Shown here: piece by piece, positions 1 through 64,000 of the stretch | Numbering within the stretch: the first letter of the stretch is position 1 | How the letters are laid out: every line of letters begins with the position of its first letter | From: Erysipelothrix rhusiopathiae | Lineage (GTDB): Bacteria > Bacillota_I > Bacilli_A > Erysipelotrichales > Erysipelotrichaceae | Direction: 5' to 3' | NCBI RefSeq assembly: GCF_900637845.1 | Contig: NZ_LR134439.1 | Span: 1,550,001 to 1,614,000, forward strand | Length of the DNA stretch: 64,000 bases | The notes under the pieces: generated by a model | Databases searched by the model: none | What the model was told of the DNA's origin: nothing | Seen by the model: the letters and a program-made list of their open reading frames with translations, nothing else | Program-made: the position numbers and the translations under genes

Positions 1-337
1 ACTAACGCATATAACTGAAAACGATGTCACCATTGCCTTATCCTATTCGGGTCAAACGCGTGAAATTATTATGGCTCAAAAACTCGCTCAAGATAAAGGG
101 GCTACAACGATTGCGATCACTCAAGTAGGACGTAATGAACTTGCGAAGAATTCTGACTTTGTCATTAACATTCCTAAAGAAGAGTCAGAAGTTCGTTTGG
201 GTTCTATTGCATCACGTTTTTCAATGTTAGCTATTTCAGATTTACTTTACTTGGGTGTTGCGAAAAACAATATAGAAGAAACACGTCGTAAGATCGTAAA
301 TACACGCGACACGATTAAATCAATTCGAAACATTTAA
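1..337 (+). CDS. RpiR/MurR-family regulator, C-terminal part (5' truncated by window)
   Basis: The reading frame is open from the left edge, so only about the last 111 residues are present. What remains is a SIS sugar-phosphate-binding domain: a segment ALSYSGQTREII (the Ser/Gly-rich phosphate loop) is followed by alternating beta and helix segments and ends in NTRDTIKSIRNI. In RpiR-type regulators such a domain follows an N-terminal helix-turn-helix, which would lie outside the window. The next gene, 84 bases on, is murQ, whose substrate MurNAc-6-phosphate is the usual effector of MurR regulators. MurR is therefore the best guess. A stand-alone SIS isomerase cannot be excluded without the N-terminus. 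Confidence 0.75.
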   Translation, partial: LTHITENDVTIALSYSGQTREIIMAQKLAQDKGATTIAITQVGRNELAKNSDFVINIPKEESEVRLGSIASRFSMLAISDLLYLGVAKNNIEETRRKIVNTRDTIKSIRNI

Positions 338-364
338 CTTTATTTCACGCTTTTGTTAATTAAA

Positions 365-393
365 TTGAAATATCATTTCAAAGAAGGTATAAT
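365..393 (+). promoter_or_regulatory. Promoter of murQ-anmK with a palindromic operator
   Basis: A -35 box TTGAAA (365-370) and a -10 box TATAAT (388-393) are separated by 17 bases. The -35 box is embedded in a perfect 7-3-7 palindrome, TTGAAATATCATTTCAA (365-381). RpiR-family regulators commonly bind TGAAA-N5-TTTCA type dyads, so this is a credible MurR operator acting by blocking RNA polymerase. Confidence 0.8.
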
Positions 394-421
394 AGATATA
401 CAATGAAATGAGGACAGATAT

Positions 422-1324
422 ATGAAAATCGACTTATCAAAAATTGGTACCGAACTTCAAAATCCAAATACTAAAAATATCGATCGACTCGATTCCGTCG
501 AGATGGTAACCTTGATCAATCATGAAGATCAACGTGTTATCGATGCGGTTGGTGAACAAACTTATGAAATTGCCGCTGCTATCGACGCTACCTATGACGC
601 AATTGCTCAAGGTGGTCGCCTTGTATATATGGGGGCTGGTACATCAGGCCGTCTAGGCGTCCTTGATGCATCCGAATGTCTCCCCACATTTGGTGTTGGT
701 GAAGAGTCAGTAATAGGAATTATTGCAGGTGGTGACATCGCTTTAAGACATCCAGTTGAAGCTGCTGAAGATGATGAAGTTAGTGGTATCACGGACTTGA
801 AAGCCATTAATTTTTCGAAAGATGATATTTTGTGTGCAATTGGTGCATCCGGTCGAACACCCTACTGTATTGGTGGTCTTAAATACGCTAAAGAACTTGG
901 TGCTCAAACAATTTCAGTTGCATGTGTTTCTCAAAGCAAGATGGCTGCATACGCCGATCATCCAATCGAAGTTGTAGTTGGGCAAGAGGTTATAACAGGT
1001 TCTACACGTATGAAATCAGGTTCTGCAACGAAGATGGTTTTAAATATGATATCCTCTGGAGCGATGATTAAACTGGGTAAAGTTTATGGAAATTTAATGG
1101 TGGATGTTAAAGCAACAAATGCAAAACTTATCGAACGTGCACGCAATATAATTATGAACGCAACTGGGTGTACTTATGAACGTGCAACCGATTTATTGAA
1201 TTTAAGTGATAAAAGTGTCAAAGTAGCCATTGTTATGGAGTTATGTAATCTTGATGTTGAAGAAGCGTTACATCTTCTAAACCAAAACCAAGGGCATATT
1301 ACACGTGCTTTGGAAAATAAATAG
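422..1324 (+). CDS. murQ: N-acetylmuramic acid 6-phosphate etherase
   Basis: MurQ cleaves the lactyl ether of MurNAc-6-phosphate to give GlcNAc-6-phosphate and D-lactate in cytoplasmic peptidoglycan recycling. The 300-residue product matches the family length. It has the SIS-domain phosphate loop GAGTSGRLG at residues 71-79, followed by DASECLPTFG, which includes the catalytic Glu (E85). GSTRMKSGSATK further on is the second family signature, and the C-terminal helical region is present. It lies between an RpiR-type regulator and anmK, nine bases from the latter, so both probably share the promoter at 365-393. No MurNAc-specific PTS gene is visible here. Confidence 0.95.
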   Translation: MKIDLSKIGTELQNPNTKNIDRLDSVEMVTLINHEDQRVIDAVGEQTYEIAAAIDATYDAIAQGGRLVYMGAGTSGRLGVLDASECLPTFGVGEESVIGIIAGGDIALRHPVEAAEDDEVSGITDLKAINFSKDDILCAIGASGRTPYCIGGLKYAKELGAQTISVACVSQSKMAAYADHPIEVVVGQEVITGSTRMKSGSATKMVLNMISSGAMIKLGKVYGNLMVDVKATNAKLIERARNIIMNATGCTYERATDLLNLSDKSVKVAIVMELCNLDVEEALHLLNQNQGHITRALENK

Positions 1325-1333
1325 GGGAACAAT

Positions 1334-2500
1334 ATGGAAACTAAATATGCAGTTGGACTGATGTCTGGAACATCTCTTGATGGGATTGATGCAGCTTTAG
1401 TAGAAATCAAAGGTTCGGGTACTGAAACGTCATGTACTCTAATTCATTTTGTAACGCTTGAGATTCCAAAAGAGATTCGTCAACGAATTTTAAGAGCCAG
1501 TGTACCAGAAACATCACGTGTTGATGAAATTTGTTCACTGAATTTTGAATTAGGACACCTCTTTAATGATGCAACGACAAAAGTACTGACAGAAAGTAAT
1601 TTTAAGGGATCACTTGATTTTGTAGCTTCCCATGGACAAACGTTATACCATCTTCCAAATCCAAGTAATCAATTGATGAAGTCAACACTTCAAATTGGAG
1701 ATCCATCAATCATCGCATTTCATCATAAAGTTCCTGTAGTTTTTAATTTTAGAGTCATGGATATTGTGGCAGGTGGGGATGGTGCTCCACTGGTTCCATA
1801 TTCTGAATTTCTAATGTATCGCGAAAAACATAAAACGGTTTTACTTCAAAATATTGGTGGAATTGGCAACGTTACTGTCATTCCCCAAAATGCTCATCTT
1901 GATGATTTGTATGCTTTTGATACCGGTCCTGGTAATATGATGATGAATGCAGCAACATCTCACTATTATAATGAGTTATATGATAAGAATGGACTGCATG
2001 CGAAAAAAGGTACTTTAATCGAAGCACTTTATCAAAAACTTTTAAATCATCCTTATCTAAAACTTGAACCACCCAAATCAACTGGACGTGAGCTTTTTGG
2101 AGAGCACTTAGTTTCAAAATTATATAAAGAAGGTTATGATGCTGATGATGTTATTTATACATTAACAAAATTTACAGCACATTCAATTACAGATGCATAC
2201 AAACGTTTTATTATGCCTAAACATACGATCGATAAAGTGATTATTGGTGGTGGTGGCGCATATAATCCCGTATTGCTCGAAGAAATACGAATGATGTTAC
2301 CTGATGACATCATGGTTTGTACTCAAGAAGACCTCGGTTTTTCAAGTGATGCAAAAGAAGCCATTGCGTTTGCAATATTGGGTAATGAAACATTGGCGGG
2401 CAGGTCAAGTAATGTGCCATCTGCAACAGCTTCGAAAGAACATATGATCCTTGGTCAAATCTGCCCAAACCCGTGGTCATCACTAACAGAATCAGATTGA
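1334..2500 (+). CDS. anmK: Anhydro-N-acetylmuramic acid kinase
   Basis: AnmK phosphorylates 1,6-anhydro-MurNAc with ring opening to give MurNAc-6-phosphate, the substrate of the upstream MurQ. The 388 residues start with LMSGTSLDGIDAALVEI, the ATP-binding phosphate loop of the family. They contain SHGQTLYHLP and the FDTGPGNMMMN active-site segment, and end with VIIGGGGAYNP, an ASKHA-fold adenosine motif. A good Shine-Dalgarno (AGGGGAAC) precedes the ATG, which follows the murQ stop by nine bases. Pairing with murQ supports a recycling role. Anhydro-MurNAc normally comes from lytic transglycosylases or phage-like enzymes, so the source in a Gram-positive host is an open point. Confidence 0.93.
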   Translation: METKYAVGLMSGTSLDGIDAALVEIKGSGTETSCTLIHFVTLEIPKEIRQRILRASVPETSRVDEICSLNFELGHLFNDATTKVLTESNFKGSLDFVASHGQTLYHLPNPSNQLMKSTLQIGDPSIIAFHHKVPVVFNFRVMDIVAGGDGAPLVPYSEFLMYREKHKTVLLQNIGGIGNVTVIPQNAHLDDLYAFDTGPGNMMMNAATSHYYNELYDKNGLHAKKGTLIEALYQKLLNHPYLKLEPPKSTGRELFGEHLVSKLYKEGYDADDVIYTLTKFTAHSITDAYKRFIMPKHTIDKVIIGGGGAYNPVLLEEIRMMLPDDIMVCTQEDLGFSSDAKEAIAFAILGNETLAGRSSNVPSATASKEHMILGQICPNPWSSLTESD

Positions 2501-2514
2501 TTCTGTTTTTTTAT
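2485..2514 (+). terminator. Rho-independent terminator after anmK
   Basis: An ACAGAATCA / TGATTCTGT stem is followed by a run of seven T. It overlaps the anmK stop codon. Confidence 0.85.
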
Positions 2515-2550
2515 TGTTTCTTAACAATTACTGAAGACGTCCTATCAATA

Positions 2551-2579
2551 TTGAATCTAATACGTCAAAATGATATAAT
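2551..2579 (+). promoter_or_regulatory. Promoter of the capsule/surface glycan operon
   Basis: TTGAAT (2551-2556), a 17-base spacer and a consensus TATAAT (2574-2579). Transcription would start near 2586, leaving an unusually long leader of about 187 bases before the first gene. Confidence 0.75.
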
Positions 2580-2622
2580 TGACAAGGATAAATAGGTTAT
2601 CTACTGTGTTTTATACAAAATG

Positions 2623-2659
2623 ATTCCATTGAAACATGATTCAACCACTTCAATGGAAT
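2623..2659 (+). promoter_or_regulatory. Hairpin in the long leader of the glycan operon
   Basis: A perfect 11-bp inverted repeat, ATTCCATTGAA (2623-2633) and TTCAATGGAAT (2649-2659), flanks a 15-base loop. No T-run follows, so it is not a standard terminator. It sits in the region expected to be the 5' untranslated leader. I do not recognise it as a known riboswitch. It could be an RNA element or a protein-binding dyad. Confidence 0.5.
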
Positions 2660-2772
2660 TTATTGTGATTACACTTTATCTATAACGTATTTGATTACTA
2701 AAAATATAAAAATGTTTCTATATGAAAACGAATTTGTGTTTTACGGGTAGTAGTTAATAATTAGGAGAAAAT

Positions 2773-4101
2773 ATGAGTAAAAATCTAAAGTCATTAGTAA
2801 TTGTGGCTCTAAAGGGATTTATCTTTGTGTTTTTAGCAGCGGTATTCTTTTATCTCTTTGGCAAAGAAAATATTGCGCTACAAAATTGGTCAAGAACAGC
2901 GGTCATTACAGGATCGACCTTTATCTTGATTGGCATTTTAATGCTTAAGGTTTACGGACCTTTCGAAATTGGTGTAAAAAAGAGCAAACCAATTATTTAT
3001 AATTCAACGATTGCAATTATGTTAACGGATTTAGCGACATTTTTTCAATTGATGGTCATGAATACAAATCCTAATAACAATCAATCTTTTAAAATTGAGC
3101 AATTGGATTTATTATTCTATACCATACTCATTCAGATTATTGGGATTGTGATTTTTTCCTATTTAGGCAATTATATTTACTTCAAGATGTACAAGCCGTC
3201 TCGTACTATTATTGTATATGATGAAAACGACCAAGTGAGTTTAGGTAAAGTTAAACATTATTTAGAGCGTTTTAAGCTGCAATATGATATTTTAGGTTGC
3301 ATTGCTGTTGATGATCCGAATTTGGAAGCAATGCTTTACAATGTTGATTATGTTGTAATCTTAGAAACACCTATAAGTGAGCGAAAACGTCTGGTTGATC
3401 TTTGTTACAAGCATCAATTAAATTTCATGTTTGCGCCTTCGATTTCGGATATTGTTGAATTATCAGGGTTCTCGATGGTTGTCGATGATAAGGCTATGGT
3501 TGAGGTAAATATTCAAGGTCTATCTTTCGAACAACGTGTTTTAAAACGAATTCTGGATATCTTTGTAGCCGTAGTTGGTGCCATTTTATCATCACCAATT
3601 TGGATTATCGCAGCAATTGCTATCAAACTTAATGATGGTGGCTCAATTCTTTTTAAACAAAAAAGAGCGACAATTGACGGACGCATTTTCGATGTTTATA
3701 AATTCAGAACAATGAAAGAAAATGTTGAAAATTATTCTGCTACAGAGCATGATGACCGAATCACATCAGTTGGAAAGGTTCTTCGTAAAATTCGTATGGA
3801 TGAACTTCCCCAACTCATCAATATACTTAAAGGTGAAATGAGCATTGTAGGTCCTCGTCCTGAAATGCTTGAAAATGTCGATTCTTATCAAAAAGTGTTG
3901 CCCGAATTTGCTTACCGCTTGAAGGTTAAAGCAGGCTTAACAGGTCTAGCGCAGATCGAGGGTAAGTACAATACATCTCCAAAAGATAAACTTCTTATGG
4001 ATCTTATGTATATAGAAAACTATTCAATTTGGACTGATTTTAAATTAATCTTACGCACTGTTGTAGTTATTTTTAAAAAAGACAGTACAGAAGGGTTTTA
4101 A
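2773..4101 (+). CDS. Polyprenyl-phosphate sugar phosphotransferase (initiating glycosyltransferase)
   Basis: This membrane enzyme would transfer a sugar-1-phosphate from a UDP-sugar to undecaprenyl phosphate and so start a repeat unit. The 442 residues have four hydrophobic segments (about 8-29, 40-60, 75-96, 112-134), then a soluble Rossmann-like region. The C-terminal bacterial sugar-transferase domain begins near RVLKRILDIFVAVVG (about 252) with a fifth membrane segment. Signature elements are present: KFRTM, KIRMDELPQLINILKG, MSIVGPRPE and KAGLTGLAQIEG. The length and five-segment layout match the large WbaP/WcaJ/EpsL-type enzymes. It is the first gene of the operon and has a good Shine-Dalgarno (TAGGAGAAA). 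The sugar transferred cannot be read from the sequence. Confidence 0.88.
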   Translation: MSKNLKSLVIVALKGFIFVFLAAVFFYLFGKENIALQNWSRTAVITGSTFILIGILMLKVYGPFEIGVKKSKPIIYNSTIAIMLTDLATFFQLMVMNTNPNNNQSFKIEQLDLLFYTILIQIIGIVIFSYLGNYIYFKMYKPSRTIIVYDENDQVSLGKVKHYLERFKLQYDILGCIAVDDPNLEAMLYNVDYVVILETPISERKRLVDLCYKHQLNFMFAPSISDIVELSGFSMVVDDKAMVEVNIQGLSFEQRVLKRILDIFVAVVGAILSSPIWIIAAIAIKLNDGGSILFKQKRATIDGRIFDVYKFRTMKENVENYSATEHDDRITSVGKVLRKIRMDELPQLINILKGEMSIVGPRPEMLENVDSYQKVLPEFAYRLKVKAGLTGLAQIEGKYNTSPKDKLLMDLMYIENYSIWTDFKLILRTVVVIFKKDSTEGF

Positions 4102-4108
4102 ACTCGTT

Positions 4109-4139
4109 TAAGTCTTAGGGAATTTATCTTTAAGACTTA
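4109..4139 (+). terminator. Intra-operon hairpin, possible weak terminator
   Basis: A 9-bp stem TAAGTCTTA (4109-4117) / TAAGACTTA (4131-4139) is followed by T-rich but interrupted sequence. It lies in the 68-base gap between the priming transferase and the polymerase gene, so it could reduce expression of downstream genes or stabilise an mRNA end. Confidence 0.4.
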
Positions 4140-4169
4140 TTATTTTATATTATTTTATTGGAGGTAATT

Positions 4170-5942
4170 ATGTACTATTTTGCACTGGTATTTCCTTTTA
4201 TTGTTAGTTTATTACCAAAATTAACAAAAAAGCAAAAGTTTTATTTGGCAACGGTCCCACTTTTTATTATCGTAATTTTTAGAGTAGGTGTAGGTACAGA
4301 TTATTTTTCCTATGAATATCTCTATAATTTACAAAACGTAACAACGTTTGGGAAAATGTTAGACCATCAAAGTAACATTGAACTCGGATTTCGCATTTTT
4401 ATATTTATATTTAAATCCATTGGTTTACCATTCCAATTTTTTATTGGTTTTTTTGGAGCCGTTACACTCGCTTTCTTTGTAAAATGGATTGATGAGACGA
4501 CGGATTCATCACTCGTTTCACTGATTCTCTTTATTGGTATGTTTTTCTTTGTTTGGAATTTAAGTGCAATTCGTCAAGGTCTTGTTATGGCAGTTGCGTC
4601 CTATTACTTCTTTAATCCTCAAAAAAATCTATCCAAAAAGCAATCAATCTTACTTGTAGCAGCACTTGCGCTATTCCATATTTCTGTATTATTCTACCTA
4701 CCGATTATATTCTTAGCACGCAACGTTAAATGGAATAAAAAAACACTGATCATTGTTCTTGGTATTTCTTTTGTTTTTGCATTCATTCCATGGCAACGCG
4801 TACTCGCACACCTTCCATTTATTCCAGGATCTAAGAAAATAATGGGATATATTGATGCGAAGACACAAGTCTTGAACTTTGCAGGAATTGTCCGTATTGC
4901 ATTCGCTACAGTAATTCTTTATCACTACGATAAAATCACGGATTCCGTATTTAAGAAATTCATGGTTGATTCGACTTTACTTGGATTTGCAGTTTACTTT
5001 TGTTTGAAATTCTCAGAATTAATTGCTGGTCGAACAACGATTTATACGTTTATTCTCTGCATCGTCGTATTCAAATATATACTTGACCACTATTTCTTAA
5101 AAGACTCAAAAGTTCTGAATGGATTAATCTATACAGGACTCGCATGTTTTACAGGTTTGTTTCTCTACAAAGATATCAATGCCTACATGCACCAATCTAA
5201 TTATCGTGGACCAAACAAGCTATTACGATTTAACACAATTTTCAATCGTCCGAGCTATGATGATTATGACAATCGTTTTGCATATCTAACAGTTCGACGT
5301 AATTGTAATGATGAGCGCGATGAGCTTTTAGATTCTCAAGCCGCGTTACCTTCATCATCAAAGTATCAAGAGAATCTTTCCTATTATGCAATGTGGGATC
5401 ATGAATCAGAACTGTATGGAATTTTAGGAACCGATCGAACTTGGATTGTAGAACCGACCTTTAAACGTAAACCAACAGTCTATGGTTCGCTGGTTGCATT
5501 TACTCCTAATGATGACTTAAAACAAGCTTTTAAATCTACAGAGTATCTTGATTTATCGGGTAAAGAAGTCACCGAAGAACACATTCAAGAAGCTTTAAGC
5601 AAGGATTCACTTGAACGTCAAGAAATCACAACACAAGCACTTGATGTCAAATCTTACGATGTTGAGAAACTTCCTGAAAGCATTGTTAATATGTTTCCTT
5701 ATAAAGATGAAATCATAAGTGCAAAATATGTTGAATTCAACAAACCTTATGCCTACAAGATTCTAGATCTTGAATACATTGATTATCATTTCTTTATTTA
5801 TGTAGATGAGTCATTTGAACCCATTGTACCTGTTTTAAGTAATGATTTTTATCGGATTGCACCGGATGGTGTTATCACTGTAGATACATATTGTCGTCAA
5901 CGCCTTTACAATAAAGATGGTTCTTTATTGTGGCAATATTAA
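4170..5942 (+). CDS. EpsG-family polysaccharide polymerase-like membrane protein with a C-terminal soluble extension
   Basis: The first ~345 residues are a polytopic membrane domain with about ten hydrophobic segments. They contain the family-like VGVGTDYFSYEYLY and NLSAIRQGLVMAVASYYFF near the front, as in EpsG/Wzy proteins that polymerise repeat units outside the membrane. The remaining ~245 residues are hydrophilic, rich in Asp, Tyr and Arg, and not typical of EpsG proteins, which are usually about 350-400 residues. I chose the ATG at 4170 because GGAGG lies just upstream (4160-4164). A TTG four codons earlier overlaps that site. It is ten bases from the next glycosyltransferase. Assignment as polymerase is by fold and context; the tail's function is unknown. 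Confidence 0.72.
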   Translation: MYYFALVFPFIVSLLPKLTKKQKFYLATVPLFIIVIFRVGVGTDYFSYEYLYNLQNVTTFGKMLDHQSNIELGFRIFIFIFKSIGLPFQFFIGFFGAVTLAFFVKWIDETTDSSLVSLILFIGMFFFVWNLSAIRQGLVMAVASYYFFNPQKNLSKKQSILLVAALALFHISVLFYLPIIFLARNVKWNKKTLIIVLGISFVFAFIPWQRVLAHLPFIPGSKKIMGYIDAKTQVLNFAGIVRIAFATVILYHYDKITDSVFKKFMVDSTLLGFAVYFCLKFSELIAGRTTIYTFILCIVVFKYILDHYFLKDSKVLNGLIYTGLACFTGLFLYKDINAYMHQSNYRGPNKLLRFNTIFNRPSYDDYDNRFAYLTVRRNCNDERDELLDSQAALPSSSKYQENLSYYAMWDHESELYGILGTDRTWIVEPTFKRKPTVYGSLVAFTPNDDLKQAFKSTEYLDLSGKEVTEEHIQEALSKDSLERQEITTQALDVKSYDVEKLPESIVNMFPYKDEIISAKYVEFNKPYAYKILDLEYIDYHFFIYVDESFEPIVPVLSNDFYRIAPDGVITVDTYCRQRLYNKDGSLLWQY

Positions 5943-5951
5943 GGAGGTCCT

Positions 5952-7157
5952 ATGAAAGTACTTTATTTAAGTTCAACAAATTCAGGGATGCATCGTCACA
6001 GTATTTACTTTGATCTACTTTCTGAATTTCAGAAAAAAGGACATGATGTTACGATTGCATATGCTCGTGAAAAACGTTTAGGCCAAGAAACAGAGTATTA
6101 TGAACAATTTGGTATACACTATCTTGGCATTAAAACTGGAAATTTAACGAAAAATAGTAATTTAATTGATAAAGGCATCGCAACACTTCGAATTGATTCA
6201 CAATTCAAGAATGCGCTGAAAAAACATCTGGGACATGAATCGTTTGATCTTATTCTGTATTCAACGCCCCCTATAACACTACTAAAAACCGTTAATTATC
6301 TTAAAACAAAGAATCCAAACGCGTTACTCTACTTAATGCTCAAGGATATCTTTCCGCAAAATGCCGTTGATCTTGGATTTATGAAAGAAATGGGTTTGAT
6401 TCATCGTTTCTTCTCTCATAAAGAAAAAGCACTCTACAAAATGTTTGATGTGATTGGCACGATGTCGCCTGCGAACCTAAACTATATGGAAAAACATCAT
6501 CCATCTACCGTAGGACGACTCGAAATCTTACCAAACGCATTAGATATTAACGAAAACAATACGGCTCATGACAGCATTTCCATTCGTGAGACGTATTCCA
6601 TTCGTGATGACCAAACGATTCTTCTCTATGGCGGTAACTTAGGGGCACCACAGGCAATTCCATTTGTGATCGAATGTATCGATCGCATTAAAAATGATGA
6701 TCGTATTGTATTTTTAATCGCAGGGTCGGGTGCAAAAGAAGAACTGATTACTTCCTTTATTCAAGAAAACAATATATCCAACACACTTTTCCTAGGGCAA
6801 CTTGAAAGCAGGGTATATAATAGTCTTGTAAGTCAATGTGATGTTGGTTTGATATTCTTAGATCATCGTTTTACGATACCTAATTATCCGCAAAGACTCT
6901 TGACCTATCTTGAGGCTTCTAAACCCGTTGTTTGTGCTACAGACACAGCGACTGATATCGGAACGATTGCAATGACGAATCAATATGGATTTGGGATTGA
7001 AAGTACGGATGTTGAGGCATGGTATCAAGCAATTGATACGCTCGTATCCAATCAGACTTTAAGAATAGAAATGGGTGCAAAGGGGCATGAATACTTAATG
7101 AATCATTATACCGTTGCACACGCATATGAAATAATTATAAAACACATGGGAGCGTAA
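5952..7157 (+). CDS. GT4-family glycosyltransferase, WbuB-like (probable L-FucNAc transferase)
   Basis: A 401-residue cytosolic glycosyltransferase of the GT-B fold. The N-terminal domain has the segment LKDIFPQNAVDLGFM, characteristic of WbuB-type enzymes. The C-terminal domain carries LLYGGNLGAPQAI and a nucleotide-sugar site ending in LTYLEASKPVVCA. WbuB proteins transfer N-acetyl-L-fucosamine, and the three following genes encode the enzymes that make UDP-L-FucNAc, so the donor is probably that sugar. Start follows AAGGAGG by five bases. Acceptor and linkage are unknown. Confidence 0.8.
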   Translation: MKVLYLSSTNSGMHRHSIYFDLLSEFQKKGHDVTIAYAREKRLGQETEYYEQFGIHYLGIKTGNLTKNSNLIDKGIATLRIDSQFKNALKKHLGHESFDLILYSTPPITLLKTVNYLKTKNPNALLYLMLKDIFPQNAVDLGFMKEMGLIHRFFSHKEKALYKMFDVIGTMSPANLNYMEKHHPSTVGRLEILPNALDINENNTAHDSISIRETYSIRDDQTILLYGGNLGAPQAIPFVIECIDRIKNDDRIVFLIAGSGAKEELITSFIQENNISNTLFLGQLESRVYNSLVSQCDVGLIFLDHRFTIPNYPQRLLTYLEASKPVVCATDTATDIGTIAMTNQYGFGIESTDVEAWYQAIDTLVSNQTLRIEMGAKGHEYLMNHYTVAHAYEIIIKHMGA

Positions 7158-7162
7158 AAAAT

Positions 7163-8176
7163 ATGTTTAAAAATAAAGTATTACTCATCACAGGCGGTAC
7201 CGGTTCATTTGGAAATGCCGTTGTACGTCGTCTTTTAAATGAAGACATTAAAGAAATTCGCATTCTATCTCGAGATGAGAAAAAACAAGATGACATGCGT
7301 AAGTTTTTCAATGATGATCGCTTAAAATTTTATATTGGAGATGTTCGTCAGAAAGAATCACTGATTCATGCAGTTCGAGGTGTTGACTATATTTTCCACG
7401 CTGCTGCTTTAAAACAAGTTCCTTCCTGCGAGTTTTTCCCAATTGAAGCTGTAAAGACAAACATTATCGGAACGGATAATGTCTTAGAAACAGCCATTGA
7501 TTGTGGTGTTGAACGCGTTGTTTGTCTATCGACAGATAAGGCTGCATACCCAATTAACGCAATGGGAATTTCAAAAGCTATGATGGAAAAAACATTTGTT
7601 GCGAAAGCACGTATTGCAAAAGAAACAAATACTATTATTTGTGGAACCCGTTATGGAAATGTTATGGCTTCACGAGGATCTGTAATTCCATTATTCCTAG
7701 AACAAATTCGAAATGGTAAAGAATTAACGCTTACAAACCCACATATGACACGTTTCTTAATGAGTTTAGACGAAGCAGTTGAATTAGTATTATTTGCTTT
7801 TGAACACGGTGAACCCGGTGATCTCTTTGTCCAAAAATCACCTGCAAGTACGATTGAAGATTTAACACAGGCAATCATAGAACTTACAGGATACCAAAAA
7901 GGAACCCGAATTATTGGAACACGTCACGGTGAAAAACTTTATGAAACGCTTTTAACTAAAGAAGAATTCGAAAAAGCTGAAGATCTTACAGATTATTATC
8001 GAGTTCCTATGGATCAACGCGATCTCAACTATGATAAATATTTCATGGAAGGTGAAGAAATTCATGAGGAACAAGAATATAATTCTCATAACACATACCG
8101 ACTTAATGTTGAAGAAATCAAGGCTAAGTTAGTCGATCTTTATGAAATTAAAGATGAACTAAAGGGCATGATGTAA
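7163..8176 (+). CDS. fnlA: UDP-GlcNAc 4,6-dehydratase/5-epimerase (UDP-L-FucNAc pathway, step 1)
   Basis: A soluble extended short-chain dehydrogenase of 337 residues that starts the conversion of UDP-GlcNAc towards UDP-L-FucNAc. The NAD(P) Rossmann loop GGTGSFG is at residues 11-17. LSTDKAAYPINAMGISKAMM contains the catalytic Lys, with the MxxxK variant (Met in place of Tyr) seen in the CapE/FnlA/FlaA1 group. The family tail RLNVEEIKAKL is also recognisable. It abuts fnlB with no gap and belongs to a three-gene set (fnlA, fnlB, fnlC; CapE/CapF/CapG in staphylococci), which strongly supports the assignment over a stand-alone CapD-like dehydratase. Confidence 0.9.
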   Translation: MFKNKVLLITGGTGSFGNAVVRRLLNEDIKEIRILSRDEKKQDDMRKFFNDDRLKFYIGDVRQKESLIHAVRGVDYIFHAAALKQVPSCEFFPIEAVKTNIIGTDNVLETAIDCGVERVVCLSTDKAAYPINAMGISKAMMEKTFVAKARIAKETNTIICGTRYGNVMASRGSVIPLFLEQIRNGKELTLTNPHMTRFLMSLDEAVELVLFAFEHGEPGDLFVQKSPASTIEDLTQAIIELTGYQKGTRIIGTRHGEKLYETLLTKEEFEKAEDLTDYYRVPMDQRDLNYDKYFMEGEEIHEEQEYNSHNTYRLNVEEIKAKLVDLYEIKDELKGMM

Positions 8177-9286
8177 ATGAAAATTCTTGTTACAGGTGCT
8201 TCGGGATTTGTTGGGAAAAATCTTGTAGCAACACTAAATCATCTTGGTCACACTGTACTTGCGTATGACCGCAATAATTCACTTGAAGAACTTGAAAATT
8301 ATGCTTCTCAAGCAGAAGTGGTCGTGCATCTTGCTGGGATTAATCGTCCTACAGATCCTGAAGAATTTAAAAAAGGTAATGTTGGTTTTACAGAACTTCT
8401 ATGCAATGCATTAGCCAAAAACAACAATAAAGCGCCCATTCTTGTTTCATCCAGCATCCAAGCAGCGCTTGATAATGATTATGGACGAAGTAAGCGTGAA
8501 GGTGAAACTGTTTTAATTAATCATATGGAACAAATGGATGCTAAGGTGTGGATTTATCGTTTCTCAAATCTATTTGGGAAGTGGTCTCGTCCTCATTACA
8601 ACACGGTTATTGCGACATGGTGTCATGCGATATCAAGAAATGAACCCATACACGTCAACGATCCAAGTATTTCATTAAACCTCATGTATATTGATGATGT
8701 TGTTTTAGAAATAATGCGAGCTATTAATGGATCTCCTACTGTTGTTGAAGGGGTTTACTGTACGGTACCGACATCTTATGATGTTACTTTAGGTGAGATT
8801 GCAGATCTCTTACATTCTTTTAAAGAATCACGCAATTCACTTTTTGTACCCAATCTCAAAGAAGGCTTTGAGAAAAAACTGTATAGTACATATCTCTCAT
8901 TTTTACCTAAGGATGAATTTAACTATTTTCTCGATATGAAATGTGATGATCGTGGTTCATTTACTGAATTTCTAAAATCACCAGATCGGGGACAGGTAAG
9001 CATTAACATTTCTAAGCCTGGAATCACAAAAGGAAATCACTGGCATCACAGTAAAAATGAAAAATTCCTCGTTGTTTCGGGTCAAGGTTGTATCCAATTT
9101 AGAGATATCTTTGAAACAGAAATTATTGAATATCATGTAACTGGAGAAAAACTCGAGGTAATCGATATTCCAACCGGTTATACACATAATATTATTAACA
9201 CGGGTGACACTGATTTAATCACGGTTATGTGGGTAAATGAACCATTTGATCCTGATACGCCCGATACACACTATTTGGAGGTTTAG
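8177..9286 (+). CDS. fnlB: Bifunctional epimerase/reductase of UDP-L-FucNAc synthesis with C-terminal cupin
   Basis: Second enzyme of UDP-L-FucNAc synthesis (CapF/FnlB type). The N-terminal ~240 residues are a short-chain reductase domain with GASGFVG at 7-13 and YGRSKREGE containing the YxxxK-like pair. The C-terminal ~120 residues form a cupin with NHWHHSKNEKFLVVSGQG, whose His and Glu side chains would bind the metal, and DIPTGYTHNIIN. This two-domain order and the 369-residue length are diagnostic of CapF. Start immediately follows the fnlA stop, and the stop abuts fnlC, so expression is presumably coupled. Confidence 0.92.
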   Translation: MKILVTGASGFVGKNLVATLNHLGHTVLAYDRNNSLEELENYASQAEVVVHLAGINRPTDPEEFKKGNVGFTELLCNALAKNNNKAPILVSSSIQAALDNDYGRSKREGETVLINHMEQMDAKVWIYRFSNLFGKWSRPHYNTVIATWCHAISRNEPIHVNDPSISLNLMYIDDVVLEIMRAINGSPTVVEGVYCTVPTSYDVTLGEIADLLHSFKESRNSLFVPNLKEGFEKKLYSTYLSFLPKDEFNYFLDMKCDDRGSFTEFLKSPDRGQVSINISKPGITKGNHWHHSKNEKFLVVSGQGCIQFRDIFETEIIEYHVTGEKLEVIDIPTGYTHNIINTGDTDLITVMWVNEPFDPDTPDTHYLEV

Positions 9287-10411
9287 ATGAAAAAGCTAAA
9301 AGTTATGACTGTCGTGGGAACACGTCCTGAAATTATTCGTTTATCTGCTGTGATTAATCGCTTAGAATCAAGTGATGCAATTGAACATGTACTTGTGCAT
9401 ACAGGACAAAACTACGATTACGAATTAAATGAAGTGTTTTTTAATGATTTTAAACTTAGAAAACCAGATTACTTTTTGGAAACCGCTACAGGAAAACCTG
9501 TTGGTACGATTGGTAATATCCTTATCAATATTGAACCTGTTTTAGAAGAAGTAAATCCTGATGCTTTCTTAGTACTTGGGGATACTAACAGTTGTCTTTG
9601 TGCAATTGCTGCAAAGCGCAAACATATTCCAATTTTCCACATGGAAGCTGGGAACCGTTGTTTTGACCAACGTGTTCCGGAAGAAACAAACCGTAAAATT
9701 GTCGATCATATTTCAGATATCAACTTAACTTACAGTGACATTGCACGTGAATACTTATTACGAGAAGGTCTTTCCGCAGATCGTGTTATTAAAACTGGAA
9801 GCCCTATGTATGAAGTAATCCAATCCCGTCAGGAAGATATCGCTGCAAGTACAATTCTCGAATCTCTTGAACTTATAAAAGGCGAGTATTTTGTAGTTTC
9901 AGCACACCGAGATGAAAATATTAACTCAGAAAGAAATTTCTTGAATCTTGTAGATAGTTTAAATGCTATCGCAGAAAAATATCAAATGCCAATTATCGTA
10001 AGTACACATCCACGTACAAAAAACATGATTGATGCGAAAGGTGTATCTTTTAACCCGCTTGTAAAAATTATGAAACCAATGGGATTTAATGATTACGTAA
10101 AACTTCAAGTAGATTCTAAAGCTACTCTGAGTGATAGTGGAACGATTAGTGAAGAATCATCGATTCTTAAATTTAAAGCACTTAATCTACGTGAAGCTCA
10201 TGAACGCCCAGAAGCTATGGAAGAAGCCTCCGTTATGATGGTAGGACTTGAAAAAGAACGTATTTTACAAGGGCTAGAAGTATTGGAAGAACAAGAACCG
10301 GAAACATTACGCTATGTCTCTGATTACAGCATGCCTAATGTATCTGAAAAAATATTACGTATTATTATTTCTTATGTTGACTACATAAATCGCAATGTTT
10401 GGAGTAAATAA
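9287..10411 (+). CDS. fnlC: UDP-N-acetyl-L-fucosamine synthase (C-2 epimerase)
   Basis: Third enzyme of the pathway. It is related to non-hydrolysing UDP-GlcNAc 2-epimerases and catalyses C-2 epimerisation to UDP-L-FucNAc (CapG/FnlC). The 374 residues include VVGTRPEIIRLSAVI near the start, VHTGQNYDYELNEVFF, LGDTNSCL, HMEAGNRCFDQRVPEE and SDSGTISEESSIL, all recognisable epimerase-family motifs. A WecB/MnaA-type UDP-ManNAc epimerase would share the fold, but the adjacent fnlA and fnlB point to the L-FucNAc branch. The last codon overlaps the first base of the next glycosyltransferase gene. Confidence 0.9.
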   Translation: MKKLKVMTVVGTRPEIIRLSAVINRLESSDAIEHVLVHTGQNYDYELNEVFFNDFKLRKPDYFLETATGKPVGTIGNILINIEPVLEEVNPDAFLVLGDTNSCLCAIAAKRKHIPIFHMEAGNRCFDQRVPEETNRKIVDHISDINLTYSDIAREYLLREGLSADRVIKTGSPMYEVIQSRQEDIAASTILESLELIKGEYFVVSAHRDENINSERNFLNLVDSLNAIAEKYQMPIIVSTHPRTKNMIDAKGVSFNPLVKIMKPMGFNDYVKLQVDSKATLSDSGTISEESSILKFKALNLREAHERPEAMEEASVMMVGLEKERILQGLEVLEEQEPETLRYVSDYSMPNVSEKILRIIISYVDYINRNVWSK

Positions 10412-11583
10412 TGAAGGTTCTATTTGTTAATTCGGTTTGTGACTACGGAAGTACGGGTAAAATTGTACGTGATCTCGCAAACGGACTAAAAAAAGAAGGC
10501 CACGAAGTTTTAATATGTTACGGTCGTCATCAGGCAAAAGAAGATACGGATACGTTCTATATTGGTGATAAGCTTACGACATACAGTCATGTTTTCATGA
10601 CGCGTGTCTTTAACCGACATGGACTGCATTCAAATCGTGCAACTCAAAAACTAATTGAAAAAATTGAAACCTTTAATCCGGATGTGATTCATTTGCATAA
10701 TTTACACGGATACTACTTAAATGTTGAAATGCTGTTTGAGGCATTAAAAACATTTAAGGGAAAAATCTATTGGACCTTTCATGACTGTTGGCCAATCAGT
10801 GGTAGCAGTGCTTATTTTGATTATCACGGTTGTAAAACATGGGATGAAGGTTGTGTTGAATGCAATTCGACACGTGATTACCCTGAAGCATTAGTATTCA
10901 AACGTCAAAAGAAAAATTTTCTATGGAAGAAAAAGGCATTCAGTGGGCTTGATAATTTAACCCTAGTTACGCCATCTTATTGGCTTAAAGAGTTACTTGC
11001 AAAAAGTTTTTTAGCTCAGTACCCGTGTGAAGTAATCCATAACGGCATTAACACCAATCTCTTTAAGCCTACATATGATGCAGAATTAACAAAAAAATAT
11101 GAGAATAAACTCGTTTTACTTGGTGTTGCAAGCATTTGGGAGCAGCGCAAAGGCTTAAACGATTTCATTAAGTTAAGTACCATGATTTCTGATAATTATA
11201 AAATCGTACTGATTGGTTTGACTGAAGAGCAAAAGAAATCTTTACCCACTGCAATTGATGGTGTATTACGAACGGACAGTGCAGAGCAACTTGCAGCGTA
11301 TTACACACTCTCGCACCGTTTTATCAATCCAACCTATGAGGATAACTATCCTACAACAAATATCGAAGCACTCTGCTGTCATACACCTGTGATTGCATAT
11401 GATACAGGTGGTAATAAAGAAGTTTCGATTAAGCCGTTTATGACAATTGTTCCCCAAGGAGATTTGGAAGCAATTGTACATGAGCTCAATTCAAATAAAA
11501 ATATATCTTTTGATCACTTTGATAGTCAGTCACACGATTCCCATACATTTGTGTCAAACACTCTTAAGTTGTATCAACGGTAA
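10411..11583 (+). CDS. Glycosyltransferase (GT4-like), probable surface-glycan assembly
   Basis: A 390-residue GT-B glycosyltransferase. The N-terminal glycine-rich segment is SVCDYGSTGKIVRDLANGL, followed by DVIHLHNLHGYYLN. The C-terminal domain has PTYEDNYPTTNIEALCCHTPVIAYDTGGNKE, which includes the E-x7-type acidic site of retaining GT4 enzymes. A Cys-rich stretch (about 137-153; CKTWDEGCVEC) occurs in a subset of capsule transferases. Donor and acceptor are not determinable. It is the last gene before the lic promoter region and ends one base before that promoter's -35 box. Confidence 0.82.
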   Translation: MKVLFVNSVCDYGSTGKIVRDLANGLKKEGHEVLICYGRHQAKEDTDTFYIGDKLTTYSHVFMTRVFNRHGLHSNRATQKLIEKIETFNPDVIHLHNLHGYYLNVEMLFEALKTFKGKIYWTFHDCWPISGSSAYFDYHGCKTWDEGCVECNSTRDYPEALVFKRQKKNFLWKKKAFSGLDNLTLVTPSYWLKELLAKSFLAQYPCEVIHNGINTNLFKPTYDAELTKKYENKLVLLGVASIWEQRKGLNDFIKLSTMISDNYKIVLIGLTEEQKKSLPTAIDGVLRTDSAEQLAAYYTLSHRFINPTYEDNYPTTNIEALCCHTPVIAYDTGGNKEVSIKPFMTIVPQGDLEAIVHELNSNKNISFDHFDSQSHDSHTFVSNTLKLYQR

Positions 11584-11612
11584 TTGAAAACCCTCCGTTC
11601 AAATGTTACAAT
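11584..11612 (+). promoter_or_regulatory. Promoter of licCA-1/licD/licB
   Basis: TTGAAA (11584-11589), 17-base spacer, TACAAT (11607-11612), so transcription would start near 11619. The -35 box begins right after the stop codon of the upstream glycosyltransferase. The spacer contains the left arm of a 16-bp inverted repeat. Confidence 0.72.
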
Positions 11613-11640
11613 ATGTAAGCAAAATTGAACGGAGGGTTTT
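11587..11640 (+). promoter_or_regulatory. Perfect 16-bp inverted repeat enclosing the licCA-1 promoter and ribosome binding site
   Basis: The left arm is AAAACCCTCCGTTCAA (11587-11602) and the right arm TTGAACGGAGGGTTTT (11625-11640), with a 22-base loop. The right arm holds the GGAGGG Shine-Dalgarno and ends at the ATG. The -10 box lies in the loop. mRNA reading through from the glycan genes would contain both arms and hide the ribosome binding site. mRNA started at the internal promoter would lack the left arm. The core GTTCAA-N22-TTGAAC recurs at 15199-15232. Confidence 0.75.
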
Positions 11641-13386
11641 ATGTTTTCGAAATTTTATATTCTCAGAACGTTACTTGAGCAAGAAATTTCATCACAGCGT
11701 GAATTAAGTAAACACACAAATTTTTCCCTAGGGAAAGTCAATTCACTCTTGAATGATTGCATCAATCAAGGATATGTAAATAATTTCAAAATTACAAAAG
11801 AAGGACTTAGGTTTCTTAAAGAATACGAGGTCGATAACGCAATTATTATGGCTGCAGGGTTTGGATCAAGGTTTGTACCTTATACCTATGAAACACCTAA
11901 AGGTCTTATGGAAGTTCACGGTGAGCGCATGGTCGAGCGTCTCATCAAACAACTTCAAGAAGTAGGCATTAAAGAAATATATGTCGTAGTCGGTTATCTC
12001 AAAGAGAAATTTGAATATCTCGTAACAAAATACGGGGTCAAATTGATTCATAATCCCGATTATAATCGATACAACAACATTTCTACGATTTATCATGCAC
12101 AAGATGTTATGAAAAACACTTTAATAATGCCATCAGATATCTATATAATGGAAAATATGTTCCATAAATATGAATTTAAATCTTGGTACGCTACAACGTT
12201 TTTTGAAGGTGAAACGGATGAATGGACTGCAAAAACAGCACCAAGCGGCCTTATTACCGAGATGGAAATTGGCGGCAAGGATGTACTTGGCCTTTATGGA
12301 CCCACATTTTTTGACGCCGAAACATCCCAAAAAATAATTAAAGCAGTTAATCAGGATATTAAGATTGCTGGAAAAGAGCAGTATTACTGGGAGAACTGCT
12401 GGCTCGATCGAATCAATCAAATTCAAATTTATTCAAACGAGGTCGAACCAGAGTCAATCTTCGAGTTCGAATCAATTGAAGAGTTACGTGTTTTTGATAC
12501 GACATATATTACCGAGACAAAAAATGAAATGATTTCAATTATTTGTAATGTCTTCGGAGTTACATCAAATGAGATAACCGGAATTGAGTCCATGAAAAAA
12601 GGGATGACAAATGATTCCTTTATCTTTAGAGTCAATAACAAGTCTTATGTTTTTCGGGCTCCTGGAAAAGGAACTGAACAACTGATAAACCGACGCGAAG
12701 AGGCGAAAGTGTACCAGGCAATTAATCACTTAAAGTTATCGGATAAGCTTTATTATATCAACCCAGAAAACGGTTATAAAATTTCACGTTATTATGATAA
12801 TTGTGAGTCGATTACCCAAGATGATATACCGCAAGCTTTTAGTATCTTACGAATGTTGCACTCAAGCGATATCTCAGTGAGTCATTCCTTTAATTTAGAA
12901 GAACGCATTGCATATTATATGACTTTATGTAAAGATTCTAATGCGATTTTATTCGATGATATCAATGAGGTATCAAGACTCGTTGATGAAGAAATATCCT
13001 ATCTTAATACACTTGAGCGTCCGAAAGTTTTATGTCATATTGATCCAGTGGAATCGAATTTCGTGAAATTATATGATGGTTCTTTACGACTTTTAGATTG
13101 GGAGTATGCAGCCATGGGCGATCCAATATTAGATATCGCGATGCACGCAATTTACTCAGGACATCAAGATGATCAAATCTTAAAATTACTTGAAATCTAT
13201 CTTGAACGAAAACCTACAAAACAGGAGTCTAAAATCTTATTTATGTATGTTAGTTTATCAGGATATCTCTGGGCTTTATGGGCTCAATTTAAACAAGCCA
13301 GCGGGGAATCGTTTGGAAGTTATGCATTGGATCAATACCACTATGCACATAAATATGCACGCTTAGCGTTGTCTATGGAGGACTAA
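11641..13386 (+). CDS. licCA: wHTH - phosphocholine cytidylyltransferase - choline kinase fusion (LicC-LicA type), copy 1
   Basis: This 581-residue protein has three parts. Residues 1-62 resemble a winged helix-turn-helix (SSQRELSKHTNFSLGKVNSL, then a wing ending FKITKEGLRFLKEY). Residues 65-295 are a nucleotidyltransferase with MAAGFGSRF (70-78) and PKGL (86-89), as in LicC, which makes CDP-choline from phosphocholine and CTP. Residues 300-581 are a choline/ethanolamine-kinase domain with HIDPVESN (H466, D468, N473) and LDWEYA (D486). Choline would thus be phosphorylated and activated by one polypeptide. LicC-LicA fusions are known in some bacteria. The N-terminal DNA-binding-like part suggests autoregulation, which is inference. 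licD follows directly. Confidence 0.87.
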   Translation: MFSKFYILRTLLEQEISSQRELSKHTNFSLGKVNSLLNDCINQGYVNNFKITKEGLRFLKEYEVDNAIIMAAGFGSRFVPYTYETPKGLMEVHGERMVERLIKQLQEVGIKEIYVVVGYLKEKFEYLVTKYGVKLIHNPDYNRYNNISTIYHAQDVMKNTLIMPSDIYIMENMFHKYEFKSWYATTFFEGETDEWTAKTAPSGLITEMEIGGKDVLGLYGPTFFDAETSQKIIKAVNQDIKIAGKEQYYWENCWLDRINQIQIYSNEVEPESIFEFESIEELRVFDTTYITETKNEMISIICNVFGVTSNEITGIESMKKGMTNDSFIFRVNNKSYVFRAPGKGTEQLINRREEAKVYQAINHLKLSDKLYYINPENGYKISRYYDNCESITQDDIPQAFSILRMLHSSDISVSHSFNLEERIAYYMTLCKDSNAILFDDINEVSRLVDEEISYLNTLERPKVLCHIDPVESNFVKLYDGSLRLLDWEYAAMGDPILDIAMHAIYSGHQDDQILKLLEIYLERKPTKQESKILFMYVSLSGYLWALWAQFKQASGESFGSYALDQYHYAHKYARLALSMED

Positions 13387-14220
13387 ATGAACAAATTACA
13401 GCAAGAAGAGTTGAATGTTCTCGTCGAATTCGATCGCATTTGTCGAAAACATGATATTATCTATTCACTCTCATCGGGAACTTTATTAGGATCAATCCGT
13501 CATCATGGCTTTATTCCTTGGGATGATGATATTGATGTCAATATGTCTCGCAGTGAATTTAATCGATTCGAAAAAATTGTACTGGAGGAACTGGATAAAG
13601 ATTTCTTCTATCAATCCTTTGATACTGAAAAAGATCACTATCATGCCTTCAGCAAAATTCGAAGTAATAAGGTTGAGCTTGTTGAAAAATCAACTGAGTA
13701 CCTTAATATAAATCATGGAGTTTGGATTGATATATTTCCTTATGATAACATTCCTGATGATATAACACTTCGTGATGAACAAAAGAAAAAAGTAGGTTTT
13801 TACAATAAACTTATTTCTCTATTTGTGTATACATTCGTTACCGATGAAGACAAAGGTAAGAAACGTATCATCAAAAATATTTTTTATCATCTAAATCGAA
13901 TCTTTTATCGTGTAAATTTCTTGCTTCCAAGTCTCTATAAAAAACGTCAATATTGGATTGAAAAATATAATAATGAAAAAACAGAGTATGCGAATATGCT
14001 AGTGTTCAATTATAACGACGCCATCTACAAATCAACATTTATCCGTAATGAAGTTTTAGATTCTGTTACTTCAGGTGTATTTGAAGGCCATGAATTCTTA
14101 ATTCCAACAGCTTATGATGAAATTCTGACTTCAAACTATGGAGACTATATGCAATTACCTCCAGAATCAGAACGTGTTTCCAATCATGAGGTTGTTTTGA
14201 GAGATCATCGCAATGCGTAA
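13387..14220 (+). CDS. licD: LicD-family phosphocholine transferase
   Basis: LicD proteins transfer phosphocholine from CDP-choline onto a sugar of a surface polysaccharide. The 277 residues show the family signature SSGTLLGSIRHHGFIPWDDD with the acidic cluster DDDID at 46-50. A later segment GVWIDIFPYDNIPDD is also typical of the group. No membrane segment or signal peptide is evident, consistent with action on lipid-linked precursors at the inner face. The ATG directly follows the licCA-1 stop and the 3' end overlaps licB by eight bases. Adjacency to glycan genes suggests the acceptor is the polysaccharide made here. Phosphocholine-modified capsule has been reported for Erysipelothrix. Confidence 0.9.
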   Translation: MNKLQQEELNVLVEFDRICRKHDIIYSLSSGTLLGSIRHHGFIPWDDDIDVNMSRSEFNRFEKIVLEELDKDFFYQSFDTEKDHYHAFSKIRSNKVELVEKSTEYLNINHGVWIDIFPYDNIPDDITLRDEQKKKVGFYNKLISLFVYTFVTDEDKGKKRIIKNIFYHLNRIFYRVNFLLPSLYKKRQYWIEKYNNEKTEYANMLVFNYNDAIYKSTFIRNEVLDSVTSGVFEGHEFLIPTAYDEILTSNYGDYMQLPPESERVSNHEVVLRDHRNA

Positions 14221-15151
14221 TAAGGGAACGATTACCGGTTTATTTTCAGGTCTTTTTTGGGGACTTGATACGGTTATGATTGGTGTTGTATTGGCATCCA
14301 CGATGTTCTTAGCTTTTGGATCCAATGCACCGCTAATCTCAACATTTATCCATGATGGCGCGTCCTTCCTATTTTTACTAATCCTCATTGTGATTCAAAA
14401 ACAGGGGAACGATCTGATACGTGTTCTATTTTCGAAGTCGGGTATGATTATCGCAATCGCAGCACTTTTAGGTGGCCCAATCGGCATGGGTGCTTATATC
14501 TTATCCATAAACCATCTTGGACCTGCAATTTCCGCAAGCATTTCTGCGATTTATCCACTATTTGGATCTGTATTAAGCTTTATAATATTAAAAGAAAAGC
14601 CTAATAAACGAACTCTTTTAGGCCTTCTTATTGCGATATCCGCGATTGTCTTGATGGGATTTACAGGTAGTTCAGGGGTAATAAACTTACAAGCGGGTTT
14701 ATTCTTTATATCTATATGCATTATTGGGTGGGGAAGTGAAGCCGTAATTATCAGTACTGCACTTAAACAAGATGTACCATCTCATATTGCACTTGCGATT
14801 CGTCAACTCGTTTCATTTCTTACATATGGACTGATCATAATGCCACTAGTTGGCTATTCTCAACTTCAGTTTTTAGTTGTGAAACACCCTATATTCTTAA
14901 TGATTCTTATCAGTGGAATCATCGGTTCCATTTCGTATTCATTTTACTATAAATCCATATCTCTTATTGGTCCAAGTAAAGCCATGGGACTTAATATCAG
15001 TTATCCAGCATGGGCATTTCTGTTCCAGTTTATGGTCGATCATACATTTAACTATAAAAACTTTATTCTCGTTATTTTTATCATGATTGGATCGATACTT
15101 TCTTCCGAAAACCCACGTGAATTAATAGAACTTTTCAGACGTAAAAAATAA
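14213..15151 (+). CDS. licB: LicB-like choline permease (EamA/DMT transporter family)
   Basis: A 312-residue integral membrane protein with about ten hydrophobic helices in two EamA-like halves, matching drug/metabolite transporters. It begins SGLFWGLDTVMIGVVLA and has GPIGMGAYILSINHLGPAISASISAIYPLFGSVLSF at the end of the first half, with a related repeat SISYSFYYKSISLIGPSKAMGLNISYP in the second. LicB proteins import choline for phosphocholine synthesis, and position after licCA-1 and licD supports that substrate. The start overlaps the licD end by eight bases, so translation is probably coupled. A terminator follows. Confidence 0.86.
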   Translation: MRNKGTITGLFSGLFWGLDTVMIGVVLASTMFLAFGSNAPLISTFIHDGASFLFLLILIVIQKQGNDLIRVLFSKSGMIIAIAALLGGPIGMGAYILSINHLGPAISASISAIYPLFGSVLSFIILKEKPNKRTLLGLLIAISAIVLMGFTGSSGVINLQAGLFFISICIIGWGSEAVIISTALKQDVPSHIALAIRQLVSFLTYGLIIMPLVGYSQLQFLVVKHPIFLMILISGIIGSISYSFYYKSISLIGPSKAMGLNISYPAWAFLFQFMVDHTFNYKNFILVIFIMIGSILSSENPRELIELFRRKK

Positions 15152-15166
15152 TAATTATTGCTAAGA

Positions 15167-15193
15167 AAACAACACAAAAAAGTGTTGTTTTTT
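15167..15193 (+). terminator. Terminator after licB
   Basis: AAACAACAC / GTGTTGTTT stem with a six-A loop, followed by TTTCTTTT. It separates the licCA-1/licD/licB unit from the licCA-2/eutH unit. Confidence 0.85.
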
Positions 15194-15198
15194 CTTTT

Positions 15199-15246
15199 GT
15201 TCAATTTCTTGATATCATTGTCTTTCTTGAACATAAATGATAAAAT
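15199..15246 (+). promoter_or_regulatory. licCA-2 promoter with GTTCAA-N22-TTGAAC dyad
   Basis: A probable promoter TTGTCT (15218-15223), 17-base spacer, TAAAAT (15241-15246). GTTCAA (15199-15204) and TTGAAC (15227-15232) form a dyad with the same 22-base spacing as the core of the licCA-1 repeat. Here the right half-site lies in the promoter spacer and the left one upstream of the -35 box. Confidence 0.6.
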
Positions 15247-15264
15247 TATTAAAAGGAGAATTTC

Positions 15265-17022
15265 ATGAATATCTATCAATTTAAAATTTTGCGTGAGTGT
15301 TTAAATGACGCTACACACGCTCTAGCAATAGACAATGAAGCAATGAAATCATCATACCAAGCTCTCATAAATATGGACTATCTCGATCAAATGGGGAAAA
15401 TAACATCAAAAGGTTTAGAGGCTATGGAAGCTTACCGAGTCGATAATGCGATCATTATGGCTGCAGGAATGTCTTCTCGTTTTGCGCCGCTTTCCTACGA
15501 ACGTCCTAAAGGGCTTTTGAATGTTCGTGGCGAAGTTCTAATTGAACGACAAATCCGTCAATTACATGAGCGAGGTATTACCGATATCACAATCGTTTTA
15601 GGATACATGAAAGAACAGTTTTACTACTTAGAAGACAAGTACAACGTTAAAATTGTAGTCAATGATGATTACTATCGTTACAATAATACTTCGACACTGA
15701 TGCTTGTGCTGGATCAATTAAAAAATACATATATCTGCTCATCCGATAACTACTTCGTAGAGAATGTATTTAATCCGTACGAATATAAAACTACTTATCC
15801 AGTACAAGTACATACGACACATGAAAGCGGAGAATATTATGCGGATTTTACGGATGAAGGGCTAATTACTCAAATCGGCATCGGGTCAGGCACTTACAAT
15901 TGTATGGTTGGTCATGTATTCTTTGATCAGGCATTCTCACACGATTTTGGAGAGCTCTTAAAACAAGAATATCCAAAAGAAGAGACTAAATCTAAGCTTT
16001 GGGAAAAAGTTTATGTAGAACATATGGATCAATTCACAATGTACGCAGAAGTCTATTCCAAAGACATCATTAAAGAATTTGATTCACTTGAAGAACTTCA
16101 AGCCTTTGATGCTTCGTATCTCGAAATCAAAGATAGTGAAATCTTCAATAATATAATGTCTGTGCTCAAGTGCAAAGTTTCAGATATCACGGGTATTGTA
16201 CCTGTTAAAGACGGTCTCACCAATTTATCTCTAAAGTTTGAATATGATGGTAAGGCTTATATTTACCGTCATCCAGGTGTTGGGACTGATGAATACATAA
16301 ACCGTAAATCTGAATTTTTTGCACAACAAAAAGCAAAAGAGTTAGGTTTTGATGATTCCTATATTTATATGGATCCCGAAAAAGGATGGAAATTATCTTA
16401 TTTTATTGATCAAGCTCGAAAACTTGATTATCATCAATGGGATGAAGTAAAGCAAGCACTCGAAATGATTAAAGACATGCATGATCAACAATTATCCGGT
16501 GAATTTGAGTTTAATATTTGGAATAAATCCTGCGACTTTATTGGTAAATTATCACAACAAGATAAAGACGTATTCAGTGATTTTGATGAGTTATTTAAAC
16601 TGATTGAATCTGTAAAAAAATATTCAGATAAGGATAATGTTCCTTTACGATTATGTCACTGTGACTTTTATGACCCAAATATTCTGTTTTCAGGAAACGA
16701 TTTATACCTCATTGATTGGGAATATGCAGGAGTTGATGATCCTGGAGTTGATATTGGTACCTTTATTGCATGTTCGGACTATACTTATGAAGAGGCAATG
16801 CAGGTTCTTGAACTTTATAATAAGACACCTATGGACGCATCAATGCAGCGCCACTTTATCGCATACATCGCGATTGCATCCTATTATTGGTTCGTATGGG
16901 CTATTTTCCAAGAATCAAATGGTGCGGCAGTTGGTGAATATCTGACAATTTGGTATAATAACTCAAAATTCTATGGAAACAAAGCACTTGCACTTTATGA
17001 GGAAACCTATGAAAATAATTAG
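15265..17022 (+). CDS. wHTH-like - nucleotidyltransferase - choline/ethanolamine kinase fusion (LicC-LicA type), copy 2
   Basis: This 585-residue paralogue of the protein at 11641-13386 has the same architecture. Residues 1-57 are a more diverged winged-helix-like segment (EAMKSSYQALINMDYLDQMG, then KITSKGLEAMEAY). A LicC-like nucleotidyltransferase follows with MAAGMSSRF (65-73) and PKGL (81-84), then a kinase domain with HCDFYDPN (H465, D467, N472) and LDWEYA (D484). It should phosphorylate an amino-alcohol and convert it to the CDP form. The partner gene overlapping its 3' end is an EutH-type ethanolamine transporter, so ethanolamine is a plausible substrate. Choline redundancy is the alternative. 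It has its own promoter region and an AAGGAGAA ribosome binding site. Confidence 0.84.
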   Translation: MNIYQFKILRECLNDATHALAIDNEAMKSSYQALINMDYLDQMGKITSKGLEAMEAYRVDNAIIMAAGMSSRFAPLSYERPKGLLNVRGEVLIERQIRQLHERGITDITIVLGYMKEQFYYLEDKYNVKIVVNDDYYRYNNTSTLMLVLDQLKNTYICSSDNYFVENVFNPYEYKTTYPVQVHTTHESGEYYADFTDEGLITQIGIGSGTYNCMVGHVFFDQAFSHDFGELLKQEYPKEETKSKLWEKVYVEHMDQFTMYAEVYSKDIIKEFDSLEELQAFDASYLEIKDSEIFNNIMSVLKCKVSDITGIVPVKDGLTNLSLKFEYDGKAYIYRHPGVGTDEYINRKSEFFAQQKAKELGFDDSYIYMDPEKGWKLSYFIDQARKLDYHQWDEVKQALEMIKDMHDQQLSGEFEFNIWNKSCDFIGKLSQQDKDVFSDFDELFKLIESVKKYSDKDNVPLRLCHCDFYDPNILFSGNDLYLIDWEYAGVDDPGVDIGTFIACSDYTYEEAMQVLELYNKTPMDASMQRHFIAYIAIASYYWFVWAIFQESNGAAVGEYLTIWYNNSKFYGNKALALYEETYENN

Positions 17023-18202
17023 TGATCTTGTCATCTACATCATAATGGCTTGTGCTGTTATTGGTTGTTTTTACTCAATTAAGGATAGTGAATCCGAATT
17101 GGGTAAACAATTCACAGCAGGCATTGAATCAATTGGTGGTTTATTTATTCCCATTGCCGGAATTATGGCAGCGTTACCGATTCTCAATGTTTTTATCTCA
17201 AAATTTATTGCACCACTTTTCACCGTATTTGGTGCAGACGCAGCCATGGCAGCGACATCATTGCTTGCAGTTGATATGGGTGGATATCAACTTGCTGCTG
17301 CTTTAGCACAAACCCATGAAGCATGGATTATTTCCATGACTGTAGGTTATATGGCAGGTGCTACCATTGTGTTTAGTATTCCAATTGCCACTAAGATTAT
17401 CGATGAAAAATATCATCGACAACTTTCAATCGGAACGATGATTGGTTTTATCACAATTCCGTTTGGTGTTTTAGTTACAAATATTCTTATTATGATTTTC
17501 AATCCAATGATCCGAACCGTTGTTTCTTCAGACCCAAATGCACCACAAGTATTATTAAATATGACATTTGTAATTCTTATGAAAAATTTACTACCGTTAA
17601 TTATTATATGTTTACTTATGGCAATTGGTCTTTGGAAAAAATCAGAACTTATGATTAAAGGATTTCAAAACTTTTCAAAATTTATTGAAATATTCACAAA
17701 GGTTATCCTGACAATCAGTATACTTGAGCACTTCACACATATTTTCAGTAATCTTTTTGGTACCTATCCTTTAGATCCTATTATTGCAGATAGCGTTGAT
17801 ATTGAACGTGCACTTGAAGTTGCAGGATACATTGGTTTAATGTTAAGTGGTGCCTTGCCAATGGTATATCTAATTGAAACAAAACTTAAGAAACCTATTG
17901 AAAATTTATCAGACAAACTTAATATTTCACGGAAGATTGCAACCGGAATTCTAGCGAGTTCCGCAAATGTGATCGCCGCATTCACAATGATCGATGATAC
18001 GATGGATGATCGTGAAATTATCGTAATTACAGCATTTTCAGTCTGTGGGGCATTTGTTATTGGTGACCATCTAGCATTCACCGCTAATTTTCAACCACAG
18101 TTGATCCTTCCGTTGATGATTGGGAAACTTACTGCAGGACTTCTTGCAGTTTGGATTGCTCTCAAAGTAACGTCTAAAATCTCAACAAATAACACGCTTT
18201 AA
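17009..18202 (+). CDS. eutH: EutH-type ethanolamine transporter
   Basis: A 397-residue polytopic membrane protein with about eleven helices. Family-defining segments match EutH: ATSLLAVDMGGYQLA, GATIVFSIPIATKII, MLSGALPMVYLIETKLKKP and CGAFVIGDHLAF near the C-terminus. EutH facilitates ethanolamine entry and normally sits in eut microcompartment clusters, none of which is visible here. I use the ATG at 17009, preceded by GAGGAAACCT. An in-frame ATG 12 codons upstream lies deep inside licCA-2 and lacks a good site. The 14-base overlap with licCA-2 implies translational coupling and a shared task, probably feeding ethanolamine to the kinase. A terminator follows. Confidence 0.85.
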   Translation: MKIISDLVIYIIMACAVIGCFYSIKDSESELGKQFTAGIESIGGLFIPIAGIMAALPILNVFISKFIAPLFTVFGADAAMAATSLLAVDMGGYQLAAALAQTHEAWIISMTVGYMAGATIVFSIPIATKIIDEKYHRQLSIGTMIGFITIPFGVLVTNILIMIFNPMIRTVVSSDPNAPQVLLNMTFVILMKNLLPLIIICLLMAIGLWKKSELMIKGFQNFSKFIEIFTKVILTISILEHFTHIFSNLFGTYPLDPIIADSVDIERALEVAGYIGLMLSGALPMVYLIETKLKKPIENLSDKLNISRKIATGILASSANVIAAFTMIDDTMDDREIIVITAFSVCGAFVIGDHLAFTANFQPQLILPLMIGKLTAGLLAVWIALKVTSKISTNNTL

Positions 18203-18212
18203 ACCTGTAATT

Positions 18213-18243
18213 TAAGCTTTCTATAATAAGAAAGCTTTTTTTA
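18213..18243 (+). terminator. Terminator after eutH
   Basis: AAGCTTTCT / AGAAAGCTT stem followed by seven T. It ends the lic/eutH region. Confidence 0.87.
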
Positions 18244-18331
18244 TGAACGAAGTAAACAATAAATGATTTATATTTAAGTTTGAAGTCCAAATCCATTTTG
18301 AATGTGATATTATTATCCCGAGAGGTGAATT

Positions 18332-18601
18332 ATGAAAGCAATTATTACAGTAGTAGGACGAGATAACGTTGGAATTATCTCAGGAGTATGTCAATATTTA
18401 TCATCAGAACAGATTAACGTTCTTGATATCAACCAAACAATTGTTGATGCATATTTTAATATGCTTATGATTGTTGATTTATCACAATGTTCAAAACCCT
18501 TTGATGAAATATCAAAGCAACTTCAATCGGTGGCAAGCACCCTTGGAGTTGTCATTACGATGCAACGTGAGGATATTTTTTCCTCGATGCACCGAATTTA
18601 G
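18332..18601 (+). CDS. ACT-domain protein (UPF0237 family)
   Basis: An 89-residue single ACT domain: [37 protein letters not shown] gives the beta-alpha-beta start with the ligand-binding Gly, then MLMIVDLS as the third strand. Proteins of this family are small dimeric sensors of an amino acid or similar ligand. They are commonly encoded just before a UPF0210 protein, as here, where the next gene starts eight bases downstream. The conserved pair suggests a joint function, but the ligand and process are unknown. The ribosome binding site is GAGAGGTG. Confidence 0.88.
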
Positions 18602-18609
18602 GAGGATTT

Positions 18610-19968
18610 ATGCTTAATCAATTCGAAATTCAAGAGACACAATCAATGATTTCAAATCAAAACTTAGATGTTCGTACCATTACTATGGGGATCAGTTTAT
18701 TAGACTGTGCAGATTCTGATTTAGACCGGTTTAATGAAAAAATCTATCATAAAATAACGTCACGTGCTAAAGACTTAGTACGCATAGGTGATGAAATTGC
18801 ACATGAGTATGGAATTCCTGTCGTTAATAAACGCATTTCTATTACGCCTATTGCGATTGCTGCATCGGGATGTAATGCGACATCATTTGTTTCAACCGCA
18901 AAGATTCTCGATAAAGCCGCAAAAGAGGTTGGTGTTGATTTTATTGGTGGTTTTAGTGCTATTGTTCAAAAAGGGTGTACAGCTGCAGATGAAGTGCTAA
19001 TTCAAAGCATTCCTGAAGCATTAGCAGTCACCGATCGTGTATGTGCGAGTGTCAATGTTGGTACAAGTCGTAGTGGTATTAATATGGATGTGGTTAAACA
19101 GCTTGGTCAAACGATTCTTGATTGTGCCAAACTAACTGGAGATCGCGAATCCATTGGATGTGCTAAACTTGTTGTTTTCTGTAATTCAGTCGAGGACAAT
19201 CCATTTATGGCAGGGGCTTACCATGGTGTTGGTGAAGCTGATACGGTGATTAATGTTGGGGTCAGTGGACCCGGTGTTGTTAAATGTGCATTGGAATCGG
19301 CACGTGGGGCAGATTTTGAGACACTCTGTGAGACGATAAAGAAGACTGCATTTAAAATTACCCGAGTTGGTCAGTTGATTGCTCAAGAGGCATCGAAGCG
19401 TCTAGGATATCCTTTCGGAATCATCGACCTTTCACTCGCGCCGACACCTGCAATAGGTGATAGTATCGGTGAAATCTTTCAAGAGATGGGACTTGAAGAA
19501 CCGGGTGCACCCGGTACAACACTTGCATTAGCACTGCTTAATGACAATGTGAAAAAAGGTGGCGTGATGGCTTCATCTTATGTTGGTGGTCTAAGTGGTG
19601 CTTTTATCCCCGTGAGCGAAGATCATGTTATGATATCTGCTGTGGAAAAAGGGGCACTTACACTTGAAAAACTTGAAGCAATGACTTGTGTTTGTTCTGT
19701 TGGTTTAGATATGGTTGCGATCCCAGGGGATACACCTGCGACGACAATCTCAGGCATTATTGGTGATGAGGCTGCAATTGGAATGATCAATAATAAAACT
19801 ACCGCAGTACGAATCATCCCAGCATACGGTAAAGGGGTAGGCGAAACGGTTGAATTTGGTGGGTTGTTGGGTTATGCTCCTATCATGAAGGTAAATCCTT
19901 TTAGCTGTGAATCCTTTATTAATCGAGGTGGACGTATTCCGGCACCCATTCACAGTTTTAAAAATTAG
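18610..19968 (+). CDS. UPF0210 (DUF711) family protein
   Basis: A 452-residue cytosolic protein of the widely conserved UPF0210/PFL group. It has recognisable segments [65 protein letters not shown] and [27 protein letters not shown]. The Gly- and Ser-rich core and pyruvate-formate-lyase-like fold are family features, but no reaction is established to my knowledge. It is paired with the ACT-domain gene upstream, probably as its regulatory partner, and followed 12 bases later by a small thioesterase. Start chosen at the ATG after AGGAGGATTT. Function remains unassigned. Confidence 0.9.
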
Positions 19969-19980
19969 TAGGAGTTTATA

Positions 19981-20346
19981 ATGGATAAAAAATTAGATTT
20001 TATGTCTGTTAATAAGATTGAATGTGTTGAAGTTAAAGAAGATTATGCGAAATGTATTGTTCATGTTAATGAGGCATCGATGAATTACTATGGTTATGTC
20101 CATGGTGGTCTTTATTTTGGGCTTGCAGATTCGACGGCAGGTTATACGGCAAGCAGTCGTGGAGATAATTACGTCACATTGAACGCGAATATTAATTACA
20201 TGTCTGGTATTCAAACAGGAATGATTACATGTATTGGTACCGTTTTAAGTCGCACACGAAAAACATGCGTTGTTGATATCAAAATATACGACGATAACGA
20301 TGTATTGTGTGATACCGGTACGTTTACGATGTACCATATAAACTAA
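19981..20346 (+). CDS. Hotdog-fold thioesterase (PaaI-like)
   Basis: A 121-residue single hotdog domain. YYGYVHGGLYFGLADSTAGYTASSRG is the hallmark central helix region (HGG, then the acidic residue of ADSTAGY). A typical strand pattern follows, with VTLNANINYMSG and TCIGTVLSRTRKTCVVDIKIYDD. Members hydrolyse acyl-CoA or related thioesters, and substrate is not predictable from sequence. The start follows AGGAGTTTATA. The gene lies tightly between the UPF0210 gene and a DsrE-like gene, suggesting an operon from 18332 to the terminator at 20679. Confidence 0.85.
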   Translation: MDKKLDFMSVNKIECVEVKEDYAKCIVHVNEASMNYYGYVHGGLYFGLADSTAGYTASSRGDNYVTLNANINYMSGIQTGMITCIGTVLSRTRKTCVVDIKIYDDNDVLCDTGTFTMYHIN

Positions 20347-20356
20347 GGAGTATCCT

Positions 20357-20674
20357 ATGAAGGTCATTTTTCATTTAAATCAAATTGAACGATTAAATCA
20401 TTGTATTGCGAATATTCGTAATTTAAGTCAAAGAAATCTAGAAAAACTTGAACTCTTAATTAATGGTGATGCAATAACCCTTTTCGTTTCAGAAAATCAA
20501 TCAGAATTCAAACAGCTCTTAGATCAAAAGGTTGATGTCGTTGCGTGTCAAAACTCATTAAATGCCCATCATATTCATGCAGATGAATTATGCGAGGGTA
20601 TTCGAATAGTACCTACTGGTGTTTATGAACTTATTGAAAAACAGACCGAAGGGTATGCATACATTAAGCCTTAA
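20357..20674 (+). CDS. DsrE-like small protein
   Basis: A 105-residue protein with the DsrE/DsrF-like fold pattern. MKVIFHLNQIERLNHCIANIRNL resembles the initial beta-helix unit, LELLINGDAITLFV the second strand, VDVVACQNSLNAHHI the segment carrying the usual Cys, and IRIVPTGVYELIEKQTEGYAYIKP the C-terminus. These are features of stand-alone DsrE-family proteins. Some family members relay sulfur, but others have no known role. It ends the operon and is followed directly by a terminator. Assignment rests on fold-level pattern, so treat the role as unknown. Confidence 0.72.
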   Translation: MKVIFHLNQIERLNHCIANIRNLSQRNLEKLELLINGDAITLFVSENQSEFKQLLDQKVDVVACQNSLNAHHIHADELCEGIRIVPTGVYELIEKQTEGYAYIKP

Positions 20675-20678
20675 AAGA

Positions 20679-20712
20679 CAAACAACTCGATTCAAATCGG
20701 GTTGTTTTTTAT
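20679..20712 (+). terminator. Terminator after the DsrE-like gene
   Basis: AACAACTCGATT / AATCGGGTTGTT stem (one G-T pair) followed by six T. It ends the ACT/UPF0210/thioesterase/DsrE unit. Confidence 0.87.
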
Positions 20713-20733
20713 TGGGCCCATACTCGAAATCTA

Positions 20734-20762
20734 TTGACACACTTTTAGAAGTTCACTATACT
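20734..20762 (+). promoter_or_regulatory. Promoter of the two-component system
   Basis: Consensus TTGACA (20734-20739), 17-base spacer, TATACT (20757-20762), about 25 bases upstream of the response regulator ATG at 20787. Confidence 0.82.
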
Positions 20763-20786
20763 CAAACTAGATATGGAGGCATCAAT

Positions 20787-21449
20787 ATGAAAAAAATATT
20801 AGTCATTGAGGATGATCAAATTACACGTGAAGGCATTGTGGCATTTTTAACTCATCACCAATACCATGTCCTCAGTGCAGCAGATGGACATTCTGCTCGT
20901 AACACATTTGACCAACATGACTTTGATCTTGTTATTCTTGATATTATGATTCCTCACGAAGATGGATTACAACTCCTACAATATTTTAAAAATACAAAAG
21001 ATGTCGCAGTGATGATGGTAACTGCGCTTGGAGATGATAAAACCCAGACAACTTCCTATGACTATCTTGCTGATGATTATGTCATTAAACCATTTTCTTT
21101 GATGATTCTCGAGAAAAAAGTCGCAGCGATTTTAAGAAGATATGAAAACCGCGTCAAGAATATTTGGAACTATGGTCAAGCAGAAGTTCATTTTGACACA
21201 TTTACTGCTTATTACAATCACGAAGTGGTCGATCTTAAAGTTAAAGAGATTCAAATCATCCACTTTTTCATTAAAAATCCAAATCAAATTCTATCCCGTG
21301 AACAAATTCTTAATGAACTTTGGGTTGACCAATATCCAAACGATCGTGTTATTGATGTATACATTAAAAACATCCGCAAACACTTGCAGTTGGATTGCAT
21401 CAGGACTGTAAAAGGGCTTGGGTATGTCATGGTACTGAATCATGAATAA
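20787..21449 (+). CDS. OmpR/PhoB-family response regulator (VncR-like)
   Basis: A 220-residue two-domain regulator. The receiver domain (about 1-120) has the acidic pair EDD at 8-10, the phospho-acceptor Asp D52 in LVILDIMIP, T79 and K101 (VIKPF). The C-terminal winged helix (about 125-220) ends RVIDVYIKNIRKHL and IRTVKGLGYVM, typical of OmpR-type DNA-binding domains. I start at the ATG at 20787 after GGAGG, just downstream of a consensus promoter. A longer open frame from 20619 lacks a site and overlaps the terminator. The gene overlaps the kinase by eight bases. The likely target is the ABC exporter at 22899-24930. Confidence 0.92.
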   Translation: MKKILVIEDDQITREGIVAFLTHHQYHVLSAADGHSARNTFDQHDFDLVILDIMIPHEDGLQLLQYFKNTKDVAVMMVTALGDDKTQTTSYDYLADDYVIKPFSLMILEKKVAAILRRYENRVKNIWNYGQAEVHFDTFTAYYNHEVVDLKVKEIQIIHFFIKNPNQILSREQILNELWVDQYPNDRVIDVYIKNIRKHLQLDCIRTVKGLGYVMVLNHE

Positions 21450-22839
21450 ACTTAATCTTTTTCAAAAAAACTTTATTTATACCTTTTCTGTTCTTATTTC
21501 GGTTGTTCTATTAATTCATGGGATTCTTTATTCATTTATACCAACCTTATATTTAAATCAAAAACACCAAGATTTGAAAAATCTTACTCAAGAGCTAACA
21601 TCTTATATGAATCATATGGATAATCAGTCTATTCTAGATCTAAGTGAAACTTTCGCATATGTCAATAATACAAATATGAAGGTGACCATCAATAATCAAT
21701 CCTACCCTTACTACGGTTTAATGCAATTTCATATAGAGTTCAACGAAGATTTAACCATTGAAGAGATTCAAGCGATTCAAAGCAATTTATTTGTTCAAAC
21801 TCCAGGAGAACTCAATAAAGTAGGGGTTATACTGGAAACACTTCAATTTCAAAACAACTTTAACGAACCCATAAACGTTCAAGTTATGATGAGTGTTCAA
21901 CCGGTACATGAAATAAAGGCTTTAACACTCAAATTATTACCGTATTCAATCGTACTCTGCATCATTATTGCTGGTATAGCTGCCTTTGTTTATAGTAAAA
22001 AAATAACGAAACCCATTCGCGATTTACTCAAAATAACCAATGATATGGCTGCATTTAAAGAGGGTATTTCATTCTCAAGTGATTCAAATGATGAAATTGC
22101 GCAATTAGGTTTTCACATAAACAAAATGTATGCGTCATTACTCAAAGCAATCAGCACACTCCAGGATAATCTTAAAAGAATGGAGAATCTTGAAGAACAG
22201 AAAGAGATGTTCTTCAAAGCTGCTTCACATGAGCTCAGAACTCCGCTAACATCCTTATCTATTCTTCTCGAAAATATGATATACGGTATCAAACCGTATC
22301 ATAATCATGAAAAATATCTACCCAAAGCACTAGAGTTGGTTGGTAATACAAACATCAAGTTAAAACAAATTCTCGACGCTAGTTCCGATGATATCAGTCC
22401 AGACCATCAACATGATACAGTTGCAATTCATGCTCTAATTTCAGATATTATCAAGCAAAATCAATTGCTTATCGAACATAAACACTTAGACATAGAATTC
22501 AAATCATCACAACTAGAAGTCGATACCAATAAGCGCTTAATACAGGATGTTCTGAATAATATTATCGGCAATGCAGTGGTTCACAGTCTTTCCAATACGA
22601 CCATAGTAATAGAACTTCAGGAACAATGTCTGACTATTTCAAACATCTACCTTACAGATCAAACCATTGAGACTGAAAAATTATTTGAACCCTTTTATCG
22701 ATACGATAAAAGCAGGGGACAGGGAATTACTGGAAATGGTCTCGGTTTGTACATTACGAAACGAAACCTCCAACGCCTAAATATTACGTATCATGTACAA
22801 AACTTAGACAATCGATTCATTTTCAAATTGTTTTTTTAA
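21442..22839 (+). CDS. Sensor histidine kinase (VncS-like)
   Basis: A 465-residue membrane kinase. One hydrophobic helix lies at about 12-36, an extracellular sensor region of ~130 residues follows, and a second helix lies at about 168-188. A HAMP-like linker comes next. A HisKA domain carries the phospho-acceptor H263 in AASHELRTPLTSL, and the ATPase domain has the N-box NNIIGNAVVHS and GNGLGLYIT. The usual DxGxG box is replaced by ISNIYLTDQ, as is common in the VncS/BceS-like subgroup. Start overlaps the response regulator end. It presumably senses a surface or peptide signal and phosphorylates the upstream regulator. Confidence 0.9.
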   Translation: MNKLNLFQKNFIYTFSVLISVVLLIHGILYSFIPTLYLNQKHQDLKNLTQELTSYMNHMDNQSILDLSETFAYVNNTNMKVTINNQSYPYYGLMQFHIEFNEDLTIEEIQAIQSNLFVQTPGELNKVGVILETLQFQNNFNEPINVQVMMSVQPVHEIKALTLKLLPYSIVLCIIIAGIAAFVYSKKITKPIRDLLKITNDMAAFKEGISFSSDSNDEIAQLGFHINKMYASLLKAISTLQDNLKRMENLEEQKEMFFKAASHELRTPLTSLSILLENMIYGIKPYHNHEKYLPKALELVGNTNIKLKQILDASSDDISPDHQHDTVAIHALISDIIKQNQLLIEHKHLDIEFKSSQLEVDTNKRLIQDVLNNIIGNAVVHSLSNTTIVIELQEQCLTISNIYLTDQTIETEKLFEPFYRYDKSRGQGITGNGLGLYITKRNLQRLNITYHVQNLDNRFIFKLFF

Positions 22840-22842
22840 TAA

Positions 22843-22862
22843 TTCATATACGTTTCATATAC
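22843..22862 (+). promoter_or_regulatory. Tandem direct repeats, possible response-regulator binding site
   Basis: TTCATATAC occurs twice with an 11-base period (22843-22851, 22854-22862), followed by a partial ATACATTAC. OmpR-family regulators typically bind head-to-tail repeats one helical turn apart. It lies in the 59-base gap between the kinase and the exporter permease. Confidence 0.55.
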
Positions 22863-22898
22863 ATACATTACGATGTTTTCGTTACAGGAGGTATTATA

Positions 22899-24272
22899 AT
22901 GTCTATATTGAGACGTTCTTTTATTTATATTTTTAGAAAAAAATCTCGAACCGTATTAATTTTTATGATTCTTTTTCTAATAAGCACTGCCATTTTAAGC
23001 AGTATTACAATTCGAAAGTCTGCACACAATGCACGAGAATCCATTAATGCGTCCATTAACGCAAGTTTTGAATTAAAAACCAACTTACAAACAAATATGG
23101 GGGTGGGTGATCGAGGTTTTGGAAATATTAGTCAAATGATGATTGAGAAAATTTCTAAACATGAAGGAATACGAGATTTCAACGCATCCATTTTTGGAGA
23201 GGCGCAACTGCCGCAACTTAAGAAAGTTCAACTGGAAGAAAGTAGAATTAAGTATCAAGATGATCAAGAAGCTTTATTAAAATCACATTTTGATTTAGAA
23301 GGAACACGTAAATCTGAATTGGATTCAAAGTTCGTTTCAGAAGTACTCGAACTTCATGAGGGGCGACATCTAAATGAAGACGATTTTCAAAAAGTAATGG
23401 TGCATCATGATTTCGCGACGCTAAACGGTTTAAAACTCCATGATATTATAACAATACCTGAATCTAAAGATCGTAATCAAAACATCATCAAGTCTCAAAA
23501 ACTTGAAATAATTGGTATTTTTAAAGGGTCTAATAAAGATCGCGCAAATCATTTTTCAGAATTGTTTGAAAATGTAATGCTGTCCGATCTCAACACTGCC
23601 GCTACACTTCGTGGTATGGAACACAAACCGTTATACGAAAGTGCAACATTTTATGTCAATAACCCTAAAAAAATTGAATCGATTATCTCGGATGTGAAAA
23701 ATATGGACCTTGATTGGGTTAGATATGTTGTTCATAAAGCAGACCAGACCTTTATGGGCCTAACATCATCGCTTGATAATATGGACGGCATTATAAACAA
23801 ACTCGTGACCGGTTCTATTATCATGAGCATTCTCATGCTTTCTGTCGTGCTTTGGTTATGGATTGGTACACGAGTTCATGAAACCGGAATCTTGTTGTCG
23901 ATGGGTATGAGTAAGTTAAATATCCTCTCACAATTTGTACTTGAGGTATTAATCATTGCAATCCTAAGCTTTTCGTTATCATTTATGACAACCGATAAAA
24001 TTGCGAGAAATATTGGATCGTCGATTATCAAACAAGCACAAACACAAACGATTCGACAACAAAACCAAGAACTTAACGGAATGGCTTTTGGTAGTGATGC
24101 AAATACAAGTGTCACAACTAAAACGGTTGATTCGATCGATGTAAGCATTACACACTCGGAATTAATAAAAGTCGCCATCATCGGTAGTGTGATTATTATC
24201 ATCTCAGTACTTGGTGCTTCAAACTATATAATACGTCTCAAACCAAAAGAAATTCTATCTCAGATGTCTTAA
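22899..24272 (+). CDS. Vex-type ABC exporter permease (MacB/FtsX family)
   Basis: A 457-residue permease with the MacB/FtsX layout: membrane helix at about 15-38, a large extracellular domain to ~295, and three helices near 302-325, 340-365 and 420-445. Segments such as SIDVSITHSELIKVAIIGS, ARNIGSSIIKQAQ and a C-terminal KPKEILSQ resemble Streptococcus Vex permeases. Vex systems usually have two permeases; here only one is encoded, so it may work as a homodimer. The ribosome binding site is AGGAGG. Location beside a VncRS-like pair matches the pneumococcal vncRS-vex arrangement. Substrate is unknown; peptide or antimicrobial export or sensing is inferred. Confidence 0.85.
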   Translation: MSILRRSFIYIFRKKSRTVLIFMILFLISTAILSSITIRKSAHNARESINASINASFELKTNLQTNMGVGDRGFGNISQMMIEKISKHEGIRDFNASIFGEAQLPQLKKVQLEESRIKYQDDQEALLKSHFDLEGTRKSELDSKFVSEVLELHEGRHLNEDDFQKVMVHHDFATLNGLKLHDIITIPESKDRNQNIIKSQKLEIIGIFKGSNKDRANHFSELFENVMLSDLNTAATLRGMEHKPLYESATFYVNNPKKIESIISDVKNMDLDWVRYVVHKADQTFMGLTSSLDNMDGIINKLVTGSIIMSILMLSVVLWLWIGTRVHETGILLSMGMSKLNILSQFVLEVLIIAILSFSLSFMTTDKIARNIGSSIIKQAQTQTIRQQNQELNGMAFGSDANTSVTTKTVDSIDVSITHSELIKVAIIGSVIIIISVLGASNYIIRLKPKEILSQMS

Positions 24273-24285
24273 TAAGGAGAAAAGT

Positions 24286-24930
24286 ATGAATTTAACTATG
24301 AAAAACGTATGTTATGCCTATAAAAACAATGCGTCACATCAAGTATTGAATAACATCAATTATGATTTTGAAATTGGTAAAGTTTACGCCATATGTGGAC
24401 CATCAGGATCTGGAAAAACGACCATTCTGTCGTTATTAGCTGGTCTGGATACACCACAAAGCGGACAAATTTATCTAAATAACATTGATATCAAACAACA
24501 AGGTTACCGTACACATCGAAAAGATAATATTACGATTATTTTCCAGAATTATAATCTTATAGACTATATGACACCCATAGAAAATCTTAGATTAGTTCAA
24601 AAAAATGCACCCGGTTCACTATTAATTGAACTGGGTATTGATCCTAAAGATTTTAAACGTAATGTACTCCAATTATCTGGTGGACAGCAACAGCGTGTCG
24701 CAATCGCGCGATCGCTTGCATCACCAGCACCATTTATACTCGCAGATGAACCAACGGGTAATTTGGACGAAGAAAACGCTACGGTTATTATGGATATCTT
24801 TAAAAAACTTGCGAATACGCAGAACAAAGGCATTATTATTGTTACACACAGTAAATCAGTTGCGAAATTGGCAGATGTAACACTTGCATTGAGTAAAAAT
24901 GGACTTAAAGTTCTCAATAAATCCAAATAA
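24286..24930 (+). CDS. ABC transporter ATP-binding protein (Vex2/LolD-like)
   Basis: A 214-residue ATPase with Walker A GPSGSGKTT (38-46), Q-loop FQNYN (86-90), signature LSGGQ (130-134), Walker B ILADEP (151-156) and switch His in IIVTHS. The compact size and DEPTGNLD motif match exporter ATPases of the MacB/LolD/Vex2 group. It starts 13 bases after the permease stop behind AAGGAGAAAAG and ends at a bidirectional terminator. It would power the adjacent FtsX-like permease. Confidence 0.92.
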   Translation: MNLTMKNVCYAYKNNASHQVLNNINYDFEIGKVYAICGPSGSGKTTILSLLAGLDTPQSGQIYLNNIDIKQQGYRTHRKDNITIIFQNYNLIDYMTPIENLRLVQKNAPGSLLIELGIDPKDFKRNVLQLSGGQQQRVAIARSLASPAPFILADEPTGNLDEENATVIMDIFKKLANTQNKGIIIVTHSKSVAKLADVTLALSKNGLKVLNKSK

Positions 24931-24935
24931 AGTAG

Positions 24936-24974
24936 AAAAAGACCGAATTATATGAATCTTCGGTCTTTTTCTTA
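24936..24974. terminator. Bidirectional terminator between the ABC exporter and ade
   Basis: A 12-bp stem, AAAAAGACCGAA (24936-24947) / TTCGGTCTTTTT (24959-24970), has T-tracts on both strands. It serves the converging transcripts from left and right. Confidence 0.88.
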
Positions 24975-25014
24975 TTATATTAACAACTTCGTATAATGTA
25001 TATTATGTAATTTA

Positions 25015-26694
25015 TCAGTATACGAATAATGACTTAATTTCTTGAGTTCTCACATCTACATATCCTTTGTCGGATATTTTTAAACTTGGTGATACTAACA
25101 AACCAAGTACTGAGAAACTCATCAACTCATTTTGTGCTTTATATCCAAGACCTTTTAAATCTTGACGAATTTGAGCTACGTCACTCGCGAGTGATTCCAT
25201 CGAATTCGTTGAAACAATACCACCATATGCAAGTGGTACTTTGTGGTGTTTGTTTTTAATGGATGAAATGATTCCACCTTGCACTTTAATTAATAAATTT
25301 ACTGCATTTACAATTTCATCTAAGTCTGTTCCCATAACCAAAATGTTGTGATGGTCATGAGTCCACGAGGTTGCGACTGCACCCTTTTCGGTAAAGCCAT
25401 TATCCACAAATCCAATTGCTATCGGATTTTGATGACCATAACGTTCAATCACTGCAATCATCGTTAAACCAGCATCCTGCCACTGTAAGACCCCTTCCCT
25501 TGTTTTAACGGGAATTATCAGCTCTTCTGTAAAGGTGTTTGTTGTTTCACGATGCATGATTCTTAACCTAACCTCATCTCCCTCTAAATTTGAGATTGGC
25601 AATATAAGATCATCACGTTTTATGGGTTTTCGTTTAATCGTATTATAGATGTATTGATCATTAAAATTAAAGTAATCTTCGGGAAGATCTTTGATATTGC
25701 TTCCCTTCTTATATACCGAATGAATTGAGAATGCATTCAAATCATCAAGGATAATGAAGTCGGCTTGTTTCCCTGGAGAAAGAACACCACGATCATAAAG
25801 TTGCATTCGTTGAGCTGGAACATAAGTCGTCGCATAAATTGCATCTTCAGGTCGCATACCATTCTCAATACATATTTGGATAAGATGATTCAGATGACCT
25901 TTGGCGATTAAATCATCGGGCATTACATCATCAGTAACTAAGCAAAAACTTCCATGGAGATTATGCTTACACAGAGTCGAAATGGTCTCTTGATTGAGTG
26001 ATTTTTCTTGCATTTGAACTAAAACACCCATTCGAGTGCGTTCTAGGATCGATGCTTTTGTTTGAAGTGTATGATCAGAACCAATACCTCTTTGAATAAA
26101 CCGCGATAATTCAAGTCCAGAAATTCTTGGAATATGTCCTTCAATTGGAGAACCTGGTTTACATGTTTTAAATGTTTCAATAATTCTACGTGTCATTGTA
26201 TCTTCATCGGAAATGACATCTTTAAAGTTCATAATTTCCCCCAAGGCAATTACCTTGGGATGTTTACATAAAACTTCAACTGCAGCTTCATCAACAATTC
26301 CACCCGTTGTTTCTAGAAATGGATTTGTAGATGGTACTGAAGAAGGAATTGCATAAAAGATATCAAGTTGCGTATCAATGTCCATAAAATCAATAAGTCC
26401 TTGTGTACCAAAAACATTTCCGATTTCATGAGCATCCGCTACGATTGTTGTGGTACCCATTGGCAGTACTGTTTTGGAAAATTCATTGGGATTGGTCATT
26501 GAACTTTCTATATGCATGTGAATGTCAATAAGTCCCGGTATGATCCACTTTCCTTTTGCATCAATCTCTTGATCCACAATGATATCTGCCTCACCGATAT
26601 GGTAAATCATTGAATCTTGAATATAAAGGTCACCCTTCTCAAATGTTCGCTGTGATGTATTATAAAGGAAAGCGTCTGTATATTTTGTAATCAT
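25015..26694 (-). CDS. ade: Adenine deaminase
   Basis: Ade hydrolyses adenine to hypoxanthine and ammonia in purine salvage. The 559-residue protein is a metal-dependent amidohydrolase. It has IPGLIDIHMHIESSM (HxH metal ligands) at about 50-64, GTTTIVADAHEIGNVFG, GHIPRISG (metal-binding His), and DHTLQTKAS and TDDVMPDDL bearing the later acidic ligand. The C-terminal domain has HHNILVMG and the final NELMSFSVLGLLVSP. The ATG overlaps the last base of the solute-binding protein gene, so it is the distal gene of a guanine-riboswitch-controlled operon, consistent with purine-responsive expression. Confidence 0.94.
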   Translation of the reverse strand: MITKYTDAFLYNTSQRTFEKGDLYIQDSMIYHIGEADIIVDQEIDAKGKWIIPGLIDIHMHIESSMTNPNEFSKTVLPMGTTTIVADAHEIGNVFGTQGLIDFMDIDTQLDIFYAIPSSVPSTNPFLETTGGIVDEAAVEVLCKHPKVIALGEIMNFKDVISDEDTMTRRIIETFKTCKPGSPIEGHIPRISGLELSRFIQRGIGSDHTLQTKASILERTRMGVLVQMQEKSLNQETISTLCKHNLHGSFCLVTDDVMPDDLIAKGHLNHLIQICIENGMRPEDAIYATTYVPAQRMQLYDRGVLSPGKQADFIILDDLNAFSIHSVYKKGSNIKDLPEDYFNFNDQYIYNTIKRKPIKRDDLILPISNLEGDEVRLRIMHRETTNTFTEELIIPVKTREGVLQWQDAGLTMIAVIERYGHQNPIAIGFVDNGFTEKGAVATSWTHDHHNILVMGTDLDEIVNAVNLLIKVQGGIISSIKNKHHKVPLAYGGIVSTNSMESLASDVAQIRQDLKGLGYKAQNELMSFSVLGLLVSPSLKISDKGYVDVRTQEIKSLFVY

Positions 26695-27722
26695 TATTGA
26701 TTCATCAAACGATTGTAACGATCAATCCACTCAGGCATTAGTGGATTCATTACTTCGTAATTAAGAGTTTTTGCATTTTCAGCAATCTTACCATAAGTTT
26801 TATTTAATGCGACAGCATCACTCAACACAACATTTTTATTAACGGGTGCTTCGTTCAATGTCTCTGCTGTTTTTTCTTGTAACTCTTGACTTAATCGCCA
26901 ATCTACAAATTTATAAGCAAGGTCTTTATTCTTTGAATTCTTATTAATTTCGATTGTGTTGAAGTTTGCATATGTACCTGTTTCTGGGAATACGAGGATT
27001 GCACTGGGTACTGACTTCTTAATAACATCAAAACCAAAGTCCCCTACGACTGCAACATCAATTTCCCCTGTACTCATCATAACGGAGAGGTCCGAAGATT
27101 TTTTATACGTCTTTTTAATGTTTGTTTTTAGAGATTCAAGGCCCTCAAATGCTTTCTCACCATTATCCTTGCTGACATCTCCCCCACTATAATCATTGGC
27201 CATTTGAATCATCGCAGGTCCAAATGTGGATGCAATTTCAGGAATTGCGATTTTCCCAACAAGATCTTCACGCCATAAATCATTCCATGATGTAATTGGT
27301 TCCTTTACAGTTTCACTATTATAAACAATACCAATACTGTTAATGGTGTATGGTACGCCATATCCTCTTCGTGTGACTTCATGAGCTGCATCAATTAATG
27401 ATGATGCATTTGTTAGTTTTTGTAGATCAATTTTCTCAAATAGATCTGCTTGGTATCCATCATCTGCTGCTTTTTGTGAGAGTTCAATTACGTCAATATT
27501 ACTGTTGTCACCACTACTAAACTTCGCAAAACGTTCTGAAGTACTACCACTATCTAAAACAATCTTTACATTATGTTTCGTTTCAAAAGGTTTATAAACC
27601 TCCTCACGTAATACTTCTTCACTTAGACCCCATGAGGATACAACCAACTCTTGGGTTTCATTCTTTTGTGAACAACCGCTAACCATAAATAGTACTAGTG
27701 CTAAAGCAATTTTCTTTTTCAT
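26694..27722 (-). CDS. Pot-type ABC importer solute-binding lipoprotein
   Basis: A 342-residue extracytoplasmic binding protein. MKKKIALALVLFMVSGC is a lipoprotein signal with the lipidated Cys at 17. The mature part resembles the PotD/type-II binding-protein family, with LVVSSWGLSEEVLREEVYKPFE, YGVPYTINSIGIVYN and YKFVDWRLSQELQ. By homology it would be annotated as spermidine/putrescine binding, but the operon begins with two guanine riboswitches and ends in adenine deaminase. A purine base or nucleoside ligand is a reasonable alternative. It sits nine bases after the ATPase gene and is preceded by AGGAGG. Confidence 0.85.
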   Translation of the reverse strand: MKKKIALALVLFMVSGCSQKNETQELVVSSWGLSEEVLREEVYKPFETKHNVKIVLDSGSTSERFAKFSSGDNSNIDVIELSQKAADDGYQADLFEKIDLQKLTNASSLIDAAHEVTRRGYGVPYTINSIGIVYNSETVKEPITSWNDLWREDLVGKIAIPEIASTFGPAMIQMANDYSGGDVSKDNGEKAFEGLESLKTNIKKTYKKSSDLSVMMSTGEIDVAVVGDFGFDVIKKSVPSAILVFPETGTYANFNTIEINKNSKNKDLAYKFVDWRLSQELQEKTAETLNEAPVNKNVVLSDAVALNKTYGKIAENAKTLNYEVMNPLMPEWIDRYNRLMNQ

Positions 27723-27731
27723 AATTTCCTC

Positions 27732-28739
27732 CTAAATAAAAATAATTGACTTTGGATCTAATCTAAAGGGAACCACTGAATCGATTTGTAGTTTCTCCTG
27801 TGTACATAATTTAAACACGCCACATTCAGTATCGACTTGGTATTGATAGCAACTACCAAGATATGCAACGGATACTACTTTACCCACTATTTCATTGATG
27901 CCAGTTCCTAAGATAATTTCGGATGGTCGAATGCCAAATGATGTTGAAGTTGACTCATCTTCGGATGTAATTAGACCCTTTCCATTATTTAAAAACTTCA
28001 TATCTTCAATTCGTTTTATGTTCTCAAATCCAACAAATTCCGCAACATAATGCGTTTTAGGATTTGAGTAAATAACCTCTGGTGCATCGAGTTGTTCGAT
28101 TTTGCCATTATTCATAATAGCAACGCGATCACTGATTGCAAAACATTCATCTTGATCATGAGTAACAAATACTGTTGTAATTTTAAGTTCTTGTTGTATT
28201 CTTCGAATTTCTTCTCGCATCTGAATACGTAATTGTGCGTCAAGATTGCTAAGCGGTTCATCAAGCAACAATAACTTTGGCTTAATGACAAGTGCACGCG
28301 CTAGCGCAACACGTTGTTGTTGTCCACCTGATAACTGATTTGGATAACGATCAAGAAGTTCAGTGAGTCCACACGTTTTTGCCATCGATTCCACTTCACC
28401 ATTCATTGCTTCACGACTTACTTTACGCTGTTTTAAACCAAATGCAATATTTTCGCGAATACTTAAATGTGGAAACAATGCATAACTTTGAAATACCATT
28501 CCAAAATCACGATCATTTATTTTAACGTCATTCATTTTTTTATCTTCTACATAGAAAGTGCCCGAACGAATCGTATTAAATCCCGCGATTGTGCGTAATG
28601 TTGTGGATTTACCACATCCTGAAGGACCCAATAATGATAATAGCTCACCTTCTCTTATTTCTAAATCTAAGTCTTGAAGCACATTGTGTTTTCCGTCATA
28701 GGAAACACAAATACGATCTAATACTGCAAAATTCATCAA
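27732..28739 (-). CDS. Pot-type ABC importer ATP-binding protein
   Basis: A 335-residue ATPase with Walker A GPSGCGKST (38-46), signature LSGGQ (136-140), Walker B LLLLDEP (156-162) and switch His in VTHDQDE. After the nucleotide-binding domain, a ~100-residue C-terminal region with FGIRPSEIILG is the TOBE domain of PotA/MalK-type importers. It overlaps the permease gene upstream by four bases and is followed by the binding protein. Best homology class is polyamine/Fe(III)-type importers; ligand uncertain as for the whole operon. Confidence 0.9.
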   Translation of the reverse strand: MMNFAVLDRICVSYDGKHNVLQDLDLEIREGELLSLLGPSGCGKSTTLRTIAGFNTIRSGTFYVEDKKMNDVKINDRDFGMVFQSYALFPHLSIRENIAFGLKQRKVSREAMNGEVESMAKTCGLTELLDRYPNQLSGGQQQRVALARALVIKPKLLLLDEPLSNLDAQLRIQMREEIRRIQQELKITTVFVTHDQDECFAISDRVAIMNNGKIEQLDAPEVIYSNPKTHYVAEFVGFENIKRIEDMKFLNNGKGLITSEDESTSTSFGIRPSEIILGTGINEIVGKVVSVAYLGSCYQYQVDTECGVFKLCTQEKLQIDSVVPFRLDPKSIIFI

Positions 28740-29518
28740 ATTTTGGCTCCTTTTCTACTTAATCCTTTATCCATGATAATCATCAATACCATGGTAAATA
28801 CCATGAGAATAACGGATAGTGCACTTACAATGGGATCAAAATTATATTCAATATGATTCATCAATGCTCCCGGTAAGGTATTCATTCCAGGTCCTTTGAG
28901 ATACATAGATACTGGTAAATTATTAAATGAATTAATAAATCCCATAATACTTGCAGAGAGTAAAGCATCTTTAATATTTGGTAGAACTACTTTAATAAAC
29001 CCCTCCAATTGGCCACACCCCAGAATAATGGATGCCTCATGGATACTCAAATCAAAATCATGAAGCGATGCACATATAATGCGTATCGTATATGGGAATA
29101 CAATCAACATATGTCCAATAATAAGTGCCATATTCAAACTGATATGAAGTTGAATCACTAAGTATTGAAAGAGTGCATAGGCAAGAACGATTGATGGAAT
29201 CAGAGATGGTGCTAAGAATATTGATTTAAACCGTTCACTCCATTTGCCTTTTGTTACTACTAATGCATAAGAGGCTGGAATCGCAATTACCATACATAGA
29301 ATCGTCGCAAGTACTGAGATTCTCAAACTTAAAACAAAACTATCCATAAAAACTTGAGACTGGAAGACTTTAATAAACCATTTCATCGTAAATCCCTGAA
29401 TAGGAAATTCAATTATAGGTGCTTCCCCAAATGCAGTAACGGTTATAATCAGAAGCGGCAAGCCAATAAATGCAATTGCAAGGTATGCGATACTGTCCAA
29501 AAATCGATTTCTATTCAT
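28736..29518 (-). CDS. Pot-type ABC importer permease (PotC-like)
   Basis: A 260-residue permease with about six hydrophobic helices. The EAA-type cytoplasmic loop HEASIILGCGQLEGFIKVVLP lies near residue 165, where it would contact the ATPase. I start at the ATG at 29518, preceded by AAGGGGGG. An upstream in-frame ATG seven codons earlier overlaps the partner permease more and puts the site inside the gene. The start overlaps the PotB-like gene by eight bases. Together with 29511-30344 it would form the heterodimeric channel. Confidence 0.9.
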   Translation of the reverse strand: MNRNRFLDSIAYLAIAFIGLPLLIITVTAFGEAPIIEFPIQGFTMKWFIKVFQSQVFMDSFVLSLRISVLATILCMVIAIPASYALVVTKGKWSERFKSIFLAPSLIPSIVLAYALFQYLVIQLHISLNMALIIGHMLIVFPYTIRIICASLHDFDLSIHEASIILGCGQLEGFIKVVLPNIKDALLSASIMGFINSFNNLPVSMYLKGPGMNTLPGALMNHIEYNFDPIVSALSVILMVFTMVLMIIMDKGLSRKGAKI

Positions 29519-30344
29519 GAGATACCCCCCTTTTATCAACTCTATTACTGAGGTATGTCATCATTCTCATTACGCCTGCTGATAACAAAATCATAATAAA
29601 TGCAAAGACACTTGCAGATTGCCAATTCATCAGTTCATTTGACTGTTGATACAAAAGCGTCGAAAGCATCATATTCTTATTACCACCAAGTAATGAAGGT
29701 GTTACGTAGGCGCTAATCGTACCTGTAAAGACTAGAACCGAACCTAAGACAATACCCGGAAAAGAGAGTGGTAAGACAATTTCTTTAAAAATTGTACCCC
29801 TTTTAGCTCCTAGTGTTTGTGCAGCTTCAATGAGCTTTCCATCAACCTTAGATAAAACAGAGACTAAGGTATTAACCATAACGGGAAGAAATAAATAAAC
29901 AGAACCGATAATAATCGAAAATTCTGTATACATAAATCCGATTGGTTCATGAATCAATTTCATACCGAGTAATAACTGATTCAGAAAACCATTTTTACCT
30001 AAAATTGTAATCCATGCAAATCCGCGAATCACCGCGTTTGTGAATAATGGAAACAATACGAGCGCCATCGTTAATTTTCGTCTCAATGCTGATCCCGTTA
30101 CAATGAAGTAAGCTGTTGGAAAACCCAATAAGAAGCAAACTAAGGTAGTAACAAGACCAATTCGAATTGTTCGTATCAAAATACTTTGATAAAACGAATC
30201 CGTAAGTACGGCGGTATAGTTTTCAATCGTAAAACCATTATTGATAAATGTGGGCATAATGGTTATTACAAGTGGAATTATCATAAAAACAATTACAAGA
30301 AATAATCCCGGAAACAGATACACCGAATTTTTAAAACGTTTCAT
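29511..30344 (-). CDS. Pot-type ABC importer permease (PotB-like)
   Basis: A 277-residue integral membrane protein with about six helices. It carries the EAA loop EAAQTLGAKRGTIFKEIVLPLSFPG near residues 174-196. It is the first gene of a five-gene operon (permease, permease, ATPase, binding protein, adenine deaminase), starting 17 bases downstream of a riboswitch terminator. A good ribosome binding site (AGGAGG) precedes the ATG at 30344. Transport specificity is not determined by the permease sequence. Confidence 0.9.
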   Translation of the reverse strand: MKRFKNSVYLFPGLFLVIVFMIIPLVITIMPTFINNGFTIENYTAVLTDSFYQSILIRTIRIGLVTTLVCFLLGFPTAYFIVTGSALRRKLTMALVLFPLFTNAVIRGFAWITILGKNGFLNQLLLGMKLIHEPIGFMYTEFSIIIGSVYLFLPVMVNTLVSVLSKVDGKLIEAAQTLGAKRGTIFKEIVLPLSFPGIVLGSVLVFTGTISAYVTPSLLGGNKNMMLSTLLYQQSNELMNWQSASVFAFIMILLSAGVMRMMTYLSNRVDKRGVSHE

Positions 30345-30360
30345 GAACGCCTCCTAACAA

Positions 30361-30397
30361 AAATAAAAGCTTCCTATCATTAGAATGATAGAAAGCT
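30361..30397 (-). terminator. Riboswitch-controlled terminator of the proximal guanine aptamer
   Basis: A 13-bp stem with one G-T pair (arms 30385-30397 and 30368-30380) is followed on the minus strand by TTTTATTT. Its 5' arm contains TCTATCAT, complementary to ATGATAGA at the 3' end of the proximal aptamer, giving an antiterminator option. Confidence 0.85.
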
Positions 30398-30409
30398 AAA
30401 AAACACTCT

Positions 30410-30476
30410 CTATCATAGTCTGATGTTTACGGTATCAGGTAGAAACGTGTCTCCTTATTAGACACATATATGATAA
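30410..30476 (-). promoter_or_regulatory. Guanine riboswitch aptamer, proximal copy
   Basis: The minus strand has the purine-aptamer core: P2 arms GTGTC / GACAC around TAATAAGGA, J2/3 GTTTCTACC, L3 containing ACCGTAAA, then GACTATG. The closing P1 helix is TATGATA / TATCATA. The pyrimidine in GACTA is C, which specifies guanine or hypoxanthine, not adenine. The layout matches the Bacillus xpt-type guanine riboswitch. With the terminator at 30361-30397 it should switch the pot-ade operon off when ligand is bound. Confidence 0.92.
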
Positions 30477-30496
30477 AAAAGATTCTATTTTAATAT

Positions 30497-30530
30497 AAAA
30501 AAAGTTTTTACCAATAGGAAAAAAACTTTC
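30497..30530 (-). terminator. Riboswitch-controlled terminator of the distal guanine aptamer
   Basis: On the minus strand, AAAGTTTTT / AAAAACTTT forms a stem around TTCCTATTGGT, followed by a T-rich tract. TTTCCTAT within it (30514-30521) is exactly complementary to ATAGGAAA at 30527-30534, giving the alternative antiterminator. Confidence 0.78.
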
Positions 30531-30601
30531 CTATCGTAGTCCGAAATTTACATTGGTATCGGCTAGAAACTATCACTCCATATTAGTGATGATATACGAT
30601 T
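30531..30601 (-). promoter_or_regulatory. Guanine riboswitch aptamer, distal (upstream) copy
   Basis: The minus strand contains P2 arms ATCACT / AGTGAT around AATATGG, J2/3 GTTTCTAG, a P3 hairpin with ACCAATGTAAAT in its loop, and GACTACG, closed by P1 TACGAT / ATCGTA. The specificity base is again C (guanine class). The L3 loop is longer than in the standard sequence, so this copy may differ in affinity. It is the first element after the promoter at 30617-30644. Confidence 0.85.
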
Positions 30602-30616
30602 CGTAAAAACATGGAT

Positions 30617-30644
30617 ATTATAGCATGTCACTCTATTTAATCAA
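30617..30644 (-). promoter_or_regulatory. Promoter of the riboswitch-pot-ade operon
   Basis: On the minus strand, TTGATT (30639-30644), 16-base spacer and TATAAT (30617-30622). Transcription would start near 30610 and run directly into the first aptamer. Confidence 0.8.
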
Positions 30645-30660
30645 GTATATTTCAAAAATA

Positions 30661-30687
30661 AAAAAACAAGATCCAAAAGATCTTGTT
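30661..30687 (-). terminator. Terminator after the TPR-like gene
   Basis: ACAAGATC / GATCTTGT stem around TTTTG followed on the minus strand by a T-run. It overlaps the stop codon of the gene at 30686-31597. Confidence 0.85.
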
Positions 30688-31597
30688 ATTGTATTGCTTT
30701 ACTGAGTTGATTCAGTCTTAATAGATAGGACTCAAGGTCGTGGTTTTGATAGGCGTAAAGCATATTTTCAATCCCTTTAGGGTTGAGATAAACCAAAGCA
30801 GCAATGTTATTGTTCTCATCATAACCTACAATGGCTTCACCCTCTTCAGTATTTTCCCACTTTCGTTCTACCCGTGAGCAAAACGAACTGAATACATCTT
30901 GTGCCTTCATCGCAAAGAATTCACGATCTTTTATATAGGATTCTACAGTTGAACTTGGAACATAATATGCATCAACCAGTACCATATCATCCATATATAT
31001 TGGAAATTCATGTCCATTTATTAATTTAAATTCTATAGATTGCGCATAATCTAAAGCTTCTTCAGTTTCATCAATTAGTTCACTGTTATTTGATTGAAGT
31101 CTGATATCAAGAGCTTTGTTGAAGTAGTGTTTAGCTTGCGTAAACTCATTCATTTCTAGTAAACACTTTGCGCGTTCATGGTAAATTCGATCTAGAGCTC
31201 CCGAAACATCATTTAAAAATTCATTGGCTTCAAGTGAATCGAAGAGTTCGATCGCAATCTCATAATATTTTAAGCACTTGAGCACAATCGCTTTATCGAT
31301 GAGATTATTAATTTGAATTTCATGGTCTTTGGTTCCGTGTGCATAATCGATACACTTTTCAGTATAATAAAGAGCATCTTTATAGAGATGATTAAGTCGG
31401 TAAAGATACGCAAGATTGTGATTCAATGTATAACGTTCTAAAACGTTCAAATCTGCAACAAAAATGCGTTCTCCATCTCTTATCAGTTTAGTCACAGAAT
31501 CTGGATTATAAGCTTGTTCCCGCAAGTTTTGAAGCGGATCATAGAGTACATAACCCTTTATAACACTTACCGCATCACAAAAATCTACAAAATTCAT
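30686..31597 (-). CDS. TPR-like helical protein of unknown function
   Basis: A 303-residue cytosolic protein. The first ~190 residues are helical with repeats reminiscent of tetratricopeptides: LNHNLAYLYRLNHLYKDALYYTEKCIDYA, then IAIELFDSLEANEF, then AKCLLEMNEFTQAKHYFNKALDI. The last ~110 residues look alpha/beta, with FPIYMDDMVLVDAYYVPSS and EAIVGYDENNNIAALVYLNPKG. No helix-turn-helix or catalytic motif is evident. It starts after GGAGGGTCT, downstream of deoB and its terminator, so it may be separately or weakly expressed. A scaffold or regulatory role is possible but not supported further. Confidence 0.6.
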   Translation of the reverse strand: MNFVDFCDAVSVIKGYVLYDPLQNLREQAYNPDSVTKLIRDGERIFVADLNVLERYTLNHNLAYLYRLNHLYKDALYYTEKCIDYAHGTKDHEIQINNLIDKAIVLKCLKYYEIAIELFDSLEANEFLNDVSGALDRIYHERAKCLLEMNEFTQAKHYFNKALDIRLQSNNSELIDETEEALDYAQSIEFKLINGHEFPIYMDDMVLVDAYYVPSSTVESYIKDREFFAMKAQDVFSSFCSRVERKWENTEEGEAIVGYDENNNIAALVYLNPKGIENMLYAYQNHDLESYLLRLNQLSKAIQ

Positions 31598-31608
31598 AGA
31601 CCCTCCTT

Positions 31609-31636
31609 TTTATAAAAAGCACCAGTAACCTGGCGC
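31609..31636 (-). terminator. Terminator after deoB
   Basis: On the minus strand, GCGCCAG / CTGGTGC (one G-T pair) with a GTTA loop, then TTTTTATAAA. It lies between deoB and the TPR-like gene. Confidence 0.8.
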
Positions 31637-31640
31637 TGTA

Positions 31641-32828
31641 TTATTTTAACTGATCAAGAACTGATGTACCATACTCCGTAGGTTTTGCACCGAAATTATC
31701 TACAACGGTTGCACCTAAATCAGAGAACGTATTATTTTTTTCTAACATACCCTTACCTTGTAATGAAGGAGAATAATAGAGAACGGGTACTTCTTCACGT
31801 GTGTGATCTGAGCCGGTGTGCGTTGGATCATTACCGTGATCAGCTGTAATAATAAGTAAATCACGATCACCAATATGTTGTAGTAAAGTACCGAGCTGCA
31901 CATCGAAAGCTTCTAAAGCTTTACCGTAACCAATTGGATCACGACGGTGACCATACATTGCATCAAAATCCACAAGATTTACAAACATAAATCCATTAAA
32001 ATCATGGTCTTTAGTAATTCGGATTGTTTCTTCCATCCCGTGCTCATTACTCTTTGTACGGTATGACTCAGTAATCCCTTCGCCATCAAAAATATCTGAA
32101 ATTTTTCCGACACTGATAACATCATTACCGTTTTCCTTAAGTGAATCTAAAGCAGTTTTCCCAAAAGGTTTAAGCGCATAGTCATGACGGTTTGAAGTGC
32201 GTTTGAAAGCACCTTTGCCCTCACCCACAAATGGACGAGCAATGACGCGACCAACTTTCCATTCATCCTTCATTGTCAATTCACGAGCAATTTCACAGCA
32301 TCGATAAAGTTCATCAAGTCCAAAAACATCTTCGTGCGCTGCAATTTGAAGTACAGAATCAGCGGAAGTATAGACGATCATCTTTTTCGTCGCCATGTGT
32401 TCTTCACCCAACTCATCTAAAATTTCAGTACCACTTGCTGCCTTATTACCAATAATTTCATAACCCGTACGTTCTTGAAGTTCTTCTAAAAGTTCTTTCG
32501 GAAAACCTGTTTCGGTAAATGTGATAAATGGGTTTTCAATATAGAGTCCCATCATTTCCCAGTGACCTGTCATCGTATCCTTACCATTCGAAGCCTCAAT
32601 CATTTTTGTATAGTATGCTTTAGGTTTCGATACCGGTAAAACACCTTTAATATTATGCAAATTACCGAGTCCAAGTTGCTCAAGGTTAGGCATATTTAAA
32701 CCATTCATTGCGTCCGCAATATGGCCTAAAGTGTCTGTACCTACATCGCCAAATTTCGCAGCATCATGTGCTGCTCCGGCTCCAACTGAATCCATCACTA
32801 CTGTAATAATTCGATCAAATTTCTTCAT
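31641..32828 (-). CDS. deoB: Phosphopentomutase
   Basis: DeoB interconverts (deoxy)ribose-1-phosphate and -5-phosphate in nucleoside catabolism and uses Mn(II). The 395-residue protein belongs to the alkaline-phosphatase superfamily: VVMDSVGAG at the N-terminus, [15 protein letters not shown] with the phosphorylated Thr, and [26 protein letters not shown] with metal-binding Asp and His. I start at the ATG at 32828 because GGAGGG lies eight bases upstream. A longer in-frame start ten codons earlier would place that site inside the gene. It overlaps xerD by 14 bases. Confidence 0.95.
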
Positions 32829-33729
32829 CTCTATTCCCTCCTTGATTCGAAAAACCACCTTTTAAAAACTGATCATACTCTCGCTTTAATGTTTTTTTAT
32901 TGACGTGAGTATAAATCTGGGTTGTTGAGATATCTTGATGACCGAGGAGTTCTTGAATAATACGCAAGTCTACGCCTGTGTCTAAGATAGCTGTTGCGAA
33001 ACTATGTCGCAAAGTATGCGCTGAAATAGGAGTTAAAATTCCCATTTCTTTACATCTAGATTTTATCATAGAATCGATGTATTGTCTTGATATTCCCTTG
33101 CCTTTTGCGTTAATAAATATTTGCTCTGTTGGTTGAATCATCCACTGCGGACGAATTATATTTATATATTCACTTAAGCCATCAATGGCATCAATAGATA
33201 AAGGAATCATGCGTTCTTTATTTCCTTTACCTAGAATTCGTAACCATTTTTGATCAAGATACACTTGCGAAAACTCGAGATGAACACATTCTGAAACACG
33301 CAAGCCACATCGGTAAAGCAGCAATAAAATCGCGTAATCCATAAAGTCTTTTCCAGTGACTCGATCAAAAGAAAAAAGTTTACGGATCGTATCATCTGAA
33401 ACAATTGTAGGCAATCGAGTCCCTTTGTTTTTAAGTGAAACAAATGCTGTTGGATCATGTTGCAATTGACCACTGTTCAGTAAATATTGATGAAACTGAC
33501 GTATCACTACAATCTTATGCTGTATTGTTGATGCGGCATAGTCATTCTTTATATCATCAATATATTTTCGAATTACTTCAGCATCAACAGATTCAAGTGA
33601 TGAAACTGATTCGTGCTCTAAATACTCAATATACTGATTTAAGTCATTTCGATAAGATGCAACGGTTAATGCTGCTTTAGGGTCAATAAATTGGAGGTAG
33701 TGAATAAAATCATTAGCTTTGTTTTTCAT
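32815..33729 (-). CDS. xerD: Tyrosine recombinase XerD
   Basis: XerD acts with XerC at dif to resolve chromosome dimers. The 304 residues have an N-terminal SAM-like core-binding domain and a C-terminal catalytic domain. The catalytic Arg is in [20 protein letters not shown] gives the HxxR pair, [15 protein letters not shown] contains the His, and the final Tyr is the nucleophile. The ATG at 33729 is used. The open frame begins 36 codons earlier but that part is in the dinB gene and has no recombinase character. It overlaps dinB by 17 bases and deoB by 14; the xerD-deoB order is common in Firmicutes. Confidence 0.92.
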
Positions 33730-34891
33730 GACTTTTCTCCTTAAGAACAGATCGAGTCGTCTTAAAAAGATCTTGGTTAAGTTCCTTATTAAGTCGCTGG
33801 ATGATGTCATTGACCGTAATTTCATCCAAATCATCAAAGATATTTAACTGTTCAATTATTTCATCTTTAGGCAATAAGTTTGTCATTGTTACTGAAATGA
33901 AAGATACGCCGCCTTCCCCTTCAAATTCATCATATAAACTCATAAGCCTCTCGAAAACTAAATTTTGATCTCTTGTATATTCATCAAAAGTGAAGGAACG
34001 GGTTGCCGTTTTATAATCATCGAGTCGAATTGAGAATGAAACGGTCTTACCAACAACATCTTGACGTTCCATCCGGCGCTTTACTTCAACCAATTCATTT
34101 AAGATCGCATTGCGAATCTCATCAAGATCAGTCATCGCATCCTTAAATGTTTTCGATTGACCGATTGATTTCATGGTCACATCAGTATCGATCACTGAGT
34201 GATCATATCCATTTGCTTTTTGTACAAAATTTTGTGCATTGACTCCCAAAATGCTCTTAAGATGATCGGGATTAAAACGAGCAAGGTCCCCAATGGTCTC
34301 TATACCAATTTGTTTTAATTTAGGCACCGTTTTTTGACCAATTCCGTACATTGATTCAATCGAAAGCGGCCATAATTTTTGTGATACTTCACGAATTCTA
34401 AGTACTGTAATACCACGAGGTTTCTGCATGTCGCTCGCCATCTTAGCTAGAAATTTATTTGGCGCTACACCAATAGAAATGGGAAGTCGCAATGCTTCCC
34501 AGATATTTTTCTGAATTTCAACGGCAAGATCGAGTGGCTTCTCATATTTTTTTATAACCTCTGTCATATCAACATAACATTCATCAATACTCGCAGGTTG
34601 CATAACAGCAGAATAAGAACGAATAATATTCATAAATTTAACCGATAACTCTTGATACAAATCAAAATCAACTTCAATGACTTCCAGATTAGGGCAAAGA
34701 CGTTTGGCATGTGCGAGTGGCATTGCGGAATTAACGCCAAATGAGCGCGCCTCATAGGATGCAGTTGTAACAACAGATCCTCTTTGGTTACTACAAACAA
34801 CTACGGGTTTTCCATATAAACTTGAATCTGTAATGAGATGAGCACTTGCATAAAACGCATTAATATCTATATGAAATATTACTTGTGCCAT
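33713..34891 (-). CDS. dinB: DNA polymerase IV
   Basis: DinB is an error-prone Y-family polymerase for bypass of damaged templates. The 392 residues begin [14 protein letters not shown] (first metal-binding Asp), have the catalytic motif [10 protein letters not shown] near 105, then the helix-hairpin-helix thumb [23 protein letters not shown] and a little-finger domain with [16 protein letters not shown]. The C-terminus [11 protein letters not shown] resembles a beta-clamp binding peptide (QLNIF). It overlaps recN upstream by 13 bases and xerD downstream by 17, so it is part of one transcript with repair and recombination genes. Confidence 0.94.
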
Positions 34892-36534
34892 TTTAATTGT
34901 TGACCTTCCTTTAGAAGTTCTTGCGCAGAATTTAACGATGCACCCGTATCATTACCCGACATAATTAATGCCATCTGGTGAATTCGATCTTGCCCTGTTA
35001 TTTCTTTAATATCGGTCACAACGTCATCTTCGAATTCTGATTTAGATATAAGATAATGATGATCCGCACACGCTGCAACCGCCGCTAAATGGGATATCGT
35101 TAACACTTGAGAAGTCTGAGAAAGACTACTCATTTTCGAACCAATTTTAAGCGCAACACGTCCACTAACACCTGTATCGATTTCATCAAAAATAATTGTA
35201 GAAACCCCATAAATCGAACTGAAAATCGTTTTAAGTCCTAACATCAATCGGGAAAGTTCCCCACCACTTGCAACACGTTCTAATGGCGATGGCATAATCC
35301 CTTTATTCATCGATACGAGAAAATGTGCAGATTCCGAACCATCAGCTGTTAATTCTGAATTTTCAAGTGCAATTACAAATTGTGCATTTTCAAGTAATAA
35401 GTCATCAAGTTGCTCGATAATAGCATGTTCCAGATCACTTTTCGCTTGAATTCTGGTTTCAGAAAGGCTACGGGCCGCTTCGAGCAGTTGATCATACATT
35501 GCCTCAATCTCATTCTCTAAATCAGTTTTAAAATCATCGAAATGTTCAGCTTGTTCAATCTGTTGGATAAGCGCATCTTGCTTCTTAAATACACCTTCAA
35601 GAGATCCATATTTACGAATTAATTGATCATATTGATAAACACGATCTTGTAAAAGATTGTATTCATACTCATCAAAAACAAGACCACTGTTATAACGAAC
35701 TAACTCGTCGCGAATATCCTCCACTTCATAATAGACGTTTTTAAAACGTTCCTGAAGATTTTGATCGGGTAAAGCATCAATGGTATCTAAAAATTCATAA
35801 AGACGGCCAACGACACCCTGCTCTCCATCCAATGTCTCTTCGAGATCATTCACAAACGATTTCGTCTTTTCAAAATTCGTAAGCATTTCAAGACTTTCCT
35901 TTATCGAATGATAGTCATCAATGCTTGGATTTAAATCATGTATCTCTTTAAGTTGAAAACTTGCGAATGCAATTTCATCAGGATTAATATTACTGTTTTC
36001 CAGATTTCTTAAACGCATTTGTGCTTCTTGATATTTCCTAAATAAATCATTGTAATACAAACGTTCCGTTTCATTTTGGGCAAATTCATCGAGTAATTTC
36101 AAATGGTTTTTAGGGTTCAGTAGATATTGTGTCTCATGTTGAGAATGAATATCGAGTACACCATCCAAACACGATTTAACCGTCGATAGATTAACAACAC
36201 GTTGGTTTATTTTACATATACTACGTCCTTCAAGATTCATTTCTCTTGAAATAACAGCGTACTCATCATCTTCATCATACAAATCAAAAGCGACGAGTTT
36301 CATTTTAAGATTTATTGCTTTTTCAAGGTCAAAAGCAACCTCTACACGTGCACTTTTACCGTTTTTTCCAACAACAGATGCACTGCTACGCTGTCCGGAG
36401 ACAAAATTTAATGCATCGACGAGAAGCGATTTACCTGCACCAGTTTCACCGGTGAAAACGTTGAAACGATCTGAAAAGTCAACCGATATATGATGAATCA
36501 AAACAAAATTATCTATCGTTAAATGAGTAAGCAT
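34879..36534 (-). CDS. recN: DNA repair protein RecN
   Basis: RecN is an SMC-like ATPase acting early at DNA double-strand breaks. The 551 residues have Walker A GETGAGKS near 30, a long central coiled-coil, and a C-terminal ABC half with the signature LERVASGGELSRLMLG and Walker B TIIFDEIDTGVSG, then TISHLAAVAACADHH. The length is typical. It follows the degenerate dxs gene by 15 bases. In many Firmicutes tlyA and argR lie between dxs and recN; both are absent here. Confidence 0.95.
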   Translation of the reverse strand: MLTHLTIDNFVLIHHISVDFSDRFNVFTGETGAGKSLLVDALNFVSGQRSSASVVGKNGKSARVEVAFDLEKAINLKMKLVAFDLYDEDDEYAVISREMNLEGRSICKINQRVVNLSTVKSCLDGVLDIHSQHETQYLLNPKNHLKLLDEFAQNETERLYYNDLFRKYQEAQMRLRNLENSNINPDEIAFASFQLKEIHDLNPSIDDYHSIKESLEMLTNFEKTKSFVNDLEETLDGEQGVVGRLYEFLDTIDALPDQNLQERFKNVYYEVEDIRDELVRYNSGLVFDEYEYNLLQDRVYQYDQLIRKYGSLEGVFKKQDALIQQIEQAEHFDDFKTDLENEIEAMYDQLLEAARSLSETRIQAKSDLEHAIIEQLDDLLLENAQFVIALENSELTADGSESAHFLVSMNKGIMPSPLERVASGGELSRLMLGLKTIFSSIYGVSTIIFDEIDTGVSGRVALKIGSKMSSLSQTSQVLTISHLAAVAACADHHYLISKSEFEDDVVTDIKEITGQDRIHQMALIMSGNDTGASLNSAQELLKEGQQLKWHK

Positions 36535-36549
36535 GGTAATCCTCCTTTA

Positions 36550-38328
36550 CTATTGAAAATAATCGAAAACATTGTTTATATGAATCTTTTGAGATGATTT
36601 CGCATCTTTTGAAGTCTTGTTTAAATGGAGACATGAGACATGTAAATTGATACATTCATTATCTGCTTTTAGCTGATGAAGATTTTGAATAACATTTTGA
36701 TAAAGAACACTTTTTGTGCTTTCTACATCATAAACTACGATCTTAAGCTTATATGCAATAATTCTTTCTAAAATATCGTGATCCACAGATAAAATTTCAG
36801 AACAATTAATCAATCCAAGATCTAACTGATTGGCATCAATTCTTTGCTTAAGAGAGTGGATGGATGGACCAAAAGACAGGATAACCCCTGTGCTTTCCTT
36901 ACTAAAATCATTTTCAATGTGCCATCCCCTTACCGGAATTAAAGCAGTTTCCGGCGCAACGTACTCTAGACCTGATGGAACTCTTAAAACACTAATTTGT
37001 GGTTCTTGAATTACCTGTTCTAAAATGGAAATCGTATCAACTATTGATTTCCCCATATACACTTTAAAGTGTGCAAGGTTTGAAAAAACACCTAAATCAA
37101 AAATACCTTGTCGGTATGTATCCCCTTCCGGACTAAGACCGGAATCATTCACAATTATAGTAATTGGACACTGCTTGATTGAAAATTGATTTCGAAGTTG
37201 CAACACGACGCCATCGACTTGAGAGGCGTGAATTGAAATAATAACGTGTTTTCCTTCTTGAACAAGACCGTGTGCAATTGCTACTAAAGCCTGTGTTGAA
37301 CCCGATGTTGCAATAAAGTGATCAGGTCTTGTCAGTGCAAAGGTCGGCAAATAGTCTTTTAACTTGTAAGTATCCGCAAGAACATATAAATCTGGATCAT
37401 CTTGAGCAATATCTGTTAATTGATAATCAATTGCTTCTAAATACGTATGATAATTTTCTGCTCGATCATGGTCCGTTTTAAAGGTTGGAAATTCAAGTTT
37501 GCGTTGTTTTTTATTCTTTAAGCGCGTTTGTACATGAATTACATGAGGACCTTTATATTTTTTCGATAATTCAAACACACGAATTAACTCTTTAAGATTT
37601 TGACCATCCATAGGTCCTTGGTAATCCACACCAAATTGTTTAAATATTGTGGGTTCCAATACAGTTTCTTTGACCGCATCTCGTATTTTAGTAAGCGTCG
37701 CAAGGATTGGTCGACTAATAGGATTGGAATCTAGGAGTGATTTCATATCTTTTTTTAAACCGGTATAGGTTTTACTGATGCGAATTGATTTGATTAACGC
37801 ATCCATCGAACTGTAATGTCTTAAAAGCGATTGTTGTTCATCAATGAGGATAATGGTTAGATTGGGTTTAAAGCGACTTATTTGAACCAACGACTCATAA
37901 GTAATGCCATAATTCAAAGCATAATCATTGAGAACGATAACATTATTAACATCTGGATGTTCAATAGCATATGCAAGTGCCACACCCAACCCTTCCCCAG
38001 GTTTTCCACCACTATAACGATCCATTGGATTTTGATCATCTAAATACATGGAACCAGAATTTCTAAGCAACAAATCTTCAGATCTACCTGTAAGAATTTT
38101 ATGAACCATGACTTGCTTACCACCATCGAAAATGATATTGTCATGGTTTAAATCAAAAACATGATGGAGCGCAAGTGTTGTTTCAAGTACATTGATATTT
38201 TCAATAATTGTATCTACTTCATATCGTGTTTTTGACGCAAGAAAAACAGCGATTTCATCACTGAGTTTTTCTAATTCATCAACGGTTAATGACGTAAAAT
38301 CATACGATTTGCTAAATTGTTCAAACAA
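36550..38328 (-). CDS. Dxs-like protein lacking key catalytic motifs (probable pseudoenzyme)
   Basis: The 592-residue product aligns by order of segments with 1-deoxy-D-xylulose-5-phosphate synthase. It retains LALHHVF, HKILTGR, GEGLGVALAYA, GPMDGQNLKELI and SPEGDTYRQGIFDLG. Active-site features are missing: the thiamine-diphosphate GDG signature is NDY at 134-136, the following ILNDN-type motif is LIDEQ (161-165), the GHQ His is Lys at 71, the DGH His is Gln at 243, and the catalytic-Glu AEQHA motif is replaced at 341-347 by TSGSTQA. The frame is uninterrupted, so it is kept as a protein, not a pseudogene. It occupies the usual dxs position after ispA. A structural or regulatory role, or a different reaction, is possible. 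Confidence 0.75.
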   Translation of the reverse strand: MFEQFSKSYDFTSLTVDELEKLSDEIAVFLASKTRYEVDTIIENINVLETTLALHHVFDLNHDNIIFDGGKQVMVHKILTGRSEDLLLRNSGSMYLDDQNPMDRYSGGKPGEGLGVALAYAIEHPDVNNVIVLNDYALNYGITYESLVQISRFKPNLTIILIDEQQSLLRHYSSMDALIKSIRISKTYTGLKKDMKSLLDSNPISRPILATLTKIRDAVKETVLEPTIFKQFGVDYQGPMDGQNLKELIRVFELSKKYKGPHVIHVQTRLKNKKQRKLEFPTFKTDHDRAENYHTYLEAIDYQLTDIAQDDPDLYVLADTYKLKDYLPTFALTRPDHFIATSGSTQALVAIAHGLVQEGKHVIISIHASQVDGVVLQLRNQFSIKQCPITIIVNDSGLSPEGDTYRQGIFDLGVFSNLAHFKVYMGKSIVDTISILEQVIQEPQISVLRVPSGLEYVAPETALIPVRGWHIENDFSKESTGVILSFGPSIHSLKQRIDANQLDLGLINCSEILSVDHDILERIIAYKLKIVVYDVESTKSVLYQNVIQNLHQLKADNECINLHVSCLHLNKTSKDAKSSQKIHINNVFDYFQ

Positions 38329-38340
38329 GAGACGTGCCTC

Positions 38341-39180
38341 CTATAATTCGCGACTCATCATTTCATCAATAATCTGTTTCAGATTTCCATTTTCAATATT
38401 CATTTGTTTTAATAAATCTTTAATATTTGAAAAATACGATTCCGTTAAAGTGTGGGCTTGCTCTACACCAAGTAGACTAACCACGGTTGTTTTATCACGA
38501 TCGGCATCACTTTGATTACTCTTTCCAATTTGCTCAGATGTTTTCGTAACTTCAAGAAGATCATCTTGGAATTGGAAAGCAACTCCGAGAGTCAGACCTA
38601 AATCATGTGCAAGTTTTTGATATGAATCTTTACCTGCAATTACGACTGCCATTTCAAATGCCCCTGCAAATAAACATCCTGTTTTAAGATTATAACAAGC
38701 AACTAAATCATCAATATGATCGATATGATCATCGATATCCAATTCTTGACCTAAAATCATTCCATTATTACCCGCATTTCGAGCTAAAATTTCAAGACAC
38801 TTCCCAACGACATCCGAATCTAAAGAAGATTGTGATAAGGCTGTAAAGGCTCCTGTTAAGAGTGCATCACCGGCAAGAATTGCAACGCCCTCACCAAACA
38901 CTTTATGATTGGTTGGTTTAAAACGGCGTAAATCATCATCATCCATAGCTGGTAGATCATCATGTACAAGGGAATAAGTATGAACCATCTCAAGAGCACA
39001 TGCTGGATTTAATCCTAGTTTATAATCACATCCAAAATCCTCAAGCATCGCCAGTAAAAGACGTGGCCTCAATCGTTTTCCACCACTCATCAACGAATAC
39101 GTCATAGCTTCTCTAACAACAGATGTTTTTGGATAATACTCTAAAATCGCATCTAAACGCGCATCAATATCTTTAATCAT
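38341..39180 (-). CDS. ispA: Geranylgeranyl/farnesyl diphosphate synthase (short-chain polyprenyl synthase)
   Basis: A 279-residue all-helical prenyltransferase that condenses isopentenyl diphosphate with allylic diphosphates. It has the first Asp-rich motif DDLPAMDDD (74-82), upstream GGKRLRPRLLL, and the second Asp-rich motif FQFQDDLLEV near 205. IspA-type length supports farnesyl or geranylgeranyl product. It overlaps xseB by eight bases and precedes the dxs-like gene. Because the neighbouring Dxs looks inactive, isopentenyl diphosphate probably comes from another pathway encoded elsewhere. Confidence 0.93.
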   Translation of the reverse strand: MIKDIDARLDAILEYYPKTSVVREAMTYSLMSGGKRLRPRLLLAMLEDFGCDYKLGLNPACALEMVHTYSLVHDDLPAMDDDDLRRFKPTNHKVFGEGVAILAGDALLTGAFTALSQSSLDSDVVGKCLEILARNAGNNGMILGQELDIDDHIDHIDDLVACYNLKTGCLFAGAFEMAVVIAGKDSYQKLAHDLGLTLGVAFQFQDDLLEVTKTSEQIGKSNQSDADRDKTTVVSLLGVEQAHTLTESYFSNIKDLLKQMNIENGNLKQIIDEMMSREL

Positions 39181-39382
39181 TTTGATCCCCTTGGTGTTTT
39201 TGAACTAACGCTTTAACTTGATTTTCATAACCACTTAAGCGTTCCTGACATTGCTTGGATAAATTAAGACCTTCCTCGAAAAGAACGATTGCTTGATCAA
39301 GAGGTAAACTATCCTTCTCTAATTCATTTGCAATTTCCGCAAGACGCGCCATTGCAATTTCAAAATTAAAATCTTTATTCAT
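39173..39382 (-). CDS. xseB: Exodeoxyribonuclease VII small subunit
   Basis: A 69-residue helical protein with the family segment FEIAMARLAEIANELEKDSLPLDQAIVLFEEGLNL. Several small subunits bind the large subunit XseA to form exonuclease VII, which degrades single-stranded DNA. It overlaps xseA by eight bases and ispA by eight. The size and position leave little doubt. Confidence 0.94.
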   Translation of the reverse strand: MNKDFNFEIAMARLAEIANELEKDSLPLDQAIVLFEEGLNLSKQCQERLSGYENQVKALVQKHQGDQND

Positions 39383-40865
39383 CTTTGGGCTCCTTACTGA
39401 TGACTTGTGTTAGCACAAATCCATCTCTAAATTCTAATTGAATTCGATCATCAACATTAACGGACTCTGCATTTACAACATGGATATCATTTACACGTGG
39501 AATGATATAACCTTGGTTTAAATTTCGTTGAATTACATCGAGTGGTGAACGATACTTTAATGATTTAAGTATATCGTTTAAACGCTCTTTTTTCAAGTTC
39601 AACCCGCGTTCCATAATTGAATAAAAACGTTCATCATACTGCTGAATCATTCCTTGATTTTGCTTAATACTTCGATCAATATACTGCGAATAAAAGTCAA
39701 AACGACTTCGCATCATATCAACTTTTTGAAGTGATTGAGTCATCTTCTGTTGAATTGTCGCAGAACTCAAACCGAGATATTGATTTATAATATTAGACGA
39801 GTTGTTATATTTCAGTAATAATGAATTTTCCATACGATTCGATATTAATGCGAGCATTCGTTTTGATTCATCAAATAGAACTTGTTGATGTGTGATCCGT
39901 ACGGTTAAGGTATCTAATTTTTGTTGTTTACGTTCAACAAAAAGCACCGGATCTTTTAAAGCACTACTTTGAATCAACGATGTATAATCACCTGAACGTC
40001 GAAGATATTTATTTCGTACCGCAAGGTAATACTGGTTTTTATAATCACGAATCATCGCTTTCATCTCAACCCAGTTTGGTGTCGCTGCAACAGCTGCAGC
40101 AGTGGGCGTTGCAGCTCGATAATCTGAAACAAAATCGGATAAAGTAACATCACTTTCATGTCCAATACCAGAGATTATTGGAATTTCACTTTTAAAAATT
40201 GATTCAACTACTTCCGGTGTATTAAAAGCCCAGAGGTCTTCAATTGATCCCCCACCACGTCCTAAAATAATCGTATCTGCTTGTTCATGATGTGCTCTTT
40301 GAATTTGTTGTACCAAACTTTTAGAGGCATTGTCTCCTTGGACATAGGCTAACAAATCAATTTGCTTGGCAATTGGCCATCGTTCTTGGAGTGTACGGGT
40401 AATATCAGCATAAGCTGCACTGTTTTCACCAACAATAACAGCGATTCGTTGCGGATATTTAGGGATTTTTTTACGATGATTGGGATCAAAATATCCACGA
40501 TCTTCAAAATCTTTTTTCAATTTTTCAAATTGAATATACAAGTCACCCAAACCATCAAGATTCATACGATCAGCATAGATTTGGACAGTTCCCGTATCGG
40601 TATAAACCTCACAGCGTCCAAAGATAACAACTTTATCACCATCTTTAGGTCTGAATAATACTTTGCTTGCACTACGTCGGAACATAGCACAAGTAATTCT
40701 ACTTTTATCATCCTTGAGGGAAAAATAAAAATGCCCACTATGATGTGCTTTAAAATTCGAAAGCTCACCGACTAATGCGACATTCTTAAAAGAAGGATGT
40801 TGATCAATAACACCTTTTAATTCGTTAACAAATTCTGTAACCGTAATTACATCCTGAGTTATCAT
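39375..40865 (-). CDS. xseA: Exodeoxyribonuclease VII large subunit
   Basis: The 496-residue catalytic subunit of exonuclease VII. An N-terminal OB-fold is followed by the catalytic domain. Recognisable segments are SNFKAHHSGHFYFSLKDDKSRI, PQRIAVIVGENSAAYADI, IILGRGGGSIEDLWAFN, ISGIGHESDVTLSDFVSDYRAATPTAAA and a long helical C-terminal region. The ending VNVDDRIQLEFRDGFV is typical of the tail. It overlaps nusB by four bases. Confidence 0.95.
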   Translation of the reverse strand: MITQDVITVTEFVNELKGVIDQHPSFKNVALVGELSNFKAHHSGHFYFSLKDDKSRITCAMFRRSASKVLFRPKDGDKVVIFGRCEVYTDTGTVQIYADRMNLDGLGDLYIQFEKLKKDFEDRGYFDPNHRKKIPKYPQRIAVIVGENSAAYADITRTLQERWPIAKQIDLLAYVQGDNASKSLVQQIQRAHHEQADTIILGRGGGSIEDLWAFNTPEVVESIFKSEIPIISGIGHESDVTLSDFVSDYRAATPTAAAVAATPNWVEMKAMIRDYKNQYYLAVRNKYLRRSGDYTSLIQSSALKDPVLFVERKQQKLDTLTVRITHQQVLFDESKRMLALISNRMENSLLLKYNNSSNIINQYLGLSSATIQQKMTQSLQKVDMMRSRFDFYSQYIDRSIKQNQGMIQQYDERFYSIMERGLNLKKERLNDILKSLKYRSPLDVIQRNLNQGYIIPRVNDIHVVNAESVNVDDRIQLEFRDGFVLTQVISKEPKDE

Positions 40866-41266
40866 AGTGCATCAATGACTCCATTAATTAATTTATAAGA
40901 TTCCTCGTCTGAAAAATCTTTAGCGAGATTAACCGCCTCATTAACAATAACAACTTTATCTTGATAACCGAGTTCTAATTCAGCACAAGCCATTAGAAGA
41001 ATCGCTTGTTCAATAAATCCTAAACGGTCAAAACGCCATTTCGTTAAATAATGATCGATTGCTCGCGAATAAATATCTTTACGTGCTTCTACATTCATCA
41101 CTACTTGTAACATTTCATCCTGAAGATTGAAATCTTGAATAAATGTGCCAACTTCTGATACGAAGCGATTATCTTCAAGAACCTCTTGCATGGATTGCTC
41201 TCTCAAGAGATGAATATAAATTGCTGACATTGCATTTTGCCGTTCGTTATATCGCGACATTACCAT
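40862..41266 (-). CDS. nusB: Transcription antitermination factor NusB
   Basis: A 134-residue helical RNA-binding protein that acts with NusE/S10 at boxA sequences in rRNA transcription. The family pattern is visible in RYNERQNAMSAIYIHLL, WRFDRLGFIEQAILLMACAELEL and KVVIVNEAVNLAKDFSDEESYKLINGVIDAL. The start at 41266 is preceded by GTGGAGG seven bases upstream. A short hairpin (41287-41306) overlaps the stop of the gene upstream and might modulate read-through. Confidence 0.94.
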   Translation of the reverse strand: MVMSRYNERQNAMSAIYIHLLREQSMQEVLEDNRFVSEVGTFIQDFNLQDEMLQVVMNVEARKDIYSRAIDHYLTKWRFDRLGFIEQAILLMACAELELGYQDKVVIVNEAVNLAKDFSDEESYKLINGVIDAL

Positions 41267-41286
41267 AAAAAAACCTCCACAGTAAA

Positions 41287-41306
41287 AGAAGCAGACTCCT
41301 GCTTCT
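41287..41306 (-). terminator. Weak hairpin between the Asp23-family gene and nusB
   Basis: AGAAGCAG / CTGCTTCT with a four-base loop, followed on the minus strand by TTTTACTG. The T-tract is short, so at most an attenuator. Confidence 0.4.
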
Positions 41307-41643
41307 AATTAAACTTAAATCCTACAACGTTAATGTTGATTGAAGTATTACTGAAATCAACCATTAATTCAATGTTGCGTTGCAAATCATTTTGTAATGC
41401 ACGACATACACGTTCAACATCTTTACCATATTTTACGCGTACTTTAAGATCGACATTAACATGACCGTTTTCATTTGAAACAATCAATGATTTTTTACCT
41501 GATCCATCTTCAAAAAAGATAGCATCATTTTCATTCACTGTAATCTGAACAATATGATTAATAACATTGTTCGAAATTGCAATTTGACCAAGACCAGTCT
41601 TCTCATTTTGAATTAAGACATATTCATTTGACATATTTATCAC
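41305..41643 (-). CDS. Asp23/Gls24 (DUF322) family envelope-stress protein, YqhY-like
   Basis: A 112-residue protein of the Asp23 family: GLGQIAISNNVINHIVQITVNE, then VNVDLKVRVKYGKDVERVCRALQNDLQRNIELMVDF and a final INVVGFKF. Family members are cytosolic or membrane-associated. YqhY in Bacillus is linked to acetyl-CoA carboxylase control and lies upstream of nusB, the same order as here. The exact role is uncertain. A second family member is encoded at 62197-62556. Confidence 0.88.
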   Translation of the reverse strand: MINMSNEYVLIQNEKTGLGQIAISNNVINHIVQITVNENDAIFFEDGSGKKSLIVSNENGHVNVDLKVRVKYGKDVERVCRALQNDLQRNIELMVDFSNTSININVVGFKFN

Positions 41644-41724
41644 CTACTAAACTAATTATAACAGAAAAAAAATCTAAACAAAAGCAAGAACACAAAAGGT
41701 TTAACAATTATCTCTTAAGACGGC

Positions 41725-42243
41725 TCAAATGACCATTTTATCTTCGATGCGTTTGATTCGATTTAATGAGATATTATGGGGTTCTTCCTCCGCTTTACAA
41801 AAAATTGAAAAGCAGTCACATTTCGGAATCATATCATATGCTTCAGTGTCTTTAAACTCAATTAAACATGCTGTAATTATATCCAGATACGTCTCAAAAT
41901 TTTGACTAAAATAATGTTCATATAAATCTTCATTTAATGGACACATCGATGCGAAAGCTTGATAATGCCACTCATTCGTCGTGAACTTTAACCTTTCGAT
42001 TGCATCGTTTTGATTATATTGATCATTTTGACTTTGGATACGATACTGCAGTAATTTCTTTTTAAAATCAAAATCTGTATTGAGAGAGATGCTTAGCATA
42101 CCATTTTGAGAGTTCACATCTACAGCCATGGCATAAAATTCCATCGATGCATTGTCAATAATAAAATGCTTCATATTTTCCTCAAGAAATAATCCAGTTT
42201 CTTTTTTGATATTGGCAATTGCCGTGCGCTTACTTACAACCAT
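41725..42243 (-). CDS. Hypothetical protein, possibly DUF4303-like
   Basis: A 172-residue cytosolic protein. The pattern FYAMAVDVNSQNGMLSISLNTDFDFKKKL followed by a Trp-containing segment LKFTTNEWHYQAF resembles DUF4303-type proteins, which have no defined function. No membrane segment, signal peptide or catalytic motif is evident. It starts after GGAGGGAAAC and follows the rsmF-like gene by 12 bases, so it is probably co-transcribed with truB, ribF and rsmF. The family name is tentative. Confidence 0.5.
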   Translation of the reverse strand: MVVSKRTAIANIKKETGLFLEENMKHFIIDNASMEFYAMAVDVNSQNGMLSISLNTDFDFKKKLLQYRIQSQNDQYNQNDAIERLKFTTNEWHYQAFASMCPLNEDLYEHYFSQNFETYLDIITACLIEFKDTEAYDMIPKCDCFSIFCKAEEEPHNISLNRIKRIEDKMVI

Positions 42244-42255
42244 GTTTCCCTCCCT

Positions 42256-43554
42256 TTATTTATAGGATTCAAATTTATTGCGTAATCCCTTAGGATAACG
42301 ATTATTCCCTTTTTTTCCATCACCTTTGACAAAACCTAAAACATGACCTTGATATGTAACACAATGAATTCCTTTTATTGTCGTATTAATAGGATGTCCA
42401 TACAGGTAGCGATAAGCTGTATCCAGATCTAATTCGAGTTGTTCAAAAACATCTGTGAAATTAAGCGATTGAGCAAGTGTATGACTATATTCAATACGGT
42501 TTTTCTTAATTTCTCCGATAAAAACACCATCACGCGTTATATGGAGGGGTTCATCAAGAAAACCTCGATGACGAAGTCCATAAATTTTACCTGATTTTTC
42601 TTGTATATTTCCAACCAACTTCCGATCAAAACAGTTAAAAGATGTTGGTTCATTGATACCGAAGTTTAGAAGATGACGGCTTGTATTCTCTTTATATACG
42701 CGAATTCGAGCTATAAAATGCCCTTCACCATCTTTGGAAGGAAAATAACGGGCAACTTGTTCTCCTAATCCAAGATATCCACTACTTTTCTCGGATAGGT
42801 CTACAGGTTCTAATTGACACTTTGGATGTTCCTCCAAAAAAGAGAGAATAACTTGTTCATTTTCGTGAAAATTTAAAGTACATGTTGAATAGACAATCAC
42901 ACCACCATCGACACATGCCCTAAAAGCATTTTCGAGCAGCTGTTTTTGTAGTCGACTAAAACGGAGGGGTTCAGAATTTTTAAACTCAAGGGCAAAATCA
43001 GGAGTACGACGATATAGACCTTCTCCACTACATGGTGCATCCAATAACACTTTATCAAAGGTATTATTAAGCTTGTCTACCAATTCATCCGTATCCATTT
43101 GTGTAACAACGCCACGTTCGGAACCCCATCGATCATAATTATGTTGTAATTTTATATTACGTTTGGAATCAATTTCATTACTTATTAGGAACCCTGTTGT
43201 TAATGCACTTAGAATTTGTGTCGTTTTGCCACCCGGTGCGGCACACAAATCCAGAACAATGTCATTAGGCTCAACCCTTAACGCACTGACCGGTGTTGTC
43301 GCTGTAGGGTCTTGAATATAGTAGCATCCTGCATGGCTTAAAGGATGTGTTACTGTCTTTGCATAATCATCTGGTATTAGAATTGTAGGATCGATACGTG
43401 AAGCTATTCCACTAAAAGGTAAAACACATGGTTTTAATGGGTTCAGTCTTAATCCATGAACGGAATCCATTTGGTATGCCGCTATAATTTTTTGATATTG
43501 TGGTTCACCAAATGATTCGATGAGCATTTTTTGATAATCAGCCGTTAGTTTCAT
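42256..43554 (-). CDS. RsmF-type rRNA (cytosine-C5) methyltransferase
   Basis: A 432-residue NOL1/NOP2/Sun-family methyltransferase using S-adenosylmethionine. It has YYIQDPTATTPVSAL, the SAM loop LDLCAAPGGKTTQIL, catalytic DAPCSGEGLYRR and STCTLNFHENEQ (the two Cys positions), and a C-terminal PUA-like region that ends with VTYQGHVLGFVKGDGKKGNNRYPKGLR, as in RsmF/YebU. The ATG at 43554 is used; an immediately upstream TTG is less likely. It overlaps ribF by 17 bases. The target base cannot be assigned from sequence alone. Confidence 0.87.
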   Translation of the reverse strand: MKLTADYQKMLIESFGEPQYQKIIAAYQMDSVHGLRLNPLKPCVLPFSGIASRIDPTILIPDDYAKTVTHPLSHAGCYYIQDPTATTPVSALRVEPNDIVLDLCAAPGGKTTQILSALTTGFLISNEIDSKRNIKLQHNYDRWGSERGVVTQMDTDELVDKLNNTFDKVLLDAPCSGEGLYRRTPDFALEFKNSEPLRFSRLQKQLLENAFRACVDGGVIVYSTCTLNFHENEQVILSFLEEHPKCQLEPVDLSEKSSGYLGLGEQVARYFPSKDGEGHFIARIRVYKENTSRHLLNFGINEPTSFNCFDRKLVGNIQEKSGKIYGLRHRGFLDEPLHITRDGVFIGEIKKNRIEYSHTLAQSLNFTDVFEQLELDLDTAYRYLYGHPINTTIKGIHCVTYQGHVLGFVKGDGKKGNNRYPKGLRNKFESYK

Positions 43555-44476
43555 CAAGGATCAATCTCGCTTCTTTTACATCACGATGCATTTGTTCGAC
43601 AAGCGTTTCAATGGAATCAAATTTCAATTCATCACGAAGACGCTTCACAAAGGATTGTTTAATTACTTCACCATAAATATCTTCGTCAAAATCAAGAATG
43701 TATGTTTCAAGAGATAAATGTTCCGTTGTATTAAAGGTTGGATTATGACCAATATTTATGACCGATTGATACATTGTTCCCTTAACCTCTACAAAACCTG
43801 CATATACACCTTGTTTTGGTATAACATATTCGTCTACTACATCCATGTTAGCCGTAGGAAACCCAATTTCTCGCCCACGATGTTGACCACCCACAACAAA
43901 TCCACTTATTGAATAAAGTCTTCCTAATAAGTCATTTGCCTGTTGTACATCACCATTTAAAATCGCTTGTGTAATTGCCGTCGTGCCGATTTTCTGTTCA
44001 TTCACGTGATCTAAAGGGACAACATGGGTATCAAAATAATAATGCCCAAGTGCCTCTAAATCATCAACAGACCCTTCACCACGATAACCAAATTTATAAT
44101 CTGCACCACAGATAAGTGTCTTAACATTGAGAGGCACAAGGATTTTCTCTATAAACTCTAGTGGTGATAATTTTGATAAATCCTTCGTAAATTCAATGGT
44201 AATCAAATAATCAATACCTAAAGATTCCGCAATACGAACTTTTTCTTTTATTGGTGTTAGATGTTTTACATGAGATTTATTATGAATCACAGTCCAAGGA
44301 TCTGGATCAAATGTTATAAGTGCTGTTTCATAATTAAACTCTTGACCTATCTTTTTTGCTTCATTAATTAAAATTTGATGACCTCGATGTAAGCCATCAA
44401 AATAACCAATGCATGCTGCGAGTTGATGATCATTACGATGAAGTTGTAGATAATCTCGTATTGTAATTTGTTTCAT
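43538..44476 (-). CDS. ribF: Bifunctional riboflavin kinase/FAD synthetase
   Basis: RibF converts riboflavin to FMN and FAD. The 312-residue protein has an N-terminal nucleotidyltransferase domain with CIGYFDGLHRGHQILI, CGADYKFGYRGEG and IGTTAIT. The C-terminal flavokinase domain has RGREIGFPTANM (PTAN) and INIGHNPTF. The ATG at 44476 shares its A with the truB stop (TAATG), so translation is coupled. The frame extends two codons upstream to a TTG, which is less plausible. Confidence 0.94.
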   Translation of the reverse strand: MKQITIRDYLQLHRNDHQLAACIGYFDGLHRGHQILINEAKKIGQEFNYETALITFDPDPWTVIHNKSHVKHLTPIKEKVRIAESLGIDYLITIEFTKDLSKLSPLEFIEKILVPLNVKTLICGADYKFGYRGEGSVDDLEALGHYYFDTHVVPLDHVNEQKIGTTAITQAILNGDVQQANDLLGRLYSISGFVVGGQHRGREIGFPTANMDVVDEYVIPKQGVYAGFVEVKGTMYQSVINIGHNPTFNTTEHLSLETYILDFDEDIYGEVIKQSFVKRLRDELKFDSIETLVEQMHRDVKEARLILDETNG

Positions 44477-45309
44477 TACCAAAGTCCTCTTACTGATTTA
44501 AATGTTGTTTCATGTTCTCGTTCGTATACGGCATAATAAGTGCCCGTATCAATAAGAACTTGATCTTCTTCAATATCTAATTCAAGTCTCTTTCCATTTT
44601 TAACATAATCCTCCATGCGGGGGTTTACGATTTTAGGTAAAGCAATTGTATCTTTTACAGATATCAACTTAGTTTCAGGCGTCAACGCTTCTAAAGTCAA
44701 AGCATTCTCAAGCGTATAAGGTCCTACCTGTTCACGTTCTAGAGCCGACATCGTCCCCAGCGTACCCAACAACATACCAATATCTTCGCAAAGGGTACGA
44801 ATATAAGTACCGTTTGACACGAACGCTCTGAATTCAATTTCATCACCTTCAAGAGCAATAAGTTCTAAATTATAGATTGTTATGTCTGTGTAGAGTTGTT
44901 TAACCTCTTCATCATTGAACACATACTCATAGGATTTTTTACCATTTATTTTTTTTGCGGAAACTTTCGGAACGCGTTGTGTTTGAGGGCCCGTAAGTTT
45001 CTCAAAACATGTCAAAACATCTTCTCTCGAATATTGCGGTATAGACGCTTGTTCTTCTACCGCTCCCCAAATATCACCGGTTGAAGTCTTCATACCCAAC
45101 TTACATTTCCCTCGATACGTTTTGTCATTTAAACCTAAATAAGGAAGTGCTTTCGTTGCTTGATTCACTGCTAACACTAAAACACCTGTGGCCATTGGAT
45201 CCAAAGTTCCACTATGCCCTACTTTGACTTTTAATAATTTTCGCACTTTCGCTACCACATCAAACGATGTCATTTCTTGTGGTTTGTTAATACATAAGAT
45301 ACCGTCCAT
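44476..45309 (-). CDS. truB: tRNA pseudouridine(55) synthase
   Basis: TruB makes pseudouridine 55 in the T-loop of tRNA. The 277 residues start MDGILCINKPQEMTSFDVV, with catalytic Asp in VGHSGTLDPMATGVLVL (about 37-53) and later RVPKVSAKKINGKKSYEY and SNGTYIRTLCEDIG, all family signatures. It is the first gene of the truB-ribF-rsmF unit, read from the promoter at 45333-45360. Confidence 0.95.
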   Translation of the reverse strand: MDGILCINKPQEMTSFDVVAKVRKLLKVKVGHSGTLDPMATGVLVLAVNQATKALPYLGLNDKTYRGKCKLGMKTSTGDIWGAVEEQASIPQYSREDVLTCFEKLTGPQTQRVPKVSAKKINGKKSYEYVFNDEEVKQLYTDITIYNLELIALEGDEIEFRAFVSNGTYIRTLCEDIGMLLGTLGTMSALEREQVGPYTLENALTLEALTPETKLISVKDTIALPKIVNPRMEDYVKNGKRLELDIEEDQVLIDTGTYYAVYEREHETTFKSVRGLW

Positions 45310-45332
45310 AAGAACCTCATTTCTACCTATAA

Positions 45333-45360
45333 ATTATATAGGTTTTTCACAATTAGTCAA
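45333..45360 (-). promoter_or_regulatory. Promoter of the truB operon
   Basis: On the minus strand, TTGACT (45355-45360), 16-base spacer and TATAAT (45333-45338). Its -35 box is only eight bases from the -35 box of the divergent promoter at 45369-45396. Confidence 0.78.
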
Positions 45361-45368
45361 AACCAAAC

Positions 45369-45396
45369 TTGACTTAATTTCACTGAGTGATATGAT
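45369..45396 (+). promoter_or_regulatory. Promoter of the lysine-riboswitch ABC importer operon
   Basis: TTGACT (45369-45374), 16-base spacer, TATGAT (45391-45396). The expected start near 45403 is just before the lysine aptamer. Confidence 0.78.
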
Positions 45397-45409
45397 TAGT
45401 CTATTAAAA

Positions 45410-45575
45410 GACAATATTAGAGGTAGCGATGCAGATAAGTATGTATTGGAGCTTGCAGGCTTTGAAGATACAAAAAGGCAACCATCGCCGAACGGTAAAA
45501 ACCGCAAATTTTTACTGTGGGGTTATAGGAAATACCTATAACACTCCTTCCTTAGTGAAGTGGAGCTAGACTATC
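45410..45575 (+). promoter_or_regulatory. Lysine riboswitch (L box)
   Basis: The leader contains the L-box landmarks in order: TTAGAGGTAGCGATG at the 5' core, AGTATGTATTGGAGC, AAAGGCAACCATCGCCGAA (compare the GTCGCCGAAGC of lysC leaders), ACTGTGGGGTTATAGG with a long P4/P5-type hairpin, and GTGGAGCTAGACT at the 3' closing strand. GCTAGA (45565-45570) is complementary to TCTAGC inside the downstream terminator, the expected antiterminator. Lysine binding should therefore stop transcription of the importer. Confidence 0.88.
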
Positions 45576-45586
45576 CTTATTTCAAT

Positions 45587-45612
45587 ACGGACCTCTAGCG
45601 TGGGTCTTTTTT
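45587..45612 (+). terminator. Riboswitch-controlled terminator of the lysine leader
   Basis: GGACC / GGGTC-type stem around TCTAGCGT followed by six T. TCTAGC in its loop can instead pair with GCTAGA of the aptamer's 3' strand. Confidence 0.75.
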
Positions 45613-45637
45613 GTTTATTTTTAGGAGGAGACATGTT

Positions 45638-47251
45638 ATGCAGAGCAAAAACATGAAAAAAGTATTACTTTTATTTCTAGTTCTATTAACCATTACTGGT
45701 TGTACGAACTCAGGTCATCGACAGGATGATTTAGTGGTTGGAATGGAATGTAACTATGCCCCATTCAACTGGACACAATCTACAGAAACAGAATTTACAG
45801 AACCATTATCCGATGGTCATAGTTATTGTGATGGTTATGATGTTCAAATGGCTCGTCATATCGCTAAAGAACTCGATCGTAATTTAGTCATCAAAGAACA
45901 CGCGGTATTTAAAGGCTTACTCGAATCCGCTAAAGTTGGTGATATTGATCTTATTATTGCAGGAATGACAAACACAGAAGAACGTCGTCAAGAAGTTGAT
46001 TTTACTGATGTGTACTATACAAGTCAAATGGTACTTGTAACCAAGAAAAACAGTCCTTATGTAGATGCAAAAACACTTCAAGATTTCTCGGGTGCTCATG
46101 TATCAGCACAAATTGGTACTATGCATGATCAACTTGTGGATCAAATTCCTGCTGTAAAGCATGGCGTACCACTTGAGTCATTTCCGTTTTTAACAACCGC
46201 TGTCAATAATAATGCGATTGATGCATTTGTTTCCGAAAAACCCGTTGCACTTGCAATCACAAGTAGTAACCCCAACTTATCAATTGTTGAGTTTGAAGGA
46301 AATAATGGTTTTATCGTAGACGCAGAAGAAGTTACTGTTTCAATTGGTATTGCGAAAGGAAATGATAAACTCCTTAGTGATGTAAATAATGCATTAAGCA
46401 AGTTATCACCTGAACAACGTGATGTAATGATGTCTGACGCTATCAAGCGCCAACCAAGTTCTAATGAAGACCAAACAAAACTAATGCCAAGTGGATTCTT
46501 CGCAGGGGTCGGTTTCCTTATTCAAAATAATTGGAAATTATTCTTGAATGGATTAGGTATCACATTGCTTATTGCCTTAACAGGTACCTCTTTCGGTTTA
46601 ATTATCGGTCTCTTTATTGCTGGCTTACGACAAATTAAAATTAGTGACCGCGATAAAGGTATCACACGACTCTTTAAACGTATCATGAATGTCATTGTAA
46701 CCGCATATGTTCAGTATTTACGTGGGACTCCAATGATGGTTCAAGGAATCTTAATTTATTATGGATTACGTGGATTAGAGGTTGCCATTTCACCACTTAC
46801 TGCAGGGATTATCATTATATCGATTAATACCTCTGCTTATATGTCTGAAATTATTCGTGCTGGTATTCAAGCCATCGACAAAGGTCAAAATGAAGCTGCA
46901 CGTTCACTTGGAATGACGGAAGCACAAACATTACGCTATGTAATTTTACCGCAAGCGATTCGAAACGCTATTCCAGCTATTGGGAATGAATTTGTTGTTA
47001 ATATCAAAGATTCATCCGTATTAAATGTAATTACAGTTTCCGAACTATTCTTCCAAGGGAATCGTCTTACAGGTATTTATTACCGACAAATGGAACCATT
47101 CTTTATTGTTTCACTCATTTATTTAGTCCTTACAATTTGTTCAACTCAAATCTTGAATATGATTGAAAAAAGAATGGATGCACCAAAAGGAAGTTATCCC
47201 GCATCAGTTACCCATAAAGTTCATTTTGGTAAAAAAGAAGGAGGTAATTAA
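45638..47251 (+). CDS. Amino-acid ABC importer, fused substrate-binding and permease protein (probable lysine importer)
   Basis: A 537-residue fusion. [17 protein letters not shown] is a lipoprotein signal with Cys22. A type-3 substrate-binding domain follows ([40 protein letters not shown]). From about residue 280 a GlnP/HisM-type permease begins, with [27 protein letters not shown] and the EAA loop [20 protein letters not shown]. The ATG at 45638 is nine bases after AGGAGG. An earlier in-frame ATG at 45611 lies in the terminator T-run. Homology alone suggests polar amino acid uptake, and the lysine riboswitch upstream indicates lysine. Confidence 0.88.
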
Positions 47252-47253
47252 CA

Positions 47254-47988
47254 ATGAGTTTTTTATCCATATCCCATTTAAATAAGTCATTTGGTGAATT
47301 ACAAGTCTTAAAAGATATAAACCTTGAGATTAAAAAAGGTGAAGTTGTTTCATGTATTGGATCCAGTGGTAGTGGTAAATCAACACTTCTTCGTTGCATT
47401 AACCTCCTTGAAACCTTTGATAATGGTACCATCACTTTCAATAATGAAGATGTTACTGATCAACAAATGGATATCAATAAGTATCGATCCCAAGTAGGAA
47501 TGATTTTCCAATCCTTTAACCTTTTCAATAATAAATCGGTCTTAGAAAACTGTACCCTCGCACCGATTAAGGTCTTAAAAGTTGATCCGAAAGAAGCTGA
47601 GGCTGAAGCGATTAAAAACCTGGAACGTGTTGGGATGGTAGAATTTAAAGATCAAAACGTAAAACAACTATCAGGCGGCCAAAAACAACGCATTGCGATT
47701 GCACGAGCATTATGCATGAAACCAGAATTTCTCCTCTTAGATGAGCCTACATCAGCTCTAGACCCAGAAATGGTCGGAGATGTACTCGAAGTTATTAAGA
47801 GCTTAGCAAAAGAAGGCTACACAATGTTTATCGTAACGCATGAAATGGATTTTGCTCGTGAAGTAAGCGATCGAATTCTGTTTATGGACAGTGGTATTAT
47901 TCTCGAAGAAGGTTCACCCGAAGAATTATTCTTAAACCCGAAAGAAGAACGTACAAAACAGTTCTTAACACGATTCATGAAAGTATAA
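47254..47988 (+). CDS. Amino-acid ABC importer ATP-binding protein (GlnQ-like, probable lysine importer)
   Basis: A 244-residue ATPase with Walker [10 protein letters not shown] (36-44), signature LSGGQ (139-143), Walker B LLDEP (161-165) and the switch His in IVTHEMDFA, matching polar amino acid importers. The ATG follows the fused permease gene by two bases and is preceded by AAGGAGG. It would energise the fused binding-protein/permease. The operon ends at a terminator at 47998. Confidence 0.93.
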
Positions 47989-47997
47989 TTAATCATA

Positions 47998-48026
47998 AAA
48001 AAAAACGGCTCATGGCCGTTTTTTTA
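47998..48026 (+). terminator. Terminator after the lysine-type importer operon
   Basis: AACGGC / GCCGTT stem with flanking A and T runs (AAAAA before, TTTTT after). Confidence 0.87.
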
Positions 48027-48041
48027 CACCCTATTTAGTAC

Positions 48042-48072
48042 AAATTAACTTGGATTAGGTTCAAGTTAATTT
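48042..48072. repeat. Intergenic 11-bp dyad of unknown role
   Basis: AAATTAACTTG (48042-48052) and CAAGTTAATTT (48062-48072) are perfect inverted arms around nine bases. No T-run follows on either strand, so it is not a canonical terminator. It sits between two converging genes. Confidence 0.5.
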
Positions 48073-48116
48073 CTAAAATCACAGACAACATAAACGATTC
48101 ACGCTCAAAAAAAAGA

Positions 48117-48386
48117 CTACAGCGTCTCTTTTTCTAATATTATTCTTCGGATGATGATAAAACAAATATAAATAATCAAATAAGCGAATATTACAATATC
48201 TGTGCCTGGCTTTTCGATGTATAAAATAATCGGAAACACTAACAAATAGATAGAGTTTGTGTATCTATGTATTTGTTTATTCCAACTTTCTTTTGATTCA
48301 TAGATTATTAACAACAACGCAATCATTATAAAAATGAGACACATAATACTTACAATGGTATAAAATACATCTGTATTGTTAATCAT
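48117..48386 (-). CDS. Small membrane protein of unknown function
   Basis: An 89-residue protein with three hydrophobic stretches, about 8-29, 43-58 and 63-80. The first and last are rich in Ile and Leu, and the segment between the first two is polar (YESKESWNKQIHRYTNS). It has a reasonable ribosome binding site (AAGGAG) ten bases before the ATG and a possible promoter at 48418-48447, so I consider it a real gene. I recognise no family. It is isolated between the importer operon and rbfA, and no neighbour suggests a role. Confidence 0.55.
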   Translation of the reverse strand: MINNTDVFYTIVSIMCLIFIMIALLLIIYESKESWNKQIHRYTNSIYLLVFPIILYIEKPGTDIVIFAYLIIYICFIIIRRIILEKETL

Positions 48387-48417
48387 AATTTATGCTCCTT
48401 TTAAGATATGACGAAAC

Positions 48418-48447
48418 ACTATATCGATGATAATTGCTTTAAAACAA
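48418..48447 (-). promoter_or_regulatory. Possible promoter of the small membrane protein gene
   Basis: On the minus strand, TTGTTT (48442-48447), 18-base spacer and TATAGT (48418-48423). Moderate match only. Confidence 0.45.
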
Positions 48448-48535
48448 GTTCACTGTTATGAAGATATTAGACTACAAAATGACCACTAACATTACTATAC
48501 CAAACAAATTATTGTGGTAGCAACACTTTATAAAA

Positions 48536-48567
48536 GAAAACTTGGAAATTAATCCAAGTTTCTTTTT
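48536..48567. terminator. Terminator after rbfA (T-tracts on both strands)
   Basis: AAACTTGG / CCAAGTTT around AAATTAAT, with TTTTCTTTT on the minus strand and CTTTTTTTT on the plus strand. It lies just past the rbfA stop codon. Confidence 0.83.
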
Positions 48568-48568
48568 T

Positions 48569-48904
48569 TTATTTTTTAAGCGATTCTAAAATACCATCGA
48601 TTTTAGCACCATATTCTGATGATTCATCGAGTTTAAAAATTAATTCAGGAGTACGACGAATACTCAATGCTTTACTTACTTCTGAACGAAGCATGCCTTT
48701 AGCTTTATTTAAAGCATCCATTCCAGGTTGTTTCTTAGAATCTTCTAAAAAACTAACATAGATTGTAGCAAATGAGAAGTCATTGGTAACATCCACTTCT
48801 GTAATACTTACAAATTTTAAACTTGGATCATTTAATCGATTTTGAATAACTGGTGCAAGTTCACGCTTAATGATAGATTCAATACGTTCTTTTTTAACTG
48901 TCAT
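48569..48904 (-). CDS. rbfA: 30S ribosome-binding factor A
   Basis: RbfA binds helix 45 region of 16S rRNA during late 30S maturation and helps cold adaptation. The 111 residues have the family features KRELAPVIQNRLNDPSLKFVSITEVDVTNDFSFATIYVSFL and RRTPELIFKLDESSEYGAKIDGILESL. It follows infB by 17 bases, the standard order. Confidence 0.94.
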   Translation of the reverse strand: MTVKKERIESIIKRELAPVIQNRLNDPSLKFVSITEVDVTNDFSFATIYVSFLEDSKKQPGMDALNKAKGMLRSEVSKALSIRRTPELIFKLDESSEYGAKIDGILESLKK

Positions 48905-48921
48905 ATTAAATTACCTCTGTT

Positions 48922-50778
48922 CTACTTTTGTTCAACTTCAATTTCACCAAATGATTCAATAACATCGCCTTCTTTGATATCATTATAGTTTTCAATAGTA
49001 ATACCACAATCAAATCCTTGAGATACTTCTTTTGCATCATTTTGGAATCGTTTTAATGAAGCCATTTGTCCTTCATAAATAACAACACCATCACGCATTA
49101 AGCGTACTCCAGATTCTTTAAGCATTTTACCATCTGTAACCATACATCCAGCAATTGTACCAACTTTAGAAACTTTATAGATTTCACGTACTTCAGCTTG
49201 TCCAAAGATTTTTTCTTCGAATACAGGCGCTAACATACCCTTCATCGCTGCTTCCATAGCTTCAATTGCTTTATAGATAATATTGTAGAGACGAATTTCA
49301 ATACCCTCTTCATCAGCTTTCTTTCGAATCGCTGCAGTAGGACGGATATTAAATCCTATAATAATTGCATTTGATGCAGATGCAAGCATGATATCATTTT
49401 CGGTAATTCCACCTACGGTAGCACGAATTACGTTTACACGAACATCATGTCCATCACCAACTTCAATTCGTTCTAGCGATGCTTTTACAGCTTCTGCTGA
49501 ACCTTGAACATCTGTTTTTAGAATAACATTAATATCTTGAATTTCACCATCAGCAATTTGTTGTGATAAATCATCAAGACTTAATGCACTTGTTTGATTA
49601 CGATCCGCTAAGATACGAGCTTGGTTACGTTTATCTGCAACAGCACGTGAGCTCTTTTCATCTTTAAACGCTCTAAATGAATCACCCGCAATTGGAACAT
49701 CACTTAAACCAATGATTTCAACTGGCATTGAAGGTAATGCTTCTTGTAACTCACGACCACGGTTATCAACCATTTTACGTACACGACCAAATGTAGTACC
49801 TACTACAACTGGATCACCTTGACGTAATGTTCCTTTTTGAACAAGTAAGGTTGCAACCGGTCCACGACTTTTATCGAGTTTCGCTTCAATAACAGTACCA
49901 AACGCTAAACGATTTGGGTTTGCTTTTAATTCTTCTAATTCAGAAGCAACAAGAACTGTTTCAAGTAACTCTTCAATTCCCTCGCCTGATTTAGCAGAAA
50001 TCTTAACGAATACAGTGTCTCCACCCCATTCTTCTGGCATAACTCCAAGATCACTGAATTCTGAATACACACGATCAATATTGATATTTGGTTTGTCAAT
50101 TTTATTGATAGCTACGATAAGCGGTACATTCGCTGCACGAGCATGATCAACTGCTTCACGTGTTTGTGGCATGACACCATCGTCAGCAGCTACAACAACA
50201 ATAACAATATCGGTAACACTTGCTCCACGAGCACGCATCGCTGTGAAAGCCTCGTGACCTGGAGTATCTAAGAATGTAATCTTTTTCCCTTTATGGGTAA
50301 TTTGGTAAGCACCAATATGTTGTGTGATTCCACCAAATTCATCTGCAACAACATCTGTATTACGAATTGTATCCAATGTCGTTGTTTTACCGTGGTCAAC
50401 ATGACCCATAATTGTAACGATTGGAGGACGTTGTTCAAGTGTTTTTGGATCATCTTTTTCTTCATCATCCAGTGTTAATTCATCTACTGGTTCTACACGA
50501 GTTGCTTCAACTTCGTATTCCATACAAATTAACTGAACTGTATCATCATCTAAAGAAGTGTTGATCGTAACCATTGTTCCCATCATAAATAAGAGCTTGA
50601 TGACTTCTGCTGGACTCTTATTAATTTTTTCTGATAAATCTTTAACCGTAATACCATCAGTATACTCAATTTCCGAAATTACGACGTTATCTTTCGGTTT
50701 AAAGTTGTCCTGAGCGGGACGCTTATTATTACGATTTTGTTTGTTTTTATTATTTCTCTGTCTTTTTTTATTACTCAC
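48922..50778 (-). CDS. infB: Translation initiation factor IF-2
   Basis: IF-2 positions initiator tRNA on the 30S subunit and hydrolyses GTP on subunit joining. The 618 residues have a short basic N-terminus ([18 protein letters not shown]), G1 GHVDHGKTT near 127, G3 DTPGHEAF, G4 NKID, and the EF-Tu-like and C-terminal tRNA-binding domains. The length is short for a Firmicute (often about 700) because of the N-terminal part. The start codon is GTG at 50778, with AGAGGTGA upstream, and it overlaps ylxQ by eight bases. Confidence 0.95.
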
Positions 50779-51097
50779 TTACTACGTCACCTCTTTCTAC
50801 TAAGTAAGATTTAAATACTTTACTAAAACCACGATCACTTACCCCTACAGCAACACGATTTGTCATACCAATTGACCATGACAACTCTTCACGTGTTATT
50901 CCGCCTATTACAGGAATACCCGCTGTGTTGCATTTATCTTGAATTTGTTTTCGGGTTCTTTCGGATGCATTATCCGCTAATACAACTGCATACACTTTGT
51001 TTTTCGTAATTGCTGGAAGCAATTCATCACCGTAAACTAATTTACGTCCACGTTGGCATAAACCAAGTGTATTTAACATTTTTTGTTTATCGAACAT
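50771..51097 (-). CDS. ylxQ: L7Ae-family ribosomal protein-like YlxQ
   Basis: A 108-residue RNA-binding protein of the L7Ae/L30e type: [24 protein letters not shown], then [22 protein letters not shown] and [21 protein letters not shown] use the ATG at 51097 ([11 protein letters not shown]). The open frame extends 28 codons further but that part reads as ylxR in another frame and does not match the family. Role is unclear, but the gene is regularly placed between ylxR and infB. It overlaps ylxR by 11 bases and infB by eight. Confidence 0.87.
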
Positions 51098-51341
51098 AGT
51101 TCTTAAGCTCCTCATAGATTTCAACCGGAACTTTTGTTTTAAGTGCACGTTCAAGAGCACGAGACTTTTGAGCTTTCTCAATGGTCTCTTCCGTCACATA
51201 TAAATATGCTCCGCGCCCATTTTTTCGGCCACTTGGGTCTATTTCAATTGTATCTTCTGGTGTTAAAACAACACGAAGCATTTCACCCTTCGGATGTTGT
51301 TCTCCAGTTACGATACACTTGCGCAATGGTACTTTTTTCAT
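51087..51341 (-). CDS. ylxR: YlxR-family (DUF448) RNA-binding protein
   Basis: An 84-residue protein with the family signature PLRKCIVTGEQHPKGEMLRVV and a GRKNGRGAYLYVTEE segment. The start MKKVPLRKC at 51341 lies just after AGGAGG. A longer reading extends into nusA without support. YlxR proteins are nucleoid- or RNA-associated with regulatory effects in some Bacilli. The gene fits the nusA-ylxR-ylxQ-infB order. Confidence 0.9.
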   Translation of the reverse strand: MKKVPLRKCIVTGEQHPKGEMLRVVLTPEDTIEIDPSGRKNGRGAYLYVTEETIEKAQKSRALERALKTKVPVEIYEELKNYVR

Positions 51342-51357
51342 TACACACCTCCTAAGA

Positions 51358-52968
51358 TTATTCGGCGTCGTAGTACTCATCAAATTCATCAAAGTCGATT
51401 TCTTCTTCTAACCATGAATTTGATTCAGCTGCCTGTTGTTTCTCAATTTGTTTGAGCTCTTCAGGTGAATACTCAGGAAGAATATCATACTCTTTTTCTT
51501 TAAGAAGTTCACTAGTATTAACTGGCTTATCTTCTTCACGTTCTGGTTTACGTCTACGACGGCGTAAATCTTGTTCTTCTTTACGTGATGCATCTGCAAG
51601 TTGTTCAAATTTAGATACATAATCTGTACGTGGTTTGAAAACATCTTTGCGATCAAGTTTAATTGCTTCTTCTGATTCTTCAGTTTCTTCGATTATAATT
51701 TCTTCAGAAACTACATCCGTTACTTCTGTTTGTTCAACTTCTTGAACTTCTTCAATAATTGATTCTGCAAGATCTGCTGTTTCTTCAACTTCAACAATTT
51801 CTTCTGCGTCAACAGTTGCTTCAACTTCAGTTCGAACTACAAGTTCTTCATTCACTTCTTCTTGTACTTGTTTAGAACGTATTTCAGCTTCGTAAGCAGC
51901 CATTAGTGAAACATAATCAATACCATCTGCTTCTGCTTCAGACACTGATTTAATATCGATACGTTGTTTCGTTAGACGTACCGCTAAACGGGCATTTTTA
52001 CCACGTTTACCGATTGCTAGTGAGAGTTGATTATCATCAACAATAACAACAAGGCCTTTATTATCCGCATTGGGATAAACAGCAATCACTTCTGCTGGAG
52101 CGAGTGCATTATTGATTAACTCAACCATGTTATCGCTCCACTCAAAGATATCGATTTTTTCACCTTTAAGTTCTTCAATAATTGCTTGAACACGACTACC
52201 ACGTGGTCCGATACATGCTCCAATAGGATCAATATCTGAATCATGTGAATAAACTGCAATTTTTGTACGTTCACCGGCTTCACGTGCAATCGCTTTGATT
52301 TCAACTTGTCCTTCAAAAATTTCAGGAACTTCATTTTCAAACAAACGACGTACAAGCATCGCATCAGCGCGTGATACAAGGATTTGAGCACCTTTTGTAT
52401 CGCGGTTAACATCAGTGATTACAACTTTAAGCGTTTGACCTTCACGGTATGTTTCGCCTTCAATTTGTGCAGCACGAGGCATAACTGCTAAAGATTTACC
52501 TAAGTTAAGAACAACAAATTTTTCTTCAACACTTTCAACCATTGCCATAATCATTTCGCCGAGTTGATCAATATATTCATCATAAACAGCTTGTTTTTCA
52601 GCTTCACGAATTTTTTGTTTAATAACATTTTTCGCTAGTGTCGCTGCAGCACGTCCTAATTCAACAATTGGTTCTTCAATCATGTAGTACTCGCCTACTT
52701 GAAGTCCTTCTGCACCTTCAGGAAGTTCTGTAATTCCAACTTCTAATTCATCGTCCATAACTTCTTCAACCACGAGAAATTTATGGAATAATTTCATTTC
52801 TTGAGTTCTTTCATCAATGATTACATCGACAAGTGCATCAGGAACACCAATTTGTTTGCGATACGCTTTAATCAGTGAGTCTTGTAATGCATCAATAATA
52901 ATCTCTTTTGAAATATTGCGATTATCTTCAATTTCTTGCATCGCTAATATAACATTTTTAACGTTCAT
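51358..52968 (-). CDS. nusA: Transcription termination/antitermination factor NusA with long acidic C-terminal tail
   Basis: NusA binds RNA polymerase and modulates pausing, termination and antitermination. The 536 residues have the N-terminal polymerase-binding domain (about 1-125), an S1 domain (VEEKFVVLNLGKSLAVMP onward) and two KH domains with DPIGACIGPRGSRVQAII and LSLAIGKRGKNARLAVRL. From about residue 350 the protein continues into a low-complexity acidic region rich in Glu and Val (about 365-455), then Arg-rich and acidic segments to the end. Bacillus NusA ends near residue 370, so this tail of about 170 residues is unusual. The gene follows rimP by 12 bases. Confidence 0.95.
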   Translation of the reverse strand: MNVKNVILAMQEIEDNRNISKEIIIDALQDSLIKAYRKQIGVPDALVDVIIDERTQEMKLFHKFLVVEEVMDDELEVGITELPEGAEGLQVGEYYMIEEPIVELGRAAATLAKNVIKQKIREAEKQAVYDEYIDQLGEMIMAMVESVEEKFVVLNLGKSLAVMPRAAQIEGETYREGQTLKVVITDVNRDTKGAQILVSRADAMLVRRLFENEVPEIFEGQVEIKAIAREAGERTKIAVYSHDSDIDPIGACIGPRGSRVQAIIEELKGEKIDIFEWSDNMVELINNALAPAEVIAVYPNADNKGLVVIVDDNQLSLAIGKRGKNARLAVRLTKQRIDIKSVSEAEADGIDYVSLMAAYEAEIRSKQVQEEVNEELVVRTEVEATVDAEEIVEVEETADLAESIIEEVQEVEQTEVTDVVSEEIIIEETEESEEAIKLDRKDVFKPRTDYVSKFEQLADASRKEEQDLRRRRRKPEREEDKPVNTSELLKEKEYDILPEYSPEELKQIEKQQAAESNSWLEEEIDFDEFDEYYDAE

Positions 52969-52980
52969 TTCACTATCTCC

Positions 52981-53412
52981 TTAAACTTTAACCGCTAATC
53001 TTAGCATTTTAATATTTAAACGTTCAATTGCAATTTTCTTTAATGCTGTTTTTTGTCTATAAGATACAACAACCTCGTTTTCGTCTACGGATATTACTGT
53101 TCCTTCTACATAGTCAGCACCTTGTATTGGATTTTTAAATTTAATTAATACGTATTGATCAACAACATTATCATAATCTTCTTCAAGAATGACACGTTCT
53201 GCACCTGCAGAACCTACATCAAGACCAATCTCATAATCCAATGCTTCACCAAATGCTTCACCAGCCTTCGCACAGATTTCTAGATCCACAGGTTTGAAGT
53301 CTTTACGTGCAATACTCAATTCAAGTAATTCATTACTAATGAGTTCTGCATCAATAATATCAAGTCCCAGTGCTTCTGCAGTTGGTTTAATTTTCTCTAA
53401 ATACTTTTCCAT
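52981..53412 (-). CDS. rimP: Ribosome maturation factor RimP
   Basis: RimP assists 30S assembly. The 143 residues have the N-terminal alpha/beta domain with LGLDIIDAEL and the following ELSIARKD, VDLEICAKAGEAFGEALD (family helix), IGLDVGSAGAERV (typical of DVSSPG-type turn) and an Sm-like C-terminal domain. It is the first gene of the nusA operon and is read from a promoter at 53477-53505. Confidence 0.92.
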   Translation of the reverse strand: MEKYLEKIKPTAEALGLDIIDAELISNELLELSIARKDFKPVDLEICAKAGEAFGEALDYEIGLDVGSAGAERVILEEDYDNVVDQYVLIKFKNPIQGADYVEGTVISVDENEVVVSYRQKTALKKIAIERLNIKMLRLAVKV

Positions 53413-53436
53413 AATCGCTCCTTAGACAATATATAA

Positions 53437-53455
53437 GGAGTGGCTTAACCACTCC
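53437..53455 (-). promoter_or_regulatory. Leader hairpin upstream of rimP-nusA
   Basis: GGAGTGG / CCACTCC with a five-base loop lies between the rimP promoter and gene, followed by TTATATATTG on the minus strand. The T-tract is too poor to be sure of termination; it may be a leader element for feedback by NusA or RimP. Confidence 0.5.
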
Positions 53456-53476
53456 TCTGTTTCAAAGTATATGCAT

Positions 53477-53505
53477 ATTATACACTTAAACCGAGGTAAA
53501 AGCAA
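53477..53505 (-). promoter_or_regulatory. Promoter of the rimP-nusA-infB-rbfA operon
   Basis: On the minus strand, TTGCTT (53500-53505), 17-base spacer and consensus TATAAT (53477-53482). Confidence 0.78.
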
Positions 53506-53561
53506 ATCTATGCATCCAGTTTCAGCAGTTAAAAATAGATAAATTTAAGTCATTTAATCTT

Positions 53562-56500
53562 CTAAAACAAACTCATCTGATTACTATCTTGTAAATGGGA
53601 AGTAACACCCAACTCATCCAGTTTTTTGACCGAAGTAGAACTAATTCCACCTCGCGTCATCAGATCTTTTTTGGATATAAATGGTTGTTCTTCGCGTGCT
53701 TTCACAAGTTGTCGGGCAACGTTATCACCCAAACCATCCACTACGTTAAACGGTGGAAGAATTGCTTTATCATCGCGGGGATCCAGACTGAACTCCGTAG
53801 CCTTTGACAACTCTAAATCTAGAGGACTTACTTTATACCCTCTACTTTGGAGTTCAAGTGTTACCTCCAGTGTATCAATTAGATTTTTTTCTTTAATTGT
53901 TACATCTTTTTTGGTATCAAAACTCTTTAACCGCATATTAATTGAGTTTAAACGACTTGCGACTATTTCTTGTGATGCACACATCGTTTCAATCTCATAA
54001 GCGTTTACCCGCAATGTAAAGTACACTGCATAATAAGCTCTCGCATAATAAACCTTAAACCACGCTACACGAATTGCCATCATAACATAGGCTACAGCAT
54101 GCGCCTTAGGGAACATGTACTTGATTTTTAGACACGAATCAATATACCACTCAGGTACATTATTTCGTTTCATGGAAGCAATCCATTCATCGGTAAGTCC
54201 GCGTCCTTTTCGAACACTTTCCATGATGGTAAATGCTTCCTTCGCTTCAAGACCATAATGCATGAGATCAACCATGATATCATCTCGACACCCAATTACC
54301 TTATCAAACGCTAATCCTTGTTTGATTAATTCTTCAGCATTATTACGCCAAACATCGGTTCCATGAGAAAGACCTGATATACGCACTAAATCCGAGAACT
54401 TATTCGGGCGCGTTGCTTCAAGCATTCCACGAACAAATGGAGTTCCAAACTCGGGCAATCCCAATCCACCAGTGACTTCATGATATTTGCGCTCATCGAC
54501 GTCTAAGGCCTCTGTCGAACCAAAAAGTGATAAGGTTTTCTTGTCATTCATCGGTACATCATGAATATCAACACCGGTTAAACGTTCTAACATTTTCATC
54601 GCTGTTGGATCCACATGTCCTAAGATATCGAGTTTAAGTACATTATCATCAATATCATGAAATTCGAAATGTGTTGTATACCACGTAGAATCCGGATTGT
54701 TTGCTGGATATTGAATAGGCGTAAAATCATGAACATCCATATAGTCTGGAACAACAATAATCCCACCAGGATGTTGTCCTGTTGTTCGTTTAACCCCTTC
54801 TGCTCCTATGGCAAGATAGGTATTCCATGCATTATTACTATTTGTAATATTCATACTCTCGTGATAACCCAGAACATACCCAAATGCAGTTTTTTGCGCA
54901 ACCGTTGATATCGTACCTGCTCGATAAACATATTCCTCACCAAATATTTCTTTGGTGTATGCATGTGCAAATTCCTGGTAGTCTCCTGAAAAGTTTAAAT
55001 CGATATCAGGTACTTTGTCACCTTCGAATCCTAAAAACGTTTCAAACGGAATATCTTGGCCTTCACAATGTAACGCTTTGCCACAATTCGGACAATCTTT
55101 AGGGTCTAAGTCAAATCCCGAAGAGTACTCACCATTTAGAAAGAACTCATTGTAATGGCAATTATCACAAACGTAATGAGGCGCAAGCGGATTAACCTCG
55201 GTAATCTCAGCCATCGTAGCAACAAGAGAAGAACCAACAGAACCACGAGACCCTACTAGATAACCGTCATCGAGCGACTTTTTCACAAGAAGATGAGAAA
55301 TATAGTAAATAACACCGTAACCATTTCCAAAAATTGATTTAAGTTCTCGTTCAATTCGTGCCTGAACAAGTTCAGGGAGTGGATTTCCATAGAGCTTATG
55401 CGCATTATGGTAAACAATATCTTTGAGGAGCTCATCACTGTTTTCAAGATGAGGTGTAAACAACTCTTTTTTCTTGGGTGAAATATCTTCAATTTCATTT
55501 AATAATTTTACAGGGTTTTTAACGACATACTCGTAGGCTTTATCTGCACCTAGAAATGCGAATGCATCCAACATTTCATTGGTACTTCTAAAATGTTGGT
55601 TCGGGGCCTCGAAAGCCATTCGGCGTTGTTCGTTAAAAATATATAAGGGATGACGTGAGCCACCAATCCCCTGTGAATGGATGTAAACATCGCGGATTAC
55701 TTTTTCACTAGGATGGTTATAGTGTACATTCCCAACAGCTAATATCGGTTTATTGAGCTTTGTAGCTGTCGCTATAATACGATTAATAATATCTAGTAAA
55801 CGTGATTCACTTTCAATTGCCTGACTCTCCAACAAAGGAGCATATAAGTCTAAAGGCATAATCTCTACATAATCATAAAACGCAACGCAACGCTCAAGTG
55901 CTTCTTGACTTTTATTCATAGCAATTTCAAAGAGTTCAGAATTGGTGCACCCTGCTCCTATTAGTAAATTCTCACGGAATCGTTCTAATTCACGCCTTAA
56001 AATTCTTGGCTCTGCCATGACCGCATCCCCTTTTGACGTTTTACCAAAAAACGCAAGATATTTTGTATGCGAAAGGGTTATTAATTGATATAGATCTTTA
56101 ATACTGGATTGTGTTTTAGCAATTACAGTGCAATGACTTTTCCGTAATTTTTTAAAACTTGATTCATTATTTAAAGATTGGAGATCATCAATCGTCTGCA
56201 TCGTACTCAATTGCTCAAGACGTAACATTTCTAAGAATACAAGCGATAATACTTCGGCATCATAATCAGCACGGTGAGCAACACCTTCGTCATAACCAAT
56301 TCGCATAAATCGTGCAATACTTCCCAAACGATATGAGCGTCGATTATCAAAGAGTGCACGTGATAAATCTAAAGTATCAATCACTGCATTTTGAATTGGT
56401 TCTTTTCCTATTCTACGAAGTGTTTCTTGAATAAAATCAATATCAAACTGCGCATTATGGGCCACCAGCACATGATCGCCTAAGAATTCTAAAATTTCAT

Positions 56501-57863
56501 CCATCGCTTCTTCAATTGATGGCGCATTCACGAGATCTGCATCCGTTATATTGGTTAGTTCTTGAATAAAAGGTCTAACCGGAACCGGTGCTTTTATAAA
56601 TGTTTGCATCTTCTTAACAACGCGACCATTTTCAATTAAAACCCCTCCAAATTCAATGATGTGATCATAATAATTTGAAAGACCTGTTGTTTCCAAGTCA
56701 AAAGAAACATAGGATCCTGTTTGAAGTGATTCACCATGAGCATTCGAAACAATTTTAAGCTCACCATCAACCATATTCATCTCAACACCGTATCCCAATT
56801 TAAATTCATGGTTCGGATATTTCGATCGTAATTTTTTAAGATTACCATATGCTTTCGGAAAACCTTGGACACCGGTATGATCTGTAATGATCATACCCGG
56901 ATGGCCCCATTCAAAAGCTTGCGCCATATATTCTGAGGCATCATTAATTCCGTCCATCTCAGAAAACTTCGTATGTAAATGAAACTCGACACGTTTTTCA
57001 TCAGCTGTATCAAAACGACGGAAAATATTATCAATTTCCTCATAACGATCCATCTTGAAAATGTAATCACGTTCATATTTCGCATCAAACACATAGGTTC
57101 CAAAAACACGGATACAAATACCTTTGGAAATGATTTCTTCCTCAGTGTCCGCAAAATCAACAACACAAATTGCAGATTCCCCATCACTTAAATAATACTT
57201 CGCAATGAATTTCCCTGTTCTTGTTTCACGAACTTCTACATCAAAGACTTTACCCGCTACCGAAACATCACGTGCTTCATCCGTAAGTAAACTCATTTTT
57301 ATCGGATTATAGTTTCCTTTACCATTTCGTCGTTTCGGAACTCTGGAAACAACTTTTCGATCAACTACTTCAACTTTATCAATTTTAGGCATTTCGGATA
57401 CCTCATCTTCAAGGCTTCCCGTTGAAATTTCCGCATCCACTTCAAGATCAATACCCAATGATTTTAATGCATCACACAAAGCATTACACTCTCGTAACGT
57501 TGCTTCTTGGTGATGCTGATCAATACATAATAACCTAAGCTGTTTATCAACAAGTTGCAACGATGCTTCTTTTACAGCACTTAAATTATTCGCACGAACA
57601 ATCATATCCGTATATTGACTGATATTTAAAAAATCAAGTTCACAATGATTAGACTGAACAATAAGCTCAACGTCCGTTTTTGTATACAATTTTAATTTTT
57701 TCGTTAACTCTCTATAGACTGAAAAAGGTAATGCATTCATTACCTTCACGTTGAGAATCAATTTCTTTTTTTCTGGATTATACTTACACGAGATAATGTC
57801 CGCATCCTCAAAATGAAACGAATAATTTTTATTAATTCCAAGTTTGTCAAAAATTTCGGTCAC
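53562..57863 (-). CDS. polC: DNA polymerase III PolC-type catalytic subunit
   Basis: The replicative polymerase of low-GC Gram-positives, with built-in 3'-5' exonuclease. The 1433 residues have an N-terminal domain, an OB fold, a PHP domain starting near HLHTKFSEMDG (about 293), an inserted DEDD exonuclease starting with SFDLETTGLS (D389), and then the rest of PHP. A zinc-ligand cluster CDNC/DCPNCG follows (about 898-925), the catalytic PDIDLNFSG is near 953, and a helix-hairpin-helix lies near the C-terminus (DGLGDNVARQLVKAREEQPF). The end QMSLF resembles a clamp-binding peptide. It follows rnc by 16 bases. Confidence 0.96.
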   Translation of the reverse strand: MTEIFDKLGINKNYSFHFEDADIISCKYNPEKKKLILNVKVMNALPFSVYRELTKKLKLYTKTDVELIVQSNHCELDFLNISQYTDMIVRANNLSAVKEASLQLVDKQLRLLCIDQHHQEATLRECNALCDALKSLGIDLEVDAEISTGSLEDEVSEMPKIDKVEVVDRKVVSRVPKRRNGKGNYNPIKMSLLTDEARDVSVAGKVFDVEVRETRTGKFIAKYYLSDGESAICVVDFADTEEEIISKGICIRVFGTYVFDAKYERDYIFKMDRYEEIDNIFRRFDTADEKRVEFHLHTKFSEMDGINDASEYMAQAFEWGHPGMIITDHTGVQGFPKAYGNLKKLRSKYPNHEFKLGYGVEMNMVDGELKIVSNAHGESLQTGSYVSFDLETTGLSNYYDHIIEFGGVLIENGRVVKKMQTFIKAPVPVRPFIQELTNITDADLVNAPSIEEAMDEILEFLGDHVLVAHNAQFDIDFIQETLRRIGKEPIQNAVIDTLDLSRALFDNRRSYRLGSIARFMRIGYDEGVAHRADYDAEVLSLVFLEMLRLEQLSTMQTIDDLQSLNNESSFKKLRKSHCTVIAKTQSSIKDLYQLITLSHTKYLAFFGKTSKGDAVMAEPRILRRELERFRENLLIGAGCTNSELFEIAMNKSQEALERCVAFYDYVEIMPLDLYAPLLESQAIESESRLLDIINRIIATATKLNKPILAVGNVHYNHPSEKVIRDVYIHSQGIGGSRHPLYIFNEQRRMAFEAPNQHFRSTNEMLDAFAFLGADKAYEYVVKNPVKLLNEIEDISPKKKELFTPHLENSDELLKDIVYHNAHKLYGNPLPELVQARIERELKSIFGNGYGVIYYISHLLVKKSLDDGYLVGSRGSVGSSLVATMAEITEVNPLAPHYVCDNCHYNEFFLNGEYSSGFDLDPKDCPNCGKALHCEGQDIPFETFLGFEGDKVPDIDLNFSGDYQEFAHAYTKEIFGEEYVYRAGTISTVAQKTAFGYVLGYHESMNITNSNNAWNTYLAIGAEGVKRTTGQHPGGIIVVPDYMDVHDFTPIQYPANNPDSTWYTTHFEFHDIDDNVLKLDILGHVDPTAMKMLERLTGVDIHDVPMNDKKTLSLFGSTEALDVDERKYHEVTGGLGLPEFGTPFVRGMLEATRPNKFSDLVRISGLSHGTDVWRNNAEELIKQGLAFDKVIGCRDDIMVDLMHYGLEAKEAFTIMESVRKGRGLTDEWIASMKRNNVPEWYIDSCLKIKYMFPKAHAVAYVMMAIRVAWFKVYYARAYYAVYFTLRVNAYEIETMCASQEIVASRLNSINMRLKSFDTKKDVTIKEKNLIDTLEVTLELQSRGYKVSPLDLELSKATEFSLDPRDDKAILPPFNVVDGLGDNVARQLVKAREEQPFISKKDLMTRGGISSTSVKKLDELGVTSHLQDSNQMSLF

Positions 57864-57879
57864 GATATCATCTCCTTTT

Positions 57880-58560
57880 TTATTTTACAAGTTTCTCAAA
57901 TGCATCCTTCGCTGCCATTTGTTCTGCTTTCTTTTTCGATAAGCCTTTTCCTTGGCCAAAAATAAGTTCATCCAACTTCACAACCACTTCAAATTCAGGT
58001 GCATTGGATGGACCCACAACATTGATAACTTCATAACTGACCGACTTACGTGAGTCAGATTGTATATACTCCTGTAACTTAGTTTTATAATCCGTAATAC
58101 TTAAGGATTCAAGTTCATTAAAAGCATCATTCATTACAGAATCAAGTACACGATTAACACTATCGATACCACTATCTAAATAGAGTGCACCAATAAAACT
58201 TTCGAATAAATCAGCGATAATTGAAACTCTGACTCTACCACCGTTTTTTTCCTCACCCATCCCCAACATTAGATAATCATTGAGTTTAAGTTTTAAGCTA
58301 TATTGTGCAAGGGCATCTTCGCAAACGAGTTTTGCTCGATAAAGCGTCATATCCCCTTCATTAAAATGATCTTGATGCTTAAAAAGACGCTCTGATACAC
58401 AAATTTGTAATACAGCATCGCCCATAAATTCAAGACGTTCATTATCTTCTAATAATTCTTCTGCCTCATTCACATAAGAAGAATGAATAAAAGCATTATT
58501 AATTAAATCTTTATTAAAGTATGGAATCTTCATAGAATCCAATAAATCCCATTTTGTCAT
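57880..58560 (-). CDS. rnc: Ribonuclease III
   Basis: RNase III cleaves double-stranded RNA in rRNA and mRNA processing. The 226 residues begin with a nuclease domain carrying NERLEFMGDAVLQICVSE (the signature with catalytic acidic residues) and LFESFIGALYLDSG. The double-stranded-RNA-binding domain spans about 155-226 (DYKTKLQEYIQSD and SKKKAEQMAAKDAFEKL). The usual smc and ftsY genes do not follow; polC does. It is preceded by recG after 27 bases. Confidence 0.95.
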   Translation of the reverse strand: MTKWDLLDSMKIPYFNKDLINNAFIHSSYVNEAEELLEDNERLEFMGDAVLQICVSERLFKHQDHFNEGDMTLYRAKLVCEDALAQYSLKLKLNDYLMLGMGEEKNGGRVRVSIIADLFESFIGALYLDSGIDSVNRVLDSVMNDAFNELESLSITDYKTKLQEYIQSDSRKSVSYEVINVVGPSNAPEFEVVVKLDELIFGQGKGLSKKKAEQMAAKDAFEKLVK

Positions 58561-58587
58561 GTTATCACCTTATAATATTATACACCA

Positions 58588-60546
58588 TTATGTCGTTTTA
58601 AAATACTGTCGGCGGTCGACATCCGCAATTATTTCTTGGTAATCTGCATTATCTAAATTTTGAGAAATAGCGATTGCATCTGTCTTAGCTTGTTTAAGGA
58701 TATTTTCATCTTTTATAATATCTCCCAGAATAAAGTTTGGAAGTCCCGACTGACGTTGACCTAAAACATCTCCAAACCCTCTAAGTCTCATATCAATCAT
58801 TGATAATTCAAAACCATCATGGGAAGAAACTAGCGCGTTCATTCTATGTGCTGTTTCATCACTTTCATTACTGCTAAGCAAATAGCATACACCTTGCTTA
58901 CCACCACGCCCTACACGACCTCTTAACTGATGAAGTGTTGCAAGACCAAACTGCTCAGCATTATAAATAATCATCATATTGGCATTATGCACGTCAAGAC
59001 CTACTTCGATAACACTTGTGCTAATAAGAATATCAATATCCCCTGAAACAAACGATTGCATTTTCGAAGCCTTTAATTCACTTGGCATTTTACCATGTAC
59101 AAAGTCAACATTATAACTACTGAATACTGGTTTAAGATTCTCACAAATTGTATGAACATTTTTAACACCTGCCCGCTCACCCTCTTCAATCGCTGCACAA
59201 ACGATATAAATCTGCTCTTGATTCTTTAAACGATCATGAATTGGCTTCATAATACTACGGAGTGAATTTTCATGAATCCAATGTGTTTCGATTTCTTTTC
59301 GATGACTTGGATAAGTCGCAATCGTAGAAACATCGAGGTCAAAGAATAAACTCGCGGCAAGGGTACGTGGTATGGGTGTCGCCGAAAGCATGAGGGTATC
59401 AATACGTTTTCCCTTTGTGATGAGTGCTCGACGTTGTTCGACACCAAAACGATGTTGTTCATCAATAATCGCAAGACCGAGATTATGAAAGACCACGTCT
59501 TTTTGAAAAAGTGCATGCGTACCAAAAATAACAGATGCTTCACCAGTACCGATTGCTTGAATCACGTCGTCTCGATGATCAATACCTTGAGATAACACAA
59601 CACAATTGATATCTGGAAAAAGTTTCTGAAAAGACCGAACATGTTGCATTAATAATAACTCAGTGGGAACCATAAATGCGACTTGATATCCCGCTAAATA
59701 GTTTGCATAGGCAGCAAGAAACGCAACAACAGTTTTCCCACTCCCAACATCACCTTGGAGTAATCGATTCATTTTTTTAGATGATTCAAGATCATTAAGA
59801 ATATCATCTAAAGATTGTTTTTGATCAACAGTCAGTTTAAAAGGCAAGATCTCAATTTCTTCTAGAACCTTAGCGCGTTCAAATAACTTGGAGACACCAT
59901 ACTCGCGATCACTATTATTTAATGTAATCGAAAGATGGTAAGCTAAAAACTCCTCATATTTAAGTGTTCTTAAACCATGGTGAAGTTCTGTTTCACTTCG
60001 TGGCATGTGAATTGATTTAACAGCATCAAAACGATCCATAAGTTTATATTGATCTTGAAATTCTACAGGTATAATGTTGGGCAACGATACATTTTCCATA
60101 ATCTTTAGGATTAAACGCTCAATTTCATATTGTTTAATTCCTGATTTTTGACTATAGATCGGTTTAATTCCAACGATATCTTGAATATCCTTATTACTTA
60201 CCGTTTTCGCAGTGATATTACCTTCTTTTCCGACGACACCAACTACCACAATACCGTGTTCGTAATGGCGCGTATTCAGATAGCGTCGGTTGAAAATCGC
60301 GACAGGAACAATCTCATCTTGAAAAACAACTTTAAAATTTGTTACTGATTGATTGCGACGGAATGTAAAATTTTTAAAACCACCCAATAATCGTCCCGAA
60401 AAAACAACGGTATCTCCTGGTCGCCATGCATCTCGAGGTTTCGCCTCCAGACGCTCATAACGATAGGGAAAAACCATTAAGAAACTTTCAGGTGTGTCAG
60501 CACCATAAGTTTCAATGATTTTTAATTGTTTATCCGTGAGTTTCAT
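58588..60546 (-). CDS. recG: ATP-dependent DNA helicase RecG
   Basis: RecG remodels stalled replication forks and branched DNA. The 652 residues have an N-terminal wedge/OB region and helicase domains with Walker A LQGDVGSGKTVVA (about 262-274), DEQHRFGVEQR (DEEH-type box), SATPIPRTLA, TSVIEVGLDV, LRGRVGRG and the C-terminal FGDVLGQRQSGLPNF. No Shine-Dalgarno is visible before the ATG: a terminator-like hairpin and seven T sit directly upstream. I keep this start because MKLTDKQLKIIETYG leads into family-like sequence and no better one is evident. Confidence 0.94.
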   Translation of the reverse strand: MKLTDKQLKIIETYGADTPESFLMVFPYRYERLEAKPRDAWRPGDTVVFSGRLLGGFKNFTFRRNQSVTNFKVVFQDEIVPVAIFNRRYLNTRHYEHGIVVVGVVGKEGNITAKTVSNKDIQDIVGIKPIYSQKSGIKQYEIERLILKIMENVSLPNIIPVEFQDQYKLMDRFDAVKSIHMPRSETELHHGLRTLKYEEFLAYHLSITLNNSDREYGVSKLFERAKVLEEIEILPFKLTVDQKQSLDDILNDLESSKKMNRLLQGDVGSGKTVVAFLAAYANYLAGYQVAFMVPTELLLMQHVRSFQKLFPDINCVVLSQGIDHRDDVIQAIGTGEASVIFGTHALFQKDVVFHNLGLAIIDEQHRFGVEQRRALITKGKRIDTLMLSATPIPRTLAASLFFDLDVSTIATYPSHRKEIETHWIHENSLRSIMKPIHDRLKNQEQIYIVCAAIEEGERAGVKNVHTICENLKPVFSSYNVDFVHGKMPSELKASKMQSFVSGDIDILISTSVIEVGLDVHNANMMIIYNAEQFGLATLHQLRGRVGRGGKQGVCYLLSSNESDETAHRMNALVSSHDGFELSMIDMRLRGFGDVLGQRQSGLPNFILGDIIKDENILKQAKTDAIAISQNLDNADYQEIIADVDRRQYFKTT

Positions 60547-60573
60547 AAAAAAATAAAAGGGCTAAGCCCTTTT
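60547..60573 (-). terminator. Terminator-like hairpin immediately before the recG start
   Basis: On the minus strand, AAAAGGGC / GCCCTTTT with a TTA loop, followed by ATTTTTTT and then the recG ATG. It overlaps the stop of the FakA-like gene. Confidence 0.7.
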
Positions 60574-62197
60574 ACTCTACTCCAATGATGTATGAATAAA
60601 CTGGTTGTTCACCACGATGTGATTCTACTTCTACATCATATGTAGATTCAATAAAATCAACAACTGTCTCGGCCTCTTCATCCGATACATCTTCTCCCGT
60701 GATTAAAGTAACAAGTTCACTTTCATCATCAATTAACTTCGCACAAAGTGCTTTCGTTGTTTCTAAACGATTAGGGTTGGTTACAACAATGTCTTTTTCA
60801 AGAATTCCCATGAAATCATTTTGTTTAATTTCAATGGATTCAAACATCGTATCTTTAATAGCGTATGTAACTTGACCTGTTTTGGTATTTGCAACAGCTT
60901 CAAGCATTTCAGTTAAATTATCTTCAACATCTACGTCAGGATTAAACATAACACATGCTGATAATCCTTGAGGAATCGTTTTTGTTTCAATAACGTGTAT
61001 ATCTTTGTCTTCACAAATATCTTGAGCTTGTTTTGCAGCCATAATAATATTTGAATTATTTGGTAGGATAAAAATATGATCTGCATCGATACTATTGATA
61101 AGTGCAACAAAATCTTCAGTTGATGGGTTCATTGTTTGACCACCACTGATAATATATTCTGCACGGAGCTCTTTAAACATATCCACAACACCTGTACCTG
61201 CAGCAACAGCAACAATTGCATATTTGCTGTGTTGCTTTTGTGCTTTAGTAGCATTAGATTCTGCATCTAATATCGTATTGTGTTGTTCAGACATATTTTC
61301 AATCTTAAGTTTAACAAATTCACCATAGCGTTGCGCTAAGTTTAGAGCATTACCTGGTTTCAATGTATGAACATGAACTTTAACTAAATCTTCATCCGTA
61401 ACAACTACTAATGAATTACCAAGTGCCTCTAGTTGCGCTCTAAATTTGTCTTCATTATAACGGTTGATTGATTCTTCATCGAGACGTACGATAAATTCAG
61501 TACAATAACCAAATTCATCATGTTCGAAATCTGAAGCAGCTGCATGATTTGACTCATCGCCTTCTTCAAGTTCAATAGGGTTTCCTTTTAATTCTGCTAA
61601 GAATCCTTCTAAAACGGTAACATAACCTTTACCGCCACTATCGACAACACCAACTTCTTTTAATACTGGTAGAAGTTCAGGAGTTCCATCTAGGGATGTA
61701 TTTGCCTCGGATACTAAACATTCAAAAAACTCAATTACTGAGATTTCTGGATTTTTAAGAACAAACTCATAGGTTGCCTGTGAACTTTCACGTAAAACAG
61801 TTAGAATGGTTCCTTCAACAGGACGCATTACTGCCTTATAAGCAACTTCTTTACCTTTTTGGAAAGCTTCCGCAAGATCCATAACACTTGCTTCTTGTAA
61901 ATTTTCTACGGATTGCGCAAATCCTCGGAAGATTTGAGAAAGGATAACGCCTGAGTTTCCTCGTGCGCCCATTAATAAACCGCGAGATAATGTTTTGGAT
62001 AATTGACCTAAGTGTGATGTAACAGCTTTTTTAGAATCTGTTAAGCCACTTGTAAAAGTAAGATTCATATTTGTTCCTGTATCTCCATCAGGAACTGGGA
62101 AAACGTTAAGAGCATTTATTTCATGATGCTTATTTGTTAGATTGTTGGCACCACTTTGAAGCATCTTCAAAAAGATATCGCCATTAATAGTATTCAT
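60572..62197 (-). CDS. fakA: DAK-domain fatty acid kinase-like protein (FakA/YloV)
   Basis: FakA phosphorylates fatty acids bound by FakB (DegV) proteins for entry into phospholipid synthesis. The 541-residue protein has an N-terminal DhaL kinase domain with NVFPVPDGDTGTNMNLTF (metal and ATP site, about 29-46) and GARGNSGVILSQIFRGFA. A middle domain follows with EFIVRLDEESINR and VHVHTLKPGNAL, then a C-terminal DegV-like domain with GQTMNPSTEDFVALI and IFILPNNSNIIMAA. It overlaps the Asp23-like gene through a TAATG junction and sits upstream of recG, matching the Firmicutes yloU-yloV-recG order. Confidence 0.9.
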   Translation of the reverse strand: MNTINGDIFLKMLQSGANNLTNKHHEINALNVFPVPDGDTGTNMNLTFTSGLTDSKKAVTSHLGQLSKTLSRGLLMGARGNSGVILSQIFRGFAQSVENLQEASVMDLAEAFQKGKEVAYKAVMRPVEGTILTVLRESSQATYEFVLKNPEISVIEFFECLVSEANTSLDGTPELLPVLKEVGVVDSGGKGYVTVLEGFLAELKGNPIELEEGDESNHAAASDFEHDEFGYCTEFIVRLDEESINRYNEDKFRAQLEALGNSLVVVTDEDLVKVHVHTLKPGNALNLAQRYGEFVKLKIENMSEQHNTILDAESNATKAQKQHSKYAIVAVAAGTGVVDMFKELRAEYIISGGQTMNPSTEDFVALINSIDADHIFILPNNSNIIMAAKQAQDICEDKDIHVIETKTIPQGLSACVMFNPDVDVEDNLTEMLEAVANTKTGQVTYAIKDTMFESIEIKQNDFMGILEKDIVVTNPNRLETTKALCAKLIDDESELVTLITGEDVSDEEAETVVDFIESTYDVEVESHRGEQPVYSYIIGVE

Positions 62198-62556
62198 TAT
62201 TGAACAACCTTAATACCTTGAACATAAACATTAATCGTATTAAAGTTTTGTTGAAGTGTTTTTTCTAACATGTATTTCGCTTTCTTTTGAACTTCGAGTA
62301 CTACTTCTGAAATCTTAACGTTATAACTTACAATAATATATAAATCTAAATCAAAACCGTTATCCCCTTTACGCACAATTACACCTTTGGAATAATTTTC
62401 ACCCTTTAACAATTCTGCAAGGCCATCTTTAAAGACTTGCTGAGAGGCCATACCAACAACACCATAACATTCTGTCACGACACCGCCAGCTAGCATTGCG
62501 ATTGCTTCGTTTGAAACATTGATTTTTCCAAATTCATTGGTTTTTTCAATCGCCAT
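62197..62556 (-). CDS. Asp23/Gls24 family protein (YloU-like)
   Basis: A 119-residue Asp23-family protein: EFGKINVSNEAIAMLAGGVVTECYGVVGMASQ, then FDLDLYIIVSYNVKISEVVLEVQKKAKYMLE and a C-terminal INVYVQGIKVV. The second of two ATGs in a row is taken as the start because it lies seven bases after AGGAGG. It precedes fakA with an overlapping stop/start, as yloU does in Bacillus. Function is unclear beyond association with envelope stress and fatty acid metabolism. Confidence 0.88.
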   Translation of the reverse strand: MAIEKTNEFGKINVSNEAIAMLAGGVVTECYGVVGMASQQVFKDGLAELLKGENYSKGVIVRKGDNGFDLDLYIIVSYNVKISEVVLEVQKKAKYMLEKTLQQNFNTINVYVQGIKVVQ

Positions 62557-62587
62557 CATTTCTCCTCCTCTTTCATATTTTTATATT

Positions 62588-63400
62588 TTATGATCCACAT
62601 GCCTTAACAACAGCAGACTGTGTTTCTTCAGTTGGACCGTACTCGATAAACTCGATACAACGAGCATTCGAATCAGCCCCACTTATAATAGTAGCATATT
62701 TATTCAGTTGTGGTAAAGTTTCTACATTTGTAAAAACAAAATAATCATTATTCATTACAATCCTCATATAGTCAGGTTCAACTTTTGTAGGCTCGAAATG
62801 AATTTCAGAAACGGAAGCCATAGAACCATCATCAATGGTAGCCAAAGCAGATAATAGAGATTCAGATATTGATTCCTCTGTAAACCCTACAAGCAATGGT
62901 AAACGTTCAATCACTGAAGGATTAAGCGTTTCCAACTCTTTATAGAATCCATCTTCAAAATAAATTCGAATGGACGGTTCTAATGTGTAACCCACAGCTT
63001 TCTTTTCCGTTACGTTTAAATTTATGATACCTTGACGATAATATACATTAGCGTCAATATTGTCAATCCCCTTAACTTTTTTACCTTTATGATTAATGAA
63101 AGGTTTAAACGTTAAATAGATACGTTGATTTTCATGTATATTGAGCGCATCTTTGATTTCTGCGTCACTTAGAATTACATTTCCATTCACGCGTACATTG
63201 TGAACTCGAGAAGCATCGCTTTTATCAAAATAGTAAATCCCTATAAGAACCCCAATTACAATTAAAAATTGAAGCATTTTAATCAACCGACGTTTTCGCT
63301 TATTACGACGAATTGTCTTCTTTTTAAGGTCTATCGAAGCCTTAATTTTATCAATTGGCTCACGCTCATCATTCAATTCAGGATTATTGCGACGCGTCAT
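62588..63400 (-). CDS. divIB: Cell-division protein DivIB/FtsQ
   Basis: A bitopic division protein that joins FtsL and FtsB/DivIC at the septum. The 270 residues have a charged cytoplasmic N-terminus rich in Lys and Arg, one membrane helix (about 42-59, LQFLIVIGVLIGIYYF), then a POTRA segment (VHNVRVNGNVILSDAEIKDALNI) and the FtsQ/DivIB beta domain with LPLLVGF. I use the ATG at 63400, after AAGGTGG. An upstream TTG would extend it by seven residues over that site. It overlaps murG by 17 bases. Confidence 0.88.
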   Translation of the reverse strand: MTRRNNPELNDEREPIDKIKASIDLKKKTIRRNKRKRRLIKMLQFLIVIGVLIGIYYFDKSDASRVHNVRVNGNVILSDAEIKDALNIHENQRIYLTFKPFINHKGKKVKGIDNIDANVYYRQGIINLNVTEKKAVGYTLEPSIRIYFEDGFYKELETLNPSVIERLPLLVGFTEESISESLLSALATIDDGSMASVSEIHFEPTKVEPDYMRIVMNNDYFVFTNVETLPQLNKYATIISGADSNARCIEFIEYGPTEETQSAVVKACGS

Positions 63401-64000
63401 CGTTTCCCACCACCTTTTCAACTAAATCTGCAATATTCGAAACCGCATCAGGCGTTGCAAGCTTACGTGCATTATGACCTAATTCAACCAAACGTTGTTT
63501 ATTACGAATCAGTTCAAAAACATGTTTATTTAATACGTCATCATGGATATCTTCTTCTAATAGCATATCACAAGCGTTCTTATCAAATAACGATTTAGCA
63601 TTATAAAATTGATGGTTATTTGCCACATATGGGCTTGGTATTAGTAATGACGGCAAACCAAATGATTCAATCTCAGCTACTGTAGAAGCACCCGATCGGC
63701 ATACGATTAAATCAATTACCGGTAAAAGCGCTTTTTGGTCTACAAATCCCTCGAGACGAATGTTGGGATGAACCTCACCAACTGTCTTTTTGAAGTTATC
63801 AATATGAAGTGGACCCGTAACAATAATCACTTGAGTCGTTGGGTCATCATAATACTTAACAAATTTTTCGAATTTTTTATTCATAGCAGTTGAGCCTTGC
63901 GACCCCATAACCATAAGGACTGTATTTAAATTTAAATCCAAATTAAGTCGTTCAACTTCTTTCGAACTATTAATTTCCTCATGGATTAACGAAGCACGAG
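63384..64000 (-). CDS. murG: MurG, UDP-GlcNAc:lipid I transferase, C-terminal part (5' truncated by window)
   Basis: MurG adds GlcNAc to lipid I to make lipid II at the cytoplasmic face of the membrane. The frame is open to the right edge, so about 205 C-terminal residues are present. They contain VLMVMGSQGSTAMN (second-domain Gly loop), VIIVTGPLH, and the donor site VICRSGAS-type segment (VCRSGASTVAEIESFGLPSLLIPSPYVANNHQ), typical of MurG. The order murG-divIB is common in Firmicutes division clusters. Confidence 0.93.
   Translation of the reverse strand, partial: RASLIHEEINSSKEVERLNLDLNLNTVLMVMGSQGSTAMNKKFEKFVKYYDDPTTQVIIVTGPLHIDNFKKTVGEVHPNIRLEGFVDQKALLPVIDLIVCRSGASTVAEIESFGLPSLLIPSPYVANNHQFYNAKSLFDKNACDMLLEEDIHDDVLNKHVFELIRNKQRLVELGHNARKLATPDAVSNIADLVEKVVGNDDASQ

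Follow-up and report, generated by a model that had tools for sequence, protein, structure and literature searches.

NadR of enteric bacteria comprises an N-terminal helix-turn-helix (HTH), an NMN adenylyltransferase, and a C-terminal ribosylnicotinamide kinase. The biotin ligase-repressor BirA has an N-terminal winged helix on an activating enzyme and a widely spaced inverted-repeat operator, and contains no kinase. Both proteins, together with PutA, are listed as trigger enzymes (PMC8249747). In the choline pathway, a LicC-LicA fusion of Treponema denticola makes CDP-choline (Kent et al. 2004, via PMC8590670) and is described as an enzyme; a literature search turned up neither a DNA-binding domain nor any regulatory role reported for it. 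In Streptococcus pneumoniae, LicC (1JYK) and LicA (4R77) are separate proteins without a winged helix.

The window analysed here, a stretch of 64,000 nucleotides from Erysipelothrix rhusiopathiae, contains two licCA genes. licCA-1 (11641-13386; 581 amino acids) encodes a winged helix, then a LicC-type cytidylyltransferase, then a LicA-type kinase, and licCA-2 (15265-17022; 585 amino acids) encodes a cytidylyltransferase and a kinase behind a degenerate N-terminal domain. These and all other genes, protein domains, promoters, and terminators given below lie on the + strand. Each protein has the Pfam domains NTP_transf_3 and Choline_kinase. The nearest solved relatives of LicCA-1 are the homologous pneumococcal LicC 1JYK (1.7e-41) and LicA 4R77 (3.7e-32), and those of LicCA-2 are LicC 1JYK (9.7e-35) and the choline kinase 3DXQ. 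LicC identity was judged by the signature GXG(T/S)RX4-8PK plus homology to 1JYK, and both were found; LicCA-1 has GFGSR-X8-PK, and LicCA-2 has GMSSR...PK, in which the second G is substituted. LicA identity was judged by the Brenner motif HxDx3-4N, DWEY, and the Trp-Trp-Tyr choline pocket (residues from PMC4364537), and alignment to 4R77 yields CHIDPVESN, LDWEY, and WALW...Y. Besides phosphocholine, the substrate may be phosphoethanolamine or AEP. The coordinates, domain order, and enzyme motifs given for both genes in the original prediction are borne out by Pfam and the solved-structure relatives.

LicCA-1 resembles NadR in having a DNA-binding domain, a nucleotidyltransferase, and a C-terminal kinase that phosphorylates a salvaged compound, with the same order and logic. 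In contrast, its HTH, nucleotidyltransferase, and kinase belong to other families and to the CDP-choline pathway rather than that of NAD; its domains are of the LicC and LicA types, and neither an NMN adenylyltransferase nor a ribosylnicotinamide kinase domain is present. By analogy, LicCA-1 would work like NadR but is no NadR. It shares with BirA the winged helix fused N-terminally to an activating enzyme and the widely spaced inverted-repeat operator, but the enzyme is unrelated, a kinase is present, and the operator sequence differs. As in other trigger enzymes, catalytic and DNA-binding domains occur in one chain, and comparative evidence points to a specific operator at its own and pathway promoters. 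We consider it probable, at roughly 0.83, that LicCA-1 acts as an autoregulatory enzyme-repressor governing CDP-aminoalcohol supply.

The winged-helix domain of LicCA-1 covers residues 1-63 (11641-11829) and is supported by Pfam, AlphaFold2, and PDB fold matches. Its HTH occupies residues 19-43 (11695-11769), with the recognition helix QRELS...SLGKVN and AlphaFold2 helices at 19-26 and 30-43. Residues 1-62 score 29.3 bits for HTH_24 (Pfam cut-off 21.9) and 31.3 bits for wHTH-PRTase_assc (cut-off 27). The model, computed from the 70-residue domain, has a pLDDT of 93-96 over residues 11-60 and the order helix, helix, recognition helix, two short strands, helix, so that a three-helix HTH core and a wing accompany a family score above cut-off. 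The best PDB matches of residues 1-70 are nearly all winged-helix DNA-binding proteins, DNA-bound Rv2887 (Z 11.5) and CggR (Z 11.2) being among the top ones. LicCA-1 shares the fold of these MarR-type winged helices, but it lacks the MarR dimerisation helices and its effector domain is an enzyme. Its match to NCBIfam MarR_EPS (TIGR04176; 1.9e-7, 31.1 bits) falls far below the family cut-off of 88 bits.

A winged helix had been predicted in both copies. LicCA-1 upholds this, whereas in LicCA-2 no Pfam family scores above cut-off at the N-terminus, HTH helix 2 is absent from the full-length AlphaFold2 model, and residues 11-20 have a mean pLDDT of 64. Residues 1-58 of LicCA-2 (15265-15438) thus constitute a winged-helix remnant without HTH helix 2, and the prediction is therefore wrong for this copy. 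Between two species, the LicCA-2 N-terminus evolves fast (dN 0.31, 59% identity) compared with the rest of the protein (dN 0.066), while the LicCA-1 N-terminus is the most conserved part of its protein (dN 0.027 vs 0.080 elsewhere). Judging from these rates, the copy-2 N-terminus is under relaxed selection, and purifying selection is stronger on the copy-1 HTH than on the copy-1 enzyme part. Across 54 relatives, the HTH residues Q19 and R20 are invariant, and S29, L30, G31, and N34 nearly so.

Promoter P1 of licCA-1 (11584-11612) has the -35 box TTGAAA, a 17-bp spacer, and the extended-TG -10 box TACAAT, and scores 10/12 in a consensus scan. It is overlain by the left half of operator 1, CGTTCA-N24-TGAACG (11596-11631; core GTTCAA-N22-TTGAAC at 11597-11630), which spans the -10 box and the RBS side of licCA-1 and is kept upstream of orthologues. 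A perfect 16-bp inverted repeat (11587-11640; arms 11587-11602 and 11625-11640) extends operator 1 across the RBS and could form an RNA hairpin in read-through transcripts. The operon partner of licCA-1 is a licD phosphotransferase gene (13387-14220; PF04991, 2.5e-44), followed by an EamA-family transporter (14213-15151; PF00892) in a LicB-like position and a terminator-like hairpin (15164-15193) at the end of the operon. Operator 2, TGTTCA-N24-TGAACA (15198-15233), is conserved in G001 and G005, and its right half-site lies in the 17-bp spacer of promoter P2 (15218-15246; TTGTCT, TAAAAT). A eutH-like ethanolamine permease gene (16973-18202; probable start 17009; PF04346, 1.5e-109) is probably co-transcribed with licCA-2. 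Each of the two regions named earlier for footprinting (11584-11640 and 15199-15246) contains the shared operator. The exact core occurs twice in the window, against 0.01 expected, and twice in the 1.77-Mb genome, both times at the licCA promoters.

The strict GTTCAA-N22 pattern was broadened from orthologues to TGTTCA-N24..26-TGAACA and then tested on new loci. These are the best 80 matches of one scan, an uneven sample with many related members. HTH and operator were also compared in a pooled Fisher test, whose result is set aside because the genes are not independent. The operator lies within 200 bp upstream of 64/68 HTH-intact relatives (41 exact) from Firmicutes, Actinobacteria, and Spirochaetes, compared with 0.26% and zero exact in shuffled sequence, and precedes 9/489 other ORFs of the same loci. 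It is present in 17 of the 18 HTH-intact clusters at 60% identity. In Streptococcus all 11 licCA genes with the HTH are preceded by it, and the 17 HTH-less genes lack it (stand-alone licC 0/13; licCA 0/4), and Erysipelothrix G008 and G010, with LicCA lacking the winged helix, have zero exact operators. In T. vincentii, the LicCA homologue passes the HTH_24 cut-off, and its exact operator has a spacer of 26. Of the 64 sites, 34 lie directly next to the -10 box and some 15 include it. Counting against the association are the 4/68 HTH-intact genes without an operator, G012 with an intact HTH and no recognisable operator, and L170, which has an atypical recognition helix and a weak site. The recurrence of this operator with the HTH over three phyla strongly suggests that LicCA switches its own pathway on and off.

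The operator is also found upstream of BCCT choline transporters, EutH/kinase operons, phosphonate-type ABC operons, and a CDP-ethanolamine-type gene. Exact sites genome-wide lie at BCCT choline transporters and choline-binding proteins in Lachnospiraceae, and at choline kinases, eutH, AEP-type ABC operons, and a cytidylyltransferase-aminotransferase in Erysipelothrix. The latter gene and its DUF1015 partner look like de novo phosphoserine-to-CDP-ethanolamine genes. Kinase-less HTH-cytidylyltransferase genes in ABC operons have the operator at the operon head (0-1 mismatch) in 6/8 cases. Non-lic exact sites that recur between species of Erysipelothrix and Streptococcus resemble conserved coding sequence and were excluded as targets.

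LicCA-1 would thus be a kinase, a cytidylyltransferase, and a DNA-binding repressor in one protein, whose N-terminal winged helix is predicted to bind the inverted repeat TGTTCA-N24..26-TGAACA directly. The half-sites lie on one DNA face and would suit a dimer, because they are 30-32 bp apart centre to centre, or about three helical turns. When CDP-choline or CDP-ethanolamine is plentiful, occupation of the operators overlapping the promoters of licCA-1/licD/eamA and licCA-2/eutH would block transcription; when activated head-groups are scarce, repression would be lifted and the genes for uptake, phosphorylation, and activation expressed. The ligand is most likely bound by the cytidylyltransferase, since kinase-less HTH-cytidylyltransferase proteins use the same operator. 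Two points count against this scheme: half-sites three turns apart would be unusual for a dimer of the MarR type, and LicC of S. pneumoniae is a monomeric enzyme (PMC6697681). The proposed control of the own operon by a DNA-binding domain holds up strongly for copy 1, with its fold, the operator at both promoters, and the cross-phylum co-occurrence, and lacks support for copy 2, whose HTH is degenerate. LicCA-2, having lost the HTH, would be an enzyme only that stays under LicCA-1 control; it is likelier to be a target than to act as another regulator.

A chance or compositional origin, in which short AT-rich palindromes happen to lie near promoters, would account for one-mismatch sites in the genome being close to the reversed control (24 vs 18); because of this control-level result, the analysis was restricted to sites that were exact or conserved in position. 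The confinement of exact sites to the two licCA promoters, the shuffled-sequence comparison above, and counts of 24 vs 5 and 43 vs 12 against reversed-pattern controls already refute it, leaving it practically no probability. It is highly improbable that the repeats are RNA hairpins (attenuator, terminator, or RBS sequestration) instead of DNA operators. The 16-bp arms of copy 1 take in the RBS and form a strong fold (-28.2 kcal/mol, z -8.1), but copy 2 and 3/4 other tested sites fold no better than shuffles, the exception being Treponema (z -2.6), and Rfam gives no match. Pairing alone would not require the half-site sequence to be conserved across phyla, as it is, and the left half lies outside the main transcript in most loci because it overlaps or precedes the -10 box.

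A separate factor encoded elsewhere could bind the operator, the LicCA winged helix being structural or serving dimerisation; some operator-bearing targets lack an HTH, and G012 shows the converse. This is improbable, as LicCA is the sole gene family in all 44 larger operator-bearing loci, which have no regulator family in common, HTH loss within a genus is accompanied by operator loss, and the HTH residues are the best conserved of the N-terminus across three phyla. LicCA might also act as a substrate-induced repressor or an activator, with choline or ethanolamine turning the genes on. The targets include transporters and kinases useful when substrate is present, yet the operator before the apparent de novo pair fits derepression on scarcity better, and operators overlapping -10 boxes or start sites are unlike activator sites. 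Such substrate control is rather unlikely, and LicCA-1 as an end-product-controlled repressor is preferred. A wider proposal, tentative and somewhat short of even odds, is that proteins of the HTH-LicC(A) type form a widespread but unrecognised class of enzyme-repressors that sense head-groups. Sensing would take place in the cytidylyltransferase active site, where bound CDP-choline or CDP-ethanolamine would determine how far apart two winged helices stand over half-sites separated by three helical turns. After duplication, the functions would have split both ways. L055 (Erysipelothrix) and L241 (Streptococcus), with a live HTH and a dead cytidylyltransferase, would then be pure sensors, and LicCA-2 and L064, with a dead HTH and a live enzyme, pure enzymes.

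A literature search, with most subscription papers outside its reach, gave nothing relevant on an HTH in LicC or LicCA, a lic repressor, or a link between DUF1015 and CDP-ethanolamine, and it turned up no regulator described for the choline-activation pathway in this form. Surface phosphocholine is important for host interaction in many bacteria. If the proposal is true, a single protein senses, phosphorylates, activates, and regulates, and TGTTCA-N24..26-TGAACA would let choline, ethanolamine, and phosphonate regulons be read from the genomes of Lachnospiraceae, streptococci, Gardnerella, Treponema, and Erysipelothrix. LicCA-1 would also place beside NadR a second HTH-nucleotidyltransferase-kinase architecture, one apparently unrelated to it. 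Together with natural separation-of-function copies, this would make it possible to test how a metabolic enzyme turns into a repressor.

The Erysipelothrix genome holding the window consists of 1.77 Mb in one contig, and its lic locus has the gene order licCA-1 (11641-13386, 581 aa), licD, EamA transporter, licCA-2 (15265-17022, 585 aa), and eutH. A capsule-type cluster with a bacterial sugar transferase, EpsG, and glycosyltransferases lies upstream. Domain and homology comparisons bear out the LicC-type cytidylyltransferase and LicA-type kinase that the original prediction had assigned to both LicCA proteins. In several Erysipelothrix species, the lic genes are accompanied by those for an ACT-domain protein, a DUF711 protein, and a hotdog thioesterase (18332-20346 here; loci L055, L068, and L070).

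A winged helix (HTH) had also been proposed for both proteins; it stands for LicCA-1, by Pfam, AlphaFold2, and PDB matches, and not for LicCA-2. Residues 1-62 of LicCA-1 exceed the Pfam cut-offs of HTH_24 and wHTH-PRTase_assc, and AlphaFold2 confidently models an HTH, a wing, and one more helix. Winged-helix DNA-binding proteins account for almost all of the closest PDB matches of this model, among them Rv2887 (TM 0.78, Z 11.5) and CggR (Z 11.2) in complex with DNA. The best Foldseek E-value is 0.05; such weak values are expected for a domain of only 70 residues. In LicCA-2, nine residues of HTH helix 2 are missing from the alignment. Its full-length model places helices at 3-14, 25-36, and 48-57, with a low-confidence stretch between the first two, and the HTH is thus incomplete. 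Between this genome and Erysipelothrix genome G005, the dN of the N-terminus is 0.027 versus 0.080 for the rest in licCA-1, and 0.31 versus 0.066 in licCA-2, which indicates strong constraint on the domain in licCA-1 and relaxed constraint in licCA-2. Across 54 aligned N-termini, Q19 and R20 are invariant and S29, L30, G31, and N34 almost so; these make up the HTH turn and recognition helix. LicCA-like proteins at L171 and L193 (766-aa open frame) have a degenerate HTH and about 180 additional residues.

Side-by-side comparison of the upstream regions shows the inverted repeat GTTCAA-N22-TTGAAC, a putative operator, ahead of both copies (cores at 11597-11630 and 15199-15232). The window contains two copies where 0.01 would be expected, and a search of the whole genome found no further exact copy. 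The operator of copy 1 is embedded in a longer 16-bp perfect repeat covering the RBS (11587-11640), with the -10 box TACAAT between its half-sites, while the right half-site of copy 2 sits between -35 and -10. The operator is kept in the orthologues of genomes G001, G005, and G011. Here and in these orthologues, the extended arm of the copy 1 repeat pairs with the RBS, and the opposite arm covaries partly (CCCTCC/GGAGGG versus CCTC/GAGG). This partial co-change suggests that the RBS may be masked in read-through transcripts of the capsule operon.

Upstream comparison refines the site to TGTTCA(A/T)-N22..23-(A/T)TGAACA, i.e. TGTTCA-N24..25-TGAACA. Thirteen Erysipelothrix genomes contain 24 exact sites versus 5 with the reversed pattern. 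Of the 24, 16 immediately precede one of the following targets: licCA-1 or licCA-2, a kinase-eutH operon, choline-kinase-like genes, a cytidylyltransferase-aminotransferase gene followed by DUF1015, or an ABC operon with a terminal HTH-cytidylyltransferase gene and a binding protein similar to 2-aminoethylphosphonate carriers. Cytidylyltransferase-aminotransferase and DUF1015 pairs under the operator occur in L055 (16027-17847 with 14978-16024), L057, and L061. A route from serine through phosphoethanolamine to CDP-ethanolamine can reasonably be inferred for these genes, because DUF1015 includes serine kinases and the aminotransferase domain is CobD-like. In genomes G008 and G010, LicCA begins at the enzyme without a winged helix, and these are the only two of the 13 (G008 being a fragmented assembly) with no exact operator. 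G012 has the HTH but a single exact site, not assigned to a lic gene.

When 84,980 species genomes were scanned, the best 80 relatives came for the most part from Lachnospiraceae and other Clostridia, and also from Streptococcus, Parvimonas, Gardnerella, Coriobacteriales, a Propionibacteriaceae MAG, and Treponema vincentii. Among genes that have both an intact HTH motif and sufficient upstream sequence, 64 of 68 carry an operator (within 200 bp upstream, at most one mismatch, spacer 24-26), 41 of them an exact one; the loci are related and unevenly sampled. After clustering at 60% protein identity, the operator is present in 17 of 18 clusters. Shuffled upstream regions contain it in 0.26%, never exactly, and other ORFs of the same loci in 9 of 489. 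LicCA alone among gene families occurs in every one of the 44 operator-bearing loci above 10 kb, followed by choline-binding proteins (30), and no recurrent regulator family was found in these loci. In 18 complete or draft genomes there are 43 exact sites versus 12 in the reversed-pattern control; besides licCA, they recur ahead of BCCT choline/betaine transporter genes. Divergent choline-binding-repeat protein genes share the operators of licCA. Exact operators accompany BCCT genes of Lachnospiraceae in L206, L207, and L209-L211 (Pfam confirms the family for L206 and L210), and small secreted proteins without assigned function are frequent neighbours. In L197, L201, and L229 the start codon overlaps the right half-site (ATGAACA), and the operator extends into the coding sequence.

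Natural controls are available. Streptococcus licCA genes with the HTH have the operator in 11 of 11 cases, at most about 65 bp 5' of the start codon; without the HTH, it is found in 0 of 13 stand-alone licC and 0 of 4 licCA genes. In Clostridium algidicarnis the HTH is degraded, and the genome contains no exact site. Kinase-less HTH-cytidylyltransferase genes end ABC operons in other Erysipelotrichaceae, and six of eight such operons are headed by the operator (0-1 mismatch). AEP-type ABC operons with the operator at the head are L053, L054, L067, L253-L255, L257, L259, and L260; their last gene encodes a kinase-less HTH-cytidylyltransferase of about 300 aa, with a degenerate HTH in L053 and L054.

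The half-sites are 30-32 bp apart, or 2.9-3.0 turns of B-DNA, and therefore lie on one DNA face. The operator starts at the last -10 base in 34 of 64 cases and contains the -10 in about 15, a placement that is, as judged from sequence, the geometry of a putative repressor. The signal would most likely reach the regulator via the cytidylyltransferase domain, since the kinase-less proteins have the same operator. The site is common to genes for uptake, kinase, and activation functions and to genes that look like de novo phosphoethanolamine synthesis, which would make end-product repression a better fit than substrate induction. The evidence for LicCA as an operator-binding repressor is computational throughout, and direct binding, the direction of control, and the ligand are predicted.

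The proteins of L055 (4959-6719; Erysipelothrix G004) and L241 (Streptococcus G225) have an intact HTH and have lost the GXGSR signature, and L241 also lacks the catalytic lysine. In PntC, substitution of Arg15 or Lys25 leaves an activity below 10% (PMC6697681). Both proteins are possibly dedicated sensors. Upstream of the L241 start codon, a compact TGTTCA-N5-TGAACA with half-sites one turn apart replaces the N24..26 form. LicCA-2, L064, and others have kept the enzyme and lost the HTH. This separation in both directions argues that each function is selected independently.

The Treponema denticola LicC-LicA fusion has been described as a CDP-choline-making enzyme (Kent 2004, cited in PMC8590670), and NadR, BirA, and PutA are enzyme-repressors termed trigger enzymes (PMC8249747). 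A literature search, with many subscription papers outside its scope, found neither a winged helix on LicC/LicCA nor a TGTTCA operator. LicCA-1 would be NadR-like in action, yet is outside the NadR family. The LicC-LicA fusion and trigger enzymes are already known; new here, within the scope of that search, are the winged helix on LicC/LicCA and its predicted operator.
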